A DNA stretch of 64,000 nt, taken from positions 1,116,001-1,180,000 of the forward strand of contig NZ_CP041983.1 of the NCBI RefSeq assembly GCF_014522325.1, read 5' to 3'. Numbering within the stretch: the stretch's first letter is position 1; each line of letters starts with the position of its first letter. This document shows, piece by piece, positions 1-64,000 of this stretch. The DNA is from Lactobacillus sp. PV012. Lineage in GTDB: Bacteria > Bacillota > Bacilli > Lactobacillales > Lactobacillaceae. The translations under genes were made by a program, and so were the position numbers. The notes beneath the pieces were generated by a model that did no database searches, was not told where the DNA came from, and worked only from the letters and a program-made list of their open reading frames with translations.

Positions 1-2
1 AT

Positions 3-548
3 GTTGAAGGTTTCGTAATTATGTTAACCCAAACAATTACTGTGTTATACATGTTTTATTATGTATTAATGTTTATTACTTTCTTAAAACTTCGCTACGA
101 TCAACCTAACCGCCCTCGAGCATTTAAAGTTCCTGGTGGAAAATTTGGGGCATGGCTAGTAGCTGGTTTAGGATTAATTTCTTGTGTATTTGGTATTGTA
201 TTAGCAATTTATCCGCCTGCACAAGTCAAAGCAGAAGTTGGTTCTCCAATAACATATGTAGTAGTTATCTTGGTTTTAGTTGCTGTAATTTTAGGAATTT
301 GTTTCATTATGTACCAACTATCCAAGCATCACAATTGGGTAGATCCTACTAATAAATTTGCTCCATTTACTTGGGAAATTGAAGGCCTCAAAAAGCCTGG
401 TAAAGTTGAATCAAATGTTCCTACAGAACTAATGTCTAAAGGTCAAAATCCAATGGGAATGCCTATTAAACGTCCGTACAAGCCAAATGAAATGGTTTCT
501 AAGAAGATAGTCGAAGAAGACCTTAAACATCCTGATCTTGAATCATAA
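3..548 (+). CDS. APC-family amino acid permease, C-terminal part (5' end outside window)
   Basis: This is the C-terminal part of a polytopic amino acid transporter of the APC superfamily. The frame is open from base 3, so the real start lies left of the window; the first internal ATG at 21 is not a start. Three hydrophobic helices are visible, separated by a basic loop containing RPRAFKVPGG, a loop type common in APC permeases of the glutamate/GABA antiporter group. A hydrophilic tail of about 75 residues follows the last helix. The substrate cannot be told from this fragment. The gene ends in a strong hairpin shared with the convergent glmM. Confidence 0.75.
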   Translation, partial: VEGFVIMLTQTITVLYMFYYVLMFITFLKLRYDQPNRPRAFKVPGGKFGAWLVAGLGLISCVFGIVLAIYPPAQVKAEVGSPITYVVVILVLVAVILGICFIMYQLSKHHNWVDPTNKFAPFTWEIEGLKKPGKVESNVPTELMSKGQNPMGMPIKRPYKPNEMVSKKIVEEDLKHPDLES

Positions 549-555
549 ATAGAAG

Positions 556-605
556 TATAATAAAAAGCTGTAAAAGTGACGTCACTTTTACAGCTTTTTA
601 TTATA
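556..605. terminator. Bidirectional terminator, 50-bp perfect palindrome
   Basis: Bases 556-580 are the exact reverse complement of 581-605, with no spacer. The core is GCTGTAAAAGTGAC and its complement, flanked by A-runs on the left and T-runs on the right. It lies between the convergent permease and glmM genes and can terminate both. Confidence 0.9.
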
Positions 606-617
606 GTTAGATCTTTA

Positions 618-1970
618 TTAGTTACCCATTTCTTCACGAACGATATCTGCAACTTCTTCACAATATTTATCCGCTAATTCTTGAGTTGGGGCTTCAGTCA
701 TTACACGAAGCATACTTTGAGTTCCAGAAGGTCTTACAAAAATACGTCCTTCATTGCCCAATTCTTTTTCAACATGTTCAATTGCCTGTGTAATCTTAGG
801 ATAATTTTTCCAAGTATTCTTATCCTTAACTGGAACATTAATTAAACGTTGAGGATATTCCTTGAAATCTTTTAACAACTCACTTAAGGATTTGCCAGTA
901 TCTTTCATTACATAAAGTAGATGAAGACCTGTAAGCATTCCATCTCCAGTATTGTGATAGTCACTAATAATTACGTGACCTGATTGTTCTCCACCAAGGT
1001 TATAACCATTTGCACGCATTTCTTCAGAAACATAACGATCTCCTACTTGAGTACGGATATTCTTGATACCCTTTTTTTCTAAAGCTTTAGTAAAGCCAAG
1101 ATTACTCATTACTGTAGTTACAATTGTATCTTTCTTTAAGCGACCATGTTCTGCTAAATAGCTTCCGATAACATACATAATATGATCACCGTCAACTTCA
1201 TTACCATTTTCATCAACAGCTATACAACGGTCTGCATCCCCATCAAATGCAAGTCCTAATTGAGCACCTTGCTTTACAACTTCTTCTTGCAATTTTTCAG
1301 TGTGAGTAGCACCTACATGATCATTAATATTTAAGCCATCTGGATGAGTAGCAATTGTAGTGAAATCAATGCCAAGATCCGCAAATAAACGAGAAATCAA
1401 GGCACTTGATGCACCATTTGCCCCATCAACTACCACCTTAATTCCGCTTAAATCTTCCGGCAAAGTATTTTCAATGAATTGTAAATACTTTGAAGCTCCT
1501 TCATGGTAACTAGTTACTGTGCCTAGTCCTTCTGCCGATGGACGTGGAAGATTGTCTTCACTTGAATCAATTAAAGCTTCAATTTCCTCTTCTTTTGCAT
1601 CTGATAATTTTAACCCATCACTACCAAAAAACTTAATACCATTATCTTCAACTGGATTATGAGAAGCGGAAATTTGGACTCCTGCATCTGCGCCTTGAGC
1701 TCTTACTAAATAAGATAAACCAGGGGTAGTAATAACTCCTAATTCTAAAACTTCAATTCCAACAGAAAGCAATCCTGAGATTAATGCATATTCAAGCATT
1801 TGTCCTGAAATACGTGTATCTCTTGAAACTAAAACTTTAGCTCTCTCACCTGGCTTTTTGTCCTTAGTTAAAATATATCCACCATAACGACCTAATTTAA
1901 ACGCCATTTCTGGAGTTAAACCTTCATTGGCTACTCCTCTTACACCATCTGTACCAAAATATTTAAGCAT
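618..1970 (-). CDS. glmM: Phosphoglucosamine mutase GlmM
   Basis: Converts glucosamine-6-phosphate to glucosamine-1-phosphate in the cytoplasm, a step toward UDP-GlcNAc for peptidoglycan and teichoic acids. The protein begins [12 protein letters not shown], the usual GlmM N-terminus. The active-site serine loop is SASHNP near residue 100, the metal loop is DGDADRC near residue 240, and the C-terminal phosphate-binding loop is [12 protein letters not shown]. The ATG at 1970 (450 aa) is preferred over a GTG 12 bases upstream, because AGAAAGG lies at good distance from the ATG and overlaps the GTG. It is the last gene of cdaA-cdaR-glmM, 18 bases after cdaR. Confidence 0.96.
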
Positions 1971-1988
1971 AATTATAGACACCTTTCT

Positions 1989-2960
1989 TTAATCACTTTT
2001 TTTATGTGAAGATTGTAAAACTTCAATATTAACCTTAATTTCTTTAGGATCGCTTTCTTTAATTCCTTTAGGCAAGACTAACGGAATTGTCTTTTCAGTA
2101 TTAGAAGTAATAGATTTCAAATTTACATCTACCGGTAATTCCTTAACTGTCTTTAAACTATTTTTAGTACCATATAAAGTTACAGTATTTTTATCAGCAT
2201 TAATAGAATATTTTTTATTTCTGTCCTCATTACTTGTCTTTAATTTTATTTTTACACTTTTATGAGGAAGATAAATTGGAATACTAATATTTGCCGTTAG
2301 CGGATCAATTACTACATTTAATTGTCGATTCTTAGAATCTACAGCTGTTAAAATTACTTCCCGACTATACGTAGTAGCTTGGCCCTTAGGCAAGACCGCT
2401 TTTGCCCTAATATGATCAATTTGATTGACCTCGCCTTGTGCACCAGTAACACGCACTAGTCTAGGAGAACTCTTAGGTGTACCAACCATGTAATTTTTAG
2501 CTATAGCACTCTTATTATACTCTATTTGAACAGGAAAAGTTTGGGATTTTCTCTTTTGAATATTAACTTTTACCAGTTTAGGTTGAAGGGTTGCTTTTAC
2601 TTGCGAACTCATTCCATTTAACTGAATCTTTACCTGATGCGAACCTGGTTTTAAATTACTCAAATCAATAAAAGCTCGAAAGTTCCGTGTATTAATAATT
2701 GAGGTAACTAAGGCGTTTGCTCCTTTTAAAGTTACACTAACTTTATCAGGATAGCCCGTAACATAATACTTATCTGTATCTACAGAGACTTGCAAGGGTA
2801 CTTTGATAGTCTCTGTTGTGGTAGCTGTTGTCATCGTAACTGATTTTTTCCCTTGTGGGAAAAAACCTTGTTGATTCCAATTAATATAAATTGCTAATAA
2901 AATTGCTAAGACCAACGCTACAGCTCGATAAAACCAGGGACGATCTAAATTTTTTTTCAT
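1989..2960 (-). CDS. cdaR: CdaR (YbbR-domain regulator of diadenylate cyclase)
   Basis: Membrane-anchored extracellular protein that modulates the diadenylate cyclase CdaA. One N-terminal transmembrane helix (about residues 10-26) is followed by several YbbR repeats made of beta-strands, recognisable by recurring patterns such as LKPGSHQVKIQL and VNLKSITS. The length of 323 aa is normal. Its ATG overlaps the cdaA stop by four bases (ATGA), so translation is coupled. The cdaA-cdaR-glmM order is conserved in Firmicutes and ties c-di-AMP synthesis to cell-wall precursor supply. Confidence 0.93.
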   Translation of the reverse strand: MKKNLDRPWFYRAVALVLAILLAIYINWNQQGFFPQGKKSVTMTTATTTETIKVPLQVSVDTDKYYVTGYPDKVSVTLKGANALVTSIINTRNFRAFIDLSNLKPGSHQVKIQLNGMSSQVKATLQPKLVKVNIQKRKSQTFPVQIEYNKSAIAKNYMVGTPKSSPRLVRVTGAQGEVNQIDHIRAKAVLPKGQATTYSREVILTAVDSKNRQLNVVIDPLTANISIPIYLPHKSVKIKLKTSNEDRNKKYSINADKNTVTLYGTKNSLKTVKELPVDVNLKSITSNTEKTIPLVLPKGIKESDPKEIKVNIEVLQSSHKKSD

Positions 2961-3802
2961 TTATGCGACCCCCAATACCAAATTCGATTAATAATTTTTT
3001 GATACCATTTAGGTTCTTCAGTTTTTTTAGCGGGAACAAGTTGGGCACGTAGATACTTCAAATATTCTTCTCTACTCATATCTAACATTAACTGACTATT
3101 ACGAGTAAGGGTAACTCCACCAGTTTCTTCAGAAACTACAATTGTGATTGCATCTGTTACTTCTGAGATACCTACCGCAGCTCGGTGGCGTGTGCCAAGT
3201 TTTTTAGGAATTGTTGTACTATCAGATAAAGGTAAATAGGCAGCTGCTACTGCAATCTTTCCATCTCTAATTACAACTGCTCCATCGTGTAAGGGTGTAT
3301 TAGGAATAAAAATATTAATTAGTAATTCTCCCGTAATATCAGCATCGAGTGGGATTCCTGTTTCAATATAATCTTCTAAACCTGTATGTTGTTGCAAAGT
3401 AATCAGAGCACCAATTCTTCTTTTTGACATATACTGAATTGCTTTATCCAATTCTTCAATCATTTTCTCTGAACTTTGTTTTTTATTTGCATTCGCCCCT
3501 CCAAAAATTGGCGACCTTCCTAAATGTTCAAGCCCACGTCGAATTTCTGGTTGAAAAATCACAATAATTCCAATCACTGACCAAGATAGAATTTGATCCA
3601 CAAAATAAGTTAAGGTATGCAGATTCAAAAATCCTGCCACTATTCGGACTAAAATAATTAAAGAAATTCCTTTGACTAATTGGAGAGCTTTTGTTCCTTT
3701 TACCAGCATAATTAAACGATAAATGATATACCAAACAATTAGAATATCAATAATATTCATTAAATTTTGCCAAGTAAAAATATTTCCAATATCAAACTTC
3801 AC
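2957..3802 (-). CDS. cdaA: Diadenylate cyclase CdaA (DisA_N family)
   Basis: Makes cyclic di-AMP from two ATP at the membrane; the nucleotide controls potassium and osmotic balance. Three N-terminal helices (about residues 10-85) precede the DAC domain, in which the catalytic DGA (LHDGAVVIRDG) and RHR (GTRHRAAVG) motifs are intact. The start is GTG at 3802 behind GAGGGG. Only 38 bases separate it from the potD stop and no terminator is visible there, so it may also be reached by pot transcripts. Confidence 0.96.
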   Translation of the reverse strand: MKFDIGNIFTWQNLMNIIDILIVWYIIYRLIMLVKGTKALQLVKGISLIILVRIVAGFLNLHTLTYFVDQILSWSVIGIIVIFQPEIRRGLEHLGRSPIFGGANANKKQSSEKMIEELDKAIQYMSKRRIGALITLQQHTGLEDYIETGIPLDADITGELLINIFIPNTPLHDGAVVIRDGKIAVAAAYLPLSDSTTIPKKLGTRHRAAVGISEVTDAITIVVSEETGGVTLTRNSQLMLDMSREEYLKYLRAQLVPAKKTEEPKWYQKIINRIWYWGSHK

Positions 3803-3840
3803 TTGATCCCCTCACTTTCTTTTTATATCTTACCGTATTA

Positions 3841-4914
3841 TTAACGAGCGTACATCTTAAATTCTAAAAATAAATCATTATATTCTTGAATCTTTTTCGG
3901 ACCTAAATCTTGATAAACTTGTAAATTTTTCATTGCTTGCATTGATGGATAAAATTGCTTATCATTTTTTATCGTCTTCGGTAATAATTTCTGCGCTGCT
4001 GTATTAGGAGTAGGATAGCCAATATATTCAGCATTTTGAGCCGCATTCTTAGGATTTAACATAAAATTAATAAATTTTTGTGCTCCCGTGACGTTTTTAG
4101 CAGTTTTAGGAATCACAAAATTATCAAACCAAAGATTCGAACCTTCTGGTGGAACTACATAATGTAAATGTTTATTTTCTTCTAGCATTGTTCTTGCTTC
4201 TCCCGACCAAGTTACTCCCACCGCCGCTTCATTCTGAATCATATACATTTTTAACTCATCAGAAATTATTGCCTTTACATTTGGGCCTAATCCATCAAGC
4301 TTAGCCTTAGCTAATTTTAACTTTAAAGAATTAGTGGTATTCATCGAATTTCCCATTGAAGCTAAAGATAACCCCATGATATCGCGTGCTGAGTCTACTA
4401 ATAAAATATTATGACGATAATCTTTTTTCCAAAGATCATCCCAGTGTTTAATAGCACCCTTTTTTACATATTTATCATTGTAAACAATTCCTAAAGTTCC
4501 CCAAAAATAAGGAATTGAATATTCATTATGAGGATCAAAAGAATGGCCTAAGAATTCATGTCCAATATACTTAAAATTAGGTATTTTTTTAGTATCAATT
4601 TTATCAAGCAAGTTTGCTTTACGTAATTTTGCAATCATATAATCAGAAGGTACTGCAACATCATAAGAAGTCCCACCCTGCTTTAGTTTTGTGTACATTG
4701 CTTCATTTGAATCAAATGTTTCATAGGTTACATGATAACCTGTTTCCTTTTCAAATTTTTTAATTAATTTTGGATCAATGTAATCTCCCCAATTGTAAAT
4801 GATAAGATTCTTACTATTTTTTGTAACACCTACTTCATTTAACCGATGGACTACAAATTCTAGTCCTAAACAAAGGACTAAAATACTACAAATCCCAATA
4901 ATTAACTTCTTCAC
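3841..4914 (-). CDS. potD: Spermidine/putrescine ABC transporter substrate-binding protein PotD
   Basis: Extracellular polyamine-binding component of PotABCD. An N-terminal hydrophobic segment (about residues 4-20) is followed by a periplasmic-binding-protein fold starting NLIIYNWGDYIDPKLIKKFE, typical of PotD. The cysteine in LVLC could be a lipid site, but the residue before it is Leu rather than Gly/Ala/Ser, so the lipobox is poor and the helix may be an uncleaved anchor. The start is GTG at 4914, overlapping potC by four bases. It is the last gene of the pot operon. Confidence 0.93.
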   Translation of the reverse strand: MKKLIIGICSILVLCLGLEFVVHRLNEVGVTKNSKNLIIYNWGDYIDPKLIKKFEKETGYHVTYETFDSNEAMYTKLKQGGTSYDVAVPSDYMIAKLRKANLLDKIDTKKIPNFKYIGHEFLGHSFDPHNEYSIPYFWGTLGIVYNDKYVKKGAIKHWDDLWKKDYRHNILLVDSARDIMGLSLASMGNSMNTTNSLKLKLAKAKLDGLGPNVKAIISDELKMYMIQNEAAVGVTWSGEARTMLEENKHLHYVVPPEGSNLWFDNFVIPKTAKNVTGAQKFINFMLNPKNAAQNAEYIGYPTPNTAAQKLLPKTIKNDKQFYPSMQAMKNLQVYQDLGPKKIQEYNDLFLEFKMYAR

Positions 4915-5705
4915 TTATTCTTCACCTTCTTTTTTCTTCTTTTTAGACTTACAAAGTAATACCCAAATACAATTAGCATTACCAAGGCAAACATAATTGT
5001 ACTTAAAGCATTAATTTCTAAGTTAATCCCCTGTCTTGCACGTGAATATATTTCTACTGAGAGCGTCGAGAAGCCATTACCCGTTACAAAGAATGTAACA
5101 GCAAAATCATCTAATGAATAAGTCAAGGCCATAAAAAAACCTGCTAAAATTCCAGGAGTTATTGCTGGAAGAAGAATTTTATTAAAAATTTGCAGACTAC
5201 TTGCTCCTAAATCTTTTGCGGCATCTATTAACGATGAATCAAATTCATATAATCGTGGTAAAACCATCAACACCACTATTGGAATTGAAAAGGCAATGTG
5301 ACTAAGTAGGACTGATACAAAGCCTAATCCTATTCCTAAAGCAGTAAAAAAAATTAAAAAACTTGCTCCAATAATTACATCAGGCGACACCATCAAAATA
5401 TTATTTAGAGCTAACAAAACTCCTTTAGTCTTTTTATTACGAGTTTCACTAATTCCAATTGCTCCCAAAGTACCAATAATTGTAGCAACTACACTAGAAA
5501 GCAAAGCCAAAATAATAGTTTGTACAAAAATAGCTAATAACCTAGTATCCGTAAAGAGGTCCCGATAATGATCCCATGTGAAAGTTTTAAAATGATCCAT
5601 ATTTTGCCCACTAGAAAAAGAGAAGTAAATTAAATAAAAAATTGGTAAATATAGTATAAAAAGTACTAATCCAAGATATAGGCGTGACCACTTAATTTTT
5701 TTCAA
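4911..5705 (-). CDS. potC: Spermidine/putrescine ABC transporter permease PotC
   Basis: Inner-membrane permease subunit of the polyamine importer. Six transmembrane helices are apparent. The EAA-like cytoplasmic loop for contact with PotA reads DAAKDLGASSLQIFNKILLP. Two TTG starts are possible: 5711 lies only three bases from AGAGG, while 5705 (264 aa) has a nine-base spacing and is preferred. It lies between the broken potB and potD in a tightly overlapping operon. Confidence 0.9.
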   Translation of the reverse strand: MKKIKWSRLYLGLVLFILYLPIFYLIYFSFSSGQNMDHFKTFTWDHYRDLFTDTRLLAIFVQTIILALLSSVVATIIGTLGAIGISETRNKKTKGVLLALNNILMVSPDVIIGASFLIFFTALGIGLGFVSVLLSHIAFSIPIVVLMVLPRLYEFDSSLIDAAKDLGASSLQIFNKILLPAITPGILAGFFMALTYSLDDFAVTFFVTGNGFSTLSVEIYSRARQGINLEINALSTIMFALVMLIVFGYYFVSLKRRKKKVKNK

Positions 5706-5707
5706 TC

Positions 5708-6516
5708 TCAAATTCCTCTCTTTTGTTTTTTAGTTGCTGAAGAAGTAGTCGTAAGCATCACAATAACCATCAAAATAATTAAAACTACTCCAATTGTAGA
5801 ACCCATTGGCCAATTCATTGTCGTCATAAAATACTCTTCAATTGCTGTTCCTAAAGTAATTACTCGATTTCCCCCAATTAATCTCGTTAACATAAAAAGA
5901 GATAAAGATGGGATAAAAACTGCTTCAATCCCAGCTTGTACTCCTGATTTAGACAAAGGCCAGAGAACCTTTTTCAAAGTTTGCCATCTATTAGCTCCCA
6001 AATCTCTGGCAGCCTGTAAAACAGCTGGATCGACATCTTTAATTCCATTATAAATTGGTAAAATCATGAACGGTAGTTCAATATAGGCGGCTACAAAAAT
6101 AAAGGCTGCATTTGTAAATAAGATATTTGCTGGTCCAATTCCAAATAGATCTAAAAAATTATTCAATAATCCATTTTCCCAAAAATACCAATAAAAGCAT
6201 AAGCCTTTAGTAAGAGATTAATCCAAGTTGGTAAAATAATTATTAAAAGCCAAAATTTTTGGTTCTTCATCTTACTTAAAATATAAGCTACAGGATAAGC
6301 AATCAGCAAAGTTAACAATGTCACTAAAAATGCATACCAAAATGAATTAAAAGTCATTCTCAAAAAATTACTATTACTAAAAAATTGAGCAAAATTACTT
6401 AAAGTAAAACCATCACTACCAGTGAAAGCATTAACTACAATTAAAATAATTGGGGCAATCACAAATAAAAGTAACCATAAAAAATAGGGAACCAAAAAGA
6501 TAGCTTTTCTCTTCAT
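5708..6516 (-). pseudogene. potB: potB, polyamine ABC permease split by an apparent -1 base frameshift
   Basis: Two adjacent frames together make one PotB of normal size. The upstream part (6163-6516) carries the first helices and ends IFGKMDY-stop. The downstream part (5708-6166) starts NNFLDLFGIGP and carries the remaining helices and the loop QAARDLGANRWQTLKKVLWP. Around 6171-6180 the minus strand reads GGGAAAATGG; adding one G (GGGAAAGATGG) restores IFGKDGLLNNFL, the expected PotB join. The downstream piece could begin at TTG 6166, sharing TTGA with the stop. Either the gene is inactive, or two half-permeases are made, or it is a sequencing error. The ATG at 6516 is chosen for its GAGGAG site; an ATG at 6534 overlaps potA. 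Confidence 0.82.
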
Positions 6517-6520
6517 TCTT

Positions 6521-7609
6521 CTACTCCTCTTCATAGGTTTCTAATCTTTTATCAAATTCTTCTTCACTTTCTCCAAAACGCATGACGTGAATATCTTCTG
6601 GATCAAAGTATAAACCTACTTCTTTCCCAATAACAGTAGGATTTGTTGAGTGAATCAACCATTCATTTTCATCACTATCTTTCGCTTTAATTTCAAAATG
6701 ATCACCTAAAAATAATTGACTTTGAACAACTGCACGTAGTTTACCCTGCTTAATGCTAGTTATATCAATATCTTCTGGTCTAATCACTACTTCAACTTTT
6801 TCACCAGATTTAATTCCAGCATCTGCACACTCAAAAGTATGATTGCCAAACTCAACTTTAAAGTCCTTAACCATTCTTCCTGGTAAAATATTAGACTCAC
6901 CAATAAAACGCGCTACAAAATCATTAACTGGTTCATCGTAAATATCTACTGGACTACCACTTTGTTGAATTTTGCCTTCATTTAGTACAAAAATTTCATC
7001 ACTCATTGCTAGAGCCTCTTCTTGATCATGAGTAACGAAAATAAAAGTAATCCCTAGTTTTTTTTGAATTTCTCTTAATTCAAACTGCATATCTTTACGT
7101 AATCTTTTATCTAAGGCAGACAATGATTCATCTAAAAGCAAAACTTTAGGTTGGTTAACTAAAGCTCTTGCAATTGCGACACGTTGCTGTTGACCTCCAC
7201 TAAGTTCCGAAATTTCTCGATTAGCAAAACCATCTAGCTGCACCATATGAAGGGCTTCAGTAACTGCTTGTTTGATTTCTCTTTTTCCTTTTTTCTTTAA
7301 GCGCAACCCAAAAGCAATATTTTCAAAAACATTCATATGTGGGAATAAAGCATAATTTTGAAATACCGTATTTAATTGTCTTTTAGAAGCTTCCAAATGA
7401 GTGATATCTTTTCCATCAAATAAGATCTTCCCTTGCGTGGGTTCACTAAAACCAGCTATCATTCTTAAAATCGTTGTCTTTCCCGAACCAGATGGACCTA
7501 AAAGTGAATAAAATTTACCTGATTCAATAGTTAAATTAATGTCCTTCAGTGCTACAAAGCCATCGTCATATTCTTTGCGAACATGCTCTAGTTTAATGAT
7601 GTCACTCAT
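6521..7609 (-). CDS. potA: Spermidine/putrescine ABC transporter ATPase PotA
   Basis: Energises polyamine uptake. Walker A is GPSGSGKTT near residue 40, the ABC signature [15 protein letters not shown] near 135, Walker [12 protein letters not shown], the switch histidine lies in FVTHDQEEA, and a C-terminal TOBE domain begins around residue 240. The length of 362 aa is usual. It is the first pot gene, behind the ribosome site AGGGGG, with murB 44 bases upstream and a hairpin filling the gap. Confidence 0.96.
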
Positions 7610-7623
7610 TTTAACCCCCTAGA

Positions 7624-7651
7624 AAAAGCTACAAGATTACTTGTAGCTTTT
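7624..7651 (-). terminator. Hairpin between murB and potA
   Basis: Twelve-base perfect stem (7624-7635 with 7640-7651, loop ATTA) followed on the minus strand by a short run of T. It fills the murB-potA gap and may act as a full or partial terminator for murB. Confidence 0.8.
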
Positions 7652-7653
7652 GT

Positions 7654-8562
7654 TTAATCTTTATCTTTTCCAATAATTCTAACTTCAGTTTGTAAATCAA
7701 CATCAAAGTCTTCTTTAATCTTTTTTTGAATCAAATGAATTAAATCCAAATAATCAGTAGCAGTCGCTCCCCCAACATTCACAATAAAACCTGCATGCTT
7801 TAATGAATCTTGCGCGCCTCCAATTTGCTTTCCTTGAAGTCCAGCTTTAATAATCATCGGACCTACAAAATGGCCTTCGGGTCGCTTGAAAACACTACCG
7901 CAAGAAGGATACTCTAATGGTTGTTTAGCACGGCGCAGTCCATTAAAATATTCCATCTTATCTTTAATAGCAAACTTATCGCCAGTTGCTAACTTAAAAG
8001 TTGCCTGAATAACAATATCACCATTATCCTGAACGAGGGAATGACGATAACCAAATTTCATCTCATCATGACTATAGGTTTTAAATTGGCCATCTCTAGT
8101 TATAACTTCTACTGATTTAATTACAGACGAAGTTTCACCACCATAGGCTCCAGCATTCATAAATACTGCTCCTCCAATACTTCCCGGAATACCAGCGGCA
8201 AATTCTAAACCACTTAGTCCCGCTTCATAAGCAGCTTGAGAAGTATCAATAATCTTAGCACCTGCTTGTGCAACAATTAAATTATCTTCTGGGTAAGCTT
8301 TAATTTCATTCATTTCAGTTAAGATAATAACTAGCCCATCAATTCCTCCATCTTTGATAATAAGATTAGATGCATTTCCAATTATCGTTAATGGGATTTG
8401 ATAGTGATGTGCTACTTCTACTAATTTCTTTAATTGATCTAAATTTTTAGGAAAGGCTAAAAACTCAGCTGGTCCTCCAGTTTTGGTAAAAGTAAATTTA
8501 GACAGAGAAACATTTTTCTGTATATTAAAGCCTTGTTCTTTTAATTCCATTAAGTCCATCAT
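7654..8562 (-). CDS. murB: UDP-N-acetylenolpyruvoylglucosamine reductase MurB
   Basis: FAD enzyme that reduces UDP-GlcNAc-enolpyruvate to UDP-MurNAc in peptidoglycan synthesis. FAD-binding signatures GNASNLII and GIPGSIGGAVFMNAGAYGGE are present. The Gram-positive (type II) catalytic segment YPSCGSVFKRP and the C-terminal LQTEVRIIG are intact. The start ATG 8562 sits nine bases after GGGAG; a second ATG follows directly. It is divergent from the exonuclease gene at 8696. Confidence 0.96.
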   Translation of the reverse strand: MMDLMELKEQGFNIQKNVSLSKFTFTKTGGPAEFLAFPKNLDQLKKLVEVAHHYQIPLTIIGNASNLIIKDGGIDGLVIILTEMNEIKAYPEDNLIVAQAGAKIIDTSQAAYEAGLSGLEFAAGIPGSIGGAVFMNAGAYGGETSSVIKSVEVITRDGQFKTYSHDEMKFGYRHSLVQDNGDIVIQATFKLATGDKFAIKDKMEYFNGLRRAKQPLEYPSCGSVFKRPEGHFVGPMIIKAGLQGKQIGGAQDSLKHAGFIVNVGGATATDYLDLIHLIQKKIKEDFDVDLQTEVRIIGKDKD

Positions 8563-8695
8563 TAAATTTAACTCCCTTATTACCTCTGCAATCTTCTTAT
8601 CTAATAATACCGCAAAAATTATACTTTTTTCTACTAAGATGTTATGATTAGCTATGTTATTTTCAATTACTTTAATTAAAAAGAAAGAAGAACAA

Positions 8696-9229
8696 ATGAA
8701 TTTTATTGCAATGGATTTCGAAACTGCTAATTTTTCACCTGAAAGTGCATGTTCTTTAGCAATTGTAATGGTTCGAAATAATAAAATTATCGATAAATTC
8801 TATACTGTCATTAATCCACAAATGCCTTTTAACTCACGTAATATTAGAATTCATGGCATTACAGCAAACGATGTTAAAAATGCTCCCACAATGGCAGAAG
8901 TTTGGCCAAAAATCGCAGGACTTTTTCGTCCTGGGATGCTGGTAGCAGCCCATAATGCACGTTTTGATACAAATGTTTTAAAAAAATCGCTTGCTCGCTA
9001 CGGAATTAGTGAACCACACTATCTTGTTCTTGATAGTTTAGCTACCAGTAAGCGTTTTGAACCTGAGCTACCTAATCATAAACTAAATACTGTTTCAGAA
9101 GCGTTGAATATAAATCTTTGGCATCACCATAACGCCTTAAGTGATAGTGAAGCTTGTGCAGAAATTATAATCAAACAAAATCAGCAATTTGGAGATACCC
9201 CTATAAAAAAATTAGTCAAGCAAATTTAG
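8696..9229 (+). CDS. DEDDh 3'-5' exonuclease (DNA polymerase III epsilon-like)
   Basis: Small exonuclease of the DnaQ family. Exo I is AMDFETAN (Asp and Glu at the start of the protein), Exo II is AAHNARFD near residue 85, and Exo III is HHNALSDSEACA near residue 145, so all DEDDh catalytic residues are present. It stands alone without polymerase domains, so it may proofread, trim RNA or act in repair. The start at 8696 has an AAAGAAAG-type site; the longer frame from 8654 has none. The stop lies inside the terminator hairpin. Confidence 0.88.
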   Translation: MNFIAMDFETANFSPESACSLAIVMVRNNKIIDKFYTVINPQMPFNSRNIRIHGITANDVKNAPTMAEVWPKIAGLFRPGMLVAAHNARFDTNVLKKSLARYGISEPHYLVLDSLATSKRFEPELPNHKLNTVSEALNINLWHHHNALSDSEACAEIIIKQNQQFGDTPIKKLVKQI

Positions 9230-9243
9230 CTTGACTAATTTTT
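9207..9243. terminator. Bidirectional terminator between exonuclease gene and tsaE
   Basis: Fifteen-base perfect stem (9207-9221 with 9229-9243), A-run on the left and T-run on the right, between two convergent genes. It overlaps the exonuclease stop codon. Confidence 0.9.
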
Positions 9244-9247
9244 ACTT

Positions 9248-9727
9248 TTATAAAGATTTAATTATTTTTTCCCACCATTGAGCATACTTTTCGCCTTCAA
9301 TAGTCGCTTCTATTCTTCTTTTGGTTGAATCCCAAGAATCATCTACCCGCTTAATATTTAACTTAAGATAATTTTTCGGTAAACTTTCTTCAATAAATTG
9401 CGGCCATTCTATAACTACTATCCCTGGTTGGTTTAGGTAATTTGGCATATCAATACTTGATAAATCACCATCTTCTTCTAAACGGTACATGTCCATGTGA
9501 TATAAAGGAATTTTACCTTCTGGATATTCCCTCACAATTGTAAAAGTTGGACTTTTTACAGGGCGTTTGATATTTAAAGCTTTAGCAATTCCTTTTGTTA
9601 GAGTTGTTTTTCCCGCCCCTAAATCCCCTGTTAGTAAAAGCAAGGATTGGGGCTTTGCAGTGTTACCTAATAGCATTCCGAAATTTTGCATTTCTTCATC
9701 TGAATTAATGTTTAGAACTTTCTTCAT
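9248..9727 (-). CDS. tsaE: tRNA threonylcarbamoyladenosine synthesis ATPase TsaE
   Basis: P-loop ATPase that works with TsaB and TsaD to form the t6A modification at position 37 of ANN-decoding tRNAs. Walker A is GDLGAGKTTLTKG near residue 35, followed by the family motif SPTFTIV and HMDMYRL. The length of 159 aa is normal. It begins two bases after the pta stop, so ung-pta-tsaE looks like one transcript ending at the 9207-9243 hairpin. Confidence 0.94.
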   Translation of the reverse strand: MKKVLNINSDEEMQNFGMLLGNTAKPQSLLLLTGDLGAGKTTLTKGIAKALNIKRPVKSPTFTIVREYPEGKIPLYHMDMYRLEEDGDLSSIDMPNYLNQPGIVVIEWPQFIEESLPKNYLKLNIKRVDDSWDSTKRRIEATIEGEKYAQWWEKIIKSL

Positions 9728-9729
9728 AA

Positions 9730-10710
9730 TTAATCCTTATCTGTATTAGCTTGGGCTGCTGTTAAAATAATGGTTAAATATGCATCTTCAACTGTACATC
9801 CCCGAGATAAATCATTAATGGGCGCTGCCATCCCTTGAAGTACCGGGCCAATTGCAGTAAATCCACCTAATCTTTGAGCTACTTTGTAAGCAATATTTCC
9901 AGCCTCTAAATCAGGAAAAATAAATACATTAGCATGTCCTGCTACTTTTGACTTAGGAGCTTTAGCTTTTGCTACACTTGGTACAAAAGCTGTATCAAAT
10001 TGTAATTCACCATCTGAAGCAATTTCTGGATGATCCTTTTTCATCACTTCTGCTGCATCACTAACTTTATCTACAAATGGACCTTTAGCTGATCCTTTAG
10101 TTGAAAAGCTTAAAAAAGCAACTTCTGGTTTTAAATCAATCATTTTAGCTGTTTGCGTTGATTGATAACCAATTTCTGCTAATTCGTCACTATCTGGATC
10201 AATATTAATTGCACAGTCCGCAAATACATACTTCTCTTCATTACGTTCCATGATCATTGCTCCTGAAACTCGCTTCATTCCAGGTTTAGTCTTAATAATT
10301 TGTAGAGCTGGTCTTACTGTATCAGCTGTCGAATGAGCAGCTCCTGATACCATTCCATCAGCCTTTCCTTCATAAACCAACATTGTCCCAAAATAACTAA
10401 CATCTCTTAGGATATCTCTTGCTTGCTCTAAAGTATTTTTTCCATGGCGTAATGTCACAAAGTCTTCACACATTTTTTCAAAGCCATCATAAGTATCTGG
10501 ATTAATTATTTCAATGCTTCCCAAATCTAACTCTAAACTTTGTGCCTTATCTAAAATTTTATCTGGTTCCCCTAATAAAATTAGTTTTACAATGCCTTGT
10601 TTATCTATCCTACTTGCAGCAGTTAATATTCTTTCATCTGTTCCTTCTGGCAATACAATAGTTCTAATATTTTCCATTGCTTTTTTCTTCAATAATTCAA
10701 ACACTTGCAT
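9730..10710 (-). CDS. pta: Phosphate acetyltransferase Pta
   Basis: Interconverts acetyl-CoA and acetyl-phosphate, linking pyruvate or pentose-phosphate breakdown to ATP formation through acetate kinase. The compact 326-aa form lacks the N-terminal DRTGG domain. Conserved stretches DGMVSGAAHSTADTVRPAL and GHANVFIFPDLEAGNIAYK are visible. The ATG at 10710 is chosen because GAGG lies seven bases upstream; a TTG at 10728 would place that site inside the gene. Confidence 0.95.
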   Translation of the reverse strand: MQVFELLKKKAMENIRTIVLPEGTDERILTAASRIDKQGIVKLILLGEPDKILDKAQSLELDLGSIEIINPDTYDGFEKMCEDFVTLRHGKNTLEQARDILRDVSYFGTMLVYEGKADGMVSGAAHSTADTVRPALQIIKTKPGMKRVSGAMIMERNEEKYVFADCAINIDPDSDELAEIGYQSTQTAKMIDLKPEVAFLSFSTKGSAKGPFVDKVSDAAEVMKKDHPEIASDGELQFDTAFVPSVAKAKAPKSKVAGHANVFIFPDLEAGNIAYKVAQRLGGFTAIGPVLQGMAAPINDLSRGCTVEDAYLTIILTAAQANTDKD

Positions 10711-10784
10711 TTTTATACCTCGTCTCAATAATTCTTTAATCTTATTGTACCTTGCCTATTCAAATTACTCAAAATCTTTAAAAA

Positions 10785-11471
10785 TTACTGCTTAACTTCC
10801 TTTGGCAATTGCCAATCAATCGGTGTTTGACCCATTTTTATAAGAGCTTCATTACAACGTGAGAATGGCCGTGACCCAAAGAATCCTCTATTAGCTGAAA
10901 ATGGGCTTGGATGTGGAGACTTGATAATAATATTTTTAGAAGTATCAATTAAAGGAATTTTATTTTGAGCAAATCGTCCCCATAAAATAAAAACAACATT
11001 TCCACGTTTGCTAAGAGCTTTTATAGCTTCATCTGTTACTGCTTCCCATCCTTTTCCTTGATGACCATTCGCATTCCCATAAGGAACAGTTAAAACACTA
11101 TTAAGTAATAATACTCCTTCATCCGCCCACTTTTTCAAATACCCATGAGTAACGGGAACTGCTCCTACATCATCATATAATTCTTTATAAATATTTTCTA
11201 AAGATGGAGGAAGTTTAATTCCTGGATTTACACTAAAACTCATTCCCGTTGCTTGACCAGGATTGTGGTATGGATCTTGACCTAGAATCACAACTTTTGT
11301 TTTAGAAAAAGGTGTCAATTTAAAAGCCGTAAATATATGATACATATCTGGATAAATCTGCTTAGTAGCATATTCTTTTTTTAAGAAATCATGAAGATTT
11401 TGATATGCAGGACTTTCAAAAATAGGATTTAGAATTGTATCCCAATCATTTCCAATTAAATTTTTAGCCAT
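10785..11471 (-). CDS. ung: Uracil-DNA glycosylase
   Basis: Removes uracil from DNA in base excision repair. The water-activating motif [11 protein letters not shown] lies near residue 63, and the C-terminal minor-groove loop [18 protein letters not shown] is intact. The length of 228 aa is normal, with AAGAAGG six bases before the ATG. It is the first gene of ung-pta-tsaE and divergent from the HAD phosphatase gene. Confidence 0.96.
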
Positions 11472-11545
11472 AATTAACCTTCTTTAATCTACTTAATCTA
11501 CCATGGTATTATTATAGATGATATTAATACATTATGGAGGTTTTT

Positions 11546-12409
11546 ATGATTAAATTAATTGCCAGCGATATGGACGGTACCCTTTTAAATGGGGAGATGC
11601 AGATTTCCTCAGAAAATATACGCGCAATCAAACATGCTCAAAAAATGGGAATAGAATTTTTAGTGGCAACTGGTAGAACCCGTAATGAAGCTCTACCACT
11701 TCTTAAAAAAGCTGGACTGGATACAGGCTACATAAACATTAATGGAGCCCAAGTTTATGATACTCAAGGAAACTTAGTTATTGAAAAACCTATTGCTCGT
11801 AATAAAGCACTTGAAGTAATCAAAATTTTAAAAGAATCTGGTTCTTATTTTGAAATAGCATCAGGAGACCACGTTTATTCTGAATCTCGCATTCGTCGCA
11901 TTTCTAATGTGTCTGATCTCTTAGTAGACTTAAATAAGCATCTCTCTTTGAAAAATGTAGTTTCTTTTGCGGGCGGATCTGATCAAGTCCTAAATGTTAC
12001 TTTTATTGATTCTTTTGAAAAACTGTTTGCAGATCCAAATTTTAAAGTTATGAAATTTGTGGTCTTTGATCCTGCTGGACCACAAGCTTTTAAAGATATT
12101 AGAAAAGAACTTAAAAAAATTGGTGGTTTAGTTGGAACTGCTAGCTCTTCAACAAATCTTGAAATTAATCATGAGGCCGCTCAAAAGGGGATTGCCTTAC
12201 TAGACTACGGCAAAGCAAAGAACATCACTCCTCAAGAAATTATGGCTATCGGAGATAATTTTAATGATGAATCAATGATTAAGATGGCTGGAATTGGTGT
12301 AGCAATGGAAAATGCTGTACCAGAAATTAAGGAAATTGCCTCTTTTATTACCAAAAACAATAATGCATCTGGTGTCGCTCACGCCATTTATACTTTGACT
12401 AAGTCTTAG
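11546..12409 (+). CDS. Cof-type HAD-superfamily phosphatase
   Basis: Cytoplasmic phosphatase, probably of sugar phosphates or flavin-type substrates; the exact substrate is not readable. HAD motif I is DMDGTLLN at the start, the type IIB cap begins around residue 80 after YININGAQVYD, and motifs III/IV are the lysine region and GDNFNDESMIKMAG near residue 240. ATG 11546 follows GGAGG by five bases; a longer frame from 11534 would place GGAGG inside the gene. It overlaps the convergent regulator gene by four bases. Confidence 0.88.
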   Translation: MIKLIASDMDGTLLNGEMQISSENIRAIKHAQKMGIEFLVATGRTRNEALPLLKKAGLDTGYININGAQVYDTQGNLVIEKPIARNKALEVIKILKESGSYFEIASGDHVYSESRIRRISNVSDLLVDLNKHLSLKNVVSFAGGSDQVLNVTFIDSFEKLFADPNFKVMKFVVFDPAGPQAFKDIRKELKKIGGLVGTASSSTNLEINHEAAQKGIALLDYGKAKNITPQEIMAIGDNFNDESMIKMAGIGVAMENAVPEIKEIASFITKNNNASGVAHAIYTLTKS

Positions 12410-12948
12410 TAAAAGATTTCTCCCTTTGTGATTCCGGCATGTTCTAGCAAATAGAGTAAGTCACGGTATACTAATTGAGTTCCATCTGCGCATTGGTGTC
12501 TAATCCAATCATATAAACGATTAAAAATTAATTGTGAGGCAGTCATTAAGATTTCATCATTTTCCTTTGAAACCTCAGGTGCAACCCGCTTTAAATATTC
12601 CCTAATTTCTTTTTTATAAAACTCACAATTACATCTTTTTTCCAGTGCTAATTGATAGATATTGTAATAAAAATTCATGTCTTCCTTGATGCGAGCTAAT
12701 AGATACAACAAGCGCCCTGGTAACTTTTCCTGTTGTCGCATTCGTAAGTGATACTTCATTTCATAAACTACGGCCCGTCTTAACACAGAGTTTAAGGTTT
12801 GGTGTACACGGTAAAAATTTGAGCGGGTAATATTCAGGTCTCTACATAAAGTAGTTACTCGCAACGTTTTAACATTCCCTTGAGATAAAGTTTTATGGAT
12901 ATAGGCATGTATCTCAATAAATCCAGTCATTCTTTTCTTTCTCCTCAT
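12406..12948 (-). CDS. TetR-like helix-turn-helix regulator
   Basis: An N-terminal HTH about residues 25-55 contains VTTLCRDLNITRSNFYRVHQ, which resembles TetR-family recognition helices. The rest (about 120 aa) is helical and resembles the variable ligand or dimer domain of small TetR_C_8-type regulators. Two ATG starts fit: 12948 with GAGG five bases upstream, or 12930 with AGGAG ten bases upstream. Its target is unknown. Upstream lies an AT-rich region of about 80 bases that should hold its promoter. Confidence 0.65.
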   Translation of the reverse strand: MRRKKRMTGFIEIHAYIHKTLSQGNVKTLRVTTLCRDLNITRSNFYRVHQTLNSVLRRAVVYEMKYHLRMRQQEKLPGRLLYLLARIKEDMNFYYNIYQLALEKRCNCEFYKKEIREYLKRVAPEVSKENDEILMTASQLIFNRLYDWIRHQCADGTQLVYRDLLYLLEHAGITKGEIFY

Positions 12949-13028
12949 ATAATCCTCATAATTACACTATACTTATAAACAGATAATATATAATATAGCA
13001 ATATATTTTATAAATTACAATATAAAAA

Positions 13029-13071
13029 AACAAAAATAGTCTAGATATACTATATCTAGACTATTTTTGTT
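13029..13071 (-). terminator. Terminator of smpB
   Basis: Nineteen-base perfect stem (13029-13047 with 13053-13071, loop TACTA) beginning at the smpB stop codon and ending in a T-rich tail on the minus strand. The A/T flanks also suit termination from the other side. Confidence 0.9.
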
Positions 13072-13528
13072 ATCTAATTCGATATTTACGTCGTAATTCA
13101 CGATCTTGATCTCTTCGTTTAATCGTTTCTCGCTTATCGTATTGTTTTTTACCTTGTCCAACTCCAAGTAAAACTTTGGCAAATCCATGCTTTATATAGA
13201 CCTTTAAAGGAATAATTGTCATCCCCTGTTGTGACTGAATTCCCGCTAAACGTCCTATTTCCTTCTTATGCAATAAAAGTTGGCGTGGTCGCAAGGGATC
13301 ATGATTATAGCGATTTCCTTCTTTATATTCACTAATATGAACATTCTCTAAGAGTGCATTTCCATTTACTATTTGAACATAGCCATCTTTTAAATTTATC
13401 CTACGAGCACGGATAGATTTAATTTCTGTTCCAGTTAAAGAAATTCCTGCCTCAATCGTTTCTTTAATAAAGTAATCATGACTTGCTTTTTTATTTTGAG
13501 CAATAAGATTATCTTCTTGTTTTTTCAT
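13070..13528 (-). CDS. smpB: SsrA-binding protein SmpB
   Basis: Binds tmRNA and rescues stalled ribosomes. Family features are [18 protein letters not shown] at the N-terminus, [36 protein letters not shown], and the basic C-terminal tail ending RKYRIR. The length of 152 aa is normal. It lies 11 bases after rnr; RNase R and SmpB work together in trans-translation, and this pairing is common in Firmicutes. The ssrA gene is not in this window. Confidence 0.96.
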
Positions 13529-13539
13529 TTTAGCTTTCT

Positions 13540-15840
13540 CTAATTTTTCTTGGCCTTGCGTCTAATCGTAAAACTATTATTTTTTCCTTTAGGATCTTTA
13601 GAATTCCGATTACGTGAGTGACTATTATGGAAATTCCGACGTTGACCGTTACGTCTCTTTTTTGGAGCATCAGGATCATAAATTTCAAAATCCAATTGAT
13701 GTTGCTCTACATCTGCTCTAATTAACTTAACCTTAATTGGCATCCCTATCTTAAATTGCTTATGAGTTGTCCGCCCTGTCAAAGTTAAACTCTTTTCATC
13801 AAAGTTATAATAATCATCATCTAAATTAGAAATATGAATTAATCCTTCAACAGTGTTCGGTAATTGAATAAACATTCCGAAACTAGTTACAGATGACACA
13901 ATCGCTTCAAAGACTTGTCCTACCTTATCCGCCATATATTCTGTCATCTTCAGGTCATTAACTCCACGTTCTGCATCAATAGATTTACGCTCTTGAGTTG
14001 AAGTTTTTTCAGCTACATTAGGCATTTGAGACTTAAAGTTCTCTCTAATTTCTTCTCCCATGCCCTTATCCGCATAATCATGAATCATTCGGTGTACCAT
14101 CAAATCAGAGTAACGACGAATTGGTGAAGTAAAGTGTGTATAAAATTTTGCAGCTAAACCAAAGTGTCCAAGTGGATCTGGTGAATAGTGGGCTTGTTTC
14201 AAACTACGTAGCATCATCATTTGGACAACAGCTTCTTCAGGTGTTCCCTCAGTCTTAGAAACGATTTTTTGTAAAACTTTAGGCTCTACATCACCTGGAT
14301 CAGCTTTAATATTCAATCCAAAAGCACTTACAAATTCAAAGAAGCTTTGCATTTTTTCCTCATCTGGTGTTTCGTGAACACGATATAAGAAAGGTACTTT
14401 TTTCTTAAAGTAATCTTCTGCAACTGTTTCATTTGCCATTAACATAAATGATTCAATCATCTTCTCAGCAGTTCCACGGTGATGCAACACAATATCAATT
14501 GGTTTACCATCTTTATCAACCTTAATTTTTGCTTCTGGTTCTTCAAAGTCAATTGCACCGCGAGCATGACGTTTCTTATATAAAATTTCGTGTAAATCTG
14601 CCATTTCTTTAAGCATTGGAGCAGCTTTTTGATACTTATCTTCTAATTTCTCATGGTTATTAGGATCAAGCACTTTATTTACATTATTATAAGTTAAACG
14701 CCCATGAGATCTCATAATTGATGGATAGATTTTATAACTTACACGATCACCATTTGGAGTAATTTCCATATCACATGAAAGTACTAATCTTTCAACACCT
14801 TCATTTAAAGAACAAATCCCATTTGATAAGCGGAATGGAAGCATTGGAATTACACGATCAACTAAGTAAGTACTGTTTCCTCGAGCAAATGCTTCCTTAT
14901 CTAGAGGTGAACCTGCTTTGATATAGTGAGCAACATCTGCAATATGAACCCCAAGGTGATAGTTTCCATTAGGTAATTTCCATACCACTACGGCATCATC
15001 AAAGTCCTTTGAATCATCCCCATCAATTGTTACAGCAGGTTGATCAGTGATATCGATTCTTTTTGCTTTTTCTTCTGCAGTTACATGATCTGGAACCCCG
15101 TTAGCCTGTTGGAGCGCTTCTTCTGGCCAATCCGTTCTAATTCCATTATCAACAACAATTGACATAATATCCACACCTGGATCATTTTTATTTCCAATTG
15201 TCATTAATCCAATTCCATTCATCTCTTCTGGATGATTTTCGTTTGGATATTCAGTAATTGATACTTGAACCATATCACCCATTTGGGGCTTAACCCCTTG
15301 TTCACTTAAGTTGATTCTATACTTCTTTAATTTTCTATTTTCACTGACAACATATCCGATTTTTCCAGTGCTCTTTACAATTTCATCTCCATAAGGATGG
15401 AACTCTCCTACTAAAGTATCAACCCCATGTTCGATAACTTCTTCAACTTTTCCTTCTGGCCCCTTACCATTCCAAGGATTAGCACCTGCAATAATTTTGA
15501 CTTTTACATGATCACCATCTAAAGCATAATTTGTGTTTGCCTTATCTACAAATACATCATCTGAAGAATCATCATCTAATCGAACGAAACCAAAACCTTT
15601 ATCATTAGCCTTAAATGTACCCTCTATAATGGTATTAACTTGATTTAGCTGATATTTTCCATTTCCGTCTGTTACAATTTTTTCTTCATGTTCTAAAAAA
15701 GTCACTGCTTTTACAATATCTGCAAATTCAGTGTTATCAAGTCTAATATTTTTCTCTATTTCATCAATATCATATTGCTTATTAGGATTGTGACGAAAAA
15801 TTTCATACACTCCAGCTAATACTTTCTCATTTTGTGCCAT
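13540..15840 (-). CDS. rnr: Ribonuclease R
   Basis: Processive 3'-5' exoribonuclease that degrades structured and tmRNA-tagged mRNA. In order it has an N-terminal winged helix (1-60), cold-shock domains (70-220), the RNB catalytic domain with [15 protein letters not shown] near residue 270, an S1 domain near 625-705 ([20 protein letters not shown]), and a basic Asn/Arg/Lys-rich tail. The length of 766 aa is typical. Downstream smpB is cotranscribed; upstream is the secG terminator. Confidence 0.96.
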
Positions 15841-15871
15841 AAGAAAACCTCATTTCCTTTATTTTAAACTA

Positions 15872-15899
15872 AGAAAAAAACCTCCCTATATTAGAGAGG
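15872..15899 (-). terminator. Terminator of secG
   Basis: Eight-pair stem on the minus strand (GCCTCTCT-type arm at the secG end, G-rich arm second; 15881-15899) followed by at least seven T. It lies between secG and rnr. Confidence 0.85.
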
Positions 15900-15904
15900 C
15901 TTTT

Positions 15905-16138
15905 TTACTTAGATGATAAAATTGCCAAAACTATGGCTAATAGGAAAAAGATTACTAACAAAACGGCGGTAATCCTTTCCATTAATGCTTCAAATCCACG
16001 TTTCTTAGTTTGTCCACTAAACACGGCTCCACCGGATAATGCATTTAAAGCATCTTGTTGCTTTTGCGGCTGCATCAAAGTAGCTATAATAATTAAAAAA
16101 CTTACTATGATGAGTAGCGTCATGACTAAGTTATACAA
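15905..16138 (-). CDS. secG: Protein translocase subunit SecG
   Basis: Small SecYEG subunit that assists protein export. There are two hydrophobic helices (residues 1-22 and 55-76) joined by a loop containing MQPQKQQDALNALSGG, a SecG hallmark. The length is 77 aa. The start is TTG at 16138, seven bases after GGAGG; a later ATG would remove part of helix one. It is a single-gene unit bounded by a terminator on each side. Confidence 0.92.
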   Translation of the reverse strand: MYNLVMTLLIIVSFLIIIATLMQPQKQQDALNALSGGAVFSGQTKKRGFEALMERITAVLLVIFFLLAIVLAILSSK

Positions 16139-16177
16139 AGCGCTGCCTCCATTGCCTAAATATTAATCACTGTACAA

Positions 16178-16186
16178 ATTCTACCA
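16178..16186 (-). promoter_or_regulatory. Extended -10 promoter of secG
   Basis: On the minus strand TGG precedes TAGAAT about 40 bases before the TTG start. No good -35 element is seen. Confidence 0.5.
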
Positions 16187-16211
16187 TAAATTAATACTAA
16201 TTGCGAAATAA

Positions 16212-16233
16212 AAAAGACCTAAAAAGGTCTTTT
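16212..16233 (-). terminator. Terminator of eno
   Basis: Nine-base perfect stem AAAAGACCT/AGGTCTTTT with a four-base loop and a T tail on the minus strand, just after the eno stop. Confidence 0.88.
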
Positions 16234-16255
16234 CTATTTAGAGGCAATTGCCTAA

Positions 16256-17566
<1,311 letters not shown>

Positions 17567-17637
17567 TTAAATAAATTGTTAACTAGTATAAATACTTCCG
17601 ATAAATGAACTATTTATGAATAAAATTCAAAATTTTA

Positions 17638-17688
17638 GGTAAAAATAATTAAACAATTAATTATTTTTACCACGGCTGGTTCCCAGCC
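17638..17688 (-). promoter_or_regulatory. Two-hairpin leader of eno
   Basis: The 207-base tpiA-eno gap holds a GC hairpin (17674-17679 with 17683-17688) and a perfect 14-base AU hairpin (17638-17651 with 17658-17671), both inside the predicted eno 5' leader. No T-run follows the second stem on the minus strand, so it does not look like an intrinsic terminator. Confidence 0.6.
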
Positions 17689-17720
17689 CCCTAAATCAAT
17701 AATTGAAATAGTATAACTTA

Positions 17721-17729
17721 ATTATACCA
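17721..17729 (-). promoter_or_regulatory. Extended -10 promoter of eno
   Basis: The minus strand reads TGGTATAAT, a perfect -10 with the TGn extension. The -35 region is weak. A short inverted repeat ATACCG...CGGTAT (17729-17751) lies directly upstream and overlaps the TG. Confidence 0.7.
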
Positions 17730-17761
17730 TACCGCTAATTTTAAACGGTATTGAGATATAA

Positions 17762-18517
17762 TTAATCTTGATAATTTACTAATGCTAAGAATGATTCTGG
17801 TTCAAGTGATGCTCCACCAACTAAACCACCATCGATATCAGGCTTAGACATTAATTCTTTAATGTTTGCAGGTTTTACAGAACCACCGTATTGAATACGA
17901 ACGTTTTCTGCAGTTTCTTCATTGTAAAGATCTTTTACAGTTTCACGGATAGTCTTGCACATTTCTTCAGCTTGATCTGCAGTAGCAGTCTTACCAGTAC
18001 CAATAGCCCAAATTGGTTCATAAGCAATAACAGTCTTAGCAACTTGATCTGCAGTTAAACCATCTAAAGCTGCCTTGATTTGACTTACTACCCATTCGTC
18101 TTGCTTGTTAGCTTCACGTACTTCAAGTGATTCACCACAACAAATGATTGGGGTTACGCCATTTTCAAAAAGAGCTTTAGCTTTTTTATTAATGTCTTCA
18201 TCAGTTTCGTGGAAATAATCTCTTCTTTCAGAGTGACCGATAATACAGTAATCAAGTCCCATTTCTTTTAAAACTTTTGGAGAAGTTTCACCAGTGTAAG
18301 CACCTTCTACTTCAAAGTATGCATTTTCTGCACTAGTATGTAATTGAGTATCCTTAGCACTTTCTACCAAAGCGTAAAGATCTACAGCAGGTGCAGCAAT
18401 TACTGATTCAACTTTGCTTGCTTCTGGTAATTTGCCTTTAACTGCATTAACAAACTCAATAGTTTGTTCAGGATTCATATGTAACTTCCAGTTACCAGCA
18501 ATAATAGGTGTACGCAT
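17762..18517 (-). CDS. tpiA: Triosephosphate isomerase
   Basis: Interconverts dihydroxyacetone phosphate and glyceraldehyde-3-phosphate. The substrate-binding start GNWKLHMN, the catalytic histidine segment IIGHSERR, and the catalytic glutamate with loop 6 in [14 protein letters not shown] are all present. The length of 251 aa is normal. It lies 15 bases after pgk, so the two share a transcript. Confidence 0.98.
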
Positions 18518-18532
18518 ATTTATTAGTCCTTC

Positions 18533-19750
18533 CTAATCTTTATCAGATACACATGCAATACCAGGTAATTCTTTACCTTCTAAGTAGTTAAGTGATGCTC
18601 CACCACCAGTAGAAATGTGGCTAATCTTAGGAGCAATACCTAATTGCTTAGCAGCTGCAGTTGAGTCACCACCACCAATGATAGTAACTGCATCTTTCAA
18701 TTCAGCTAAAGCACGGCCAACTTCTAAAGTACCTTCAGCATAGTTAGGCATTTCAAATGCACCCATAGGTCCATTCCAAACAACAGTCTTGGCATCTTTA
18801 AGAATGTCTTTAAATTTAGCAACAGTCTTAGGCCCGATGTCTAAGCCCATCATGTTATCAGGAATATCATCACCTACAACTTCGTGAGGAGCATCATTTG
18901 AAAATTCAGTTGCTGCAACGTTATCAACTGGTAAGACAATTTTATCACCAGCTTTTTTAAGTAATTCTTTTGCAAGATCTAACTTATCAGCTTCAAATAA
19001 TGATTTACCAATCTTGTGGCCTTGAGCAGCTAAGAAAGTATATGCCATACCCCCACCAATTAAGATGTGGTCTGATTTAGGAATTAAGTTTTCGATAACA
19101 CCGATCTTATCTGAAACTTTTGCCCCACCTAAAATAGTTACAAATGGGTGTACAGGGTTTTCAACAGCATCACCTAAGAATTGAATTTCTTTTTGTAATA
19201 AGTATCCAGCTGCAGCAGGCTTACCAGCTTTCTTCATTGCAGTTGCAATACCAACATTAGATGCGTGACTTCTGTGAGCAGTACCAAAGGCATCGTTTAC
19301 AAAAATATCACCTAAACTTGCCCAGTATTCACCTAAACTTGGATCATTTTTAGATTCACGTTTACCGAAGTCGTTGTCAATATCTTGGAATCTTGTATTT
19401 TCAAGAACAACTACATCGCCATCTTTCATATTATCGATGGTTTCTTCGACTTCTTCACCTTCATTTTCTGGAACAAAGGTTACCGGCTTATTAAGTAATT
19501 CACTTAAACGTTCTGCAACTGGTGCTAAAGTTAATTCTTTCTTATCAGCATCACTCTTAACACGTCCTAAGTGACTTAATAAGATTGCTTTACCACCATG
19601 TTCAATAATGTACTTAATTGTTGGTAATGCTGCCACAATACGGTTATCATCACTGATGACACCATTTTTAATTGGAACATTAAAATCAACACGAACTAAT
19701 ACTTTTTTACCTTTAAGATCTTTAAGATCTTCCACAGTTAATTTAGACAT
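18533..19750 (-). CDS. pgk: Phosphoglycerate kinase
   Basis: Transfers phosphate from 1,3-bisphosphoglycerate to ADP. The N-terminal signature [12 protein letters not shown], the hinge region, and the C-terminal nucleotide loop [15 protein letters not shown] are visible. The length of 405 aa is normal. It is downstream of gap with a hairpin in the 94-base gap, so its message may be separated from or processed away from gap. Confidence 0.98.
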
Positions 19751-19781
19751 CTAAATATACCTCGAATTTAATCTTTAAAAA

Positions 19782-19811
19782 AAGGCGGAAGGAAGAATCT
19801 CCCTCCGCCTT
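19782..19811 (-). terminator. GC-rich hairpin with T tail between gap and pgk
   Basis: Eight pairs (19782-19789 with 19804-19811), one mismatch, then three more pairs, followed by seven T on the minus strand. It has terminator form but lies inside the cggR-gap-pgk-tpiA run, so it is probably partial or a 3' stabiliser for gap mRNA. Confidence 0.8.
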
Positions 19812-19844
19812 CATCATTACTAAAATTTAATTAAAATCAATTAA

Positions 19845-20861
19845 TTAAAGAGTAGCAAATTTTAATAAAGTACGAACCATTTGGCAAGTGAATGAGTATT
19901 CATTGTCGTACCAAGCAACAGTCTTAACTAATTGCTTGTCACCTGCAGTAGTTACCATAGTTTGAGTTGGGTCAAAGATTGAACCAGCAGTCATACCTAA
20001 AACATCAGTTGAAACGATTTCGTCATCGTTGTAAGCAAATGATGGAGTTACGTACTTCTTCATAGCTTCGTTAACTTCGTCAGCAGTTACTTCCTTACCA
20101 AGGATAGTTACTAATTCAGTTACAGAACCATCTGGAACAGGAACACGTTGTGCGTGACCATTCAACTTACCGTTTAATTCTGGAATTACAAGACCAATAG
20201 CCTTAGCAGCACCAGTTGAGTGAGGAATGATGTTAATTGCAGCAGCACGTGCTGAACGGAAGTTACCACCACGAACAGGTCCATCTAAGATCATTTGAGT
20301 TGAAGTGTATGCGTGGATAGTAGTCATAGTACCAACTTCAATACCAAATTCCTTGTTCAATGCGTTAACCATTGGAGCCAATGAGTTAGTAGTACATGAA
20401 CCAGCTGAAACGATCTTGTCATCAGCAGTTAAAGTATCGTCGTTAACACCGTAAACGATAGTCTTAAGATCGCTACCTGCAGGAGCAGAAATTAAAACTC
20501 TCTTTGCACCAGCTTTAAGGTGAGCTTCACTCTTAGCTTTGCTAGTGTAGAAACCAGTACATTCAAGAACAAAGTCAACACCGTCGTTCTTAACCCAAGG
20601 AATGTTTTGTGCTTGTGGTTCTGCGTAAACACGGTATTCCTTACCATCTACAACGATTGCATCGTCAGTAGCTGAAACTTCGTGGTCAAAAGTACCATGA
20701 GTTGAGTCATACTTAAGTAAGTGTGCTAAAAGTGCTGGAGTAGTTAAGTCGTTGATTGCAACTACTTCGATATCTGAAGACTTTTCACCTAAGTCCATGA
20801 TACGACGGAATGCTAAACGTCCGATACGGCCGAAACCGTTAATACCAATTTTAACTGTCAT
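19845..20861 (-). CDS. gap: Glyceraldehyde-3-phosphate dehydrogenase
   Basis: NAD-dependent glycolytic enzyme. The Rossmann start [15 protein letters not shown], the catalytic cysteine segment [12 protein letters not shown] near residue 155, and C-terminal YDNEYSF are present. The length of 338 aa is normal, with a strong GAGGAGG ribosome site. It follows cggR by 54 bases and is presumably controlled from the cggR promoter, with possible extra gap-proximal transcripts. Confidence 0.98.
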
Positions 20862-20915
20862 GTTAAATTTTCCTCCTCTAGGAAATATATAGTAACAATT
20901 TATTTTAAACGGGAA

Positions 20916-21947
20916 TTACTTCCCCTTTAAAACCTTATTTGAGGCTCCCTCATCGGTAATTAACCAAGTTTGCTTGGGAGCATGATGCATGTATGACGCA
21001 ATTGCTTCTGCTTTACTAGATCCAGCTGCAATTGCAAATACACGGGGTATTTTATCTAAATCTTCTAATTGTAATCCAATTCTAGGAAATCTCTCGATAA
21101 CCCTTCCTTGACGGTCGAAGAAATACCCGAAACATTCGGCCACTGCACCTTTTTCACGAAGTTTGGACTGAGTAATTAAGTCTAAATTTTTTCGCTTAAC
21201 CATCTCATCTGAACGTCCAATTCCATGAACCACTGCATCACTATTATAAATGTTTGAAATCGCATTCGCAATATCTGAATCTTGCATTAAAATGTTCAAA
21301 GCTTCTGAAGAAACATGCTCTGGTAAATATAAACCTTTATGTTTACCACCTGTCTGTGAAGCCATAACTTGTGCTACAGTATTACTTTGTAATTCCACAC
21401 TTTCTCCTACTGCTCCTCGTCCAGGAACAAATAAAAGATTTCGATAGCGATTTAAATTTGAAGATAGATGCTTAGCTACTCCAGCAATGGTTGCGCCACC
21501 TAAAACAGTTATAATATTTTTTCCAAGTGGCAAAAGTAAATCCAGGGCTGCATTGAGTTTTTCGCTTATAAGTGAAATTACCCGTTCTTGCCGATCTAAG
21601 TCGCCAGGAACTACAATTGCTCTTTCAATACCTAACTTTTGAGCCAATGCGATTTCTTGCTGACTGGCATTAAATAAGCGATCCATTAATGGAGCAGCTT
21701 CCTTTAAAGTCCGTTCTCCTTTTTCTGTCAAAATCATTCCGTAGCTCTTTACTTCAATCAGACCCAATTGTTTTAAATAATCAGTTTCAGTGCGTATATT
21801 TCGTTCACTTAATCCTAATTTTTTAGCAACAACTCTTCGCCCAACTGGAGCTAACAGCGAGATCTGCTCAAGAACCAGAAAACGTTGTCGAATTACTTTT
21901 AAAATATCAGGAACTAAGCTTTGTAGTAAGGTAAAATCTGACTCCAT
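20916..21947 (-). CDS. cggR: Central glycolytic genes regulator CggR (SorC family)
   Basis: Repressor of the gap operon that responds to fructose-1,6-bisphosphate in Bacillus. An N-terminal winged HTH about residues 20-60 contains GRRVVAKKLGLSERNIRTE. A SorC-type sugar-phosphate-binding domain follows, with FVPGRGAVGESVELQSNTVA and the C-terminal VFAIAAGSSKAEAI. The length of 343 aa is normal. It is first in its operon, and tandem operator-like repeats lie 20-60 bases upstream of its start. Confidence 0.95.
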   Translation of the reverse strand: MESDFTLLQSLVPDILKVIRQRFLVLEQISLLAPVGRRVVAKKLGLSERNIRTETDYLKQLGLIEVKSYGMILTEKGERTLKEAAPLMDRLFNASQQEIALAQKLGIERAIVVPGDLDRQERVISLISEKLNAALDLLLPLGKNIITVLGGATIAGVAKHLSSNLNRYRNLLFVPGRGAVGESVELQSNTVAQVMASQTGGKHKGLYLPEHVSSEALNILMQDSDIANAISNIYNSDAVVHGIGRSDEMVKRKNLDLITQSKLREKGAVAECFGYFFDRQGRVIERFPRIGLQLEDLDKIPRVFAIAAGSSKAEAIASYMHHAPKQTWLITDEGASNKVLKGK

Positions 21948-21965
21948 TTGCTTGCTCCTTCTAGT

Positions 21966-22005
21966 GGGACTGCAACTGTCCCAAGCTGTGTCATTTAATG
22001 ACCCA
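21966..22005 (-). promoter_or_regulatory. CggR operator-like tandem repeats
   Basis: On the minus strand TGGGTC-N6-TGAC is followed, exactly 22 bases on, by TGGGAC-N6-AGTCCC. This resembles the tandem CGGGAC-N6-TGTC operator known for Bacillus CggR. It lies between the predicted transcription start and the cggR ATG, where a roadblock repressor would act. Confidence 0.75.
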
Positions 22006-22064
22006 GTACATCTAAAAATATTAGAGAAACATTGACTTCACAATATTTCTCTTTCGACACTTAT

Positions 22065-22093
22065 AGTATAGCAATATCTATTTTTTAATTCAA
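22065..22093 (-). promoter_or_regulatory. SigA promoter of cggR-gap
   Basis: On the minus strand TTGAAT, a 17-base spacer, then TATACT. Transcription would start near 22058 and give a leader of about 110 bases that contains the operator. Confidence 0.75.
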
Positions 22094-22116
22094 GCTAAAT
22101 ATCCATCTTTTTAATT

Positions 22117-22145
22117 TTGAAATCCAAATGGCTATTTGTTATAAT
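22117..22145 (+). promoter_or_regulatory. Promoter of tRNA-Arg
   Basis: TTGAAA, a 17-base spacer, then TATAAT, ending 14 bases before the tRNA. This is near consensus, as expected for a stable-RNA gene. Confidence 0.85.
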
Positions 22146-22159
22146 AGTATTGCTTTTTT

Positions 22160-22231
22160 GACTCCTTAGTGTAATGGATAGCACGTAAGATTCCGGTTCT
22201 TAAAATCTGAGTTCGACTCTCAGGGGAGTCA
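22160..22231 (+). tRNA. tRNA-Arg (anticodon CCG)
   Basis: A full cloverleaf can be folded: acceptor GACTCCT with GGGAGTC, D arm GTGT/GCAC, anticodon stem TAAGA/TCTTA around loop TTCCGGT (anticodon CCG), and T arm CTGAG/CTCAG with loop TTCGACT. No CCA is encoded. It reads the CGG codon, which should be rare in an AT-rich genome. It is a single gene with its own promoter and terminator. Confidence 0.95.
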
Positions 22232-22235
22232 TTCT

Positions 22236-22262
22236 GATCAATTATTTAATTGGTCTTTTTTT
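22236..22262 (+). terminator. Terminator of tRNA-Arg
   Basis: Eight-pair stem GATCAATT/AATTGGTC with a four-base loop and seven T on the plus strand, five bases after the tRNA. Confidence 0.88.
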
Positions 22263-22263
22263 A

Positions 22264-22293
22264 TACAAAAAAATCGGACATCCAGTCCGATTT
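22264..22293 (-). terminator. Terminator of the downstream secreted-protein gene
   Basis: Nine-base perfect stem AAATCGGAC/GTCCGATTT (22271-22293) with a T tail on the minus strand, just after the stop at 22299. Confidence 0.88.
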
Positions 22294-22298
22294 CTTTA

Positions 22299-23777
22299 TT
22301 ATTTAATTGAACCGCTTAAAATTTCAGAACGTTGAGCCATTTGGACATATAATTTACTGCCACTTACTGATATTCCCTCAATTTCACGATTTGTATTAAA
22401 GCTACTCTTTCCTAAATATTCTCCATCTTCTTTTACTTTAAAAATATGATCGTTATATGCAATATAGAATCTCTTCTTATTTGCATCATAAGTAAAACCT
22501 TGGACAGGACTTCCATTTACGAAATCAGATTGTGTTGCCCCAACTTCTACTGGAGTCCAAGTATCACCAACTCTAGTCACTTTCCAATACTCATAGCGAT
22601 GATAGCCTCCATTATGGAAAAGTGCGTACATTGTATGATCGTTTACCATCACCGCATTGTGAATGTACCGTTTTCCAGAAGCTGAGCCATTCCAGATTTT
22701 AAAGCTCCAAATCTTTTCAATTTGCATATCACTTTTTCTAATTTGCAAAATCTCTTCCGAATTTTCTGAATTAGATTGTTTATTATCATTAGCTATTACA
22801 TAAATATAATTTGCAGTTGATCCTAAAGATTGAGCATGACCTAAACGAATATAAGGACTTACTTTAATATTAGCAGCTAATTTTTTAAAACTTCCTAAAC
22901 TTAAACTAGTTAATTTTTGAGTATTAAATTTACTCATTTCATTATTTTTATAAGCCACTAAATGACCCCTTTGATCACTTGAGTCAGCTAACATGGAAAC
23001 CGTAGACCACCCATTAGAAACTGTCAGTCCTTCTGGAATAGGACCTACTTGGGTAAGCCAACTGCCACGTAAACTTAAAGTTGAAGGCTCGAAAAACAAT
23101 GTACTTAGTTTGGTGCCATTATTATTTAATTTTGTTGCTTTTGTAGCAATATTAAAATTACTCCTATGCCCTGACTTAATCGAAATTGCCTTAGGACCTG
23201 CCTTAGGCACTATATTTGCAGAGCTTATGCCTTCTTCCCTATCATTACGCACTACCACATTTACACTAGCATGAGCCTTGCCATAAGTATAGTTTACTTG
23301 CGTGTTTCCTGCTTTTGCAGAGGAAATCACTCTGGCAGAAGTATGGACCTTAGTTGGATTTATCACTGTTCCATGACTATCTGTCACATAATTAATCGCA
23401 TCTATAGTATCAAACTTTCCGTACTCATTCTTTACTAAACTAACAGATTTAGCTACCGAAATTTTATTTCTTACGAAGAATTTTTCATTTACCCAGCCTA
23501 CAGTATGGCCATCTACATAAACATACCAATACCTACCTGAACGGGTCTTCTTAGACGTGTTTGATTGATAGTGGCCCACCTTAAATTGACTAGTTGAAGC
23601 CACTTTATGAGATACACCTTTTGCATTAATCTTACTATAAATACCATAATTCTTTGTCCCAGGTTGCTTAGTTACAAGACTCTGTGCCTGAGTTAACTGG
23701 CTTGTTTTAGCTAAACCAATACTTCCTATCCCTAGTATTACAGCAGAAGTTAAAAATAATTTAGATAATTTTTTCAT
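22299..23777 (-). CDS. Secreted GW/SH3-module protein, paralogue A
   Basis: A 492-aa exported protein of unknown function. It has a signal peptide (residues 1-32, KKLSKLF then a hydrophobic core, cleavage near TQAQ), a GW/SH3-like module about 33-102 ending YVDGHTVGWVNEKFF, and an Ig-like domain about 103-180 (SSAKAGNTQVNYTYG). A beta-rich C-terminal domain about 190-492 has repeated YIYVIANDN, TMYALFHN and RFYIAYND motifs, possibly a propeller. There is no LPXTG motif or transmembrane tail, so retention would be non-covalent; GW modules in Listeria bind lipoteichoic acid. ATG 23777 follows AGGGAG. It lies 30 bases after the GT2 gene and is clearly related to the protein at 27148-29136. Confidence 0.85.
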   Translation of the reverse strand: MKKLSKLFLTSAVILGIGSIGLAKTSQLTQAQSLVTKQPGTKNYGIYSKINAKGVSHKVASTSQFKVGHYQSNTSKKTRSGRYWYVYVDGHTVGWVNEKFFVRNKISVAKSVSLVKNEYGKFDTIDAINYVTDSHGTVINPTKVHTSARVISSAKAGNTQVNYTYGKAHASVNVVVRNDREEGISSANIVPKAGPKAISIKSGHRSNFNIATKATKLNNNGTKLSTLFFEPSTLSLRGSWLTQVGPIPEGLTVSNGWSTVSMLADSSDQRGHLVAYKNNEMSKFNTQKLTSLSLGSFKKLAANIKVSPYIRLGHAQSLGSTANYIYVIANDNKQSNSENSEEILQIRKSDMQIEKIWSFKIWNGSASGKRYIHNAVMVNDHTMYALFHNGGYHRYEYWKVTRVGDTWTPVEVGATQSDFVNGSPVQGFTYDANKKRFYIAYNDHIFKVKEDGEYLGKSSFNTNREIEGISVSGSKLYVQMAQRSEILSGSIK

Positions 23778-23807
23778 TTTATTTCTCCCTAAAAATAACA
23801 CTTCGCT

Positions 23808-24767
23808 CTATTTTACCACATCTCTATTATCATTACTTTTTTCCTTAACAATATAAATTGGTCTTTTCTTTACCTGTAAAAATATCTTTCCAATATATTT
23901 TCCAATTATTCCTAAACATAGTAATTGAATACCCCCGATTAACAAAATAATTGAAACTAATGACGCCCAACCAAATACAGAGGTACTAGGTTCAATAATT
24001 TTTCTTATTATTATAATAATCATCGCAATTACTGCTAATATAAAAGATCCTAGTCCTAGCCAAACTGCTAAATTTAGCGGCATCTCTGAAAAATCTGATA
24101 TTCCATCAAACGCATATTTAAATAATTTCCAAGTACTCCAATCACTAGTACCAGCTACTCGTTCCCGATTATGATAATCTAGATATTTTGTTTTAAAACC
24201 TACCCAACTAAAAATCCCCTTAGAAAAGCGATTATATTCTTGCATTGATAAAACAGCATCAACCATCTGTCTAGTCATCATCCTATAATCTCGTGCTCCT
24301 GGAACAATTTTAGTGTCTGAAACATGATTAATAAACTTATAGAATTGGTTACTAAAGAAGGACTTTATTTTAGCCTCACCTGTTCGATCAACGCGTCGAG
24401 TTCCTACACAATCATACTCTCCAGTCTGAAGTAACTTATACATTTCTGGTAAAAATTCAGGTGGGTCTTGTAAATCTACATCCATTACAACCACGTAATT
24501 ACCATCACTTGCTTCTAATCCAGCGTATAAAGCTGCTTCTTTACCAAAATTTCGCGAAAAAGATAAATAATGAACATGCTCTGGATTTTTTTGATAAAGT
24601 TTACGCAGTTGTTCCAAGGTTTGATCCCTTGATCCATCATTTATAAAGTAGTAATCTACCCAAACTTCTTTCATCTTATTTAACACAACATTTTGCACAG
24701 CTGTATAAAATAAAGGGATACTCTCTTCTTCGTTATAGCAAGGAACTATAATGGATAATTTTTTCAT
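23808..24767 (-). CDS. GtrB/CsbB-like polyprenyl-phosphate glycosyltransferase
   Basis: GT2 (DPM1-type) enzyme expected to load a sugar onto undecaprenyl phosphate on the inner face of the membrane. The nucleotide-sugar start LSIIVPCYNEEESI, the DXD-type VVMDVDLQDPPEF near residue 97, and the family segment FSRNFGKEAALYAGL are present. Two C-terminal transmembrane helices lie about 230-300. The length of 319 aa is typical of CsbB/GtrB. It overlaps the membrane-protein gene upstream by four bases. With the GtrA-like gene it forms a three-component glycosylation cassette; the sugar is unknown. Confidence 0.9.
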   Translation of the reverse strand: MKKLSIIVPCYNEEESIPLFYTAVQNVVLNKMKEVWVDYYFINDGSRDQTLEQLRKLYQKNPEHVHYLSFSRNFGKEAALYAGLEASDGNYVVVMDVDLQDPPEFLPEMYKLLQTGEYDCVGTRRVDRTGEAKIKSFFSNQFYKFINHVSDTKIVPGARDYRMMTRQMVDAVLSMQEYNRFSKGIFSWVGFKTKYLDYHNRERVAGTSDWSTWKLFKYAFDGISDFSEMPLNLAVWLGLGSFILAVIAMIIIIIRKIIEPSTSVFGWASLVSIILLIGGIQLLCLGIIGKYIGKIFLQVKKRPIYIVKEKSNDNRDVVK

Positions 24768-26647
24768 TCTTTTTTAGCCTCTTTAAATTTTCTAATTACG
24801 CTCTCAATCCCATAAATTATTAATCCTAACCAACTTATTATACTAATCCCAAATAAAATTTTAAAACTTGTTGGCCAAATAAACTTTAAAATGGCTGTAT
24901 TATATCCTTTTTTTTGAAAGATAGTAGGACTCTTAATTAAGCTATAGTGTAATGGCGTCACCTTTTTATTATTTACAACTAATTGAGATTGCTTATACAT
25001 TACAATTGGAAGCTGACGTTGTCCTTCCTTTTTACCAATCCATTGAATCTTTAAGGCTCCATCTTTTAACGGCGTTTTTTTGAATTTATCTTCTTGATCG
25101 ATTACTTCTTTTTCAAAAGCATAATTTACTTGATGATAACTTATCTTAGAATTCTTCACTGGTAAATAATCTGGATTGACTTTAATAACTAAATTAAATA
25201 AATTTTCTTTTCTCTTTTTAGTAAAAACTGCTTGTTTTAAACTCCAAAAGTCATTGGTATTACGATAAAAGAAACTGTCTGATGTAAAACTCTTAATATA
25301 ATGATAGCCTTTAGGATAATATTTCATTCCATAAGCCTCTGAATCAGAATTTACACCTTGTAAATACTTAATATATTTTCTTTGAGCGTATTCACTGGTT
25401 GTCGTATAGTATTTTTTACTTACTATTTTGTAAAGTGGAGTATAATTGTTATTTGCTGCTTGCCACAAGCGATTATAACTTAAATTACAGCTTTCCACCA
25501 ATACAATTGCTATACAACCTAACACTCCATAATAAAGTGGTTGTTTTTCTTTCCAATTTATCTGGCTTACTGATATTCCTATTCCTAAAATCAATAGTAT
25601 ATCTGCTATTAATAAAAAGCGAAAAGGAAATTGCAAATAACTTCTTAAAATTGGAAATATCCTTTGGATTAACTGCCAAGGAAATAAGCTACTACTTATA
25701 TACAGGAAAAAAACTCCTGTTAAGGTAACTACATCATTTAAAATTGATTTTTTCCAATTAAATAAAACATAAAGTAATTGCACCAAAAAAATTATAACCA
25801 CTCCAACCAAGATGGCATCGCGAATATTTTCAGATGTACTCACTTCTACCATATTACTTACAAGATTATGAGTTCTAATGGTTGCTAATTTATTTTTAAC
25901 AGAGACAGTTAATAGGGCTCCCCAAACATTAGCAGTTAAGCAAATTGTCCCAACTATAGCCTTAGTTAAATTTAAAATCATCTGCTTTTTTTGGGGAGTA
26001 AGAATGAATCCAGTAATTGCAAATGGAATTAAAGCAAGTGTTACCATCAAAGAAGAAAGCAAATGAGTCTGCAGAAGAGCCGTCATTCCGAGCATTAGCC
26101 CAATCCAGTGAATTGGCCTTTTTTTATCTCGAATCATATTAACTGCTTCAATAAAAACAAATGGTGCAATTGCACTTCCCCACCCAGATAAATTAGTATG
26201 ATCAAACCATGTTTGCAATGGACTTATATTAATGTATAAAAGTGCTAAAATTAAGCTCCAAAGTTTATTAGCCCCTACTTTTTTAACTAAAATATACATT
26301 CCACTACCACCAAGAAGGCAGATTAAAAAGTAGGATACAATTTGAAATCTAAACCATGTGCCGGTTATTAAGACAAGCAACCCCATTATATAAGCAAATA
26401 AAGGGCCGTAAAATGCATTAATAATTCTTCCACTTTGACTAAAGCCATAATTCATTTGAAAATAGCTATAGTTTCCTGTCCGTATCTGTTTGCTAATATC
26501 ATAAAACCGATTGTAGTGAAACCAGGTATCAATATTTAACACAAAACCTCTAGTATTTAATTGACCTTGAATCATTAAATATGTGGCAATAATTATAACC
26601 AAATAAGGCCAATCATCTTGGAACTTCTCCTTTAATTTTTCCTTCAT
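24764..26647 (-). CDS. Large polytopic membrane protein, GT-C / PTPS-related (YfhO-like role)
   Basis: A 627-aa membrane protein with about ten to twelve hydrophobic helices in residues 12-405, a soluble stretch of about 190 residues, and a last helix at 600-618. The segment NIDTWFHYNRFYD after helix one holds an acidic residue in the first extracytoplasmic loop, as in GT-C glycosyltransferases. It resembles lactobacillar proteins annotated as 6-pyruvoyl-tetrahydropterin synthase-related membrane proteins, a name that says little about function. By position it should be the transferase that moves the lipid-linked sugar onto its acceptor. It overlaps the GT2 gene, so translation is coupled. 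Confidence 0.72.
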   Translation of the reverse strand: MKEKLKEKFQDDWPYLVIIIATYLMIQGQLNTRGFVLNIDTWFHYNRFYDISKQIRTGNYSYFQMNYGFSQSGRIINAFYGPLFAYIMGLLVLITGTWFRFQIVSYFLICLLGGSGMYILVKKVGANKLWSLILALLYINISPLQTWFDHTNLSGWGSAIAPFVFIEAVNMIRDKKRPIHWIGLMLGMTALLQTHLLSSLMVTLALIPFAITGFILTPQKKQMILNLTKAIVGTICLTANVWGALLTVSVKNKLATIRTHNLVSNMVEVSTSENIRDAILVGVVIIFLVQLLYVLFNWKKSILNDVVTLTGVFFLYISSSLFPWQLIQRIFPILRSYLQFPFRFLLIADILLILGIGISVSQINWKEKQPLYYGVLGCIAIVLVESCNLSYNRLWQAANNNYTPLYKIVSKKYYTTTSEYAQRKYIKYLQGVNSDSEAYGMKYYPKGYHYIKSFTSDSFFYRNTNDFWSLKQAVFTKKRKENLFNLVIKVNPDYLPVKNSKISYHQVNYAFEKEVIDQEDKFKKTPLKDGALKIQWIGKKEGQRQLPIVMYKQSQLVVNNKKVTPLHYSLIKSPTIFQKKGYNTAILKFIWPTSFKILFGISIISWLGLIIYGIESVIRKFKEAKKE

Positions 26648-26662
26648 TTCATCCTCAATTCA

Positions 26663-27070
26663 TTATTTCTTGAAAGTAATCAATTTATTTACAATAAATT
26701 GAATAAGGGTAGCAACTAAAGTTGCAATAATTTTTACTATCATTTGATTTTGATGAAGCTGATTTACAAAAATAAATAAACACCCTGTAGTAAACAAAGT
26801 AGTTATCTGTCCAATTAAATAATACTCTATAAATCTTCTCAGTAAATGATTATGCACTTTAAAGTTAGCATAACTATTCCAAAAAAAGTTATTAATTAAT
26901 CCACAAGTTGAAGAAATAAAATTTGCAACTTCGGGATTCCAATGCAAAAAAATTGTTAAAATAGAAAAAATTCCAAAATCGACTACTAATCCTAATACTC
27001 CAATTAAGCCATACTTTATTAATTGGATAAATGCTTCTTGATGAATAATTTCACCTAACTTATTTTCCAT
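26663..27070 (-). CDS. GtrA/GtcA-family membrane protein (putative flippase)
   Basis: A 135-aa protein with four transmembrane helices and the GtrA signature region LIKYGLIGVLGLVVDFGIF, FFWNSYANFK and FIVNKLITFKK. Family members are thought to flip undecaprenyl-linked sugars, or help present them, for wall polysaccharide or teichoic acid glycosylation. It is first in the cassette, 15 bases before the GT-C-like gene. Only 77 bases, including a terminator, separate it from the upstream secreted-protein gene. Confidence 0.9.
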   Translation of the reverse strand: MENKLGEIIHQEAFIQLIKYGLIGVLGLVVDFGIFSILTIFLHWNPEVANFISSTCGLINNFFWNSYANFKVHNHLLRRFIEYYLIGQITTLFTTGCLFIFVNQLHQNQMIVKIIATLVATLIQFIVNKLITFKK

Positions 27071-27100
27071 CTTTCACCTAAATAATTTTAATTCATAAGC

Positions 27101-27132
27101 AAAAAGAAGATTCAAAATAGAATCTTCTTTTT
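27101..27132 (-). terminator. Terminator of the upstream secreted-protein gene
   Basis: Thirteen-base perfect stem (27101-27113 with 27120-27132), A-rich and T-rich at its ends, between the stop at 27148 and the GtrA-like gene. Confidence 0.88.
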
Positions 27133-27147
27133 GAATACATTTTTATC

Positions 27148-29136
27148 TTAATCAGTTAATTCTGAACTTTCGAGTAATTCAGGACGTTGTGCCAAATTGA
27201 CATAAAGACGATTATTAGAAATTGAGATTCCTTCAATTTCACGACCCGTTTCAAAAGTATACGCTTCTTTATAAGTGCCATCTTGACCAACTTTAACAAT
27301 TAAATCATTGAAGGCAATATAGAAGTTTTTGTGCTTACTGTCATAAGCAAATCCTTGTACTGGTGCATTTCCACTTACAAAATTTCCACCGGTAGCTCCG
27401 ACCTCTGTTGGATACCAATTAGAACCTGTTCGTTTAAACATCCAGTACTCATAAGTCTTATCTTTAGTATTGTGGTAGAGAGCATACATAGTATTGTCAT
27501 CTACAATAACTGCATTGTGGAAGTAACGTGGATTGCTGCTATCTCCAACCCAAGCCTTAAACGTCCAAATCTTATTAACTGTTAAATCACTCTTATTGAT
27601 TTGGAGTAAAGTTTCTGAGTCAGCAGGATTGTAGCGGCCATGTTCGTTAGCTACAACATAAATATACTTGTCACTTGCTCCCATTCCTTGTCCATGTCCA
27701 GTATAAATATACGGACTAACTTTCATATTTTTAACATAGTTTGTAAAACTCTTAGCAGTTAAACTTGAAAGATTTTGACTAGCATATGGATCCTTTAAAG
27801 CATTTAAATTATAAGCCACAATATGACCAGAAGTTGAGTTACTGTGTGCAAGCAAACTAGTATAGAGCCAACCCTCACTCATTACCATTCCTTCTGGAAT
27901 ATGGCCCACTGCGTTAACTTGTGGAGTATTTATATCTGGTTGTTGATTTAAATATAATGGTTGATAAAACTTAGTTGTAAAAGTTAAACCATTAGTTTTA
28001 TAAGTATGACTGGTACTTTCTGGAGCATAAGTTGTATAATCTACATAATTTTCTGAGTGACCATAGTGCGTGCGCCAACTCTTTAAGTTATTAGTACCTG
28101 GTTTTACTTCAGCATTAGCTTCAGCAATACCTTCTTTATCACTTTTTCTAATTTTGAAAGTTACTGTAGCTTTTGCTTTTTTACCAACGCTATAGGTAAC
28201 CTTTTTAGTACCAGCCTTAGTAGTATCTACATTTTGAGTTGATACTTTAACATTCCAATTTCCTACAACATTTCCATACTCATCAGTCGCATAAGATAGT
28301 GCATATGGAGTATAAAAACTAGTATCTGGATTTTTGACTAAACTAACAACCTTAGGAACTTCAATCTTATTACGAGCAAAAAAGTTTTCATTTACCCAGC
28401 CAGTACGTACCCCATCAACATATATTAACCAGTAACGGTACTTAGTAGCTTGATAAACTTCTGTAGCTTCAATATGATTGTTAGCATAATCAATTCCGTT
28501 ACCAACTTTTTTACCTAATTTACCAGTATTACTAATTGATTTGTAAACATTGTAATTTTTACTACCAGCCTTTTTTACAACTGCTGCTTGAAAAGTAACA
28601 TGGCGATTAAATGTTGTGTCTTTAACTTCGTCTTGCTTACTTACAGTAGTTGTTTTTTTAGGGGTATTTTTAGATGATGTAGCAACCTTTTTTTGCTTTT
28701 TAGCAGCTTCAATAGCTTTATTAGCAGCTTTATTTTGTTTATCTAGTTTTGCTACCGCATTTTGAACAGATTTAAGGTTATTTGTATAAATATCTTCTTC
28801 GTCTTCATTAGTTAAATCTGTAGTTTCTTCATTATTAGCAGGATCAGTATCTTGAACTGCGCCTACTTTTTTATCAGAATTCGTTGTCTGATCTTGAGTA
28901 GCTTGAGAGGTACTTTCTGAATTATTTTGGCTAGTTTGAGATTCAGATTTTGTATTATCAGTTTGTGTTGGTTCTTTATCTTGGTTATTATCAGTTTGAG
29001 TTGTTGTAGTTTGGGACACTTGTGATGAAGATACACTATCAGCTTTTACTGGATTTGAAAGTAAAACCATACTTAAAGCAGCTGCTGATAAAAATGATCC
29101 TAATACCATTGTCCTTTGCTTTTTGATATACTTCAC
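27148..29136 (-). CDS. Secreted GW/SH3-module protein, paralogue B
   Basis: A 662-aa exported protein. The signal peptide is about 1-32 (KYIKKQR, hydrophobic core, cleavage near PVKA). A Ser/Thr/Gln/Asn/Glu-rich linker runs about 33-165, ending in a Lys-rich stretch with likely coiled-coil character. A GW/SH3-like module about 180-265 ends YVDGVRTGWVNENFF, followed by an Ig-like domain (TTKAGTKKVTYSVG) and the same beta-rich C-terminal domain as paralogue A (YIYVVANEHG, TMYALYHN, NFYIAFND, REIEGIS). There is no LPXTG. The start is GTG at 29136, six bases after AGGAAGG; a longer frame from 29157 would read through that site. Function is unknown. Confidence 0.85.
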   Translation of the reverse strand: MKYIKKQRTMVLGSFLSAAALSMVLLSNPVKADSVSSSQVSQTTTTQTDNNQDKEPTQTDNTKSESQTSQNNSESTSQATQDQTTNSDKKVGAVQDTDPANNEETTDLTNEDEEDIYTNNLKSVQNAVAKLDKQNKAANKAIEAAKKQKKVATSSKNTPKKTTTVSKQDEVKDTTFNRHVTFQAAVVKKAGSKNYNVYKSISNTGKLGKKVGNGIDYANNHIEATEVYQATKYRYWLIYVDGVRTGWVNENFFARNKIEVPKVVSLVKNPDTSFYTPYALSYATDEYGNVVGNWNVKVSTQNVDTTKAGTKKVTYSVGKKAKATVTFKIRKSDKEGIAEANAEVKPGTNNLKSWRTHYGHSENYVDYTTYAPESTSHTYKTNGLTFTTKFYQPLYLNQQPDINTPQVNAVGHIPEGMVMSEGWLYTSLLAHSNSTSGHIVAYNLNALKDPYASQNLSSLTAKSFTNYVKNMKVSPYIYTGHGQGMGASDKYIYVVANEHGRYNPADSETLLQINKSDLTVNKIWTFKAWVGDSSNPRYFHNAVIVDDNTMYALYHNTKDKTYEYWMFKRTGSNWYPTEVGATGGNFVSGNAPVQGFAYDSKHKNFYIAFNDLIVKVGQDGTYKEAYTFETGREIEGISISNNRLYVNLAQRPELLESSELTD

Positions 29137-29251
29137 AATTAACCTTCCTCTATACACTCTATCTTATTTCATTACAGCAAGTTTCTCTGTGTGATCTATG
29201 TTCTATTTTATCGTATTTAAAAAAATTTTAAAGTGTTTTGAAATTCTTTAT

Positions 29252-29280
29252 TTGACATAATAGTAAATACATGTTTTAAT
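29252..29280 (+). promoter_or_regulatory. SigA promoter of clpP
   Basis: TTGACA, a 17-base spacer, then TTTAAT. The predicted start near 29287 falls inside the CIRCE element. Confidence 0.8.
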
Positions 29281-29306
29281 TAGCACTAAAAGCAGTAGAG
29301 TGCTAA
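29280..29306 (+). promoter_or_regulatory. CIRCE element (HrcA operator) upstream of clpP
   Basis: TTAGCACTA-N9-GAGTGCTAA matches the CIRCE consensus TTAGCACTC-N9-GAGTGCTAA with one mismatch in the left arm. It lies at the predicted transcription start of clpP. No CtsR heptad repeat is seen. Confidence 0.92.
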
Positions 29307-29332
29307 TTTTAATTTTAAGGAGGTTATGTTTA

Positions 29333-29917
29333 ATGCTTGTACCTACAGTTATTGAACAAACCGCACGTGGAGAACGTGCTTATGATATTTATTCACGACT
29401 TTTAAAAGACAGAATTATTATGCTTAGTGGTGAAATTAATGACCAAATGGCTAATTCTATCATTGCACAACTTTTATTCTTAGATGCGCAAGATAACACA
29501 AAAGATATTTCATTATACATTAACTCACCAGGTGGTGTAATTACTTCTGGTCTTGCAATTATGGATACTATGAATTTCATCAAATCAGATGTTTCAACCA
29601 TTGCAATCGGAATGGCTGCTTCAATGGCATCTATTCTTTTGACTGCTGGAACTAAGGGTAAACGTTTTGCTTTACCAAACTCCACAGTTTTAATTCACCA
29701 ACCATTAGGTGGTGCTCAAGGTCAACAAACTGATATCCAAATTGCTGCCGAAGAAATCTTAAAGAGTCGTAAGAAATTAAACCAAATTTTACATGAAACT
29801 ACTGGTCAACCTTTAGATAAAATTCTTAAGGATACCGAACGTGATAATTATCTTACTGCTGAAGAAGCAAAAGATTATGGTTTAATTGACGAAATTTTAG
29901 TAAACAAGAAAAACTAG
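29333..29917 (+). CDS. clpP: ATP-dependent Clp protease proteolytic subunit ClpP
   Basis: Self-compartmentalised serine protease that works with ClpX/ClpC-type ATPases in protein quality control. The catalytic serine is in [11 protein letters not shown] near residue 97, the histidine in [13 protein letters not shown] near 122, and the aspartate in the C-terminal DERDNYLT-like region. The length of 194 aa from ATG 29333, nine bases after AAGGAGG, matches the family; the longer frame from 29300 has no site. It is a single-gene unit controlled by CIRCE. Confidence 0.97.
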
Positions 29918-29931
29918 TCTAAATATACATT

Positions 29932-29963
29932 AAAAGAGATGCTAGAGTCCTAGCATCTCTTTT
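29932..29963. terminator. Bidirectional terminator between clpP and whiA
   Basis: Fourteen-base stem (29932-29945 with 29950-29963, loop AGTC), with an A-run left and a T-run right, between convergent genes. Confidence 0.9.
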
Positions 29964-30902
29964 TTACTCATTTCTAATTTTTTCAGCCATCGAATGAAGT
30001 TTCTGAAAACGATGGTTAACTCCCGATTTTGAAATTGGTCCATCCGGAACCTGCGCAGCTACTTCTTTTAATGAGAGTTCTGGATTATCTAATCGAAAAC
30101 GAGCCAAAATTGATAATTTTTCAGGTAAACTATCTAATCCAACTGTTTGTTCTAAAACTTCTATATCTTCAACTTGCTTAGCTGCCGCATTAGCTGTCTT
30201 TTTGAGATTTGCTGTATCACAATTTACCAAACGATTAACAGAATTACGCATATCACGCATAATGCGTAAATCTTCAAAATTTAACATTGCATTGACTGCA
30301 CCAACAATATGAAGAAAATCTCCTATTTTTTCTGCTTCTTTTAAGTAAACAATATAGCCATTACGTCTTTTTGTCTTCTTTGCATTTAAATGAAAATAGC
30401 TATTAATCAATCTCAATAAATCATCGTTATGATTTTCATATAATGAATAAATCTCTAGGTGATACCGACTTGTTTCTGGATTATTAATACTTCCTGAAGC
30501 TAAAAACGCCCCGCGTAAATATGACATTGCTCTTTGGCGGGATTCTTTTATTTTTTCTGGAACTCCAGTAATAAAACCATGTTCTTCATCAATAATATCT
30601 AGATCTTTTAAAATTTCATTTACCATTTTTTGAAGCCGAACCAAATATTGATAGTTTTTCTTTAGTTTCATCTTTTTAGAGACAATTAATAGTGGTTCAA
30701 TTCCATACGCAGTTTTAATCAACGAAAAAATTCTCCGTGCTATAGCAGGATTTTCTGTGGTGATATCTAAACTAAATTGACGATTGTGGACACTTAATAT
30801 TCCATTCATTCGCAAAAAAGCGGCTAATTCTGCTTTAGCATGCTCTGGGTGCACAGGCAAACTTGTTAATTCTTTTTTTACATCACTTGCATATGATCCC
30901 AT
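29964..30902 (-). CDS. whiA: DNA-binding protein WhiA
   Basis: Gram-positive cell-division and chromosome-segregation protein. An N-terminal LAGLIDADG-like region (YLRGAFLASGSINNPE near 130) precedes a C-terminal helix-turn-helix about 255-310 (SLKEVAAQVPDGPISKSGVNHR). The length of 312 aa is normal. Its ATG shares one base with the yvcK stop (TAATG). rapZ-yvcK-whiA is a conserved operon. Confidence 0.95.
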   Translation of the reverse strand: MGSYASDVKKELTSLPVHPEHAKAELAAFLRMNGILSVHNRQFSLDITTENPAIARRIFSLIKTAYGIEPLLIVSKKMKLKKNYQYLVRLQKMVNEILKDLDIIDEEHGFITGVPEKIKESRQRAMSYLRGAFLASGSINNPETSRYHLEIYSLYENHNDDLLRLINSYFHLNAKKTKRRNGYIVYLKEAEKIGDFLHIVGAVNAMLNFEDLRIMRDMRNSVNRLVNCDTANLKKTANAAAKQVEDIEVLEQTVGLDSLPEKLSILARFRLDNPELSLKEVAAQVPDGPISKSGVNHRFQKLHSMAEKIRNE

Positions 30903-31933
30903 TATTTTTCTCTCTGCCTCCGTGCAAAGGCTTCAAAGGCCAAGTTTAAAATTTCATCTGCTACTTTTTTGCCATCATGAAAAACTAATCCACTTCTTTG
31001 ATCAATAAAATCAGAGGTTATTACACGACATCCTTGTTTTTTCAATCCCTGAAAATCATTTTTAACAGGGACAAGATACTCATCGTAATCCTCAGGATGA
31101 AATTTAGTCATATCAATTTTTGCCCCATTAACCAAGGCTGTATCAATATAATGACCACCTAAATGATCATTTAAAACTTTTACATGCTCAGCCGAAGTAA
31201 AATTATCTGTTTCACCACGTTGAGTCATGATATTACAAATATAAATTACTTCTGCTTTCGTTTTTCGAATTGCCTGTGCTAAGTTGGGAATCATTAAATT
31301 TGGCAAAATAGAAGTAAATAGGCTTCCAGGACCCAATACTACTGCATCTGCTTCCATAATAGCTGCTACTACTGGTAAAACTGCTTCTGGTTCCTTAGCA
31401 TGACTATCTGTTACCCAGACTCTCTTAATTCTTTTATTCTTTGAAGTGATTTCAGTTTCACCAACTTCTGTTGAACCATCAATAAATTCTGCATTTAAAG
31501 TTAAAGGTTCATTTGAAGCAGGGAAAATATGACCATCTACTTGCATCATTTTTGATAATCCTTGAACAGCATCAAAAATATTTCCTTTCATTTCATCCAG
31601 CGCTGCAATAATCAAATTACCTATTGCGTGCCCTGCAAAAAATGAGTCAGATGAATTAAAACGATATTGAAAAATATCTTTTTCCTCTTTTGGTAAATCA
31701 GATAAGGAAACTAATACATTTCTAATATCACCTGGTGGGACTACATTAATATAATCTCTAATTACACCAGATGATCCACCATCATCTGCCACAGTAACTA
31801 TCGCTGTTATATCCGCATTTCTTTCTTTTAAAGCATTTAAAATAACTGGAAGTCCCGTTCCTCCACCAATCACAGCAATTTTGGGGCGACGACCTTTTAT
31901 CACACGCACAATTCTATGCTTTTCCCAGGCCAT
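30902..31933 (-). CDS. yvcK: YvcK/GlmR, gluconeogenesis factor (CofD-like)
   Basis: Cytoplasmic UDP-GlcNAc-binding regulator of carbon flow into the cell wall, also called GlmR; in Bacillus it stimulates GlmS. The start region [19 protein letters not shown], the segment [16 protein letters not shown], and [16 protein letters not shown] are characteristic. The length of 343 aa is somewhat longer than usual because of about 15 basic N-terminal residues. It is the middle gene of rapZ-yvcK-whiA. Confidence 0.94.
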
Positions 31934-31947
31934 TTACCTCATCCTCT

Positions 31948-32823
31948 CTAATTATGTAAATACCGATTAATTTCGCGGTGAGAAATGTCCACATCATATT
32001 TTTTAGCTAAATCAAGCGCTAATTGTCTAGCAATTGAGACGCTTCTATGTTGACCACCAGTACAACCAATCGCAATTGTTAGTTTCTTTTTTCCTTCTTT
32101 AATATATCCTGGAATGGCTACTTTAAGCATATCAAGAAATTTTTCATAAAAAACTTGAGTCTCTTGCTTACTCATTACATAATCAAATACTCGCCGATCT
32201 AACCCTGTAAAAGGCTTTAATTGAGGAATATAAAAAGGATTAGGCAAAAAACGCACATCCATTACAATATCTGCATCAATTGGCATCCCATATTTAAAGC
32301 CAAAACTCATTACTTCAATCGTAAAACTATCGTTTTGGCTTTCATTAAACTCTTCTTCTAGCTTAGTCCTCAATTGTTTAGGTGTTAGATCTGAAGTATC
32401 AATTATTAAATTTGAAACATTCTTTATTCCATTCAAAATGCCTCTTTCTTCCTGGATTCCATCTAACAAGCGACCCTTTTGGGCTAAAGGTGGCAAACGT
32501 CTTGTTTCTTTATAACGTGCCACAAGCGCATCATCAGATGCGTCAAGGAAAACAATGGTAGATTGAACATTTTGACTGTCTTCCAATGAATTAACTTCAT
32601 CTACTAAGTCCTTATAAAAGCTTTTTACTCTTAAATCAATTACAACAGCGACTTTATTAAAATCGTTTGAATTATTGATTAATTCCCAAAAACTACCTAA
32701 TAGTTCTGGAGGTAAATTATCTACGACAAAATACCCCATGTCTTCAAGTGATTTAATAGCTACAGTTTTTCCTGCGCCACTCATTCCTGTCACAATTAAT
32801 AGTTGTTTCTTTTTATCAGACAT
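31948..32823 (-). CDS. rapZ: RapZ (YvcJ) nucleotide-binding protein
   Basis: P-loop protein; the enteric homologue is the RNase adaptor for the GlmZ sRNA, while in Gram-positives it is a GTPase/ATPase of less defined role. Walker A is GMSGAGKT near residue 15, and the C-terminal signature GCTGGQHRSVSIARQL is intact. The length of 291 aa is normal, with GGAGG seven bases before the ATG. It is the first gene of rapZ-yvcK-whiA. Confidence 0.95.
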   Translation of the reverse strand: MSDKKKQLLIVTGMSGAGKTVAIKSLEDMGYFVVDNLPPELLGSFWELINNSNDFNKVAVVIDLRVKSFYKDLVDEVNSLEDSQNVQSTIVFLDASDDALVARYKETRRLPPLAQKGRLLDGIQEERGILNGIKNVSNLIIDTSDLTPKQLRTKLEEEFNESQNDSFTIEVMSFGFKYGMPIDADIVMDVRFLPNPFYIPQLKPFTGLDRRVFDYVMSKQETQVFYEKFLDMLKVAIPGYIKEGKKKLTIAIGCTGGQHRSVSIARQLALDLAKKYDVDISHREINRYLHN

Positions 32824-32846
32824 TGCATTGCCTCCTTAACGAATTA

Positions 32847-32855
32847 ATTATAACA
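32847..32855 (-). promoter_or_regulatory. Extended -10 promoter of rapZ-yvcK-whiA
   Basis: The minus strand reads TGTTATAAT about 25 bases before the rapZ ATG. An 11-base GC-rich inverted repeat (ACACC-G-GGTGT, 32855-32865) lies directly upstream in the -10/-35 spacer. Confidence 0.65.
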
Positions 32856-32877
32856 CACCGGGTGTTTCTTTTTTAGG

Positions 32878-32911
32878 TAAAAAAAAGCCATCTCCTCATT
32901 CGAGAAGATGG
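32878..32911 (-). terminator. Terminator of the DUF308 gene
   Basis: Ten-position stem CCATCTTCTC/GAGGAGATGG on the minus strand (one mismatch) followed by eight or more T. Confidence 0.88.
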
Positions 32912-32918
32912 TTCCCTT

Positions 32919-33461
32919 TTAACGATGCATAAATGCTACAAAAATTTCGTTAAATCCAAATACCATTAGCCAGAATGCTACTAAATATACCAAAGTAATA
33001 GCAGCAAGTAATGGATTAAAAAGTAACACAATTGCGATCACTAAACTAATGATTCCTAAAACTAAACTTAAGATAAAGTAACCATTTGAATAACCTCTTA
33101 AGTGCCATGAAAAGATGATGCCTATAATTGAATCTGCTAAAAACCAAATTGCAAATAGAATTGCTAAGCTTAAGCCACCAATTTCGTTGAAAAAGAGAAA
33201 TAAAATTCCAACAATTATATCTAGAATTCCTGAAATTAAAGTTACCCAGCTACGAGAGAAAAATTCACGAAATCTCGCATAGGCAGAAATCCACATAATT
33301 CCTTGTAAAATAGATAAAATTCCAAAAACAAATACAAAGGCTGTTAATCCTTTACCTGGATATCTTAAAAGTAAAAATGAAGCAATTACTAATAAGATAC
33401 CTGCAACAAATGCGCCCCAATCAAATCCACGTGGACGCTCACTACTAGAAAAATTATTCAT
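32919..33461 (-). CDS. DUF308/HdeD-family membrane protein
   Basis: A 180-aa protein with six closely spaced hydrophobic helices (starting near residues 15, 40, 72, 97, 125 and 150) and short polar loops, the pattern of the HdeD/DUF308 family. Enteric HdeD is linked to acid tolerance, but the function here is unknown. It is a single-gene unit with a TAGGAGG site and its own terminator. Confidence 0.8.
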   Translation of the reverse strand: MNNFSSSERPRGFDWGAFVAGILLVIASFLLLRYPGKGLTAFVFVFGILSILQGIMWISAYARFREFFSRSWVTLISGILDIIVGILFLFFNEIGGLSLAILFAIWFLADSIIGIIFSWHLRGYSNGYFILSLVLGIISLVIAIVLLFNPLLAAITLVYLVAFWLMVFGFNEIFVAFMHR

Positions 33462-33525
33462 TTAAATATCCTCCTAGTATATTATTTTACCTTGCTTGCT
33501 AGGTTAATTGCAACTTACTGTTATT

Positions 33526-36357
33526 TTAATTTTCCTCACTTAACTTTTTATCTCGTTCCAAAACCGCCTTTAAATATTGACCTGTATAGCTTTCTTTTAC
33601 CTTTACAATTTCTTCTGGAGTGCCTGTAGCAATAACTTGACCTCCGCCTTCGCCACCTTCTGGGCCTAAATCAATTAACCAATCGGCTGTTTTTATGACA
33701 TCTAGATTGTGTTCAATAATTAAGACAGTATTTCCTTCATCTACCAATCGTTGCAAAACTTCCAATAATCTCTTGATATCATCAGTATGAAGTCCAGTTG
33801 TTGGTTCATCAAGAATATAAAAATTATTTCCAGTTGAAAGTTTTTGTAATTCAGCTGCTAACTTCATTCTTTGAGCTTCTCCACCAGATAATGTAGTTGC
33901 CGATTGACCTAACTTAACGTATCCTAATCCTACATCAACAATAGTTTGTAATTTTCGGTGGATCTTAGGAATATTCTTAAAAAATTCAGTTGCTTCATTA
34001 ATTGTCATATCTAAAACTTGCGCAATAGTTTTATCACGATAAGTAACTTCTAAAGTTTCGGAATTATAGCGAGTTCCGTGACATACTTCACAAGGAACAT
34101 AAACGTCGGGTAAAAAGTTCATCTCAATTTTGATAATTCCATCCCCATGACAAGCTTCACATCTTCCACCTTTTACATTAAATGAAAAACGGGCCTTAGT
34201 ATAACCTCGCATTTTTGCTTCATTTGTTTGGGCAAAAAGAGTTCGAATATCATCAAAAACACTTGTATAAGTAGCTGGATTACTTCTTGGAGTACGACCA
34301 ATTGGGCTTTGATCAATATCAATAATTTTTTCGATATTTTTATAGCCACGAATTGACTTAAACTTACCAGGTTTAGCAGAATTATTATTTAATTTTTTAG
34401 CTAAGGCTCTTTTTAAAATTGTATTTACTAAAGTAGATTTTCCTGACCCGGATACTCCTGTTACAACCGTCATCTTTCCTAATGGAAAATCAACATCAAT
34501 ATTTTTTAGATTATTTTCTTGAGCTCCAGTAATTGTAATTTTCTTTCCATTTCCTTTTCTACGCTCTAAAGGTACTGGAATAAATTTTTTACCTGATAAG
34601 TATTGCCCAGTTAAAGACTGAGGATTATTCATTACCTCTTCAGGGGTTCCAGCTGCCATTACTTGACCTCCAAACTGGCCAGCCCCTGGTCCCATATCAA
34701 TTAAATAATCGGCTTCTTTCATTGTTTCATCATCATGTTCTACAACAATTAAAGAATTACCAAGATCACGCATTTTTTTTAAGGAGGCAATTAAACGATC
34801 ATTGTCTCTTTGGTGTAAACCAATCGAAGGTTCATCTAAAATATACATTACCCCTGATAAATTTGAACCAATTTGGGTTGCTAAGCGAATTCTTTGGGCT
34901 TCTCCTCCCGATAGGGTACCTGCAGAACGTGAAAGAGTTAAGTAATCTAAACCAACATTTTCTAAGAATGTTAAACGATCTTTAACTTCTTTTAAAATTG
35001 GTTTAGCAATTAAAGTCTTTTGCTCACTCAATTTAACCGACTTAAAAAAACCAAGGGATTTTTCAATTGCCAAATCTGATGCTTCCGCGATATCTTTACC
35101 ATTTATTTTAACTGCTAAAGCTTTTTCATTTAAACGTTTTCCATGGCAAACAGTACAAGTAAGTTCAGTCATATACTTGCCCATTACATCCCTCATAAAT
35201 TTAGACATTGGATGATGATAGCGACGTTCAATATTATTTAAAATTCCCTCAAATTCTTGCGTAGTATCATTAACACCAAAATCACCCTCTAAATGATAGT
35301 TAATCTTTTCTTTTGAGCCATACAAAATGATATCTCGCTGCTTTTTAGATAATTTTTTAAAGGGAACATCCATTGGGATATCTAAAGCCTCGCATGTTTG
35401 CTTTAACATATCAAAATAGTAATTTGAATTGGCCCATGGTACTAATGCACCTTGATTTAAAGTTTTATCTTTATCAGGAATCACCAAATCTTCATCAACA
35501 GCTAATTTCATCCCTAATCCATCACATGCTTCACATGCTCCAAAGGGTGCATTAAATGAAAAAAGCCGTGGTTCCATTTCACCTACACTAAACCCACATT
35601 TTGGACAAGCGTAGTATTCTGAAAAGTTAAGTTTTTCACCACCAATAACATCTACATCCATGTATCCTTCTGAAAGGCGGAGGGCTGCTTCAACTGAATC
35701 AAACAAACGACTCTTGATACTTTCTTTGACAATCAAACGGTCTACTACAATATCAATAGAGTGACGCTTATTTTTATCAAGATCAAATTCTTCACTGATA
35801 TCATGCATTTCTCCATCAACAATTACTCGTACGTACCCTGCTCTTTGAATCTTTTTAAAAACTTCTTTATGAGCACCACGCTTTTGACGAATAACAGGAG
35901 ATAAAATTTGAATTTTACTTCTTTCTGGCAAAGCCATAATTTGATCCACCATCTGATCAACACTTTGTTTTTGAATCAAAGTACCATCATTAGGACAAAT
36001 TGGATCTCCTACTCTTGCCCATAAAAGACGTAAATAATCATTAATTTCAGTTACTGTTCCCACTGTTGAACGGGGATTGTGAGATGTCGTTTTTTGATCA
36101 ATTGAAATTGCTGGATTTAAACCATCAATTGAATCGACATCTGCTTTATCCATTTGACCCAAAAATTGACGAGCATAACTAGAAAGTGATTCAACATATC
36201 GACGTCTTCCTTCAGCATACAGGGTATCAAAGGCCAAAGAACTCTTCCCAGATCCTGACAAACCAGTAATAACTACCAATTTATCTTTAGGAATTGTAAC
36301 ATCAATATCTTTTAAATTGTGTTCTCTGGCGCCCCGTACGACAATCTTATTTTCCAT
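33526..36357 (-). CDS. uvrA: Excinuclease ABC subunit A
   Basis: Damage-sensing ATPase of nucleotide excision repair. It has two ABC modules with Walker A GLSGSGKSSLAFDT near residue 31 and GVSGSGKST near 640, and signatures LSGGEAQRIRLATQIG and LSGGEAQRMKLAAELQ. Zinc-binding cysteine pairs CPKCGF...CEACDG and CEACHG...CEVCHG are intact. The length of 943 aa is normal. It is 16 bases after uvrB, in one operon. Confidence 0.97.
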   Translation of the reverse strand: MENKIVVRGAREHNLKDIDVTIPKDKLVVITGLSGSGKSSLAFDTLYAEGRRRYVESLSSYARQFLGQMDKADVDSIDGLNPAISIDQKTTSHNPRSTVGTVTEINDYLRLLWARVGDPICPNDGTLIQKQSVDQMVDQIMALPERSKIQILSPVIRQKRGAHKEVFKKIQRAGYVRVIVDGEMHDISEEFDLDKNKRHSIDIVVDRLIVKESIKSRLFDSVEAALRLSEGYMDVDVIGGEKLNFSEYYACPKCGFSVGEMEPRLFSFNAPFGACEACDGLGMKLAVDEDLVIPDKDKTLNQGALVPWANSNYYFDMLKQTCEALDIPMDVPFKKLSKKQRDIILYGSKEKINYHLEGDFGVNDTTQEFEGILNNIERRYHHPMSKFMRDVMGKYMTELTCTVCHGKRLNEKALAVKINGKDIAEASDLAIEKSLGFFKSVKLSEQKTLIAKPILKEVKDRLTFLENVGLDYLTLSRSAGTLSGGEAQRIRLATQIGSNLSGVMYILDEPSIGLHQRDNDRLIASLKKMRDLGNSLIVVEHDDETMKEADYLIDMGPGAGQFGGQVMAAGTPEEVMNNPQSLTGQYLSGKKFIPVPLERRKGNGKKITITGAQENNLKNIDVDFPLGKMTVVTGVSGSGKSTLVNTILKRALAKKLNNNSAKPGKFKSIRGYKNIEKIIDIDQSPIGRTPRSNPATYTSVFDDIRTLFAQTNEAKMRGYTKARFSFNVKGGRCEACHGDGIIKIEMNFLPDVYVPCEVCHGTRYNSETLEVTYRDKTIAQVLDMTINEATEFFKNIPKIHRKLQTIVDVGLGYVKLGQSATTLSGGEAQRMKLAAELQKLSTGNNFYILDEPTTGLHTDDIKRLLEVLQRLVDEGNTVLIIEHNLDVIKTADWLIDLGPEGGEGGGQVIATGTPEEIVKVKESYTGQYLKAVLERDKKLSEEN

Positions 36358-36373
36358 TTCTTAACCACCTTTC

Positions 36374-38371
36374 TTATTTCTTTAAATCCATAATTGCATC
36401 TCTTAAATTAGCTGCTTCTTCAAAATTAAGTTTTTTAGCTGCTTCTTGCATTTGTTGAGTTAGATTTTTAATCATAGTTTCTTTTTGTTTAGCTGTCAAC
36501 TCATCAAAGTTAAGTTCAGCAAAGCTCTTTTCCTTTTCTGTTTTACTATTTGTGGTCTTAGTTGCAGAAATTAAATCTTGAATTGGCTTAATAATTGTTT
36601 TAGGAGTAATATTATATTTCTCATTAAAAGCCATTTGCAAAGTACGCCGACGCTGGGTTTCATCAATCGCTTCTCGCATTGAGTCAGTAATTTTATCTGC
36701 ATACATGATAACTTCCCCATTTGCATTTCTAGCTGCACGACCAATTGTTTGAATTAAAGGACGTGTTGAGCGGAGAAATCCTTCTTTATCAGCATCTAAA
36801 ATTCCTACTAACGAAACCTCTGGAACGTCAATTCCTTCTCTTAGCAAGTTAATTCCAATCAAAACATCAAATTTCCCTAAACGTAGGTCACGAATAATTT
36901 GCATTCGCTCTAATGTTTTAATATCAGAGTGAAGATAGCGGACCTTTATTCCTAAATCCTTTAAATAATCCGTTAAGTCTTCGGCCATCTTTTTAGTCAA
37001 AGTTGTTACAAAGACACGCTCATTTTTGTCGATTCGTTTATTAATTTCCCCAACTAAGTCATCAATCTGTCCTTCAATTGGGCGTACATCAATCTTGGGA
37101 TCTAATAGTCCTGTTGGACGAATAATTTGTTCAACCACTTTATCAGTTCGATTTAATTCATAATCTCCTGGAGTAGCAGAAACATACATAATTTGATTGA
37201 CATGTTTTTCAAATTCTTCTAATTTTAAAGGACGATTATCTAGGGCTGAAGGTAGTCTAAATCCATAATCTATCAATGTTTCTTTACGCTTGCGGTCTCC
37301 ATTATACATTGCCTTTACTTCCGGCATTGTAGCATGCGATTCATCTACCAAAATTAAAAAATCATCTGGAAAGAAGTCGAGTAAAGTGTATGGAGGTTGA
37401 CCTGGTTTACGCCCATCAAAATGGCGAGAATAGTTTTCTACCCCATTTGTGTAGCCAACTTCGCTAAGCATTTCAATATCATACGTTGTTCTTTGCTTTA
37501 TTCTTTGTGCTTCAAGCAGTTTTCCTTTTCCTTCAAAGTCTTTTACTTGAATATCTAATTCATCTTTAATTGAATTTAAAGCCTTGGTCATGCGCTCTTC
37601 ATTCGTCATAAAGTGAGTAGCTGGAAAAAGTGAAATTTGTTCCCTTTCACCTATTATTTCTCCAGTTAATGAATCTAATTCAACGATTCTGTCAATATCA
37701 TCGCCAAAAAACTCTACTCGATAAGAATGCTTTGAGTTACCAGCTGGGAAAATTTCCACACTATCTCCACGAACTCTAAAGCGTCCACGTTGGAAATCAA
37801 TATCATTACGGTCGTATTGAATATTTACCAAATCACGCAATAAATTATCGCGCCCATATTCATCCCCCTCATGAAGTGAAAGTACACTTTTAGCATATTC
37901 ATTTGGGTCACCTAAACCAAAAATAGATGAAACTGATGCTACTACAATTACATCATTACGTTCCATTAAAGCTGAGGTAGCTGCATGTCGCAATTGATCA
38001 ATTTCATCATTAATGGAAGAATCTTTTTCAATGTAAGTATCAGAACTTGGTACATAAGCTTCTGGTTGATAATAGTCATAATATGAGACAAAGTACTCTA
38101 CGGCATTCTTAGGAAAGAATTGCTTAAATTCTCCATATAATTGTCCTACTAATGTTTTATTATGCGACAACACCAAAGTAGGTTTATTTAACTTAGCAAT
38201 TACATTGGCCATGGTAAAGGTCTTTCCAGTCCCAGTAGCACCTTGCAAAATTTGTTCTTTAGTACCTGTTTGAAAATTATGTGTTAACTGATCAATCGCT
38301 TGCTGCTGATCTCCAGCCGGTTTAAACTTAGATACCAATTCAAATTTACGATCTTTTTGTCTTTTTATCAT
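36374..38371 (-). CDS. uvrB: Excinuclease ABC subunit B
   Basis: Helicase-like damage-verification subunit. Walker A is [10 protein letters not shown] near residue 42, the beta-hairpin [12 protein letters not shown] near 95, DEAD-like DESHATMPE near 340, and a C-terminal UVR motif for UvrC contact ends the protein. ATG 38371 (665 aa) is preferred over GTG 38380 because TAGGTGG is the ribosome site and contains that GTG. A LexA-like box lies about 90 bases upstream. Confidence 0.96.
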
Positions 38372-38404
38372 CTCAGCCACCTACTTTCAATTTAACACTG
38401 CAAA

Positions 38405-38430
38405 AAAAGCTGGACTAAAGTCCAACTTTT
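38405..38430 (-). terminator. Terminator of the phosphosugar mutase gene, in the uvrB leader region
   Basis: Twelve-position stem (38405-38416 with 38419-38430, two-base loop, one G-T pair) and seven T on the minus strand. It lies between the LexA-box promoter region and the uvrB start. Confidence 0.82.
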
Positions 38431-38436
38431 TATTTA

Positions 38437-38465
38437 TCTATAATAATTTTACTACATCGAACAAA
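38437..38465 (-). promoter_or_regulatory. Candidate uvrB promoter
   Basis: On the minus strand TTGTTC (38460-38465), roughly 17 bases, then TATAGA (38437-38442). The -35 lies inside the LexA-like box. Confidence 0.5.
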
Positions 38466-38471
38466 TTTTCG
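38458..38471. promoter_or_regulatory. LexA-like SOS box upstream of uvrBA
   Basis: CGAAC-AAAT-TTTCG matches the Gram-positive LexA/DinR consensus CGAAC-N4-GTTCG at nine of ten fixed positions and overlaps the predicted -35. Confidence 0.75.
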
Positions 38472-38485
38472 CACTAAATAATGTT

Positions 38486-40210
38486 CTATTTTAATAAGGC
38501 ATTTAAAGCTGCTTGATATTCTTGAGCAGCCTTTTTAGCAGATTCAATATCTGGCTTATTCACTCCGACATAGGCCTTAATTACAGGCTCAGTACCAGAT
38601 GGACGTAATGCTACCCAAGTTTCGTCAGCAAGTAAATATTTCAAAACATTTGATTTTGGAAAACCAGTTAATGGTTGCTTTTGTCCATCTATAATAATTT
38701 CTTGGGTTAAAAAGTCCTGGATTTCCACAACCTTTTCACCATTTATTTCAGTAAGATGATCATTTCTTAAACTGGTCATCAATTCTGCCATCTTCTTTTG
38801 GCCTCCAATACCTGGCATCTCAATGGCTCTTGTTATTTCATAAGCAGTACCATATTTTTGCCAAATTTCTTGTAACCCATCAAAAACTGTCATCTCTTTT
38901 GAAGCATAGTACGCAGCAACTTCCGCAAACATGATGGCACCTTGCATTGCATCTTTATCACGAGCAAATGGCTGGAAAAGATAACCGTAACTTTCTTCAA
39001 ATCCCATTAAAAATTTACCGTCATCTTCTTTATTCATGCGGTCAACTTCTTCACCAATATATTTAAAACCAGTTAAAACATGGTGAGTTCTAATTCCAAA
39101 ATCTTTAGCTATCTTAAAGGGAAGAGCACTAGAAACTACTGAAGTTACAATTTCATAATCAGGTTCCAATTTACCCTCATTCTTTAAGTTTTCTAATAAA
39201 TAATATGCCATTAAAGTTGCAATTTGATTTCCTGTTAATACTTGAAAATCTCCTTTATCTGTTCTAACTGCTGCTCCCATTCGATCAGCATCAGGATCAG
39301 TTGCCACAATTAAATCCGCATTTTCTTGATTAGCTAATTCAATTCCTGGAAGAAAAACATCCTTATACTCTGGATTTGGTTTAACAGTAGTTGGAAATTC
39401 AGGATCAATTATTGATTGACTTGGAACAGGAATTACTTTAGTAAAGCCACCTTGTCTAAAAGCACGATCATATAACATCTTTCCAGTACCATGCAAAGGC
39501 GTATAGACAATTTTTAAATTATCTGCATTTGCTTTAACTAGCTTTGGATTAACAGTTACCTTTTTTAATTCAGCTAAGTAAGCTTCATCAACATCTTCAC
39601 CAATTAATTGTAAAAGTCCCTTTGCTCTTAATTCTTCAACAGGAGCTGCTTTTACCGCAAAAAGGTCAGTAACTTTTTGAGCAAATTCAAATAAGCGTTC
39701 CGCATTTTCTGGAGCCATTTGTGCTCCATCTTCCCCATAAATTTTATAACCATTATATTGTTTAGCATTATGAGAAGCAGTAATATTAATTCCTGCAAAA
39801 GTTTTTAAGTAGCGCACTGCAAAAGAAAGTTCAGGCGTCGGACGTAAATCATCAAAAAGATATACTTTAATACCATGATTACCTAAAATTCGAGCTGCAT
39901 GCATTGCAAATTCACGTGAATAATACCGTGAGTCAAAAGAAATTGCTACTCCACGCTCCTTAGCAGTTGGGCCTTTTTCTTCAATTAAACGAGCTAATCC
40001 TTCTGTTACTCGCCCAATAGTAAACAAGTTAATTCTATTAGTACCAGGCTCTAATTTTCCTCGCATCCCTGCTGTACCAAAATTAATATCTTGGCCAAAA
40101 GCATCTTCAATCCACTCTTCATTTTTACCTAATTCATTTAACTGGGTTTGAAGATAATCAGGCATATTGCTAGCTTGTTGCCAGACGGTAAAACTTTCCT
40201 TTGCGTTCAT
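38486..40210 (-). CDS. Phospho-sugar mutase (phosphoglucomutase/phosphomannomutase, PgcA type)
   Basis: Alpha-D-phosphohexomutase of about 574 aa, the long Gram-positive form that converts glucose-6-phosphate and glucose-1-phosphate for UDP-glucose and surface polymers. The active-site serine is in TASHNAKQYNGYKIYG near 145, the Mg loop is DPDADRMG near 305, the sugar-binding loop GFEESYGYL near 405, and the phosphate loop RPSGTEPVIKAY near 540. It has its own terminator. Confidence 0.93.
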   Translation of the reverse strand: MNAKESFTVWQQASNMPDYLQTQLNELGKNEEWIEDAFGQDINFGTAGMRGKLEPGTNRINLFTIGRVTEGLARLIEEKGPTAKERGVAISFDSRYYSREFAMHAARILGNHGIKVYLFDDLRPTPELSFAVRYLKTFAGINITASHNAKQYNGYKIYGEDGAQMAPENAERLFEFAQKVTDLFAVKAAPVEELRAKGLLQLIGEDVDEAYLAELKKVTVNPKLVKANADNLKIVYTPLHGTGKMLYDRAFRQGGFTKVIPVPSQSIIDPEFPTTVKPNPEYKDVFLPGIELANQENADLIVATDPDADRMGAAVRTDKGDFQVLTGNQIATLMAYYLLENLKNEGKLEPDYEIVTSVVSSALPFKIAKDFGIRTHHVLTGFKYIGEEVDRMNKEDDGKFLMGFEESYGYLFQPFARDKDAMQGAIMFAEVAAYYASKEMTVFDGLQEIWQKYGTAYEITRAIEMPGIGGQKKMAELMTSLRNDHLTEINGEKVVEIQDFLTQEIIIDGQKQPLTGFPKSNVLKYLLADETWVALRPSGTEPVIKAYVGVNKPDIESAKKAAQEYQAALNALLK

Positions 40211-40262
40211 AAGGTCCTCCCAAAAATTAATTTCATCTCTACAAGTATTATTTTACTATTTT

Positions 40263-41192
40263 TTACTTATCATTTAAATCTTGCAAATACTTAAATGCTT
40301 CTTGTCCAGCAATGCTTCCTTCGCCAACTGCAGTCGCAATTTGACGTAAATCCTTTTTTCTCACATCCCCAAAAGCAAAAATTCCAGGAATTGTGGTCTT
40401 CATATGATCATCACTGATAATCCATCCTTGCTCATCAGTAATCCCCAAATTTTTAAAAGGCTTACTTTGTGGAATAACTCCAACATAAATAAATACCCCA
40501 GCTACTGGCAAAACTTCTTGCTCTCCAGTTTCTTTATTTTTATACTTAACTCCTGTAACTTTTTGTCCATCACCAATAATTTCTTCAGTTTGAGCATTCC
40601 AAATAAAATTAATTTTATCATTAGCAAAAGCTCGTTTTTGTAAAATTGGTTGGGCTCTCAAGGTATCACGACGATGAATAATAGTAACTTTTTTGGCAGT
40701 TTGGGCTAAAAAGATTCCTTCTTCTACTGCTGAATCTCCGCCACCGATTACTGCAAGGTTCTCATTTTTAAAAAACGCTGCATCACAGACTGCACAATAA
40801 GATACTCCTCGGCCGCTATACTCTTCTTCTCCAGGAACACCCAAATGCCGATGGTCAGCTCCTGTACCAATTAAAACAACTGGCGCTTCAAAGTCGCCAT
40901 TATCTGTAACCACAATTCTCTTTGTACCTTCTAACTTAATATCTTTAACTTCTCCATAAGCAAATTCAGGTCCAAATTTCATTGTTCCTTGATACATTTT
41001 TTCACTTAGCTCTGGTCCTGTAATATCTGGTAGCCCAGGGTAATTATCAATTGCACCCGTATTATTCATTTGACCACCATAAATACCTCGATCAAGCATT
41101 AAAACTGACAAATTAGCTCTTGCCGCATATAAAGCGGCTGTCATTCCACCAGGGCCTGCTCCAATAATAATTACATCATACTTTTTTGTCAT
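40263..41192 (-). CDS. trxB: Thioredoxin-disulfide reductase
   Basis: NADPH-dependent flavoenzyme that keeps thioredoxin reduced. The FAD motif is GAGPGGMTAALYAAR, the redox pair CAVC lies near residue 135, the NADPH motif is IGGGDSAVEEG, and the C-terminal GIFAFGDVR is present. The length of 309 aa is normal. It is downstream of gpsA behind a terminator. Confidence 0.96.
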   Translation of the reverse strand: MTKKYDVIIIGAGPGGMTAALYAARANLSVLMLDRGIYGGQMNNTGAIDNYPGLPDITGPELSEKMYQGTMKFGPEFAYGEVKDIKLEGTKRIVVTDNGDFEAPVVLIGTGADHRHLGVPGEEEYSGRGVSYCAVCDAAFFKNENLAVIGGGDSAVEEGIFLAQTAKKVTIIHRRDTLRAQPILQKRAFANDKINFIWNAQTEEIIGDGQKVTGVKYKNKETGEQEVLPVAGVFIYVGVIPQSKPFKNLGITDEQGWIISDDHMKTTIPGIFAFGDVRKKDLRQIATAVGEGSIAGQEAFKYLQDLNDK

Positions 41193-41210
41193 AAAAATCT
41201 CTCCTTTAAA

Positions 41211-41241
41211 AAAAGGACATGATTATTTTTCATATCCTTTT
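41211..41241 (-). terminator. Terminator of gpsA
   Basis: Twelve-position stem (41211-41222 with 41230-41241, one mismatch) followed by seven T on the minus strand, between gpsA and trxB. Confidence 0.83.
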
Positions 41242-41258
41242 CTTTATTATACTTTTTA

Positions 41259-42284
41259 TTATAAATTAATCTCAGATTTTGGCTCTCTACCCATCATTTG
41301 TTTAATTTCTTCGTCTACATCCGCATCTTCATATAATACACGATATACTGCTTCACTAATTGGCATTTCGATTGCTTTTTCTTGGGCAAGTTCATGAATG
41401 GCTTTTACAGTAGTTGCACCTTCAACAGTTTGTCCCATATTTTCCAAAATTTCTTTTAAGTGTTTGCCTTCACCCAGTTGCTTCCCTGCGCGCCAATTAC
41501 GTGAATTTACTGATGTGGCAGTAACAATTAAATCACCAATTCCTGCTAAACCACTAAAAGTCATTGGTTCAGCATCAAAGTACTGTACTCCTAGGCGAGT
41601 AATTTCAGCTAATCCTCTTGTCATCAATGCTGCTTTGGCATCATCACCGTAATTTTTACCAGCTAAAATTCCTGCAGCAATAGCAATTACATTTTTAACG
41701 GCCCCACCGACTTCAACACCATTCAAATCAGAATTAGTGTATAAACGTAAATAGTCATTTGAAAATAACTTTTGCACTCTTTTTGCATTTTCTTCATCCA
41801 AAGATGCACAAGCAATCGCAGTCAAATCTTTTTTAGCAACATTTTCTGCATGACTTGGTCCAGAGATTGCTACAATCTTTTTAGCATCTTCAGCTTCTGG
41901 ATAAATTTCTTCAGTTAAAATTTCAGTAATTAGTTTTTTACTTCCAGGTTCGATACCTTTTGTTGCTGTAACTAAAAGTGGCTTATTATTTGTTTTATCT
42001 AAAACTTTGCGAACATTTTTAGCTACAATTCTCACAGCACTTGTTGGTAAAACAAACAATACTATTTCTGCACCTTCAAGTGCTTTTTCTAAGTCACCAG
42101 TGGCACTAACTGAAGGATTCAAACTCCAGTCCTTCATATAATGGCTATTGGTATGTGTAGCATTAATTTCTTCATTAACACTTTCAATATTTCCATAAAG
42201 GACAACATCTTCACCATTATCAGCTAATAATGATCCTAATACTGAGCCCCATGACCCATTACCTAAAACTGCAATCTTTGTCAT
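41259..42284 (-). CDS. gpsA: Glycerol-3-phosphate dehydrogenase (NAD(P)+)
   Basis: Makes sn-glycerol-3-phosphate for phospholipid and teichoic acid synthesis. The dinucleotide start is IAVLGNGSWGSVLGSLLADNG, the catalytic lysine region is GVEVGGAVKNVIAIAAG near 190, and the family segment GLAGIGDLIVTATS is intact. The length of 341 aa is normal. It follows lgt by 36 bases in a lipid/envelope gene run. Confidence 0.96.
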   Translation of the reverse strand: MTKIAVLGNGSWGSVLGSLLADNGEDVVLYGNIESVNEEINATHTNSHYMKDWSLNPSVSATGDLEKALEGAEIVLFVLPTSAVRIVAKNVRKVLDKTNNKPLLVTATKGIEPGSKKLITEILTEEIYPEAEDAKKIVAISGPSHAENVAKKDLTAIACASLDEENAKRVQKLFSNDYLRLYTNSDLNGVEVGGAVKNVIAIAAGILAGKNYGDDAKAALMTRGLAEITRLGVQYFDAEPMTFSGLAGIGDLIVTATSVNSRNWRAGKQLGEGKHLKEILENMGQTVEGATTVKAIHELAQEKAIEMPISEAVYRVLYEDADVDEEIKQMMGREPKSEINL

Positions 42285-42320
42285 TCTTATTTACTCAAAC
42301 TTTCTATTTACAATTATGCT

Positions 42321-43157
42321 TCAATCTATATTATACGGGTATTTTAAACCACTTCCAGCTAAATACCACTTTGGCTTAACAACTTTTCTACGGTAAACCC
42401 ATAATAAAATTGCTCCAAAAAATAGTATTAAACTTAACGCTTGCGAAACCCGAATAGTATTTGCAATGTATAAACTATCCGTTCGCATCCCTTCAACAAT
42501 GAATCTTACCAGTGAATACCAAATAACATATGATAAGAATATTTCTCCTTGTTTAAAAAGATGCTTTCGATGTCTTAAAGACAAAATCAAAATTAATCCA
42601 ATCAAATTTCCAACAGATTCATACAAATAAGTTGGTTGATAATAATGCCCATTGATATACATTTGTTGGATTACAAATTGGGGAAGATGTAATTTTTGTA
42701 AAAAAGCCAAGGTAGTAATTCCCCCATGTGCTTCTTGATTCATAAAATTTCCCCATCTCCCAATTACTTGGGCAGCCATAACACCAGGAGCAATAATATC
42801 TAACATTAAAAAAATTGGTAAATGTCTTTTTTTACAAAAAACTATTAGTACTGCTAATCCGGCTAACAGCCCCCCATAAATTGCAATTCCACCATTCCAA
42901 ATTGCAATTATTTCACCAGGATGCTGGGAAAAATAGCCCCATTCAAAAATTACATAATAAATTCTAGCACCAACAAAGCCAATTGGGACAGCCCAAAGCA
43001 AAAAATCAATAAAATCATCAGGCATTATTTGCCGTCTTTTTCCCTCTTGAATTGCCATTAAGGTTGCTACTACTACCCCAGTGGCCATTAAAATTCCATA
43101 CCATTTCACTGATAAATTTCCAAGGTGAAAGGCAATCGGACTTAAAGCTGCACTCAT
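42321..43157 (-). CDS. lgt: Prolipoprotein diacylglyceryl transferase
   Basis: Integral membrane enzyme that attaches diacylglycerol to the lipobox cysteine of prolipoproteins. It has about seven helices, the conserved [22 protein letters not shown] segment and the Lgt signature [14 protein letters not shown] near 135. The length of 278 aa is normal. Its ATG overlaps the hprK stop by four bases; hprK-lgt-gpsA-trxB order is typical of lactobacilli. Confidence 0.96.
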
Positions 43158-44107
43158 TTAATTTCTCCTTCGGAATGAGAATTATCTGAAATTAACTCTG
43201 TAAGGTTTTTTTCAAATTTTTTACTAGCATCATAACCCATTTTTTTAGCTCGAAAGTTCATCGCAGCTACTTCTATAATAATTGCAAGATTTCGTCCAAC
43301 CTTAACGGGAACTGTTACTTGAGGTACATAAACATCACAAATCTCTTTCTTGTCTTCATTAAATCCCAAGCGGTCATAATTTGCATTTGGATCCCAATTT
43401 TGCAAACGAATGATTAATTGAATATCCGACTTATCCTTAACTGCACCTGCTCCAAACAAATTCATTACATCAATGATTCCAATTCCTCTAATTTCCATTA
43501 GATGTTTAAGAATCTTAGGTGCTTCACCAACTACAGTTTTTTCATCTCTTTGGTAAACATCTACTCGATCATCCGCAATCAAGCGATGTCCTCTTTTGAC
43601 CAAATCTAAAGCTGTTTCTGATTTTCCTACGCCTGAATTTCCAATGATCATGACACCCATCCCATAGATTTCTACTAGCACCCCATGGATACTCTTTCTT
43701 GGCGCAAGCTTTTCATCTAGATATTCCATTAACACACTCGATAAATGAGTGGTTGCCATATCACTACTTAAAACTGGAATTCCAGTTTTTTGAGCTGCAA
43801 CAATTAATTCATCAGGAATTGGTAAGCCACGAGAAATGATAAAACACGGCGTTTCTGGAGTACACATTTTTTCAAAAACTTTCTGCCTTGAAGCAGTATC
43901 TAGTCGTGCACTATAAGAAATTTCGGTTCGCCCCAATAATTGGATTCTTTCTTTAGGATAAAAATCAAAATAACCTGTTAGTTCTAGACCTGGACGAGAA
44001 ATATCGGAAACCTTGATTACTTTTTTAGATAAAAATTCTTCTCCCTCTACAACACGTAAAGTAGGATTATCTTTTACTAACTGACTTACTTTAACTCCTT
44101 CAGCCAT
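43154..44107 (-). CDS. hprK: HPr kinase/phosphorylase
   Basis: Phosphorylates and dephosphorylates HPr at Ser46, the signal for CcpA-mediated carbon catabolite control. Walker A is [14 protein letters not shown] near residue 155, and the signature [19 protein letters not shown] follows. The length of 317 aa is normal when starting at [10 protein letters not shown] (44107) behind GGGGGTGA; the ATG/GTG options upstream lie inside the preceding gene. The start overlaps that gene by eight bases. Confidence 0.96.
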
Positions 44108-44381
44108 TGTCGTCACCCCCATCGTCAATATCTTTGATTTCTACATCTCGTGCTGGTTTACGCTTAGAATTACCATCTGAATGTCCATTAGAAGACGCTG
44201 CTTTTTTATCAGTTGATATAGTGTTTTTATTTTTATCAGAGCGATAAATAAGCCAAAAAATGAAGGCCACTATGATCGCTGCTGGTAATAATCCAATCAT
44301 AAATTTAAAAACTGCAAATAAAATGCTTAAAATTACCAAGGCAACTATTACTAATAGAAGAATTATCATAAAAGACATCAT
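44100..44381 (-). CDS. Small membrane protein of unknown function
   Basis: A 93-aa protein: two hydrophobic segments (about residues 4-25 and 27-46), then a charged tail rich in Lys, Ser and Asp ending DDGGDDNG. The acidic C-terminus overlaps hprK translation by eight bases, so the two are coupled. It has a GAGGTGAG ribosome site. It resembles the small Psp/holin-like genes often found beside hprK in Firmicutes, but I cannot assign a family. Confidence 0.7.
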
Positions 44382-44401
44382 CTGCTCTCACCTCTAATTC
44401 T

Positions 44402-45518
44402 TTAAGTTGGATTCTTTTGACTTAATAACCATTGCAGATAACTATAAATAAAGTTATCTATTTTCCCATCCATTACAGCACTGACATTACTTGTTTCTTG
44501 ACCTGTCCGCAAATCTTTAACCATGCTATAGGGATGGAAAACATATGAACGAATTTGGGAACCAAAGCCAATTTCTTTTTGATTTCCCTTCAATTCTTGA
44601 GTTTGTTTCCGCTTTTTTTCTTCTTCTAATTGAAAAAGTTTAGCTCGCAACATATTCATTGCTGTTTCACGATTTTGAATCTGAGAACGTTGTGCTTGAG
44701 ATGAAGTTACAATTCCTGTTGGCAAGTGCGTAATTCGGACTGCACTAGAAGTTTTATTAATGTGCTGACCACCTGCTCCACTAGAGCGAAAAACATCTAC
44801 ACGTAAATCATCAGGATTAATTTCAATATTAATACTCTGGTCTATTTCTGGAATTACTTCTACCGAGGCAAAGGAAGTGTGGCGACGCTTTGCAGAATCA
44901 AAAGGAGATAAACGCACAAGACGATGGACTCCATTTTCTGATTTCAATAATCCAAAAGCATTTTTTCCTTGAATTCGGATACTTACACTTTTTACTCCCG
45001 CTTCATCTCCTGGTTCATAGTTTTCAATCTCAAATTTTAAATTATGATTTTCACTATAACGCCTATACATTCGTAATAGCATATCTGCCCAGTCCATTGC
45101 TTCTGTTCCTCCTGCACCAGGATGGATCTCCATTAATGCATTATGATCGTCATACTTTTCAGATAGCAACAGGGATAATTCATAATTTTGAAAGCTAATC
45201 TTTAACTCTTCAACTTGTGCTGCTACTTCACTTTCTAAATCTTTATCCTCTTCTTCTCGCAAAAGTTCTAAGGCTGCCTCAGTATCTTCAAGTTGAGTAG
45301 ATAAATTTTGAAAGCTTTCACTTTTTTCTTTCATGCGATTGGTTTCACTAATCACTTTTTGTGCTTGCTCTTGATGATCCCAAAAATTAGGTTCAGACAT
45401 TTTCTGTTCATTAATTGAAATTGATTCGCTTAATGCTTCAAAGTCAAAGAGACCTCCTAAAATGAGCTAATTTAGTTTTTAAGTTATCTAATTCATTTTG
45501 GATTTCACTAATTTCCAT
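44402..45518 (-). CDS. prfB: Peptide chain release factor 2 with programmed +1 frameshift
   Basis: Releases peptides at UGA and UAA. Translation starts at ATG 45518, reads 24 codons to CTT-TGA, then shifts +1 so that GAC TTT GAA continues to 44402, giving 371 aa. The shift site CTTTGAC (45443-45449) and the stimulatory AGGAGG (45453-45458) are the classic autoregulatory pair: low RF2 favours shifting. In the main frame the SPF recognition tripeptide (RLSPFDSAKRR) and catalytic GGQ (SGAGGQHINKTS) are present. A start at ATG 45400 would miss the N-terminus. Confidence 0.95.
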
Positions 45519-45543
45519 TGCTTTTCTCCCTTTTCTCTTTAAC

Positions 45544-45573
45544 GAAAAAAGGGGGGCTTAATGCCTCCCTTTT
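45544..45573 (-). terminator. Terminator of secA
   Basis: GC-rich stem (45547-45557 with 45563-45573, one G-T pair, five-base loop) followed by six T on the minus strand. Confidence 0.87.
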
Positions 45574-45575
45574 GA

Positions 45576-47975
45576 TTAGCGACTAAGATTTTGTCTAATT
45601 TGAGCTTTCATAAATAAGCGGGTGGCATCATATTCGATGTTGCTTATCATTTCCTCAAACATTCGATAACCAGCTTCTTGATATTCAACTAATGGGTTTA
45701 ATTGTCCATATCCACGTAATCCTACCGATTGACGCAACTGATCCATTGCATCAATATGATCTGTCCAGTGATCATCAACTACACGTAGGATAACAACCTT
45801 TTCGAATTCTAATAAGTCCTTAGGATCTGCTAGTTGCTTTTCTTTTTCTTCATAATTTTTATTAGCAATCTCATATAACTTCTTCTTTAACTCTTCTGCA
45901 GAAAGATTTTTAAGATCTACCTTTTTAGCGGTTTCCTCATCAGTTAAGCAGGAAGCAATGAAATCACGGATTTGGTCATTACGCCAATCCTTCTTATCAC
46001 CTTGCGTATACATGTCAATTTGATGATCAATTGTACGTTTAATCATTGGACGTAAAACATATTGAAGAGAATGGTCTTCTTCAATAACTTTCATTCGTTC
46101 GGCATAGATAATTTCACGTTGAATTCTCATAACATCATCATATTGTAATGTTTGCTTACGTGTATCATAGTTATTACCTTCAACACGCTTTTGTGCTGAT
46201 TCAACCTGTTTGGTTATCATACGACTTTCAATGACCTTTTCATCATCATTATCCGAAATTCTATCTAAAAACATTTTTACACGTTCTGAGCCAAAACGTT
46301 TCATTAAATCATCTTCTAGTGAAAGATAGAATCTTGTAGTTCCTGGATCACCCTGACGACCAGAACGTCCTCGTAACTGGTTATCAATTCGACGTGATTC
46401 ATGTCTTTCGGTACCGATAACTGCTAATCCTCCAAGTTCTTTAACACCTGGTCCCAGTTTAATGTCAGTACCACGTCCGGCCATATTGGTAGCTATTGTT
46501 ACTGCACCTTTTTGACCCGCATTCATAACTATTTCAGCTTCTTTAGCATGATTTTTAGCATTTAAAACTGCATGAGGGATGCCTTCCTTATCCAGTAAGT
46601 GACTTAGGCGCTCTGAACTTTCAATTGCAACAGTCCCTACTAGAACAGGTTGTCCCTTAGCATGACGCTCCTTAATTTCTCTAACTACAGCATCAAATTT
46701 AGAATCTAATGATGGGTAAAGAAGATCTGGTTTATCCTTTCTTGCAATTGGGCGATTAGTAGGAATTGGAATAACTTGCATATTGTAAATTTCACGAAAT
46801 TCTTCTTCTTCAGTTTTACCTGTACCAGTCATCCCTGATAATTTTTTGTACATTCTAAAGAAGTTCTGATAAGTAATAGTCGCTTGAGTTTGAGACTCTT
46901 CCTGAATTTGAACGCCTTCTTTGGCTTCGATAGCTTGGTGAAGACCGTCCGAGAAACGACGTCCTTCCATAACACGTCCTGTGAAAGAATCAACGATCAT
47001 TACCTCACCATTCTGCACCACATAATCAATATCTTTAAGCATAATATAGTTTGCTCGTAAAGCTTGATCAATATGGTGCACTAATGCTTGGTTTTCAATA
47101 TCATACAAATTCTTTAACTTAAAGTATTTACATGCTTTTTGAATTCCTTGATTGGTCAAACCTATAGTCTTAGTTTGCCAGTCAATCTTATAATCACCAT
47201 GATCTTCTTTATCGTCTGCATCATCATCACTTTTATCTTCAACTAACGTTTTAACAAAACGATCAGCTTGGATATAATCACCAGTAGCTTGCTGTGCTTG
47301 TCCAGAAATAATTAAAGGTGTTCTAGCCTCATCAATTAAAATCGAATCAACCTCATCAATAATTGCATAATTTAATGGTCTTTGCACCATTTGATCTTTA
47401 TAGACAACCATATTGTCTCTTAAATAATCAAATCCTAATTCTGAATTAGTAGAATAAGTTACATCACAGTTATACGCTTCTCTTTTTTCGTCTGGGGAAA
47501 GCTCGTTAAGGTTTAATCCTACAGTTAAACCAAGCCACTTATATAACTGACCCATTTCACTTTCATCACGACTTGATAAATACTCGTTAACAGTTACTAC
47601 GTGTACACCCTTACCAGTCAAAGCATTTAAATACACTGGCATAGTAGCTGTTAAAGTCTTACCTTCCCCCGTCATCATTTCAGCAATATTACCCTTATGC
47701 AAAGCAATACCACCAATTATTTGAACACGATATGGATAAAGTCCTAAAACCCTTTTTGCTCCTTCGCGTGCAGTTGCAAATGCTTCTGGTAAAATATCAT
47801 CTAATGTTTCCCCATCTTCTAGGCGCTTGCGAAACTCAGGGGTTTTTTCTTTTAATTGTTCATCAGTTAATTTGCTATATTCATCTGCTAACGCTTCTAC
47901 TTTGTCAGCAATTTTTTCGAATTGTTTTAATTCACGTTTATCAACGTCATAAAGTTTTTTTAGAATATTTGCCAT
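45576..47975 (-). CDS. secA: Preprotein translocase ATPase SecA
   Basis: Motor of the Sec export channel. Walker A is [13 protein letters not shown] near residue 100, DEAD-like box [16 protein letters not shown] near 208, [12 protein letters not shown] near 490, and [13 protein letters not shown] near 530. The length of 799 aa lacks the C-terminal zinc-finger/SecB tail, as is usual in lactobacilli. It ends IRQNLSR. It is a single-gene unit upstream of prfB. Confidence 0.97.
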
Positions 47976-48028
47976 TAAAATCGGTCCTTATATTTTATAG
48001 TTTTACATAAGTCTAAATATACTAAGTA

Positions 48029-48037
48029 ATTTTACCA
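48029..48037 (-). promoter_or_regulatory. Extended -10 promoter of secA
   Basis: The minus strand reads TGGTAAAAT about 55 bases before the secA ATG; the -35 is weak. Confidence 0.5.
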
Positions 48038-48070
48038 TTTTTTAGCCAAAATGAGAAATCGATAGTAAAT

Positions 48071-48105
48071 AAAAAATCTTCTAAGTTGACCTTAGAAGAT
48101 TTTTT
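48071..48105 (-). terminator. Terminator of hpf
   Basis: Fifteen-base perfect stem (48071-48085 with 48091-48105) rich in A and T at its ends, directly after the hpf stop. Confidence 0.9.
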
Positions 48106-48107
48106 AT

Positions 48108-48653
48108 TTATTCGTTGGTTTCAATCAAGCCATATTTACCATCATTTCTTTTATAAACGATACTAGTACCATTTGTATCAGCATCTTCAAAAACAAAGAA
48201 ATCATGTCCTAGCAAATCCATTTGCAATACAGCTTCTTCAGCTTTCATTGGCTTTAAGTCTAAATGCTTATTACGTACAATTTCAAATTCACTTGGAGTT
48301 TCTTGTTCTTCACTTGTTTCTTCTAAGAAGTAATCCTTTAATCCCTTTTCACGGTTGCGACGATTAATCTTAGTTTTATACTTTCTAATTTGACGTTCAA
48401 GCTTTTCAGATACAAAATCAATGCTCTTATACATATCATCAGTAGTCTCTTCAGCACGTAAAACTAAGTATGGAAGGATAATCGTAACTTCAACTTTTGC
48501 ACTGTCATCCTTATAAACTTTCAAATTAACATGTGCAACTACATCAGAGTCTACTTCAAAATACTTTTCTAATTTTGAAAGGCGTTTTTCAACATATTCT
48601 CTTAAAGCATCTGTAACTTCGATATTTTCTCCACGAACATTGTATTTTAACAT
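48108..48653 (-). CDS. hpf: Ribosome hibernation promotion factor (long form)
   Basis: Binds 30S subunits and drives formation of inactive 100S ribosome dimers in slow or starved growth. The N-terminal RaiA/HPF domain (1-105, starting MLKYNVRGENIEVTDALREYVEKRL) is followed by a linker and the long-form dimerisation domain (about 125-181, VLQMDLLGHDFFVFEDADT). The length of 181 aa marks the long form. The promoter overlaps a cre-like site. Confidence 0.95.
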   Translation of the reverse strand: MLKYNVRGENIEVTDALREYVEKRLSKLEKYFEVDSDVVAHVNLKVYKDDSAKVEVTIILPYLVLRAEETTDDMYKSIDFVSEKLERQIRKYKTKINRRNREKGLKDYFLEETSEEQETPSEFEIVRNKHLDLKPMKAEEAVLQMDLLGHDFFVFEDADTNGTSIVYKRNDGKYGLIETNE

Positions 48654-48695
48654 AAAGCTTCTCCTTTCAACGTCGTTTAAATTTTATCTATAATA

Positions 48696-48725
48696 ATTAT
48701 AGCAGTAATGAAAGCGCTTTGTCTA
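48696..48725 (-). promoter_or_regulatory. SigA promoter of hpf
   Basis: On the minus strand TAGACA (48720-48725), an 18-base spacer, then TATAAT (48696-48701). Confidence 0.65.
48709..48722 (+). promoter_or_regulatory. cre-like site (CcpA) in the hpf promoter
   Basis: TGAAAGCGCTTTGT fits TGWAANCGNTNWCA except for the last two positions and holds the palindrome AAAGCGCTTT. It overlaps the -35 and spacer, a repressing position. Confidence 0.6.
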
Positions 48726-48730
48726 ATGTT

Positions 48731-49405
48731 TTACCTTGCAATTGTAAAACTTTTTATTTCTAAATTAGGATATTTTTTTATTAAAGCATCCCTTGCATGA
48801 TAAAGGGTTCTACCGGTTGTATAAATATCATCTAATAAGACTACTTGGCCCTCAATCTTTACTCCTTCAATTGCTTCAAAGCTCTGGTTAGCCATCATCC
48901 TCTCTTTTTTACTCTTTTCCCCTTGAGCCTCTTCAGTATTTAATTTGGTTAAAAGTGGTGTAAGCGGCACTAAAGAATTAAAAATTTCATAGATTGTATC
49001 GTACTTTCTCTTTTTTCGGTGATCCAAAGATGTTGGAATTGGCACATAATAATCTGCTTGCGGCACCTTATCATAAACTAATTCTGCTAATACTTTTCGT
49101 AATACATAATCCCCATAACGCTTATAATTTACCATTAAATCATGAAAAGCACGATTATATTCGTAACAAGCCTGATTAATTAATACTTTATCTTTATAAC
49201 TTTCCTGCCATTTTTTGCAATCTTGGCAAATATCATCTTTATCCATCTTTTTATGGCAAATTTTACAATATTTATTTGAAATCTTTTTGAATTTTTTAAA
49301 ACAAGTACTACAAATAACTGGCTCATGAATTTTTTTAAACAAAAATAATTCTTTAAAATTTATGGTCGGTCTATAGTGACTCTCACATAATAAACAATAA
49401 CTCAT
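48731..49405 (-). CDS. comFC: ComF-family phosphoribosyltransferase-like protein ComFC
   Basis: Late competence protein partner of ComFA. Three N-terminal cysteine pairs (CLLC, CSTC, CKIC...CQDC) suggest zinc binding. The C-terminal phosphoribosyltransferase fold includes YYVPIPTS and the PRPP loop VVLLDDIYTTGRT near 192. The length of 224 aa is normal. It overlaps comFA by four bases. Confidence 0.92.
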   Translation of the reverse strand: MSYCLLCESHYRPTINFKELFLFKKIHEPVICSTCFKKFKKISNKYCKICHKKMDKDDICQDCKKWQESYKDKVLINQACYEYNRAFHDLMVNYKRYGDYVLRKVLAELVYDKVPQADYYVPIPTSLDHRKKRKYDTIYEIFNSLVPLTPLLTKLNTEEAQGEKSKKERMMANQSFEAIEGVKIEGQVVLLDDIYTTGRTLYHARDALIKKYPNLEIKSFTIAR

Positions 49406-50670
49406 CGATTCATCTCCAATATTTTCCTTTTAGCCTCTTTAATTTCCTTGGTGTAACGATGGTAACAAAAAATAACATTTCCTGTTTTATCAGCTTTATT
49501 TCTTCCTACTCTTCCTGCAATTTGAACTAAAGAAGGTGTTGTATATATTGGATCATCTGCTGCAACCACAATTACCTGTACACTTTTAAAAGTAACTCCT
49601 CGCTCCAAAATAGTTGTGGTAAGTAATAAATCAAACTTTCCTTGGCGAAAATCCAAAATTTTTTCTTGTCTATATTCATCTTGTGCATGAACACCTGTTA
49701 TCCTTAGCTTAGAAAAATTATGCTTTAAAATTTTTTCATAGACTGGAATTTGAACTATTTTCGGAACAAATACTAATACAGGTTTTTTCAAAGTCAGAAG
49801 GCTTCTAATTTCCTTTACTAATTTCGGATGAATCCTTTTATTTTTTATAAATGGTCTTACGAACATCTTTTCTTGCGGAACAGGTAATTTTCCACCATGG
49901 AAGCGATGCTTCAAAATTGAATACCCTATCTTATTACTTTTTGCTTGAATTAATAGCGAGTGATCAGGTGTAGCAGTTAGATAAAAAATTACTCCTTTTT
50001 CTTTAATAGCATTTTTTGTTCCATAATATAACATTAGGTTGTTACGATAAGGAAAAGAATCAACTTCATCAATAATTAAGAGGTCAAATGCTTGATAAAA
50101 TTTTAAAAGTTGGTGAGTAGTACAAATAATTAATTGTTCATCCCTTGCCTCAAAGTATTCTTTTCCATGGTATTTACCAATTTTCACACTTTCAAACGCA
50201 GCTTGAAACCTTGGGAATAATTCATTTACTACATCAATTCTCGGGGTAGCTACCCCTACTCTTTTACCAGTGCACAAAGCAAAATTTATTGTTTCAAACA
50301 GCATTTCTGTCTTTCCAGCTCCTGTTACTGCATGAACTAAATGATTACGTCTTTGTTTTAAAGAATTAAGTAAATCTTGTGAAACTTGCTTTTGGTCTAA
50401 AGTTAGCTCACCTTGCCAGCTTAATAAATTCTCTTTTGGAGGATACTGAATTTGCTCCAAACTTTGGTATAGAAAATCTCCCTCACAAATTCTTCCTAAT
50501 CCAATACAAACTCGACAGTATTTTTTCCCATTAGGAAGTGTAAACTTAACCAGAGAATTACACCTTTGACACCTATTTTGAAAAATTCCGGCAACTTTTT
50601 TCAATTTCAAATTTGTGGTATCGTTATTTTGACCTTTAAGCCACTGACGACCTGCAAGAACTATCTTCAC
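49402..50670 (-). CDS. comFA: ComFA, competence DNA-uptake helicase
   Basis: ATP-dependent motor thought to pull single-stranded DNA through the ComEC channel. A four-cysteine zinc finger (CQRC...CRVC) near residues 34-55 precedes the helicase core: Walker A AVTGAGKTEM near 115, Walker B IIDEVDSFPY, and helicase C motif QIAGRVGRNKADKTG near 385. The length of 422 aa is normal. The start is GTG 50670 behind GAGGTG. Confidence 0.93.
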   Translation of the reverse strand: MKIVLAGRQWLKGQNNDTTNLKLKKVAGIFQNRCQRCNSLVKFTLPNGKKYCRVCIGLGRICEGDFLYQSLEQIQYPPKENLLSWQGELTLDQKQVSQDLLNSLKQRRNHLVHAVTGAGKTEMLFETINFALCTGKRVGVATPRIDVVNELFPRFQAAFESVKIGKYHGKEYFEARDEQLIICTTHQLLKFYQAFDLLIIDEVDSFPYRNNLMLYYGTKNAIKEKGVIFYLTATPDHSLLIQAKSNKIGYSILKHRFHGGKLPVPQEKMFVRPFIKNKRIHPKLVKEIRSLLTLKKPVLVFVPKIVQIPVYEKILKHNFSKLRITGVHAQDEYRQEKILDFRQGKFDLLLTTTILERGVTFKSVQVIVVAADDPIYTTPSLVQIAGRVGRNKADKTGNVIFCYHRYTKEIKEAKRKILEMNR

Positions 50671-50715
50671 TTCAATTCACCTCAATTTTAATTACGCAAA
50701 GGAAAGGAAATAATT

Positions 50716-51378
50716 TTGGCAGAAATCAAAAAATATCTTACTTTAAAAGAGGATGGCGCCCACGAACTAATTATCAAAAAAAGTCGTTTTATTTGTTCAA
50801 TGAAGCGAACCGAAAATGTACAACAAGCTCAAGAATTTATTAAATCTATTTCAAAAAAATACCATGATGCCACCCATAATACTTTTGCTTATACAATTGG
50901 TTTAAATGATGATCAAGTTAAAGCAAGTGACAATGGAGAACCATCTGGAACAGCAGGAATTCCAGAACTCAAAGCTTTACAATTAATGAATCTAAAAAAC
51001 GTAACCGCCGTCGTCACAAGATATTTTGGTGGTATCAAACTAGGTGCTGGTGGTTTAATTCGCGCTTACTCTAATTCTATAACTGAAGCCAGTGAAGCAA
51101 TTGGTGTAGTTAAATGTGTATTACAACAAGATATTACTTTTGAAATACCTTATAATCGTGTTGATGAAATTAATCACTATTTTAAAAAAAATAATACCTT
51201 TGTTGCAAAGCAAGAATATGGAACTCAAGTTACTATTACTGTTTCTTTAGATATGGACCAAATTGAAGGATTCAAAAACGATTTAACTAACCTCTTGGCT
51301 GGAAAAATTGCATTTAACGATGGCGAAAAGCACTTCAACGAAATTCCTGTATCAAAAATGAATTATCGCGAGCAATAA
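50716..51378 (+). CDS. YigZ/YvyE-family (IMPACT) protein
   Basis: A 220-aa protein with an N-terminal UPF0029/Impact domain about 1-130 (ASDNGEPSGTAGIPELKAL and VTRYFGGIKLGAGGLIRAYS are hallmarks) and a C-terminal ferredoxin-like DUF1949 domain. The function in bacteria is not settled; eukaryotic IMPACT acts on translation control. The start is TTG 50716 after GGAAAGGA. It is divergent from comFA. Confidence 0.9.
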   Translation: MAEIKKYLTLKEDGAHELIIKKSRFICSMKRTENVQQAQEFIKSISKKYHDATHNTFAYTIGLNDDQVKASDNGEPSGTAGIPELKALQLMNLKNVTAVVTRYFGGIKLGAGGLIRAYSNSITEASEAIGVVKCVLQQDITFEIPYNRVDEINHYFKKNNTFVAKQEYGTQVTITVSLDMDQIEGFKNDLTNLLAGKIAFNDGEKHFNEIPVSKMNYREQ

Positions 51379-51407
51379 AAAAAACACCTTTATTGGTGTC
51401 TTTTTTT
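51379..51407. terminator. Bidirectional terminator between the IMPACT gene and tagO
   Basis: Short stem ACACC/GGTGT (51384-51388 with 51395-51399) flanked by long A-run and T-run, between convergent genes. Confidence 0.8.
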
Positions 51408-52538
51408 ATTATGAGTTTTTTTATCTTCTAAGTGGTGTACTGAAACTTCTGGATCTTTACGCCCCATCTTTTCAATATTTTTTTGAAACAAATGTAATAA
51501 TGGTTTGTACCTTTCTCCCAATAACCCTATTGTTTCTACAAAAATTTCTAATGCAAACGCTAGTCCAATTATTAATAGCCAGACACCCCACTTTGGTGCA
51601 GCTAACATCAATAATGATACAAAAGCAAATATCAATGAAAGCCCATAAATAGCTAATACAGTTTGACGATGAGTTAATCCCATTTTCATCAATTGGTGAT
51701 GCAAGTGATGCTTATCTGCTTCTGAGATTGGCTTTTTGTTTAATTTACGTCTAATCATCGCATAGACAGTATCAGTAATAGGTACTCCTAAGATAATAAT
51801 GGGAACTAGCAAAGTAATAAAGGTAACGTTTTTCAAGCCTTTTAGAGACAAAACTGAGATCATGAAACCAATATAAAGTGCGCCAGTATCTCCTAAAAAT
51901 ATTTTTGCGGGATGAAAATTATAAGGTAAAAATCCTAACAAACAGGCTGCTAACATGATACAGGCAATTGGAACGTAAACTTGCGCATTCTGCAAGAAGA
52001 AAAAGCCTACAATACCCATTGTTACTAAGGAAATCATGGAGACTCCTGTTGCCAATCCATCTAACCCATCAATTAAATTAACAGCATTGGTTAATGCTAA
52101 AATCCAAAAAATAGTTAAAGGTAGGCTCCACCACCATCCCAATTGTAGGGTACCCACCCAAGGAAGTGTAATTTCACTCATCTTTATTCCAGCTAAAAAA
52201 TAAATAATTAATGCTGCAACAAAAATTCCTAACATTTTTTGTCGGGGTTTTAATTCTAAAATATCATCAACTAATCCAGTCAAGATAATAGCACTCTCTG
52301 CTAATAAAATTGAAAACAATTCATGCGTTGGAAATTGGTTCCTTAATAAAATAAACTCCCCAATACTGAAAGCTACAAAAATTCCTAGCCCACCAATCGT
52401 CGGCATTGGCTTTTTATTAACTCTCCTAGCATTTGGATTATCCACTGCCCCTAAGACGAATGCTAGCTTTCGAATAAAAGGCGTGATAATTGCTGATATT
52501 ATAATTAATAAAAATATCTTAATGATTATTTGAAACAT
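51390..52538 (-). CDS. tagO: Undecaprenyl-phosphate GlcNAc-1-phosphate transferase (TagO/WecA family)
   Basis: First committed step of wall teichoic acid or wall polysaccharide synthesis on undecaprenyl phosphate. It has ten to eleven helices. Conserved loops are LVDDILELKPRQK (Asp-Asp), ALTNAVNLIDGLDGLATG, FLGDTGALYIGF, and the histidine motif ADKHHLHHQL. The length of 382 aa includes a polar C-terminal tail ending in His/Lys. Its promoter sits 30-60 bases upstream. Confidence 0.93.
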   Translation of the reverse strand: MFQIIIKIFLLIIISAIITPFIRKLAFVLGAVDNPNARRVNKKPMPTIGGLGIFVAFSIGEFILLRNQFPTHELFSILLAESAIILTGLVDDILELKPRQKMLGIFVAALIIYFLAGIKMSEITLPWVGTLQLGWWWSLPLTIFWILALTNAVNLIDGLDGLATGVSMISLVTMGIVGFFFLQNAQVYVPIACIMLAACLLGFLPYNFHPAKIFLGDTGALYIGFMISVLSLKGLKNVTFITLLVPIIILGVPITDTVYAMIRRKLNKKPISEADKHHLHHQLMKMGLTHRQTVLAIYGLSLIFAFVSLLMLAAPKWGVWLLIIGLAFALEIFVETIGLLGERYKPLLHLFQKNIEKMGRKDPEVSVHHLEDKKTHNKKRHQ

Positions 52539-52568
52539 AAACAGCTACTTTCTTAATCTTCTTGTTCA

Positions 52569-52597
52569 ATTATACAAATCTCCCACAAGAAAGACAA
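52569..52597 (-). promoter_or_regulatory. SigA promoter of tagO
   Basis: On the minus strand TTGTCT, a 17-base spacer, then TATAAT. Confidence 0.72.
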
Positions 52598-52604
52598 TTT
52601 CCAA

Positions 52605-52636
52605 ATAAAAAAAGCCGGAATTATCTTCCGACTTTT
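52605..52636 (-). terminator. Terminator of rny
   Basis: Eleven-position stem (52610-52620 with 52626-52636, one mismatch) overlapping the rny stop, with a T tail on the minus strand. Confidence 0.86.
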
Positions 52637-54278
52637 ATTTAGCAATCGCAACTGCTCTTTTTTCTCGAATAACCGTAATTTTAATATTACCAGGATAATC
52701 CATTTCATTTTCAATACGATTTTTCAGATTTCTTGCTAATATTATTGTACGATTATCAGAAATTTTATCAGGTTCAACCATTACTCTAATTTCACGCCCT
52801 GCTTGAATTGCGTAAGCTTGTGCAACTCCTTGATAACTCTTAGCGATTGTTTCTAATTGTTCCAATCGCTTGACATAGTTTTCAAGAGATTCACTTCTAG
52901 CTCCGGGACGAGCTGAAGAAATTGTATCTGCAGCTACAACCAATTCTGCAATAAATGACAATTTTGGTACATCATCATGATGGGCCGCAATCGCATTAAT
53001 AACAACATCAGGTTCATGGTATTTGCGAGCTAGTTCAACACCAATCTCAACATGAGAACCATCAATTTCGTGATCAATTGCTTTCCCAATATCGTGTAAT
53101 AATCCTGCACGTACCGCTACCTTTTCATCTAAACCAAGTTCTGCGGCCATAACTCCTGTTAACTTACCTACTTCAATTGAATGAGCTAATACATTCTGAC
53201 CATAAGATGTCCGATACTTTAAGCGACCTAGAATTTTAACCAATTCTGGGTGCATCCTATGAATTCCTAATTCCATTAATGCACCCTCTCCTGCTTCGTA
53301 AATATCGTCATTAACTTCTTTACGAGCACGATCTACTACTTCTTCAATACGAGCTGGGTGAATTCTACCATCCTTAATTAAGCGCTCTAAAGCTCTTTTG
53401 GCAATTTCACGTCTAATTGGATCAAAGCCACTAAGCACCACTACATCCGGCGTATCATCAATAATGACATCTATTCCAGTTAAAGCTTCAAATGAGCGAA
53501 TATTACGTCCCTCACGACCAATAATCCGCCCCTTCATGTCATCATTTGGTAAATTGACTACAGAAACAGTTTTTTCAGCTACAGTATCAGCTGCGCTACT
53601 TTGAATAGCGTCTACAATAATCTTTCTAGCAAAATGATCAGCCTTGGCCTTAAATTTTTCATTGCTTTCTTTAATTAAAGTAGCTTTTTCGTTAACTAAT
53701 TGTTCTGAAAGTTGATCTAAAATAATCTTTTTTGCATCTTCACGTTCTAAGTGAGCTACTTCATAAAGTTTATTTTCTCGTTCAGTAATTAACTCATCAG
53801 CTCTTTTGTCTTTTTCTAAAACTTCTTGCTGATGCTGATTTACTTGGTTTTCCTTTAAAGTGAGCTGATTTTCTCTCTTATCGAGAAGATTATCTTTGTG
53901 ATCAATCGCATCTTCGCGTTGTAATAAACGGTTCTCTTGACGAGTAATTTCTTGGCGACGCTCATTTAATTCAGTTTCTACTCTTTCCCGATAGTTATGA
54001 ATTTCTTCTTGCGCTTCCAGAATTTTTTCTTTTTTACTTGCAGCAGCTTCTTTTTTAGAATTTTCTGTAAATTCTTTTAACGCCTTTTTTTTCTGTTCAA
54101 TCTCATCTTGAGCTTTTTTTCTTTCATTATTTGCTTCGCTCAAAATATGTTTTGCATCATTTTTGGCGTTTTGAGCCTGCTTTTCCCATTTATTTTTACG
54201 AAGTGAATAACCACCAATTCCACCCACACAGGCAAAAACAATAGCGACAGCTACAGGAACTATAATTGTGTTTATCAT
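52635..54278 (-). CDS. rny: Ribonuclease Y
   Basis: Membrane-anchored endoribonuclease that starts mRNA decay. One N-terminal helix (about 5-25) precedes a long charged coiled coil (30-190), a KH domain ([19 protein letters not shown] near 230), and an HD domain ([12 protein letters not shown] near 365). ATG 54278 (547 aa) with AAAAAGG upstream is preferred; a GTG at 54311 has no ribosome site. Confidence 0.95.
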
Positions 54279-54319
54279 ATATACTATCGCCTTTTTATTA
54301 GAATTATTCACACATATTA

Positions 54320-54348
54320 ATAATAAAAGTATCGTTAAATAATGTCAA
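54320..54348 (-). promoter_or_regulatory. SigA promoter of rny
   Basis: On the minus strand TTGACA, a 17-base spacer, then TATTAT. If the start is near 54313, this supports the ATG at 54278. Confidence 0.75.
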
Positions 54349-54382
54349 TCTAACAATCTTTACCTGTAATTTTATTTCTCAA

Positions 54383-54410
54383 CAAAAAAACTAGGATAAA
54401 TCCTAGTTTT
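54383..54410 (-). terminator. Terminator of recA
   Basis: Ten-base stem AAAACTAGGA/TCCTAGTTTT with a four-base loop and a T tail on the minus strand; it includes the recA stop. Confidence 0.87.
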
Positions 54411-55455
54411 CCTTCTTATTTCCCTCATCTTTAGTTTTTTCTTGAGGTGTTTCTTCGTTCTCTTCTTCCATTCCATACGCTTGGCGCACAAGTTTGTTTA
54501 CTTCTGCATAAACATCTGGATTCTCTTCAAGATAATGCTTAGCATTTTCTCTACCTTGTCCAATACGGTCATCTCCGTAAGAATACCAAGCACCCGCTTT
54601 ATTGATAATGTCTTTTTCAACAGCCATATCAAGCAATTCACCAGTCTGAGAGATTCCTTGCCCATACATGATGTCTACTTCAGCTAGTCTAAATGGAGGA
54701 GCCACCTTATTTTTGACTACTTTAATTTTTGTTCTATTACCTACGGCTTCGCTATTTTGTTTAATTTGTTCACCTCGACGAACTTCCAAACGAATCGTTG
54801 AATAGAACTTCAAAGCACGTCCACCTGGGGTGGTTTCTGGATTACCAAACATTACTCCAACTTTTTCACGGATTTGATTAATAAAAATCGCAATTGTTTT
54901 TGTTTTAGAAATATTACCAGATAACTTACGTAAAGCTTGACTCATTAATCTTGCTTGTAAACCAACATGGGAATCTCCCATTTCTCCATCAATTTCTGCA
55001 CGTGGAACCAAAGCAGCTACAGAGTCCACTACCAAAATATCAATTGCACCACTAGCTATTAAAGTATCCGCTATCTGTAAACCTTCTTCTCCAGTATTTG
55101 GCTGGGAGAGAATTAATGAATCAATATCTACTCCCAAAGCAGTAGCGTAAGCAGGGTCCATTGCATTTTCAGCATCAATATAAGCAGCTGTGCCACCACG
55201 CTTTTGAACCTCTGCTACTGCATGAAGTGCCACAGTAGTCTTACCAGAACTTTCTGGTCCGTACATTTCAATGATTCTTCCACGTGGATATCCACCAACA
55301 CCTAGCGCTGCATCTAAAGCTAATGAACCAGTAGGAACAGTAGAAATTTGGGTATCTACTTTATCACCCATTCTCATTACTGCACCTTTACCAAAGTCCT
55401 TTTCAATCTTTTTCAAAGCAGCTTCTAAAGCTGATTTCTTACCATCTTTAGCCAT
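54403..55455 (-). CDS. recA: Recombinase A
   Basis: Strand-exchange protein and LexA co-protease. Walker A is [13 protein letters not shown] near residue 67, the RecA signature [14 protein letters not shown] near 220, and the acidic C-terminal tail ends in Glu/Lys. The length of 350 aa is normal, with AAGGAGG. It is a single-gene unit with a LexA-like box upstream of the -35. Confidence 0.97.
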
Positions 55456-55491
55456 GTTCTCGCTACCTCCTTAATAAAAGTTACTCTTAAT

Positions 55492-55520
55492 ATTATACTT
55501 GGTTTTCTTGCTAAAAACAA
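55492..55520 (-). promoter_or_regulatory. SigA promoter of recA
   Basis: On the minus strand TTGTTT, a 17-base spacer, then TATAAT. Confidence 0.75.
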
Positions 55521-55528
55521 GAAAAAAG

Positions 55529-55542
55529 CGAACATAAGTTTT
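55529..55542. promoter_or_regulatory. LexA-like SOS box upstream of recA
   Basis: CGAAC-ATAA-GTTTT matches the CGAAC-N4-GTTCG consensus at eight of ten fixed positions and lies just upstream of the recA -35. Confidence 0.6.
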
Positions 55543-55586
55543 TTATTTTTACTTCAACTCTATTTACGCAAATATTAATTTTTTTC

Positions 55587-55614
55587 ACAAAAAAAAGCGA
55601 AATTAATCGCTTTT
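55587..55614 (-). terminator. Terminator of pgsA
   Basis: Eight-base stem AAAAGCGA/TCGCTTTT with a six-base loop and T tail on the minus strand, just after the pgsA stop. Confidence 0.83.
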
Positions 55615-55616
55615 AA

Positions 55617-56195
55617 TTACATTGAACCTTTAAATACATCCCAACTTTGGTGGAAATAATCCCAACCAGAGTAGATAGTAAATACTAAACAAATATATAA
55701 CAAAATTGATCCAATATAGAAAATATTTCCAATTAATAAGAAAATTATCGATAACATTTGAGTGGTCGTTTTAATCTTACCTGGCATCTTTGCAGCGATA
55801 ACTTCACCATCATTTTCAACTACAATTAAACGTAGTCCAGTTACTGCAAGTTCGCGACAAACAATAATTGCAACTACCCACGCAGGTGCCAAACTTTGTC
55901 CATTACTCTTAAGGTTTACTAAAAAGATAAATGCAGTCATTGTTAACATTTTATCAGCTAAAGGATCGGCAAATTTTCCAAAGTTTGTTACCAAATTTCT
56001 AGCTCTCGCAATGTGTCCATCTAAGAAGTCTGTAAATGAGGCAATTGCAAATACAATAGCAGCTAAAACTTGATTCCAATAAATTGTGAAGCCTGCTACA
56101 TCCACATGACCAGCTGGCCAATTAAAGATTAAAAGTAGCATAAACACAGGAATCATAAAAATTCTAAATACGGTTAATTTATTTGGTAAATTCAT
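55617..56195 (-). CDS. pgsA: CDP-diacylglycerol-glycerol-3-phosphate 3-phosphatidyltransferase
   Basis: Makes phosphatidylglycerolphosphate, precursor of phosphatidylglycerol and of lipoteichoic acid backbones. The CDP-alcohol transferase motif is complete: DGHIAR, then Gly eight residues on in NFGKFADPLADK with both Asp. It has about five helices. The length of 192 aa is normal. It follows the RodZ-like gene by two bases. Confidence 0.95.
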   Translation of the reverse strand: MNLPNKLTVFRIFMIPVFMLLLIFNWPAGHVDVAGFTIYWNQVLAAIVFAIASFTDFLDGHIARARNLVTNFGKFADPLADKMLTMTAFIFLVNLKSNGQSLAPAWVVAIIVCRELAVTGLRLIVVENDGEVIAAKMPGKIKTTTQMLSIIFLLIGNIFYIGSILLYICLVFTIYSGWDYFHQSWDVFKGSM

Positions 56196-56197
56196 TC

Positions 56198-57181
56198 TTA
56201 GTTATTTTGTCCTCCATTTACTCTAGTAGTATTTTGGTTGTTAGTTGTAGTGGTTGAGCCACTTGTTACCACTTGACTAGTGGCCGCCTGAGACGATGAC
56301 TGAGTAGTACTTTGAGTACTTGATTGTGTAGCACTACTACTTGAGCTAGTAGCTTTTGCATTTCCAAATACCAATTTTACAGTTAAAGGTCTATTCGATT
56401 TGGTGAAAGGAACAGTCTTGCCACCAATCGTTAAAGTGGTAGTTTGAGTATTACCTAAGTTAATTGAAACATTTTTAACATTTTCTCCTAACTTTAGCGT
56501 ATGCTTTTGATTTGCTGTCAGCGTTCCTTGCCAAATCGCATTGTCGTTAGCAGAAACTTGAGCCCAAACAGTAGCAGTCGTCGTTGCTAATTTTAAAGTT
56601 CGGTTAGTCTTTAAACCAGTTACACGGTAAGAATTATCTCCAATCTTTGTGACTTTAACACCTGTAGCTACTGATGGCTTTACACTAGATTTTTTGACAC
56701 TGCTCTTAGAAGAACTAGTTGAAGAGACTGTTACATTATCTTGTTGATCAGTTGCAGATTGTTGGTTTGATCCTGAGAAAAAGTGTGCATATACTAAGTA
56801 AACAATTAAAATAATTACTAAAACTCCGATAACAGTCGCAATCTTAGGTAAATATCCTTGCCATTTACCCTTTTTACTGTTTGTCGTCTTTTTAATTTCT
56901 TCACTTTTATTATCAATTGAATTTTCCACATATTCTTCTGGTTTTGCTTGTGGTACTTCTGATTGAAAATCTTCTAGTAATTCTTTTCCATTGAGCCCTA
57001 CAACATCTGCATACTGACGAATAAAAGCTCTAACATAAAAGTCACCAGGTAATTGATCAAATTCATTATTTTCGATTGCCGTTAAATACCGTCGTTGAAT
57101 TTTTGTAATCTTCTCAACATCTTCAACAGACATTCCTTTATCTTTTCTAGCTTTTTTTAACTTATCTCCAATATCTGCCAT
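56198..57181 (-). CDS. RodZ-like helix-turn-helix membrane protein
   Basis: Cytoskeleton-associated cell-shape protein family. An N-terminal Xre-type HTH (about 8-75, VEDVEKITKIQRRYLTAIEN) precedes one transmembrane helix (about 108-130), a Ser-rich linker, and an extracellular DUF4115 beta domain (about 175-270, VWAQVSANDNAIWQGTL). The C-terminal tail from about 275 is almost all Ser/Thr/Gln/Asn. It lies in the usual ymfF-ymfH-ymfI-rodZ-pgsA operon order. Confidence 0.88.
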   Translation of the reverse strand: MADIGDKLKKARKDKGMSVEDVEKITKIQRRYLTAIENNEFDQLPGDFYVRAFIRQYADVVGLNGKELLEDFQSEVPQAKPEEYVENSIDNKSEEIKKTTNSKKGKWQGYLPKIATVIGVLVIILIVYLVYAHFFSGSNQQSATDQQDNVTVSSTSSSKSSVKKSSVKPSVATGVKVTKIGDNSYRVTGLKTNRTLKLATTTATVWAQVSANDNAIWQGTLTANQKHTLKLGENVKNVSINLGNTQTTTLTIGGKTVPFTKSNRPLTVKLVFGNAKATSSSSSATQSSTQSTTQSSSQAATSQVVTSGSTTTTNNQNTTRVNGGQNN

Positions 57182-57236
57182 AATAACCTCTCACTTTAAG
57201 CAATATTTACTATGAGTATAACAAAATTAGCGCCCT

Positions 57237-57977
57237 TTAAACAAGCCATCCACCATCAACATAAATCGTTTGCCCAGTAAAATAATCAGCTTGAGGACTT
57301 AAAATATTTTTCACCCAAAATGAAATATCACTTGTCTTGGCTAAACGGGCAGCCGGAATTTCTTGTCTTACTTCTTCAAGAGTCTGCTCGGAAAATATCG
57401 AATTCATTTCCGTAGCGACTGCTCCTGGTGCAATAACATTTACTGTTAAGTGACTAGAAGCTACTTCTCTTCCGTAGCCTTGAGCAAAACTACTTAATGC
57501 ACCCTTAGTTGAACTATAAACTGTTTCCATTGCGCTGGCTTGTTCTCCATAAACTGAGCCAATAAAAATTACTCGACTATGGTCTTTATTCATTAATTTT
57601 GATTCTAATAAATTCAAAATTTTAATTGGTGTAATAACATTGATTTGAAAAATTTGGTCAATTTTTTCTAAAGATTGACTTCCTAAAAAGTTAAAATCAG
57701 TAATTCCTTGAGAAAAAATTACTGCATTCACTGGGAGTAAATTTAAAATAACTTTTTTCAATTCTTCGTTTCCTACCTGAAAACTCAATTTTAATGGTAA
57801 AAAATCCTGCTGAGGATATGCAATAGTCAATTCTTCACACATTCTTTTTGCCTTTTCAACTTGATGGACACCATGGATATACAAAGACCAGCCATCTTTA
57901 GCTAAATCTTGTGCAATTTGTTTACCTATTCCACCAGTCGCACCAAAAATTATTGCTCTTTTCACAACTAATTTCAC
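57237..57977 (-). CDS. ymfI: SDR-family oxidoreductase (YmfI-like)
   Basis: Short-chain dehydrogenase/reductase resembling 3-oxoacyl-ACP reductases, but of unproven substrate. The NAD(P) motif is GATGGIGK at residue 12, and the catalytic Ser/Tyr/Lys lie in FIGSVY and YSSTKGALS. The length of 246 aa is normal. The start is GTG 57977, seven bases after AAAGG; another GTG 12 bases later is possible. It is embedded in the ymf operon between the M16 peptidases and the RodZ-like gene. Confidence 0.88.
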   Translation of the reverse strand: MKLVVKRAIIFGATGGIGKQIAQDLAKDGWSLYIHGVHQVEKAKRMCEELTIAYPQQDFLPLKLSFQVGNEELKKVILNLLPVNAVIFSQGITDFNFLGSQSLEKIDQIFQINVITPIKILNLLESKLMNKDHSRVIFIGSVYGEQASAMETVYSSTKGALSSFAQGYGREVASSHLTVNVIAPGAVATEMNSIFSEQTLEEVRQEIPAARLAKTSDISFWVKNILSPQADYFTGQTIYVDGGWLV

Positions 57978-57987
57978 TTTCTAACCT

Positions 57988-59205
57988 TTAACGCATTATT
58001 GCGCTAAAAATTTCGACCTTATCGACGATTTCATTATAATAATTTGCAAAATCATTGAAACTTAAATTACCAAATCTTTGAACTAATTTAAGTAAATCCT
58101 CTTTTTCAAGCATCATTTCTGCACTTTCAATCGCTAATTCTTCAATTTGATCCAATTTTCTTTTCATTTCAGCAATATACTCTTTTTTCTGAATTTCAAA
58201 TAATGCTTGATCACCCTTACCATTAAAAATTAATTTTTTTATTTCTTCAATTAATTCTTCAGGCTTTGGGCTCATACCAGATATTAAGGCAAAATTTCCT
58301 TCACGTGTATAATTTACCTTAATTGCAAGGGGAGAATTAAGTAATTTATCTTTTTGAAATTTTTCAAATCCCTTACTCATTAAACCTAGATTTTGCTCTA
58401 GATAAGCTTCAACTATTGTTTCCATTAATTCATTACTTGAATCAAATAATTTAAAATCAGGTAATTTAATTCCTATGCATACCCGCGCACTAATTACTTC
58501 TGCTGGAATTTCAAGTTGAGTTTCCTCTTTTGAAATAGCAGGTTTAATTTGAGGAAGGGGGCGACTTTGAGGACGCAAGTATTTTTTCTGAAGTTTATCT
58601 ACTTCCTCTAAAATTTCTCTTACTTCTGCTTTAGTAAAACCTCCACAGGCCACAAATTTCATATTTCCAGCAAAGTAATGTTCTTCATAAATTTCTTGCA
58701 AAATTTGTGGGGTCATTTCTGATAGTGATTGCTGAGTTCCTGTCAAATCAAGTGCTAAATTTGTTTGTGGGAACATCATTTCCAAAACTTGGTGTTGTAA
58801 CTCCCAATTTGGATCTTCTTGATACATTGCTAATTCTTGTGCAATAATTTCCGCTTCCTTTTGTACATTCTCCTTTGTAAAATAGGTTGTTCCTACTAAT
58901 TCAAAGAGCAAATTTGTCACTTGAAGTGAATGGTCAATAAAATTAGCAAAATACATTGTTTCATTGTAAGAAGTGAAAGCATTAGTATTCGCTCCTAATT
59001 CTTCAAAGCGATGCGAAATATCTCCATGCTTTTTAGCAAATAATTTATGTTCCAAAAAATGGGCCCCACCAGCTAATTTTTGCGGATCACTTCCCCCAAA
59101 ATCAACGATTATCCCCATAAACTTTTTCACAAAATGATGACGAAGAATTATTTGTGCTTCAAACCCAGATGAAAAGCTTTTCTTTATAGTGTCTAATTTT
59201 TTCAT
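57988..59205 (-). CDS. ymfH: M16-family zinc peptidase homologue YmfH
   Basis: Insulinase-like protein with the complete zinc motif HFLEH near residue 48 (HXXEH) and a downstream glutamate region, so it is probably the active partner. The length of 405 aa is normal. It overlaps ymfF by four bases. M16B enzymes often work as an active/inactive pair. The natural substrate is unknown. Confidence 0.9.
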   Translation of the reverse strand: MKKLDTIKKSFSSGFEAQIILRHHFVKKFMGIIVDFGGSDPQKLAGGAHFLEHKLFAKKHGDISHRFEELGANTNAFTSYNETMYFANFIDHSLQVTNLLFELVGTTYFTKENVQKEAEIIAQELAMYQEDPNWELQHQVLEMMFPQTNLALDLTGTQQSLSEMTPQILQEIYEEHYFAGNMKFVACGGFTKAEVREILEEVDKLQKKYLRPQSRPLPQIKPAISKEETQLEIPAEVISARVCIGIKLPDFKLFDSSNELMETIVEAYLEQNLGLMSKGFEKFQKDKLLNSPLAIKVNYTREGNFALISGMSPKPEELIEEIKKLIFNGKGDQALFEIQKKEYIAEMKRKLDQIEELAIESAEMMLEKEDLLKLVQRFGNLSFNDFANYYNEIVDKVEIFSAIMR

Positions 59206-60416
59206 ACTAAATAATACCTTTCGTTTATAAAGAGTGTTTTTGCAAATTCAATCATTTGCTCACTAGTGAATTCTTCTACTACTTTGACCCGATCTTTAAA
59301 AGTTGTCTCTCTACCGCGCAAACTATTAGTTAACATTTGTACAATTTCGATTCCTTGACGATCTGGAGCTTCCAAATAAATTCTTTTAAGTGCTTTCTTT
59401 GACTTCTTAAATACTTCTTGATCCACTACCCCATTTTGAATTTTCTTAATGGAATCAATAATTATTTTTTCAACTTCACTATATTTATTTTTATCAATTG
59501 AACTACTAATTAAAAACATGGAATTATTGAAATAATCAACAGCTTCAATTCCATAAGCTGCTCCAAGCTTTTCTCGCACATCGGTAAATAATTTAGAAGA
59601 TTCATCCCCAGCCAAATAATGACTTAAAAATAGTCCCCCAAATTGGCGAATCCGTCGCTCTAATTTTTGCCCATAGCCATATCCCACTAATATTTGACCT
59701 TGCAAACTTTTATGGGGAGCAACTTTTTCAATTGGTTCTTCTATGGCTGCAATGGTTAAATCCTCTACTTTAAATTCTTTCTCAAAGCCTTCATTTGTTA
59801 AATGTTTTTGGAGATAGTCTGTAATTGTATCAGGATCCATTGCTTGGCCTAAGCAGATACTTGGAGCCTTCTTTAACCCTTCAAAAAAATCTTGAAGATC
59901 TTTTATACTAGCATCTTCTAAATCTTCAATTGAGCCAAATAGTTGACTAGCATACTGTGGTTTATTTCGATACCAAGTTTCTAAAAATTCCTTATATCCT
60001 AAATTAGCTGGAATATCATAGAAACTTTCATATTCTTCCTTTAACTGATTTTTAGCTAATTGCATCAATGTTTCATTAAATAAGGGATTATCAATTATTT
60101 CAAAAAATAGTTCAATAATTTTTTTATAATTATAATCAGGATCCAAAATTTGACTTGGTTCTACGAAATTTATTACATATTGCATAATAATTTGATTACC
60201 AAATACCTCTGGAAAAATATCTAGTTGAGCATCATATAGTTCGTCCAAAGCAGTGGTTTGGTTACGAATTCCTGGATAAAGAATACTTGCATTTGACTGC
60301 ATAGTAGCTAACAAAGTAGCTAATGCTAAATTTTTCTTTGATAGTGGCACACGCAAAAAACAGCCAATAGTGGCTGTTGTAAATTTAATGTTATGATCAA
60401 TTTTTATATTTGTCAT
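59202..60416 (-). CDS. ymfF: M16-family peptidase-like protein YmfF, zinc motif absent
   Basis: Paired with YmfH. It has the M16 fold pattern (two related halves; YGYGQKLERRIRQFGGLFLSHYLAG, REKLGAAYGIEAVDYF) but no HXXEH, so it is the likely non-catalytic partner. The length of 404 aa is normal. It starts four bases after the ftsK stop. Confidence 0.88.
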   Translation of the reverse strand: MTNIKIDHNIKFTTATIGCFLRVPLSKKNLALATLLATMQSNASILYPGIRNQTTALDELYDAQLDIFPEVFGNQIIMQYVINFVEPSQILDPDYNYKKIIELFFEIIDNPLFNETLMQLAKNQLKEEYESFYDIPANLGYKEFLETWYRNKPQYASQLFGSIEDLEDASIKDLQDFFEGLKKAPSICLGQAMDPDTITDYLQKHLTNEGFEKEFKVEDLTIAAIEEPIEKVAPHKSLQGQILVGYGYGQKLERRIRQFGGLFLSHYLAGDESSKLFTDVREKLGAAYGIEAVDYFNNSMFLISSSIDKNKYSEVEKIIIDSIKKIQNGVVDQEVFKKSKKALKRIYLEAPDRQGIEIVQMLTNSLRGRETTFKDRVKVVEEFTSEQMIEFAKTLFINERYYLV

Positions 60417-60420
60417 TTAA

Positions 60421-62862
60421 CTAACCTTCCTGATTATCTGGTGGAACTAAAACTTGACGTGGCTTGGAGCCTTCTGAAGGACCGACAACCCCTTTAGCTT
60501 CCATCTCATCAATAATTCTTGCTGCTCGATTATAGCCAATTCTAAAGCGTCTCTGAAGCATAGAAACACTTGCAGATTGCTGCTTTTTAACTAACGCTAC
60601 TGCATCTTGATACAATTCATCTTCTGGTTCTTCATTGTCATCAGCTGTTTCTTCTTTAGCAGATGGAATCATCTGCTCATCATATTGAGCTTCTTGTTGC
60701 TGCTTTACCCATTGCACTACTTTTTCTACTTCATCTACTGAAATATAGGCACCTTGTACACGTTCAGGCTTAGAAGCGCCAATTGGTAAAAAGAGCATAT
60801 CGCCTCGACCAAGTAATTTTTCAGCTCCTACTTGATCTAAAATTGTTCGTGAATCCACTCCACTCGAAACAGCAAAAGCAATTCTAGAAGGAACATTTGC
60901 CTTAATTAAGCCAGTAATAACATCTACACTAGGACGTTGAGTTGCTAAAATCATGTGAATTCCCGCTGCTCTAGCCATTTGAGCTAAGCGGACAATTGCA
61001 TCTTCAACTTCTCGACCAGCTACCATCATCAAGTCACTTAATTCATCTACGATCACCACAATATAAGGCAACTTTTGCATCACTGGATTATTTTTGTCAG
61101 CATTATTTTCCTGGACTTTTTTATTATATTCAGTTATATTGCGCACCCCGCTACTTGCAAATAACTTGTAGCGTCTTTCCATTTCTTTAACAGTTTTTCT
61201 CAACGCATTGGCTGCAAGCTTAGCATCTGTAACAACTGGAATTAATAAATGAGGTACACCATTGTAAACGGATAATTCAACCATTTTTGGGTCTATTAAC
61301 ACCAGTTTCACATCTTCAGGATAAGATTTCATTAAAATACTTGTGATAATTGTATTAATCGCTACTGATTTCCCTGAACCAGTTGAACCCGCAATCAAAA
61401 GATGGGGCATTTTGGTCAAATCAGCTGAAATAATTTGTGCTTCAACATCTTTTCCAAGAGGTACATCTAAATCAACTTTCTTTGCTTTCTCATCTTGATG
61501 AACCATAACATCCTTAAATGAAACTGCTGAAGTCGTCTTGTTAGGTACTTCAATACCCACTAATGGTTTACCTGGAATCGGCGCTTCGATACGAATATCT
61601 TTTGCAGCTAAAGCCAACGCTAAATCATCAGCCAAGTTAACTATTCTACTTACCTTAACTCCCACAGCTGGCTGGACCTCATACCGAGTAACAGTTGGCC
61701 CAATAACAGCTTTTTTGACATTAACTTTTACGCCAAAGCTTTTAAAAGTTGATTCTAAAATTTGGGTATTTTTTTCAATCAATTCTCGATCTTGACTTTG
61801 ATCCACCTTTTTTACAGGCTCTAATAAAGTTAATGGGGGCTTCTTATAAGTACCATGATTTACTGAAGCAGTTGGCTGAGCAGAATCATTTTTTGATTGA
61901 TTAGCCTTGCTTTTTGCTTCTTGGATAATCTTTTTATCTTCTTCTAAGTTACCATGCGATGGTGGCAGGTCATCTTCATCACTTAAATGAGTAACTGTAG
62001 GCGCTACTTCAAATGGATCATTTTGTTCGTCTTGATTAGGCATTGAAATTTCCACTTTTGATTGCTGACTAGCTTGACTGCTAGCTGGTTCTTGAGAAGA
62101 AACTGGATCAGCTTCTGAAGAAAAATCACTCAAATCTGGGAAAAATTCGTCTGAAGATTTTATTGGGTCAGATAATTTTTCTCTATTATCTTTACTTTGT
62201 TTCTTTTCTTGATAATTTTCTACAAAATCTACATATTTATCTTTTAATTTATCTCCAGCATCTTTGTTTTTCTGAATAAAAAGTTGAGAAAAATCTTGAA
62301 ACCCATGGAGTAAGCTCAAAAACTTCACATTCAAAAGCATTAAGATTCCAATTAAAAGCATTAAAAAAGCTAATACCTTACTTCCAATGCCACCAAATAA
62401 AGGAAAAAGTAATTGGTAAATAAATGCGCCAATAATTCCTCCACCAGCATCCGTTGTATTTTGAGAGCGACTAAACTCCCCAGAGATAGTATGCAAAAAG
62501 GTATTTACAAAGCCATGGTTAATCATTAATCCTTCAAACCAAAGCGTACTTTGAAAAAAAGCTAGCCCTAAATAAAAAACGCCTAACCCAACTTCTTTTT
62601 TTAGTCCTAACTTTGGTGGTTGATTGTAAATTAGCATCACTAACCCAAAAATTCCAATCAGAAAGCTGGCAAAATAGTGACTATCTCCTACAAAAAAGCG
62701 TAGGCAATTAATCAACTGCCGACTAAATAAGCCAAACTTTACACAACTTAAAATTGCTATTAATAATAAGATTAGCCCTATAATCGACCAAGTATAGTCC
62801 TGTTTTTTTACATTCTTCTTTTTAGAAGAGCCTTTTTTTCTGCGCTTCTTTTTTTGCGCCAT
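60421..62862 (-). CDS. ftsK: DNA translocase FtsK/SpoIIIE
   Basis: Septum-located motor that pumps chromosomal DNA and helps XerCD resolution. Four to five N-terminal helices (about 20-190) precede a charged linker of about 170 residues, the ATPase motor with Walker [15 protein letters not shown] near 465 and [13 protein letters not shown], and a gamma winged helix near the end ([20 protein letters not shown]) for sequence-oriented translocation. The length of 813 aa is normal. It is upstream of the ymf operon with a four-base gap. Confidence 0.96.
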
Positions 62863-62880
62863 TAATTTACCTTTCTAATC

Positions 62881-63291
62881 TTACTTTTCTTCTGGATCGT
62901 TAAATTCTGCTTCAAAGTTTAAGTTTACTGCTTCACCTAAAGTCAAACTAGTCACTGCAGCTGTTAATTCCCTAATTTTATCAACTAATGGTTTAGAAAC
63001 ATATTGATAATCTTCAGCACTTAAATCAGTTCCATCACCAAAGTAATTCTCAAACTGAATTACTCTAGTAATTAAGCCACTGACTGTGAAAAGTCCTGGT
63101 TCAGGGGAAATCTCAAATGGTACCCCCATTTCAAAGTATTTTCCATCTTTACCTTCATCTTGACTTCCATCTTCACTATTTTGAATTACTTGTCTAAGTG
63201 ACACATTAATTTCATTTTTTAGTGTCTTTTCTTCATTTAAGTCATAGTGAAAATTTTGTACTGTTACTGGCGTCATTTCTTTAAATTTCAT
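62881..63291 (-). CDS. DUF1149-family protein
   Basis: A small acidic cytoplasmic protein of 136 aa with no signal or helix. The pattern MTPVTVQNFHYDLNE, IRELTAAVTSLTLGEAVNLNFEAEF is that of DUF1149, a family of lactic acid bacteria with a SecB-like fold. The function is unknown; a chaperone role is a guess. It lies between trmL and ftsK with short gaps. Confidence 0.82.
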   Translation of the reverse strand: MKFKEMTPVTVQNFHYDLNEEKTLKNEINVSLRQVIQNSEDGSQDEGKDGKYFEMGVPFEISPEPGLFTVSGLITRVIQFENYFGDGTDLSAEDYQYVSKPLVDKIRELTAAVTSLTLGEAVNLNFEAEFNDPEEK

Positions 63292-63308
63292 AAATTTACC
63301 TTTCTTAC

Positions 63309-63821
63309 TTAATCTTTTAATTTATCAACTGGATAATGATGTTCTTTCTCTAAATGTGGAAAATTTTGCTGGCGCAAGGCTTCAAACAAAACTATTGCTA
63401 CTGAATTGGATAAATTAAATGCTCTAATATTATCTGACATGGGGATGCGCAGATTTCGTTCATAGTATTGTCTCATGAAAGTCTCTGGCAAACCAGTCGT
63501 CTCTTTTCCAAAAATAAAATAATAATTTTTATTCGAATCAGTATAATCAACATCAGTATAGGACTTACTAGAAAACTTTGAAATTAAATACAATTCATCA
63601 TTTTCATCTAAAGTATTTAAAAATGCATCTAAACTTTCGTGTTTACGCACATCTACTTTATCCCAATAATCAAGTCCTGCTCTTTTCATATGTTTATCAT
63701 CTAATCTGAAACCAAGTGGCTCTATTAAATGAAGCACTGTATCTGTTCCTGCACATGAACGAGCAATATTACCAGTATTAGCTGGCATTAGTGGTTCATA
63801 TAATACTACATGATTTGTCAT
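63309..63821 (-). CDS. trmL: tRNA (cytidine/uridine-34 2'-O)-methyltransferase TrmL
   Basis: SPOUT-class methyltransferase that modifies the wobble base of leucine tRNAs. The start MTNHVVLYEPLMPANTGNIAR, the SAM loop FGKETTGLPE, and the knot segment IPMSDNIRAFNLSNSVAIVLFEALRQ are intact. The length of 170 aa is normal. It is preceded by the terminator of the gene to its right. Confidence 0.95.
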   Translation of the reverse strand: MTNHVVLYEPLMPANTGNIARSCAGTDTVLHLIEPLGFRLDDKHMKRAGLDYWDKVDVRKHESLDAFLNTLDENDELYLISKFSSKSYTDVDYTDSNKNYYFIFGKETTGLPETFMRQYYERNLRIPMSDNIRAFNLSNSVAIVLFEALRQQNFPHLEKEHHYPVDKLKD

Positions 63822-63848
63822 AATTAATTATAAATTCAACTCCTTAAT

Positions 63849-63875
63849 CAAAAAAACGTAGCACACCTGCCACGT
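63849..63875 (-). terminator. Terminator of the gene at the right edge
   Basis: Eight-pair stem (63856-63863 with 63868-63875, one G-T pair, four-base loop) followed by seven T on the minus strand. Confidence 0.85.
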
Positions 63876-63895
63876 TCACTTGTATTTATATTTTA

Positions 63896-64000
63896 CTATT
63901 TACCAACAGAATTATCATCTGTTCCTGTCTCTTTTTCTTGTCCATTTTGATAAAAGGTAGACATTTTTTGATAGTATTTAAATATCCTTGTAACAATTAT
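63896..64000 (-). CDS. C-terminal fragment of an unidentified protein (5' end outside window)
   Basis: A minus-strand frame is open from the right edge to TAG at 63896-63898, giving 34 residues: a partly hydrophobic then polar stretch (RIFKYYQKM) ending KETGTDDNSVGK. The terminator downstream at 63856-63875 supports a real gene end. It is too short to name. Confidence 0.6.
   Translation of the reverse strand: MIVTRIFKYYQKMSTFYQNGQEKETGTDDNSVGK

Follow-up and report, generated by a model that had tools for sequence, protein, structure and literature searches.

We find that the locus at positions 22299 to 29136 of the window (the whole 64,000-nucleotide stretch of Lactobacillus sp. PV012 DNA analysed here) probably holds two separate things in one variable chromosomal interval, which runs from clpP to cggR. 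A glycosylation cassette would serve a wall polymer or glucan, and the two exported paralogues on either side of it, A and B, would be independent of it; we put the probability of this reading at roughly 0.6. The paralogues and the cassette give the impression of neighbours in a changeable part of the chromosome rather than of one fixed machine.

Layout of the locus

On the minus strand the genes run B, GtrA, GT-C, GtrB, A. The features are as follows.

22159..22232, plus strand: tRNA-Arg(ccg) in the gap between A and cggR (tRNA scan)
22271..22293, no strand assigned: terminator-like inverted repeat in the A/tRNA gap (consensus scan only, given on the plus strand)
22299..23777, minus strand: paralogue A, with signal-peptide-like start, GW/SH3, Ig-like domain and propeller; putative divergent LBA0864-like S-layer associated protein
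23808..24767, minus strand: GtrB/PgfS-like GT2, predicted polyprenyl-phosphate sugar synthase (profile matches and motifs)
24764..26647, minus strand: predicted GT-C fold membrane glycosyltransferase, PF10131 (profile and structure comparison)
26663..27070, minus strand: predicted GtrA-type flippase, PF04138 (profile match)
27100..27133, minus strand: terminator-like hairpin in the B/GtrA gap (consensus scan, with the palindrome given on the plus strand, and folding)
27148..29136, minus strand: paralogue B, with signal-peptide-like start, long Ser/Thr-rich linker, GW and Ig-like domain; putatively IgdA/LBA0695-like

All five open reading frames lie where the preliminary description of this DNA had placed them, and all are on the minus strand. 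The frame of B (27148-29157) encodes 669 aa, and the end given earlier, 29136, is an in-frame GTG. The frame of A (22299-23801) opens with GTG, but its likely ATG start is at 23777; counted from that ATG, the gap between GtrB and A is exactly the 30 bases reported before. The GtrB and GT-C genes overlap by 4 bases. The hairpin between B and GtrA is strong (-18.9 kcal/mol, z -5.67), which suggests that B forms a separate transcript. A may share the transcript of the cassette; B probably does not. One tRNA-Arg(ccg) gene was found per locus in all 14 clpP-region loci scanned. The hairpin between B and GtrA, the Ig-like Big_3 matches and the propeller in the model of A were all absent from the preliminary description.

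Domains and relatives of the exported proteins

A and B are related, as had been noted before, with 44% identity over 476 aligned columns (E 3e-126), and by eye each begins with a signal-peptide-like stretch. The GW modules earlier assigned to both hold for A (PF13457, 30.3 bits against a cut-off of 21), whereas B at 20.8 bits falls slightly under that cut-off; B of L. colini scores 24.1. Ig-like Big_3 matches are weak in both A (18.2 bits) and B (20.6 bits; cut-off 21.2). With the same library, six of eight relatives scanned reached 23.8-30.0 bits, and A of L. colini scored 25.7.

The structure model of A predicts a GW/SH3 module, an Ig-like domain and a propeller, which by our own count would be five-bladed. 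Invariant polar residues lie at or near the starts of its blades, and the C-terminal half of B is homologous to it. Foldseek alone returned loose matches of A to varied propellers, with TM by query length at most 0.31 among the 50 matches listed. VIA-align was used to re-rank these matches, which leave room for families other than those among the structure matches listed. A literature search found no assignment of a propeller in LBA0864/IgdA-type proteins.

The preliminary description knew of no described function for the five-gene set. A and B, however, are not uncharacterised: by sequence comparison, B would belong in or near the IgdA/LBA0695 family and A, as a divergent member, in or near the LBA0864 family, both of them studied families of lactobacillar S-layer associated proteins. 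A matches the LBA0864 profile (NF050071) over almost its whole length and shares the GW anchor and the Ig-like domain, but its score of 588.3 bits, like that of B (481.3), stays below the cut-off of 850, which the A proteins of L. colini (868) and strain LL6 (902) exceed. In a tree of 73 A and B rows, from which 23 rows of 12 genomes had been excluded in thinning near-duplicates, a B clade of 35 rows (support 100/100) contained 34 of the 37 B rows and united the B of the window with clpP-adjacent B-type genes of other lactobacilli. The other three (G001, G012, G061) were placed on the A side. The B clade includes G003, which by inference is L. acidophilus and whose B protein, at 550 aa, is as long as LBA0695 is stated to be. 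B also resembles IgdA of L. acidophilus in its combination of GW and Ig-like Big_3 domains and in that the B-type gene adjoins clpP. It differs in the far longer Ser/Thr-rich linker of its 669-aa frame and in a Big_3 score marginally below the cut-off. The window genome has 24 matches to the SlpA domain (PF03217). LBA0864 and IgdA influence adhesion and surface integrity of a probiotic Lactobacillus. Apart from GW and Ig-like domains, the excerpts of the literature consulted name no domain in them with a catalytic or binding function, and those on igdA describe no glycosylation cassette beside it.

The glycosylation cassette

The three genes in the middle form a multi-component transmembrane glycosylation cassette of the usual sort, and profile matches bear out their earlier naming as a GtrA/GT-C/GtrB set. 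GtrA is a predicted flippase (PF04138, 80.1 bits, cut-off 26.1). GtrB is a predicted GT2 polyprenyl-phosphate sugar transferase (PF00535, 103.4 bits) in which DGSRD and DVD motifs can be seen by eye; DXSXD and DXD are the motifs named in the part of PMC7117936 consulted. The GT-C protein matches PF10131 (30.5 bits, cut-off 26.4), the sole family listed at E up to 1, and its model predicts a GT-C fold transferase. Its Asp40 is invariant in 63 aligned rows, and its profile found no match among PDB sequences. The genome has a second GtrA (L136 6784-7332), with no GtrB near it among the open reading frames listed for L136 3508-10527.

The preliminary description had likened the cassette to the CsbB/GtcA/YfhO-type sets. 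As far as PMC8035078 was available, the likeness lies in a GT2 polyprenyl-phosphate transferase, a GtrA flippase and a GT-C transferase. The comparison fails at the last of these, which is of the PF10131 kind and does not match YfhO (PF09586). The genome's own YfhO, of 858 aa (L137 6855-9431), is unlinked (G000:C1:544917-547394). Across 75 genomes GtrB presence nevertheless tracks that of YfhO, an LTA-type transferase (both in 43, neither in 25, GtrB only in 4, YfhO only in 3), so that what GtrB makes may plausibly serve a teichoic polymer. To that extent the earlier proposal of a teichoic-type target finds support. G044 and G046, both almost complete genomes, carry GtrB and GT-C but lack YfhO. 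The GT-C family occurs in 35 of the 47 GtrB genomes and is missing from 12.

Distribution across genomes

These tallies omit weak matches: dropping weak A/B fragments left 51 genomes (52/75 before; G032 was lost), dropping GtrB matches below 300 bits left 47 (51/75 before), and dropping GT-C matches below 150 bits left 37 (39/75 before). Of ten named control loci without A/B, the analysis took in eight. No window-type GtrB above 300 bits was found in 23 of the 51 Lactobacillus genomes with A/B; none of those 23 had a GT-C match or a YfhO above the cut-off. One of them, G042, has a YfhO fragment (16.9 bits), and three (G025, G030, G053) have a distant GtrB at 204-209 bits. Paralogues that are widespread without the cassette had been named beforehand as the finding that would count against a linked five-gene system, and this is what we see.

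Gene order tells the same story. B and A enclose a cassette in only 4 of the 38 loci that show both: the window, L. colini (which lacks the GT-C), and the near-identical G025 and G030, whose cassette is distantly related (its GT2 is 39% identical to the window GtrB). The window/L. colini and G025/G030 cases look independent. Clusters of GtrA, GT-C and GtrB also occur apart from A/B, for example in G003, G044, G039 and G027. Among 240 genomes sampled from other genera of the Lactobacillaceae we found no A/B, but GT-C relatives in 90. This count comes from an alignment-based search, adopted because a PF10131 search at E 1e-6 missed the window genome itself, which makes its count of 28/251 a lower bound. 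We rejected a conserved five-gene system on these grounds.

Some association remains. In twelve more genomes a window-type GtrB sits in the clpP-cggR interval. Ten of these have clpP on that contig too; in the other two (G002, G069) GtrB neighbours cggR on a contig separate from clpP. In A/B genomes, 11 of 30 GtrB copies are no more than 15 kb away from an A/B gene. Co-location appears to exceed our own expectation for wholly unrelated sets. However, the in-interval label was clustered on the GtrB tree (44 of 49 copies used) and is partly inherited.

Interpretation

The independent reading draws on the genomes that carry A/B without GtrB, on the GT-C relatives outside the range of A/B, on the clusters of GtrA, GT-C and GtrB apart from A/B, on the tracking of YfhO by GtrB, on the GT-C fold with its invariant Asp40, on the need for GtrA and GtrB in L. 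johnsonii EPS1 synthesis and on the hairpin that sets B off from the cassette. Against it stand the two cases of a cassette between B and A, the further genomes with GtrB in the interval, the GtrB copies near A/B genes, and G044 and G046 with their GtrB and GT-C but no YfhO. A and B would be secreted S-layer associated proteins, held non-covalently to the wall by the GW module with the propeller displayed; the domains are read from profile matches and the structure model of A, and export and anchoring are inferred. Given the observed three-gene architecture, GtrB would attach a sugar, probably glucose or galactose, to undecaprenyl phosphate. GtrA would flip the lipid-linked sugar across the membrane, and there the GT-C would hand it on to an external acceptor, in all likelihood a polymer of the cell wall or a glucan of the surface. 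The genome's YfhO probably draws on this lipid-sugar as well, for LTA. The wall-bound A and B would not need the cassette.

Protein glycosylation would tie the two sets together: the cassette might O-glycosylate its exported neighbours, chiefly the linker of B, much as the Pgf system of Streptococcus mutans, in the part of PMC5856776 consulted, modifies Cnm via PgfS, whose gene adjoins cnm. The window likewise has a PgfS-like GT2, a membrane transferase and an exported protein adjacent. PgfS is the top NCBIfam match of GtrB, but its 328.7 bits fall short of the cut-off of 500; a second PgfM is lacking, and no PgfE epimerase was found among open reading frames of at least 80 aa in 22299-29157 (frame list and five Pfam scans). 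The longest of 45 scored B linkers are those of the window (156 residues, 42 Ser/Thr) and L. colini (117, 30), both with a cassette between B and A, yet L. colini has no GT-C between GtrA and GtrB. Over all 45 B proteins, linkers are longer and hold more Ser/Thr without GtrB (median count 17 vs 10.5), while the Ser/Thr fraction is slightly higher with it (median 0.325 vs 0.28). These values cover 45 of 49 B proteins, as the GtrB-positive G057, G061, G001 and G012 lack the GW motif used, and the linker start was fixed at residue 39, so that some rows take in a bit of signal peptide. Fold neighbours of the modelled GT-C include oligosaccharyltransferases and protein O-mannosyltransferases, but they are uninformative on the acceptor. 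We consider this explanation unlikely, and the earlier suggestion that A and B are themselves glycosylated finds little support. As a general mark of GtrB-dependent glycosylation the linker was rejected, its counts running the opposite way and its fraction slightly in favour.

The model proposed earlier, in which the whole cassette decorates LTA or WTA and A and B bind the decorated polymer, fits the tracking of YfhO by GtrB. An A-family profile also matches Lmo1076 of Listeria, presumably a GW protein, over its GW part (E 4.8e-7). According to the Discussion of PMC7425073, GW modules serve as surface anchors. Because 23 of 51 A/B genomes have neither a window-type GtrB nor a YfhO above the cut-off, A/B cannot generally need such decoration, and with a cassette GT-C that is not YfhO and a YfhO encoded elsewhere we judge this model improbable. 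We are similarly sceptical of the idea that the B-A locus repeatedly acquires three-component cassettes because the propellers of A and B recognise, or are retained by, a surface glycan made by the local GT-C. In that case A, whose gene comes right after GtrB both in the window and in L. colini, could be an acceptor- or product-binding partner of the short GT-C. The available text of PMC8035078 speculates that such a partner might exist in some systems.

It seems very doubtful that the GT-C starts or elongates an EPS1-like surface alpha-glucan and that its family provides the third component still missing from the GtrAB pathway of L. johnsonii. The GtrB proteins of G014, G021, G024, G034 and G059, which we take to be gasseri/johnsonii-type genomes, share 72-73% identity with that of the window. 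Ribosomal protein S14, sought by motif in seven loci for comparison with the gene surroundings of gtrAB in L. johnsonii, did not turn up. In L. johnsonii both proteins of the GtrA-GtrB pair (FI9785_241-242) are essential for the glucan EPS1 and, unlike in the window, no further glycosyltransferase lies close by, according to the portion of PMC7117936 consulted. The GT-C family accompanies GtrB in most genomes, but its absence from 12 of 47 counts against this role, and the sequences analysed do not identify a GT-C serving EPS1.

The predicted propeller of A, with its invariant polar residues, offers a concrete site for testing function. Across the genus, the co-occurrence of GtrB with YfhO and with PF10131-type GT-Cs provides candidates for the missing glucan transferase of L. 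johnsonii.

Locus layout

The cassette genes and the secreted proteins A and B on either side of them are of known kinds, and their five-gene arrangement is local and unstable. ORF reading places the five genes between clpP and the cggR-gap-pgk-tpi-eno run as follows:

29300–29917, plus strand: clpP, bounding the interval on the B side
27148–29136, minus strand: B
26663–27070, minus strand: GtrA
24764–26647, minus strand: GT-C, PF10131-type
23808–24767, minus strand: GtrB
22299–23777, minus strand: A
between A and cggR: tRNA-Arg(ccg)

The preliminary description was right about the five minus-strand genes, their order and the 30-base gap between GtrB and A. The reading frames of GT-C and GtrB share 4 bases, a 15-base gap separates GtrA from GT-C, and the ATG of A at 23777, 30 bases past GtrB, is preceded by a ribosome-binding-like stretch. 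A 14-pair hairpin lies 3' of B (fold energy −18.9 kcal/mol, equalled by 0 of 200 shuffles). From this hairpin and the tight spacing of the cassette and A, we predict that B is probably transcribed separately and that GtrA, GT-C, GtrB and A may share a single transcript. The B–GtrA spacer of L. colini, read by eye, has a purine run and then a T-rich run.

Identity of A and B

The NCBIfam model NF050071 (cut-off 850 bits) matched A at 588 bits over nearly its whole length and B at 481 bits from residue 185. Other A proteins scored 868 (L. colini), 902 (strain LL6) and 847 (ESL0684), and a second LL6 copy (A'), a 501-aa L. acidophilus protein and two B types scored 467–544. In a 73-row tree, a split with 100/100 support set all the A-type proteins apart from most of the B-type ones. 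Window B and L. colini B were sisters; window A fell on the A side, divergent, not sister to L. colini A, and its placement there was not settled.

LBA0695 (IgdA, 550 aa) and LBA0864 (497 aa) of L. acidophilus were extracted from the cell surface (PMC3836491), LBA0864 deletion reduces adhesion with the transcriptome nearly unchanged (PMC7425073), and igdA deletion disturbs the cell surface (PMC7090030). The window genome has 24 SlpA-domain matches, as would be expected for an S-layer former. In the structure model of A, the C-terminal half is a propeller, with five blades by our count and invariant polar residues at or near the blade starts; the same motifs are retained in B. A limited literature search found no propeller assignment for these families. 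Broken or partial A/B-type copies in four genomes of the 75-genome comparison (G013, G015, G060, G011) suggest that the family undergoes gain and loss.

Distribution across genomes

Among the 75 genomes, A/B occurred in 51, GtrB (>300 bits, window-type) in 47 and GT-C (>150 bits) in 37, giving seven presence classes. With A/B these were A/B only (23), A/B plus GtrB (9) and all three (19); without A/B they were GtrB plus GT-C (16), GtrB only (3), GT-C only (2) and none (3). Paralogues without the cassette are thus common (23 of 51 A/B genomes), which speaks against the earlier idea that A/B and the cassette form one linked surface system. In the 60 more complete genomes (both A/B and GtrB, 25; A/B only, 20; GtrB only, 14; neither, 1), the two were, if anything, negatively associated (Fisher p = 0.011, kinship ignored). 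In a family sample of 251 genomes, 11 of them Lactobacillus going by listing order, A/B matched in 4, every one Lactobacillus, and GT-C in 99 (9 in Lactobacillus and 90 in 22 other genera).

The 23 A/B-only genomes (G006, G007, G017, G019, G025, G028, G030, G031, G033, G038, G042, G048–G055, G062, G064, G065, G074) lack window-type GtrB, GT-C and the LTA-type transferase YfhO. They include ESL strains, L. panisapium and L. xylocopicola, which we take to be bee-associated. Three of the 23 (G025, G030, G053) carry a distant GtrB of 204–209 bits.

Cassette position and the case for a link

Across 60 loci (59 fetched, plus the window), a B-type gene adjoined clpP in 49; A sits cggR-ward, often with a permease and fur intervening. 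A cassette lay between B and A in only 4 of the 38 loci showing both (the window, L. colini without GT-C, G025 and G030), so the gene order of the five-gene set is not generally conserved. These 38 include G015, its A split in two pieces. GtrB came after A in six more (G015, G016, G020, G035, G037, G043), accompanied by GtrA in all but one of them. Four further genomes had GtrB inside the interval, two with B and no A (G009, G057) and two with neither (G041, G056), and it adjoined cggR in G002 and, on a short contig, in G069. Of the 30 GtrB copies from genomes with A/B, 11 were no more than 15 kb away from an A or B gene; at other sites GtrA, GT-C and GtrB cluster without adjoining A/B. A tree built from 44 GtrB proteins, with many forks open, needed 3 changes to account for the in-interval label (mean after shuffling, 12), which points to a position that is clustered and partly inherited.

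Evidence for a link comes from G025 and G030, otherwise without window-type GtrB and YfhO, where a distantly related GtrA/GT-C-like/GtrB set lies between B and A (fetched loci L120 8189–11632 and L113 6613–10115, respectively). It comprises an SlpA-domain protein, GtrA (73.3 bits), a 497-aa membrane protein with no Pfam match that resembles a GT-C by eye only, and a GT2 sharing 39% identity with window GtrB. Since the three cassette proteins are 96.8–97.9% identical between these genomes, we counted the near-copies as one event; cassettes of this sort thus look to have entered the B–A gap at least twice independently. Other cargo in the variable clpP–cggR interval, between B and A or cggR (L080, L085, L107, L116, L118), includes ABC transporters, permeases, S-layer-like proteins and transposase-like genes, classed mostly by eye. 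Because the interval also receives these other genes, a cargo site suffices to explain the repeated arrivals.

A functional link could still take the form of protein glycosylation, as in S. mutans, where the Pgf operon modifies the product of the adjoining cnm gene (PMC5856776). B would then be glycosylated on its Ser/Thr-rich linker. The window B linker has 42 Ser/Thr, the highest of 45 scored B proteins, and Ser/Thr make up a slightly larger share of the linker in GtrB-positive genomes (0.325 vs. 0.28 in GtrB-negative ones). However, the median Ser/Thr count is 10.5 in 22 GtrB-positive genomes and 17 in 23 GtrB-negative ones (Mann–Whitney p = 1.1 × 10⁻⁴, kinship ignored), and these fewer residues argue, on balance, against the linker as a general target.

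Glucan pathway candidates

L. johnsonii glucan EPS1 needs a GtrA–GtrB pair, near which no other glycosyltransferase was found (PMC7117936). GtrAB is apart from two to three PF10131-type GT-Cs and two to three YfhO-type genes in G014, G021, G024, G034, G059 and G071. G014, G021 and G034, presumably gasseri/johnsonii-kind genomes, have two such GT-Cs each and two or three YfhO-type genes. These unlinked genes are candidates for the missing transferase, the third part of the glucan pathway. The window genome has a second GtrA (L136 6784–7332) about 2.4 kb from a UDP-glucose synthesis gene, GalU-like by eye (3508–4413); the ORFs listed for that locus include no GtrB.

Three results are worth keeping: the propeller in two studied S-layer associated protein families, the co-occurrence of GtrB, YfhO and GT-C, and the repeated arrival of cassettes at the B–A spot.
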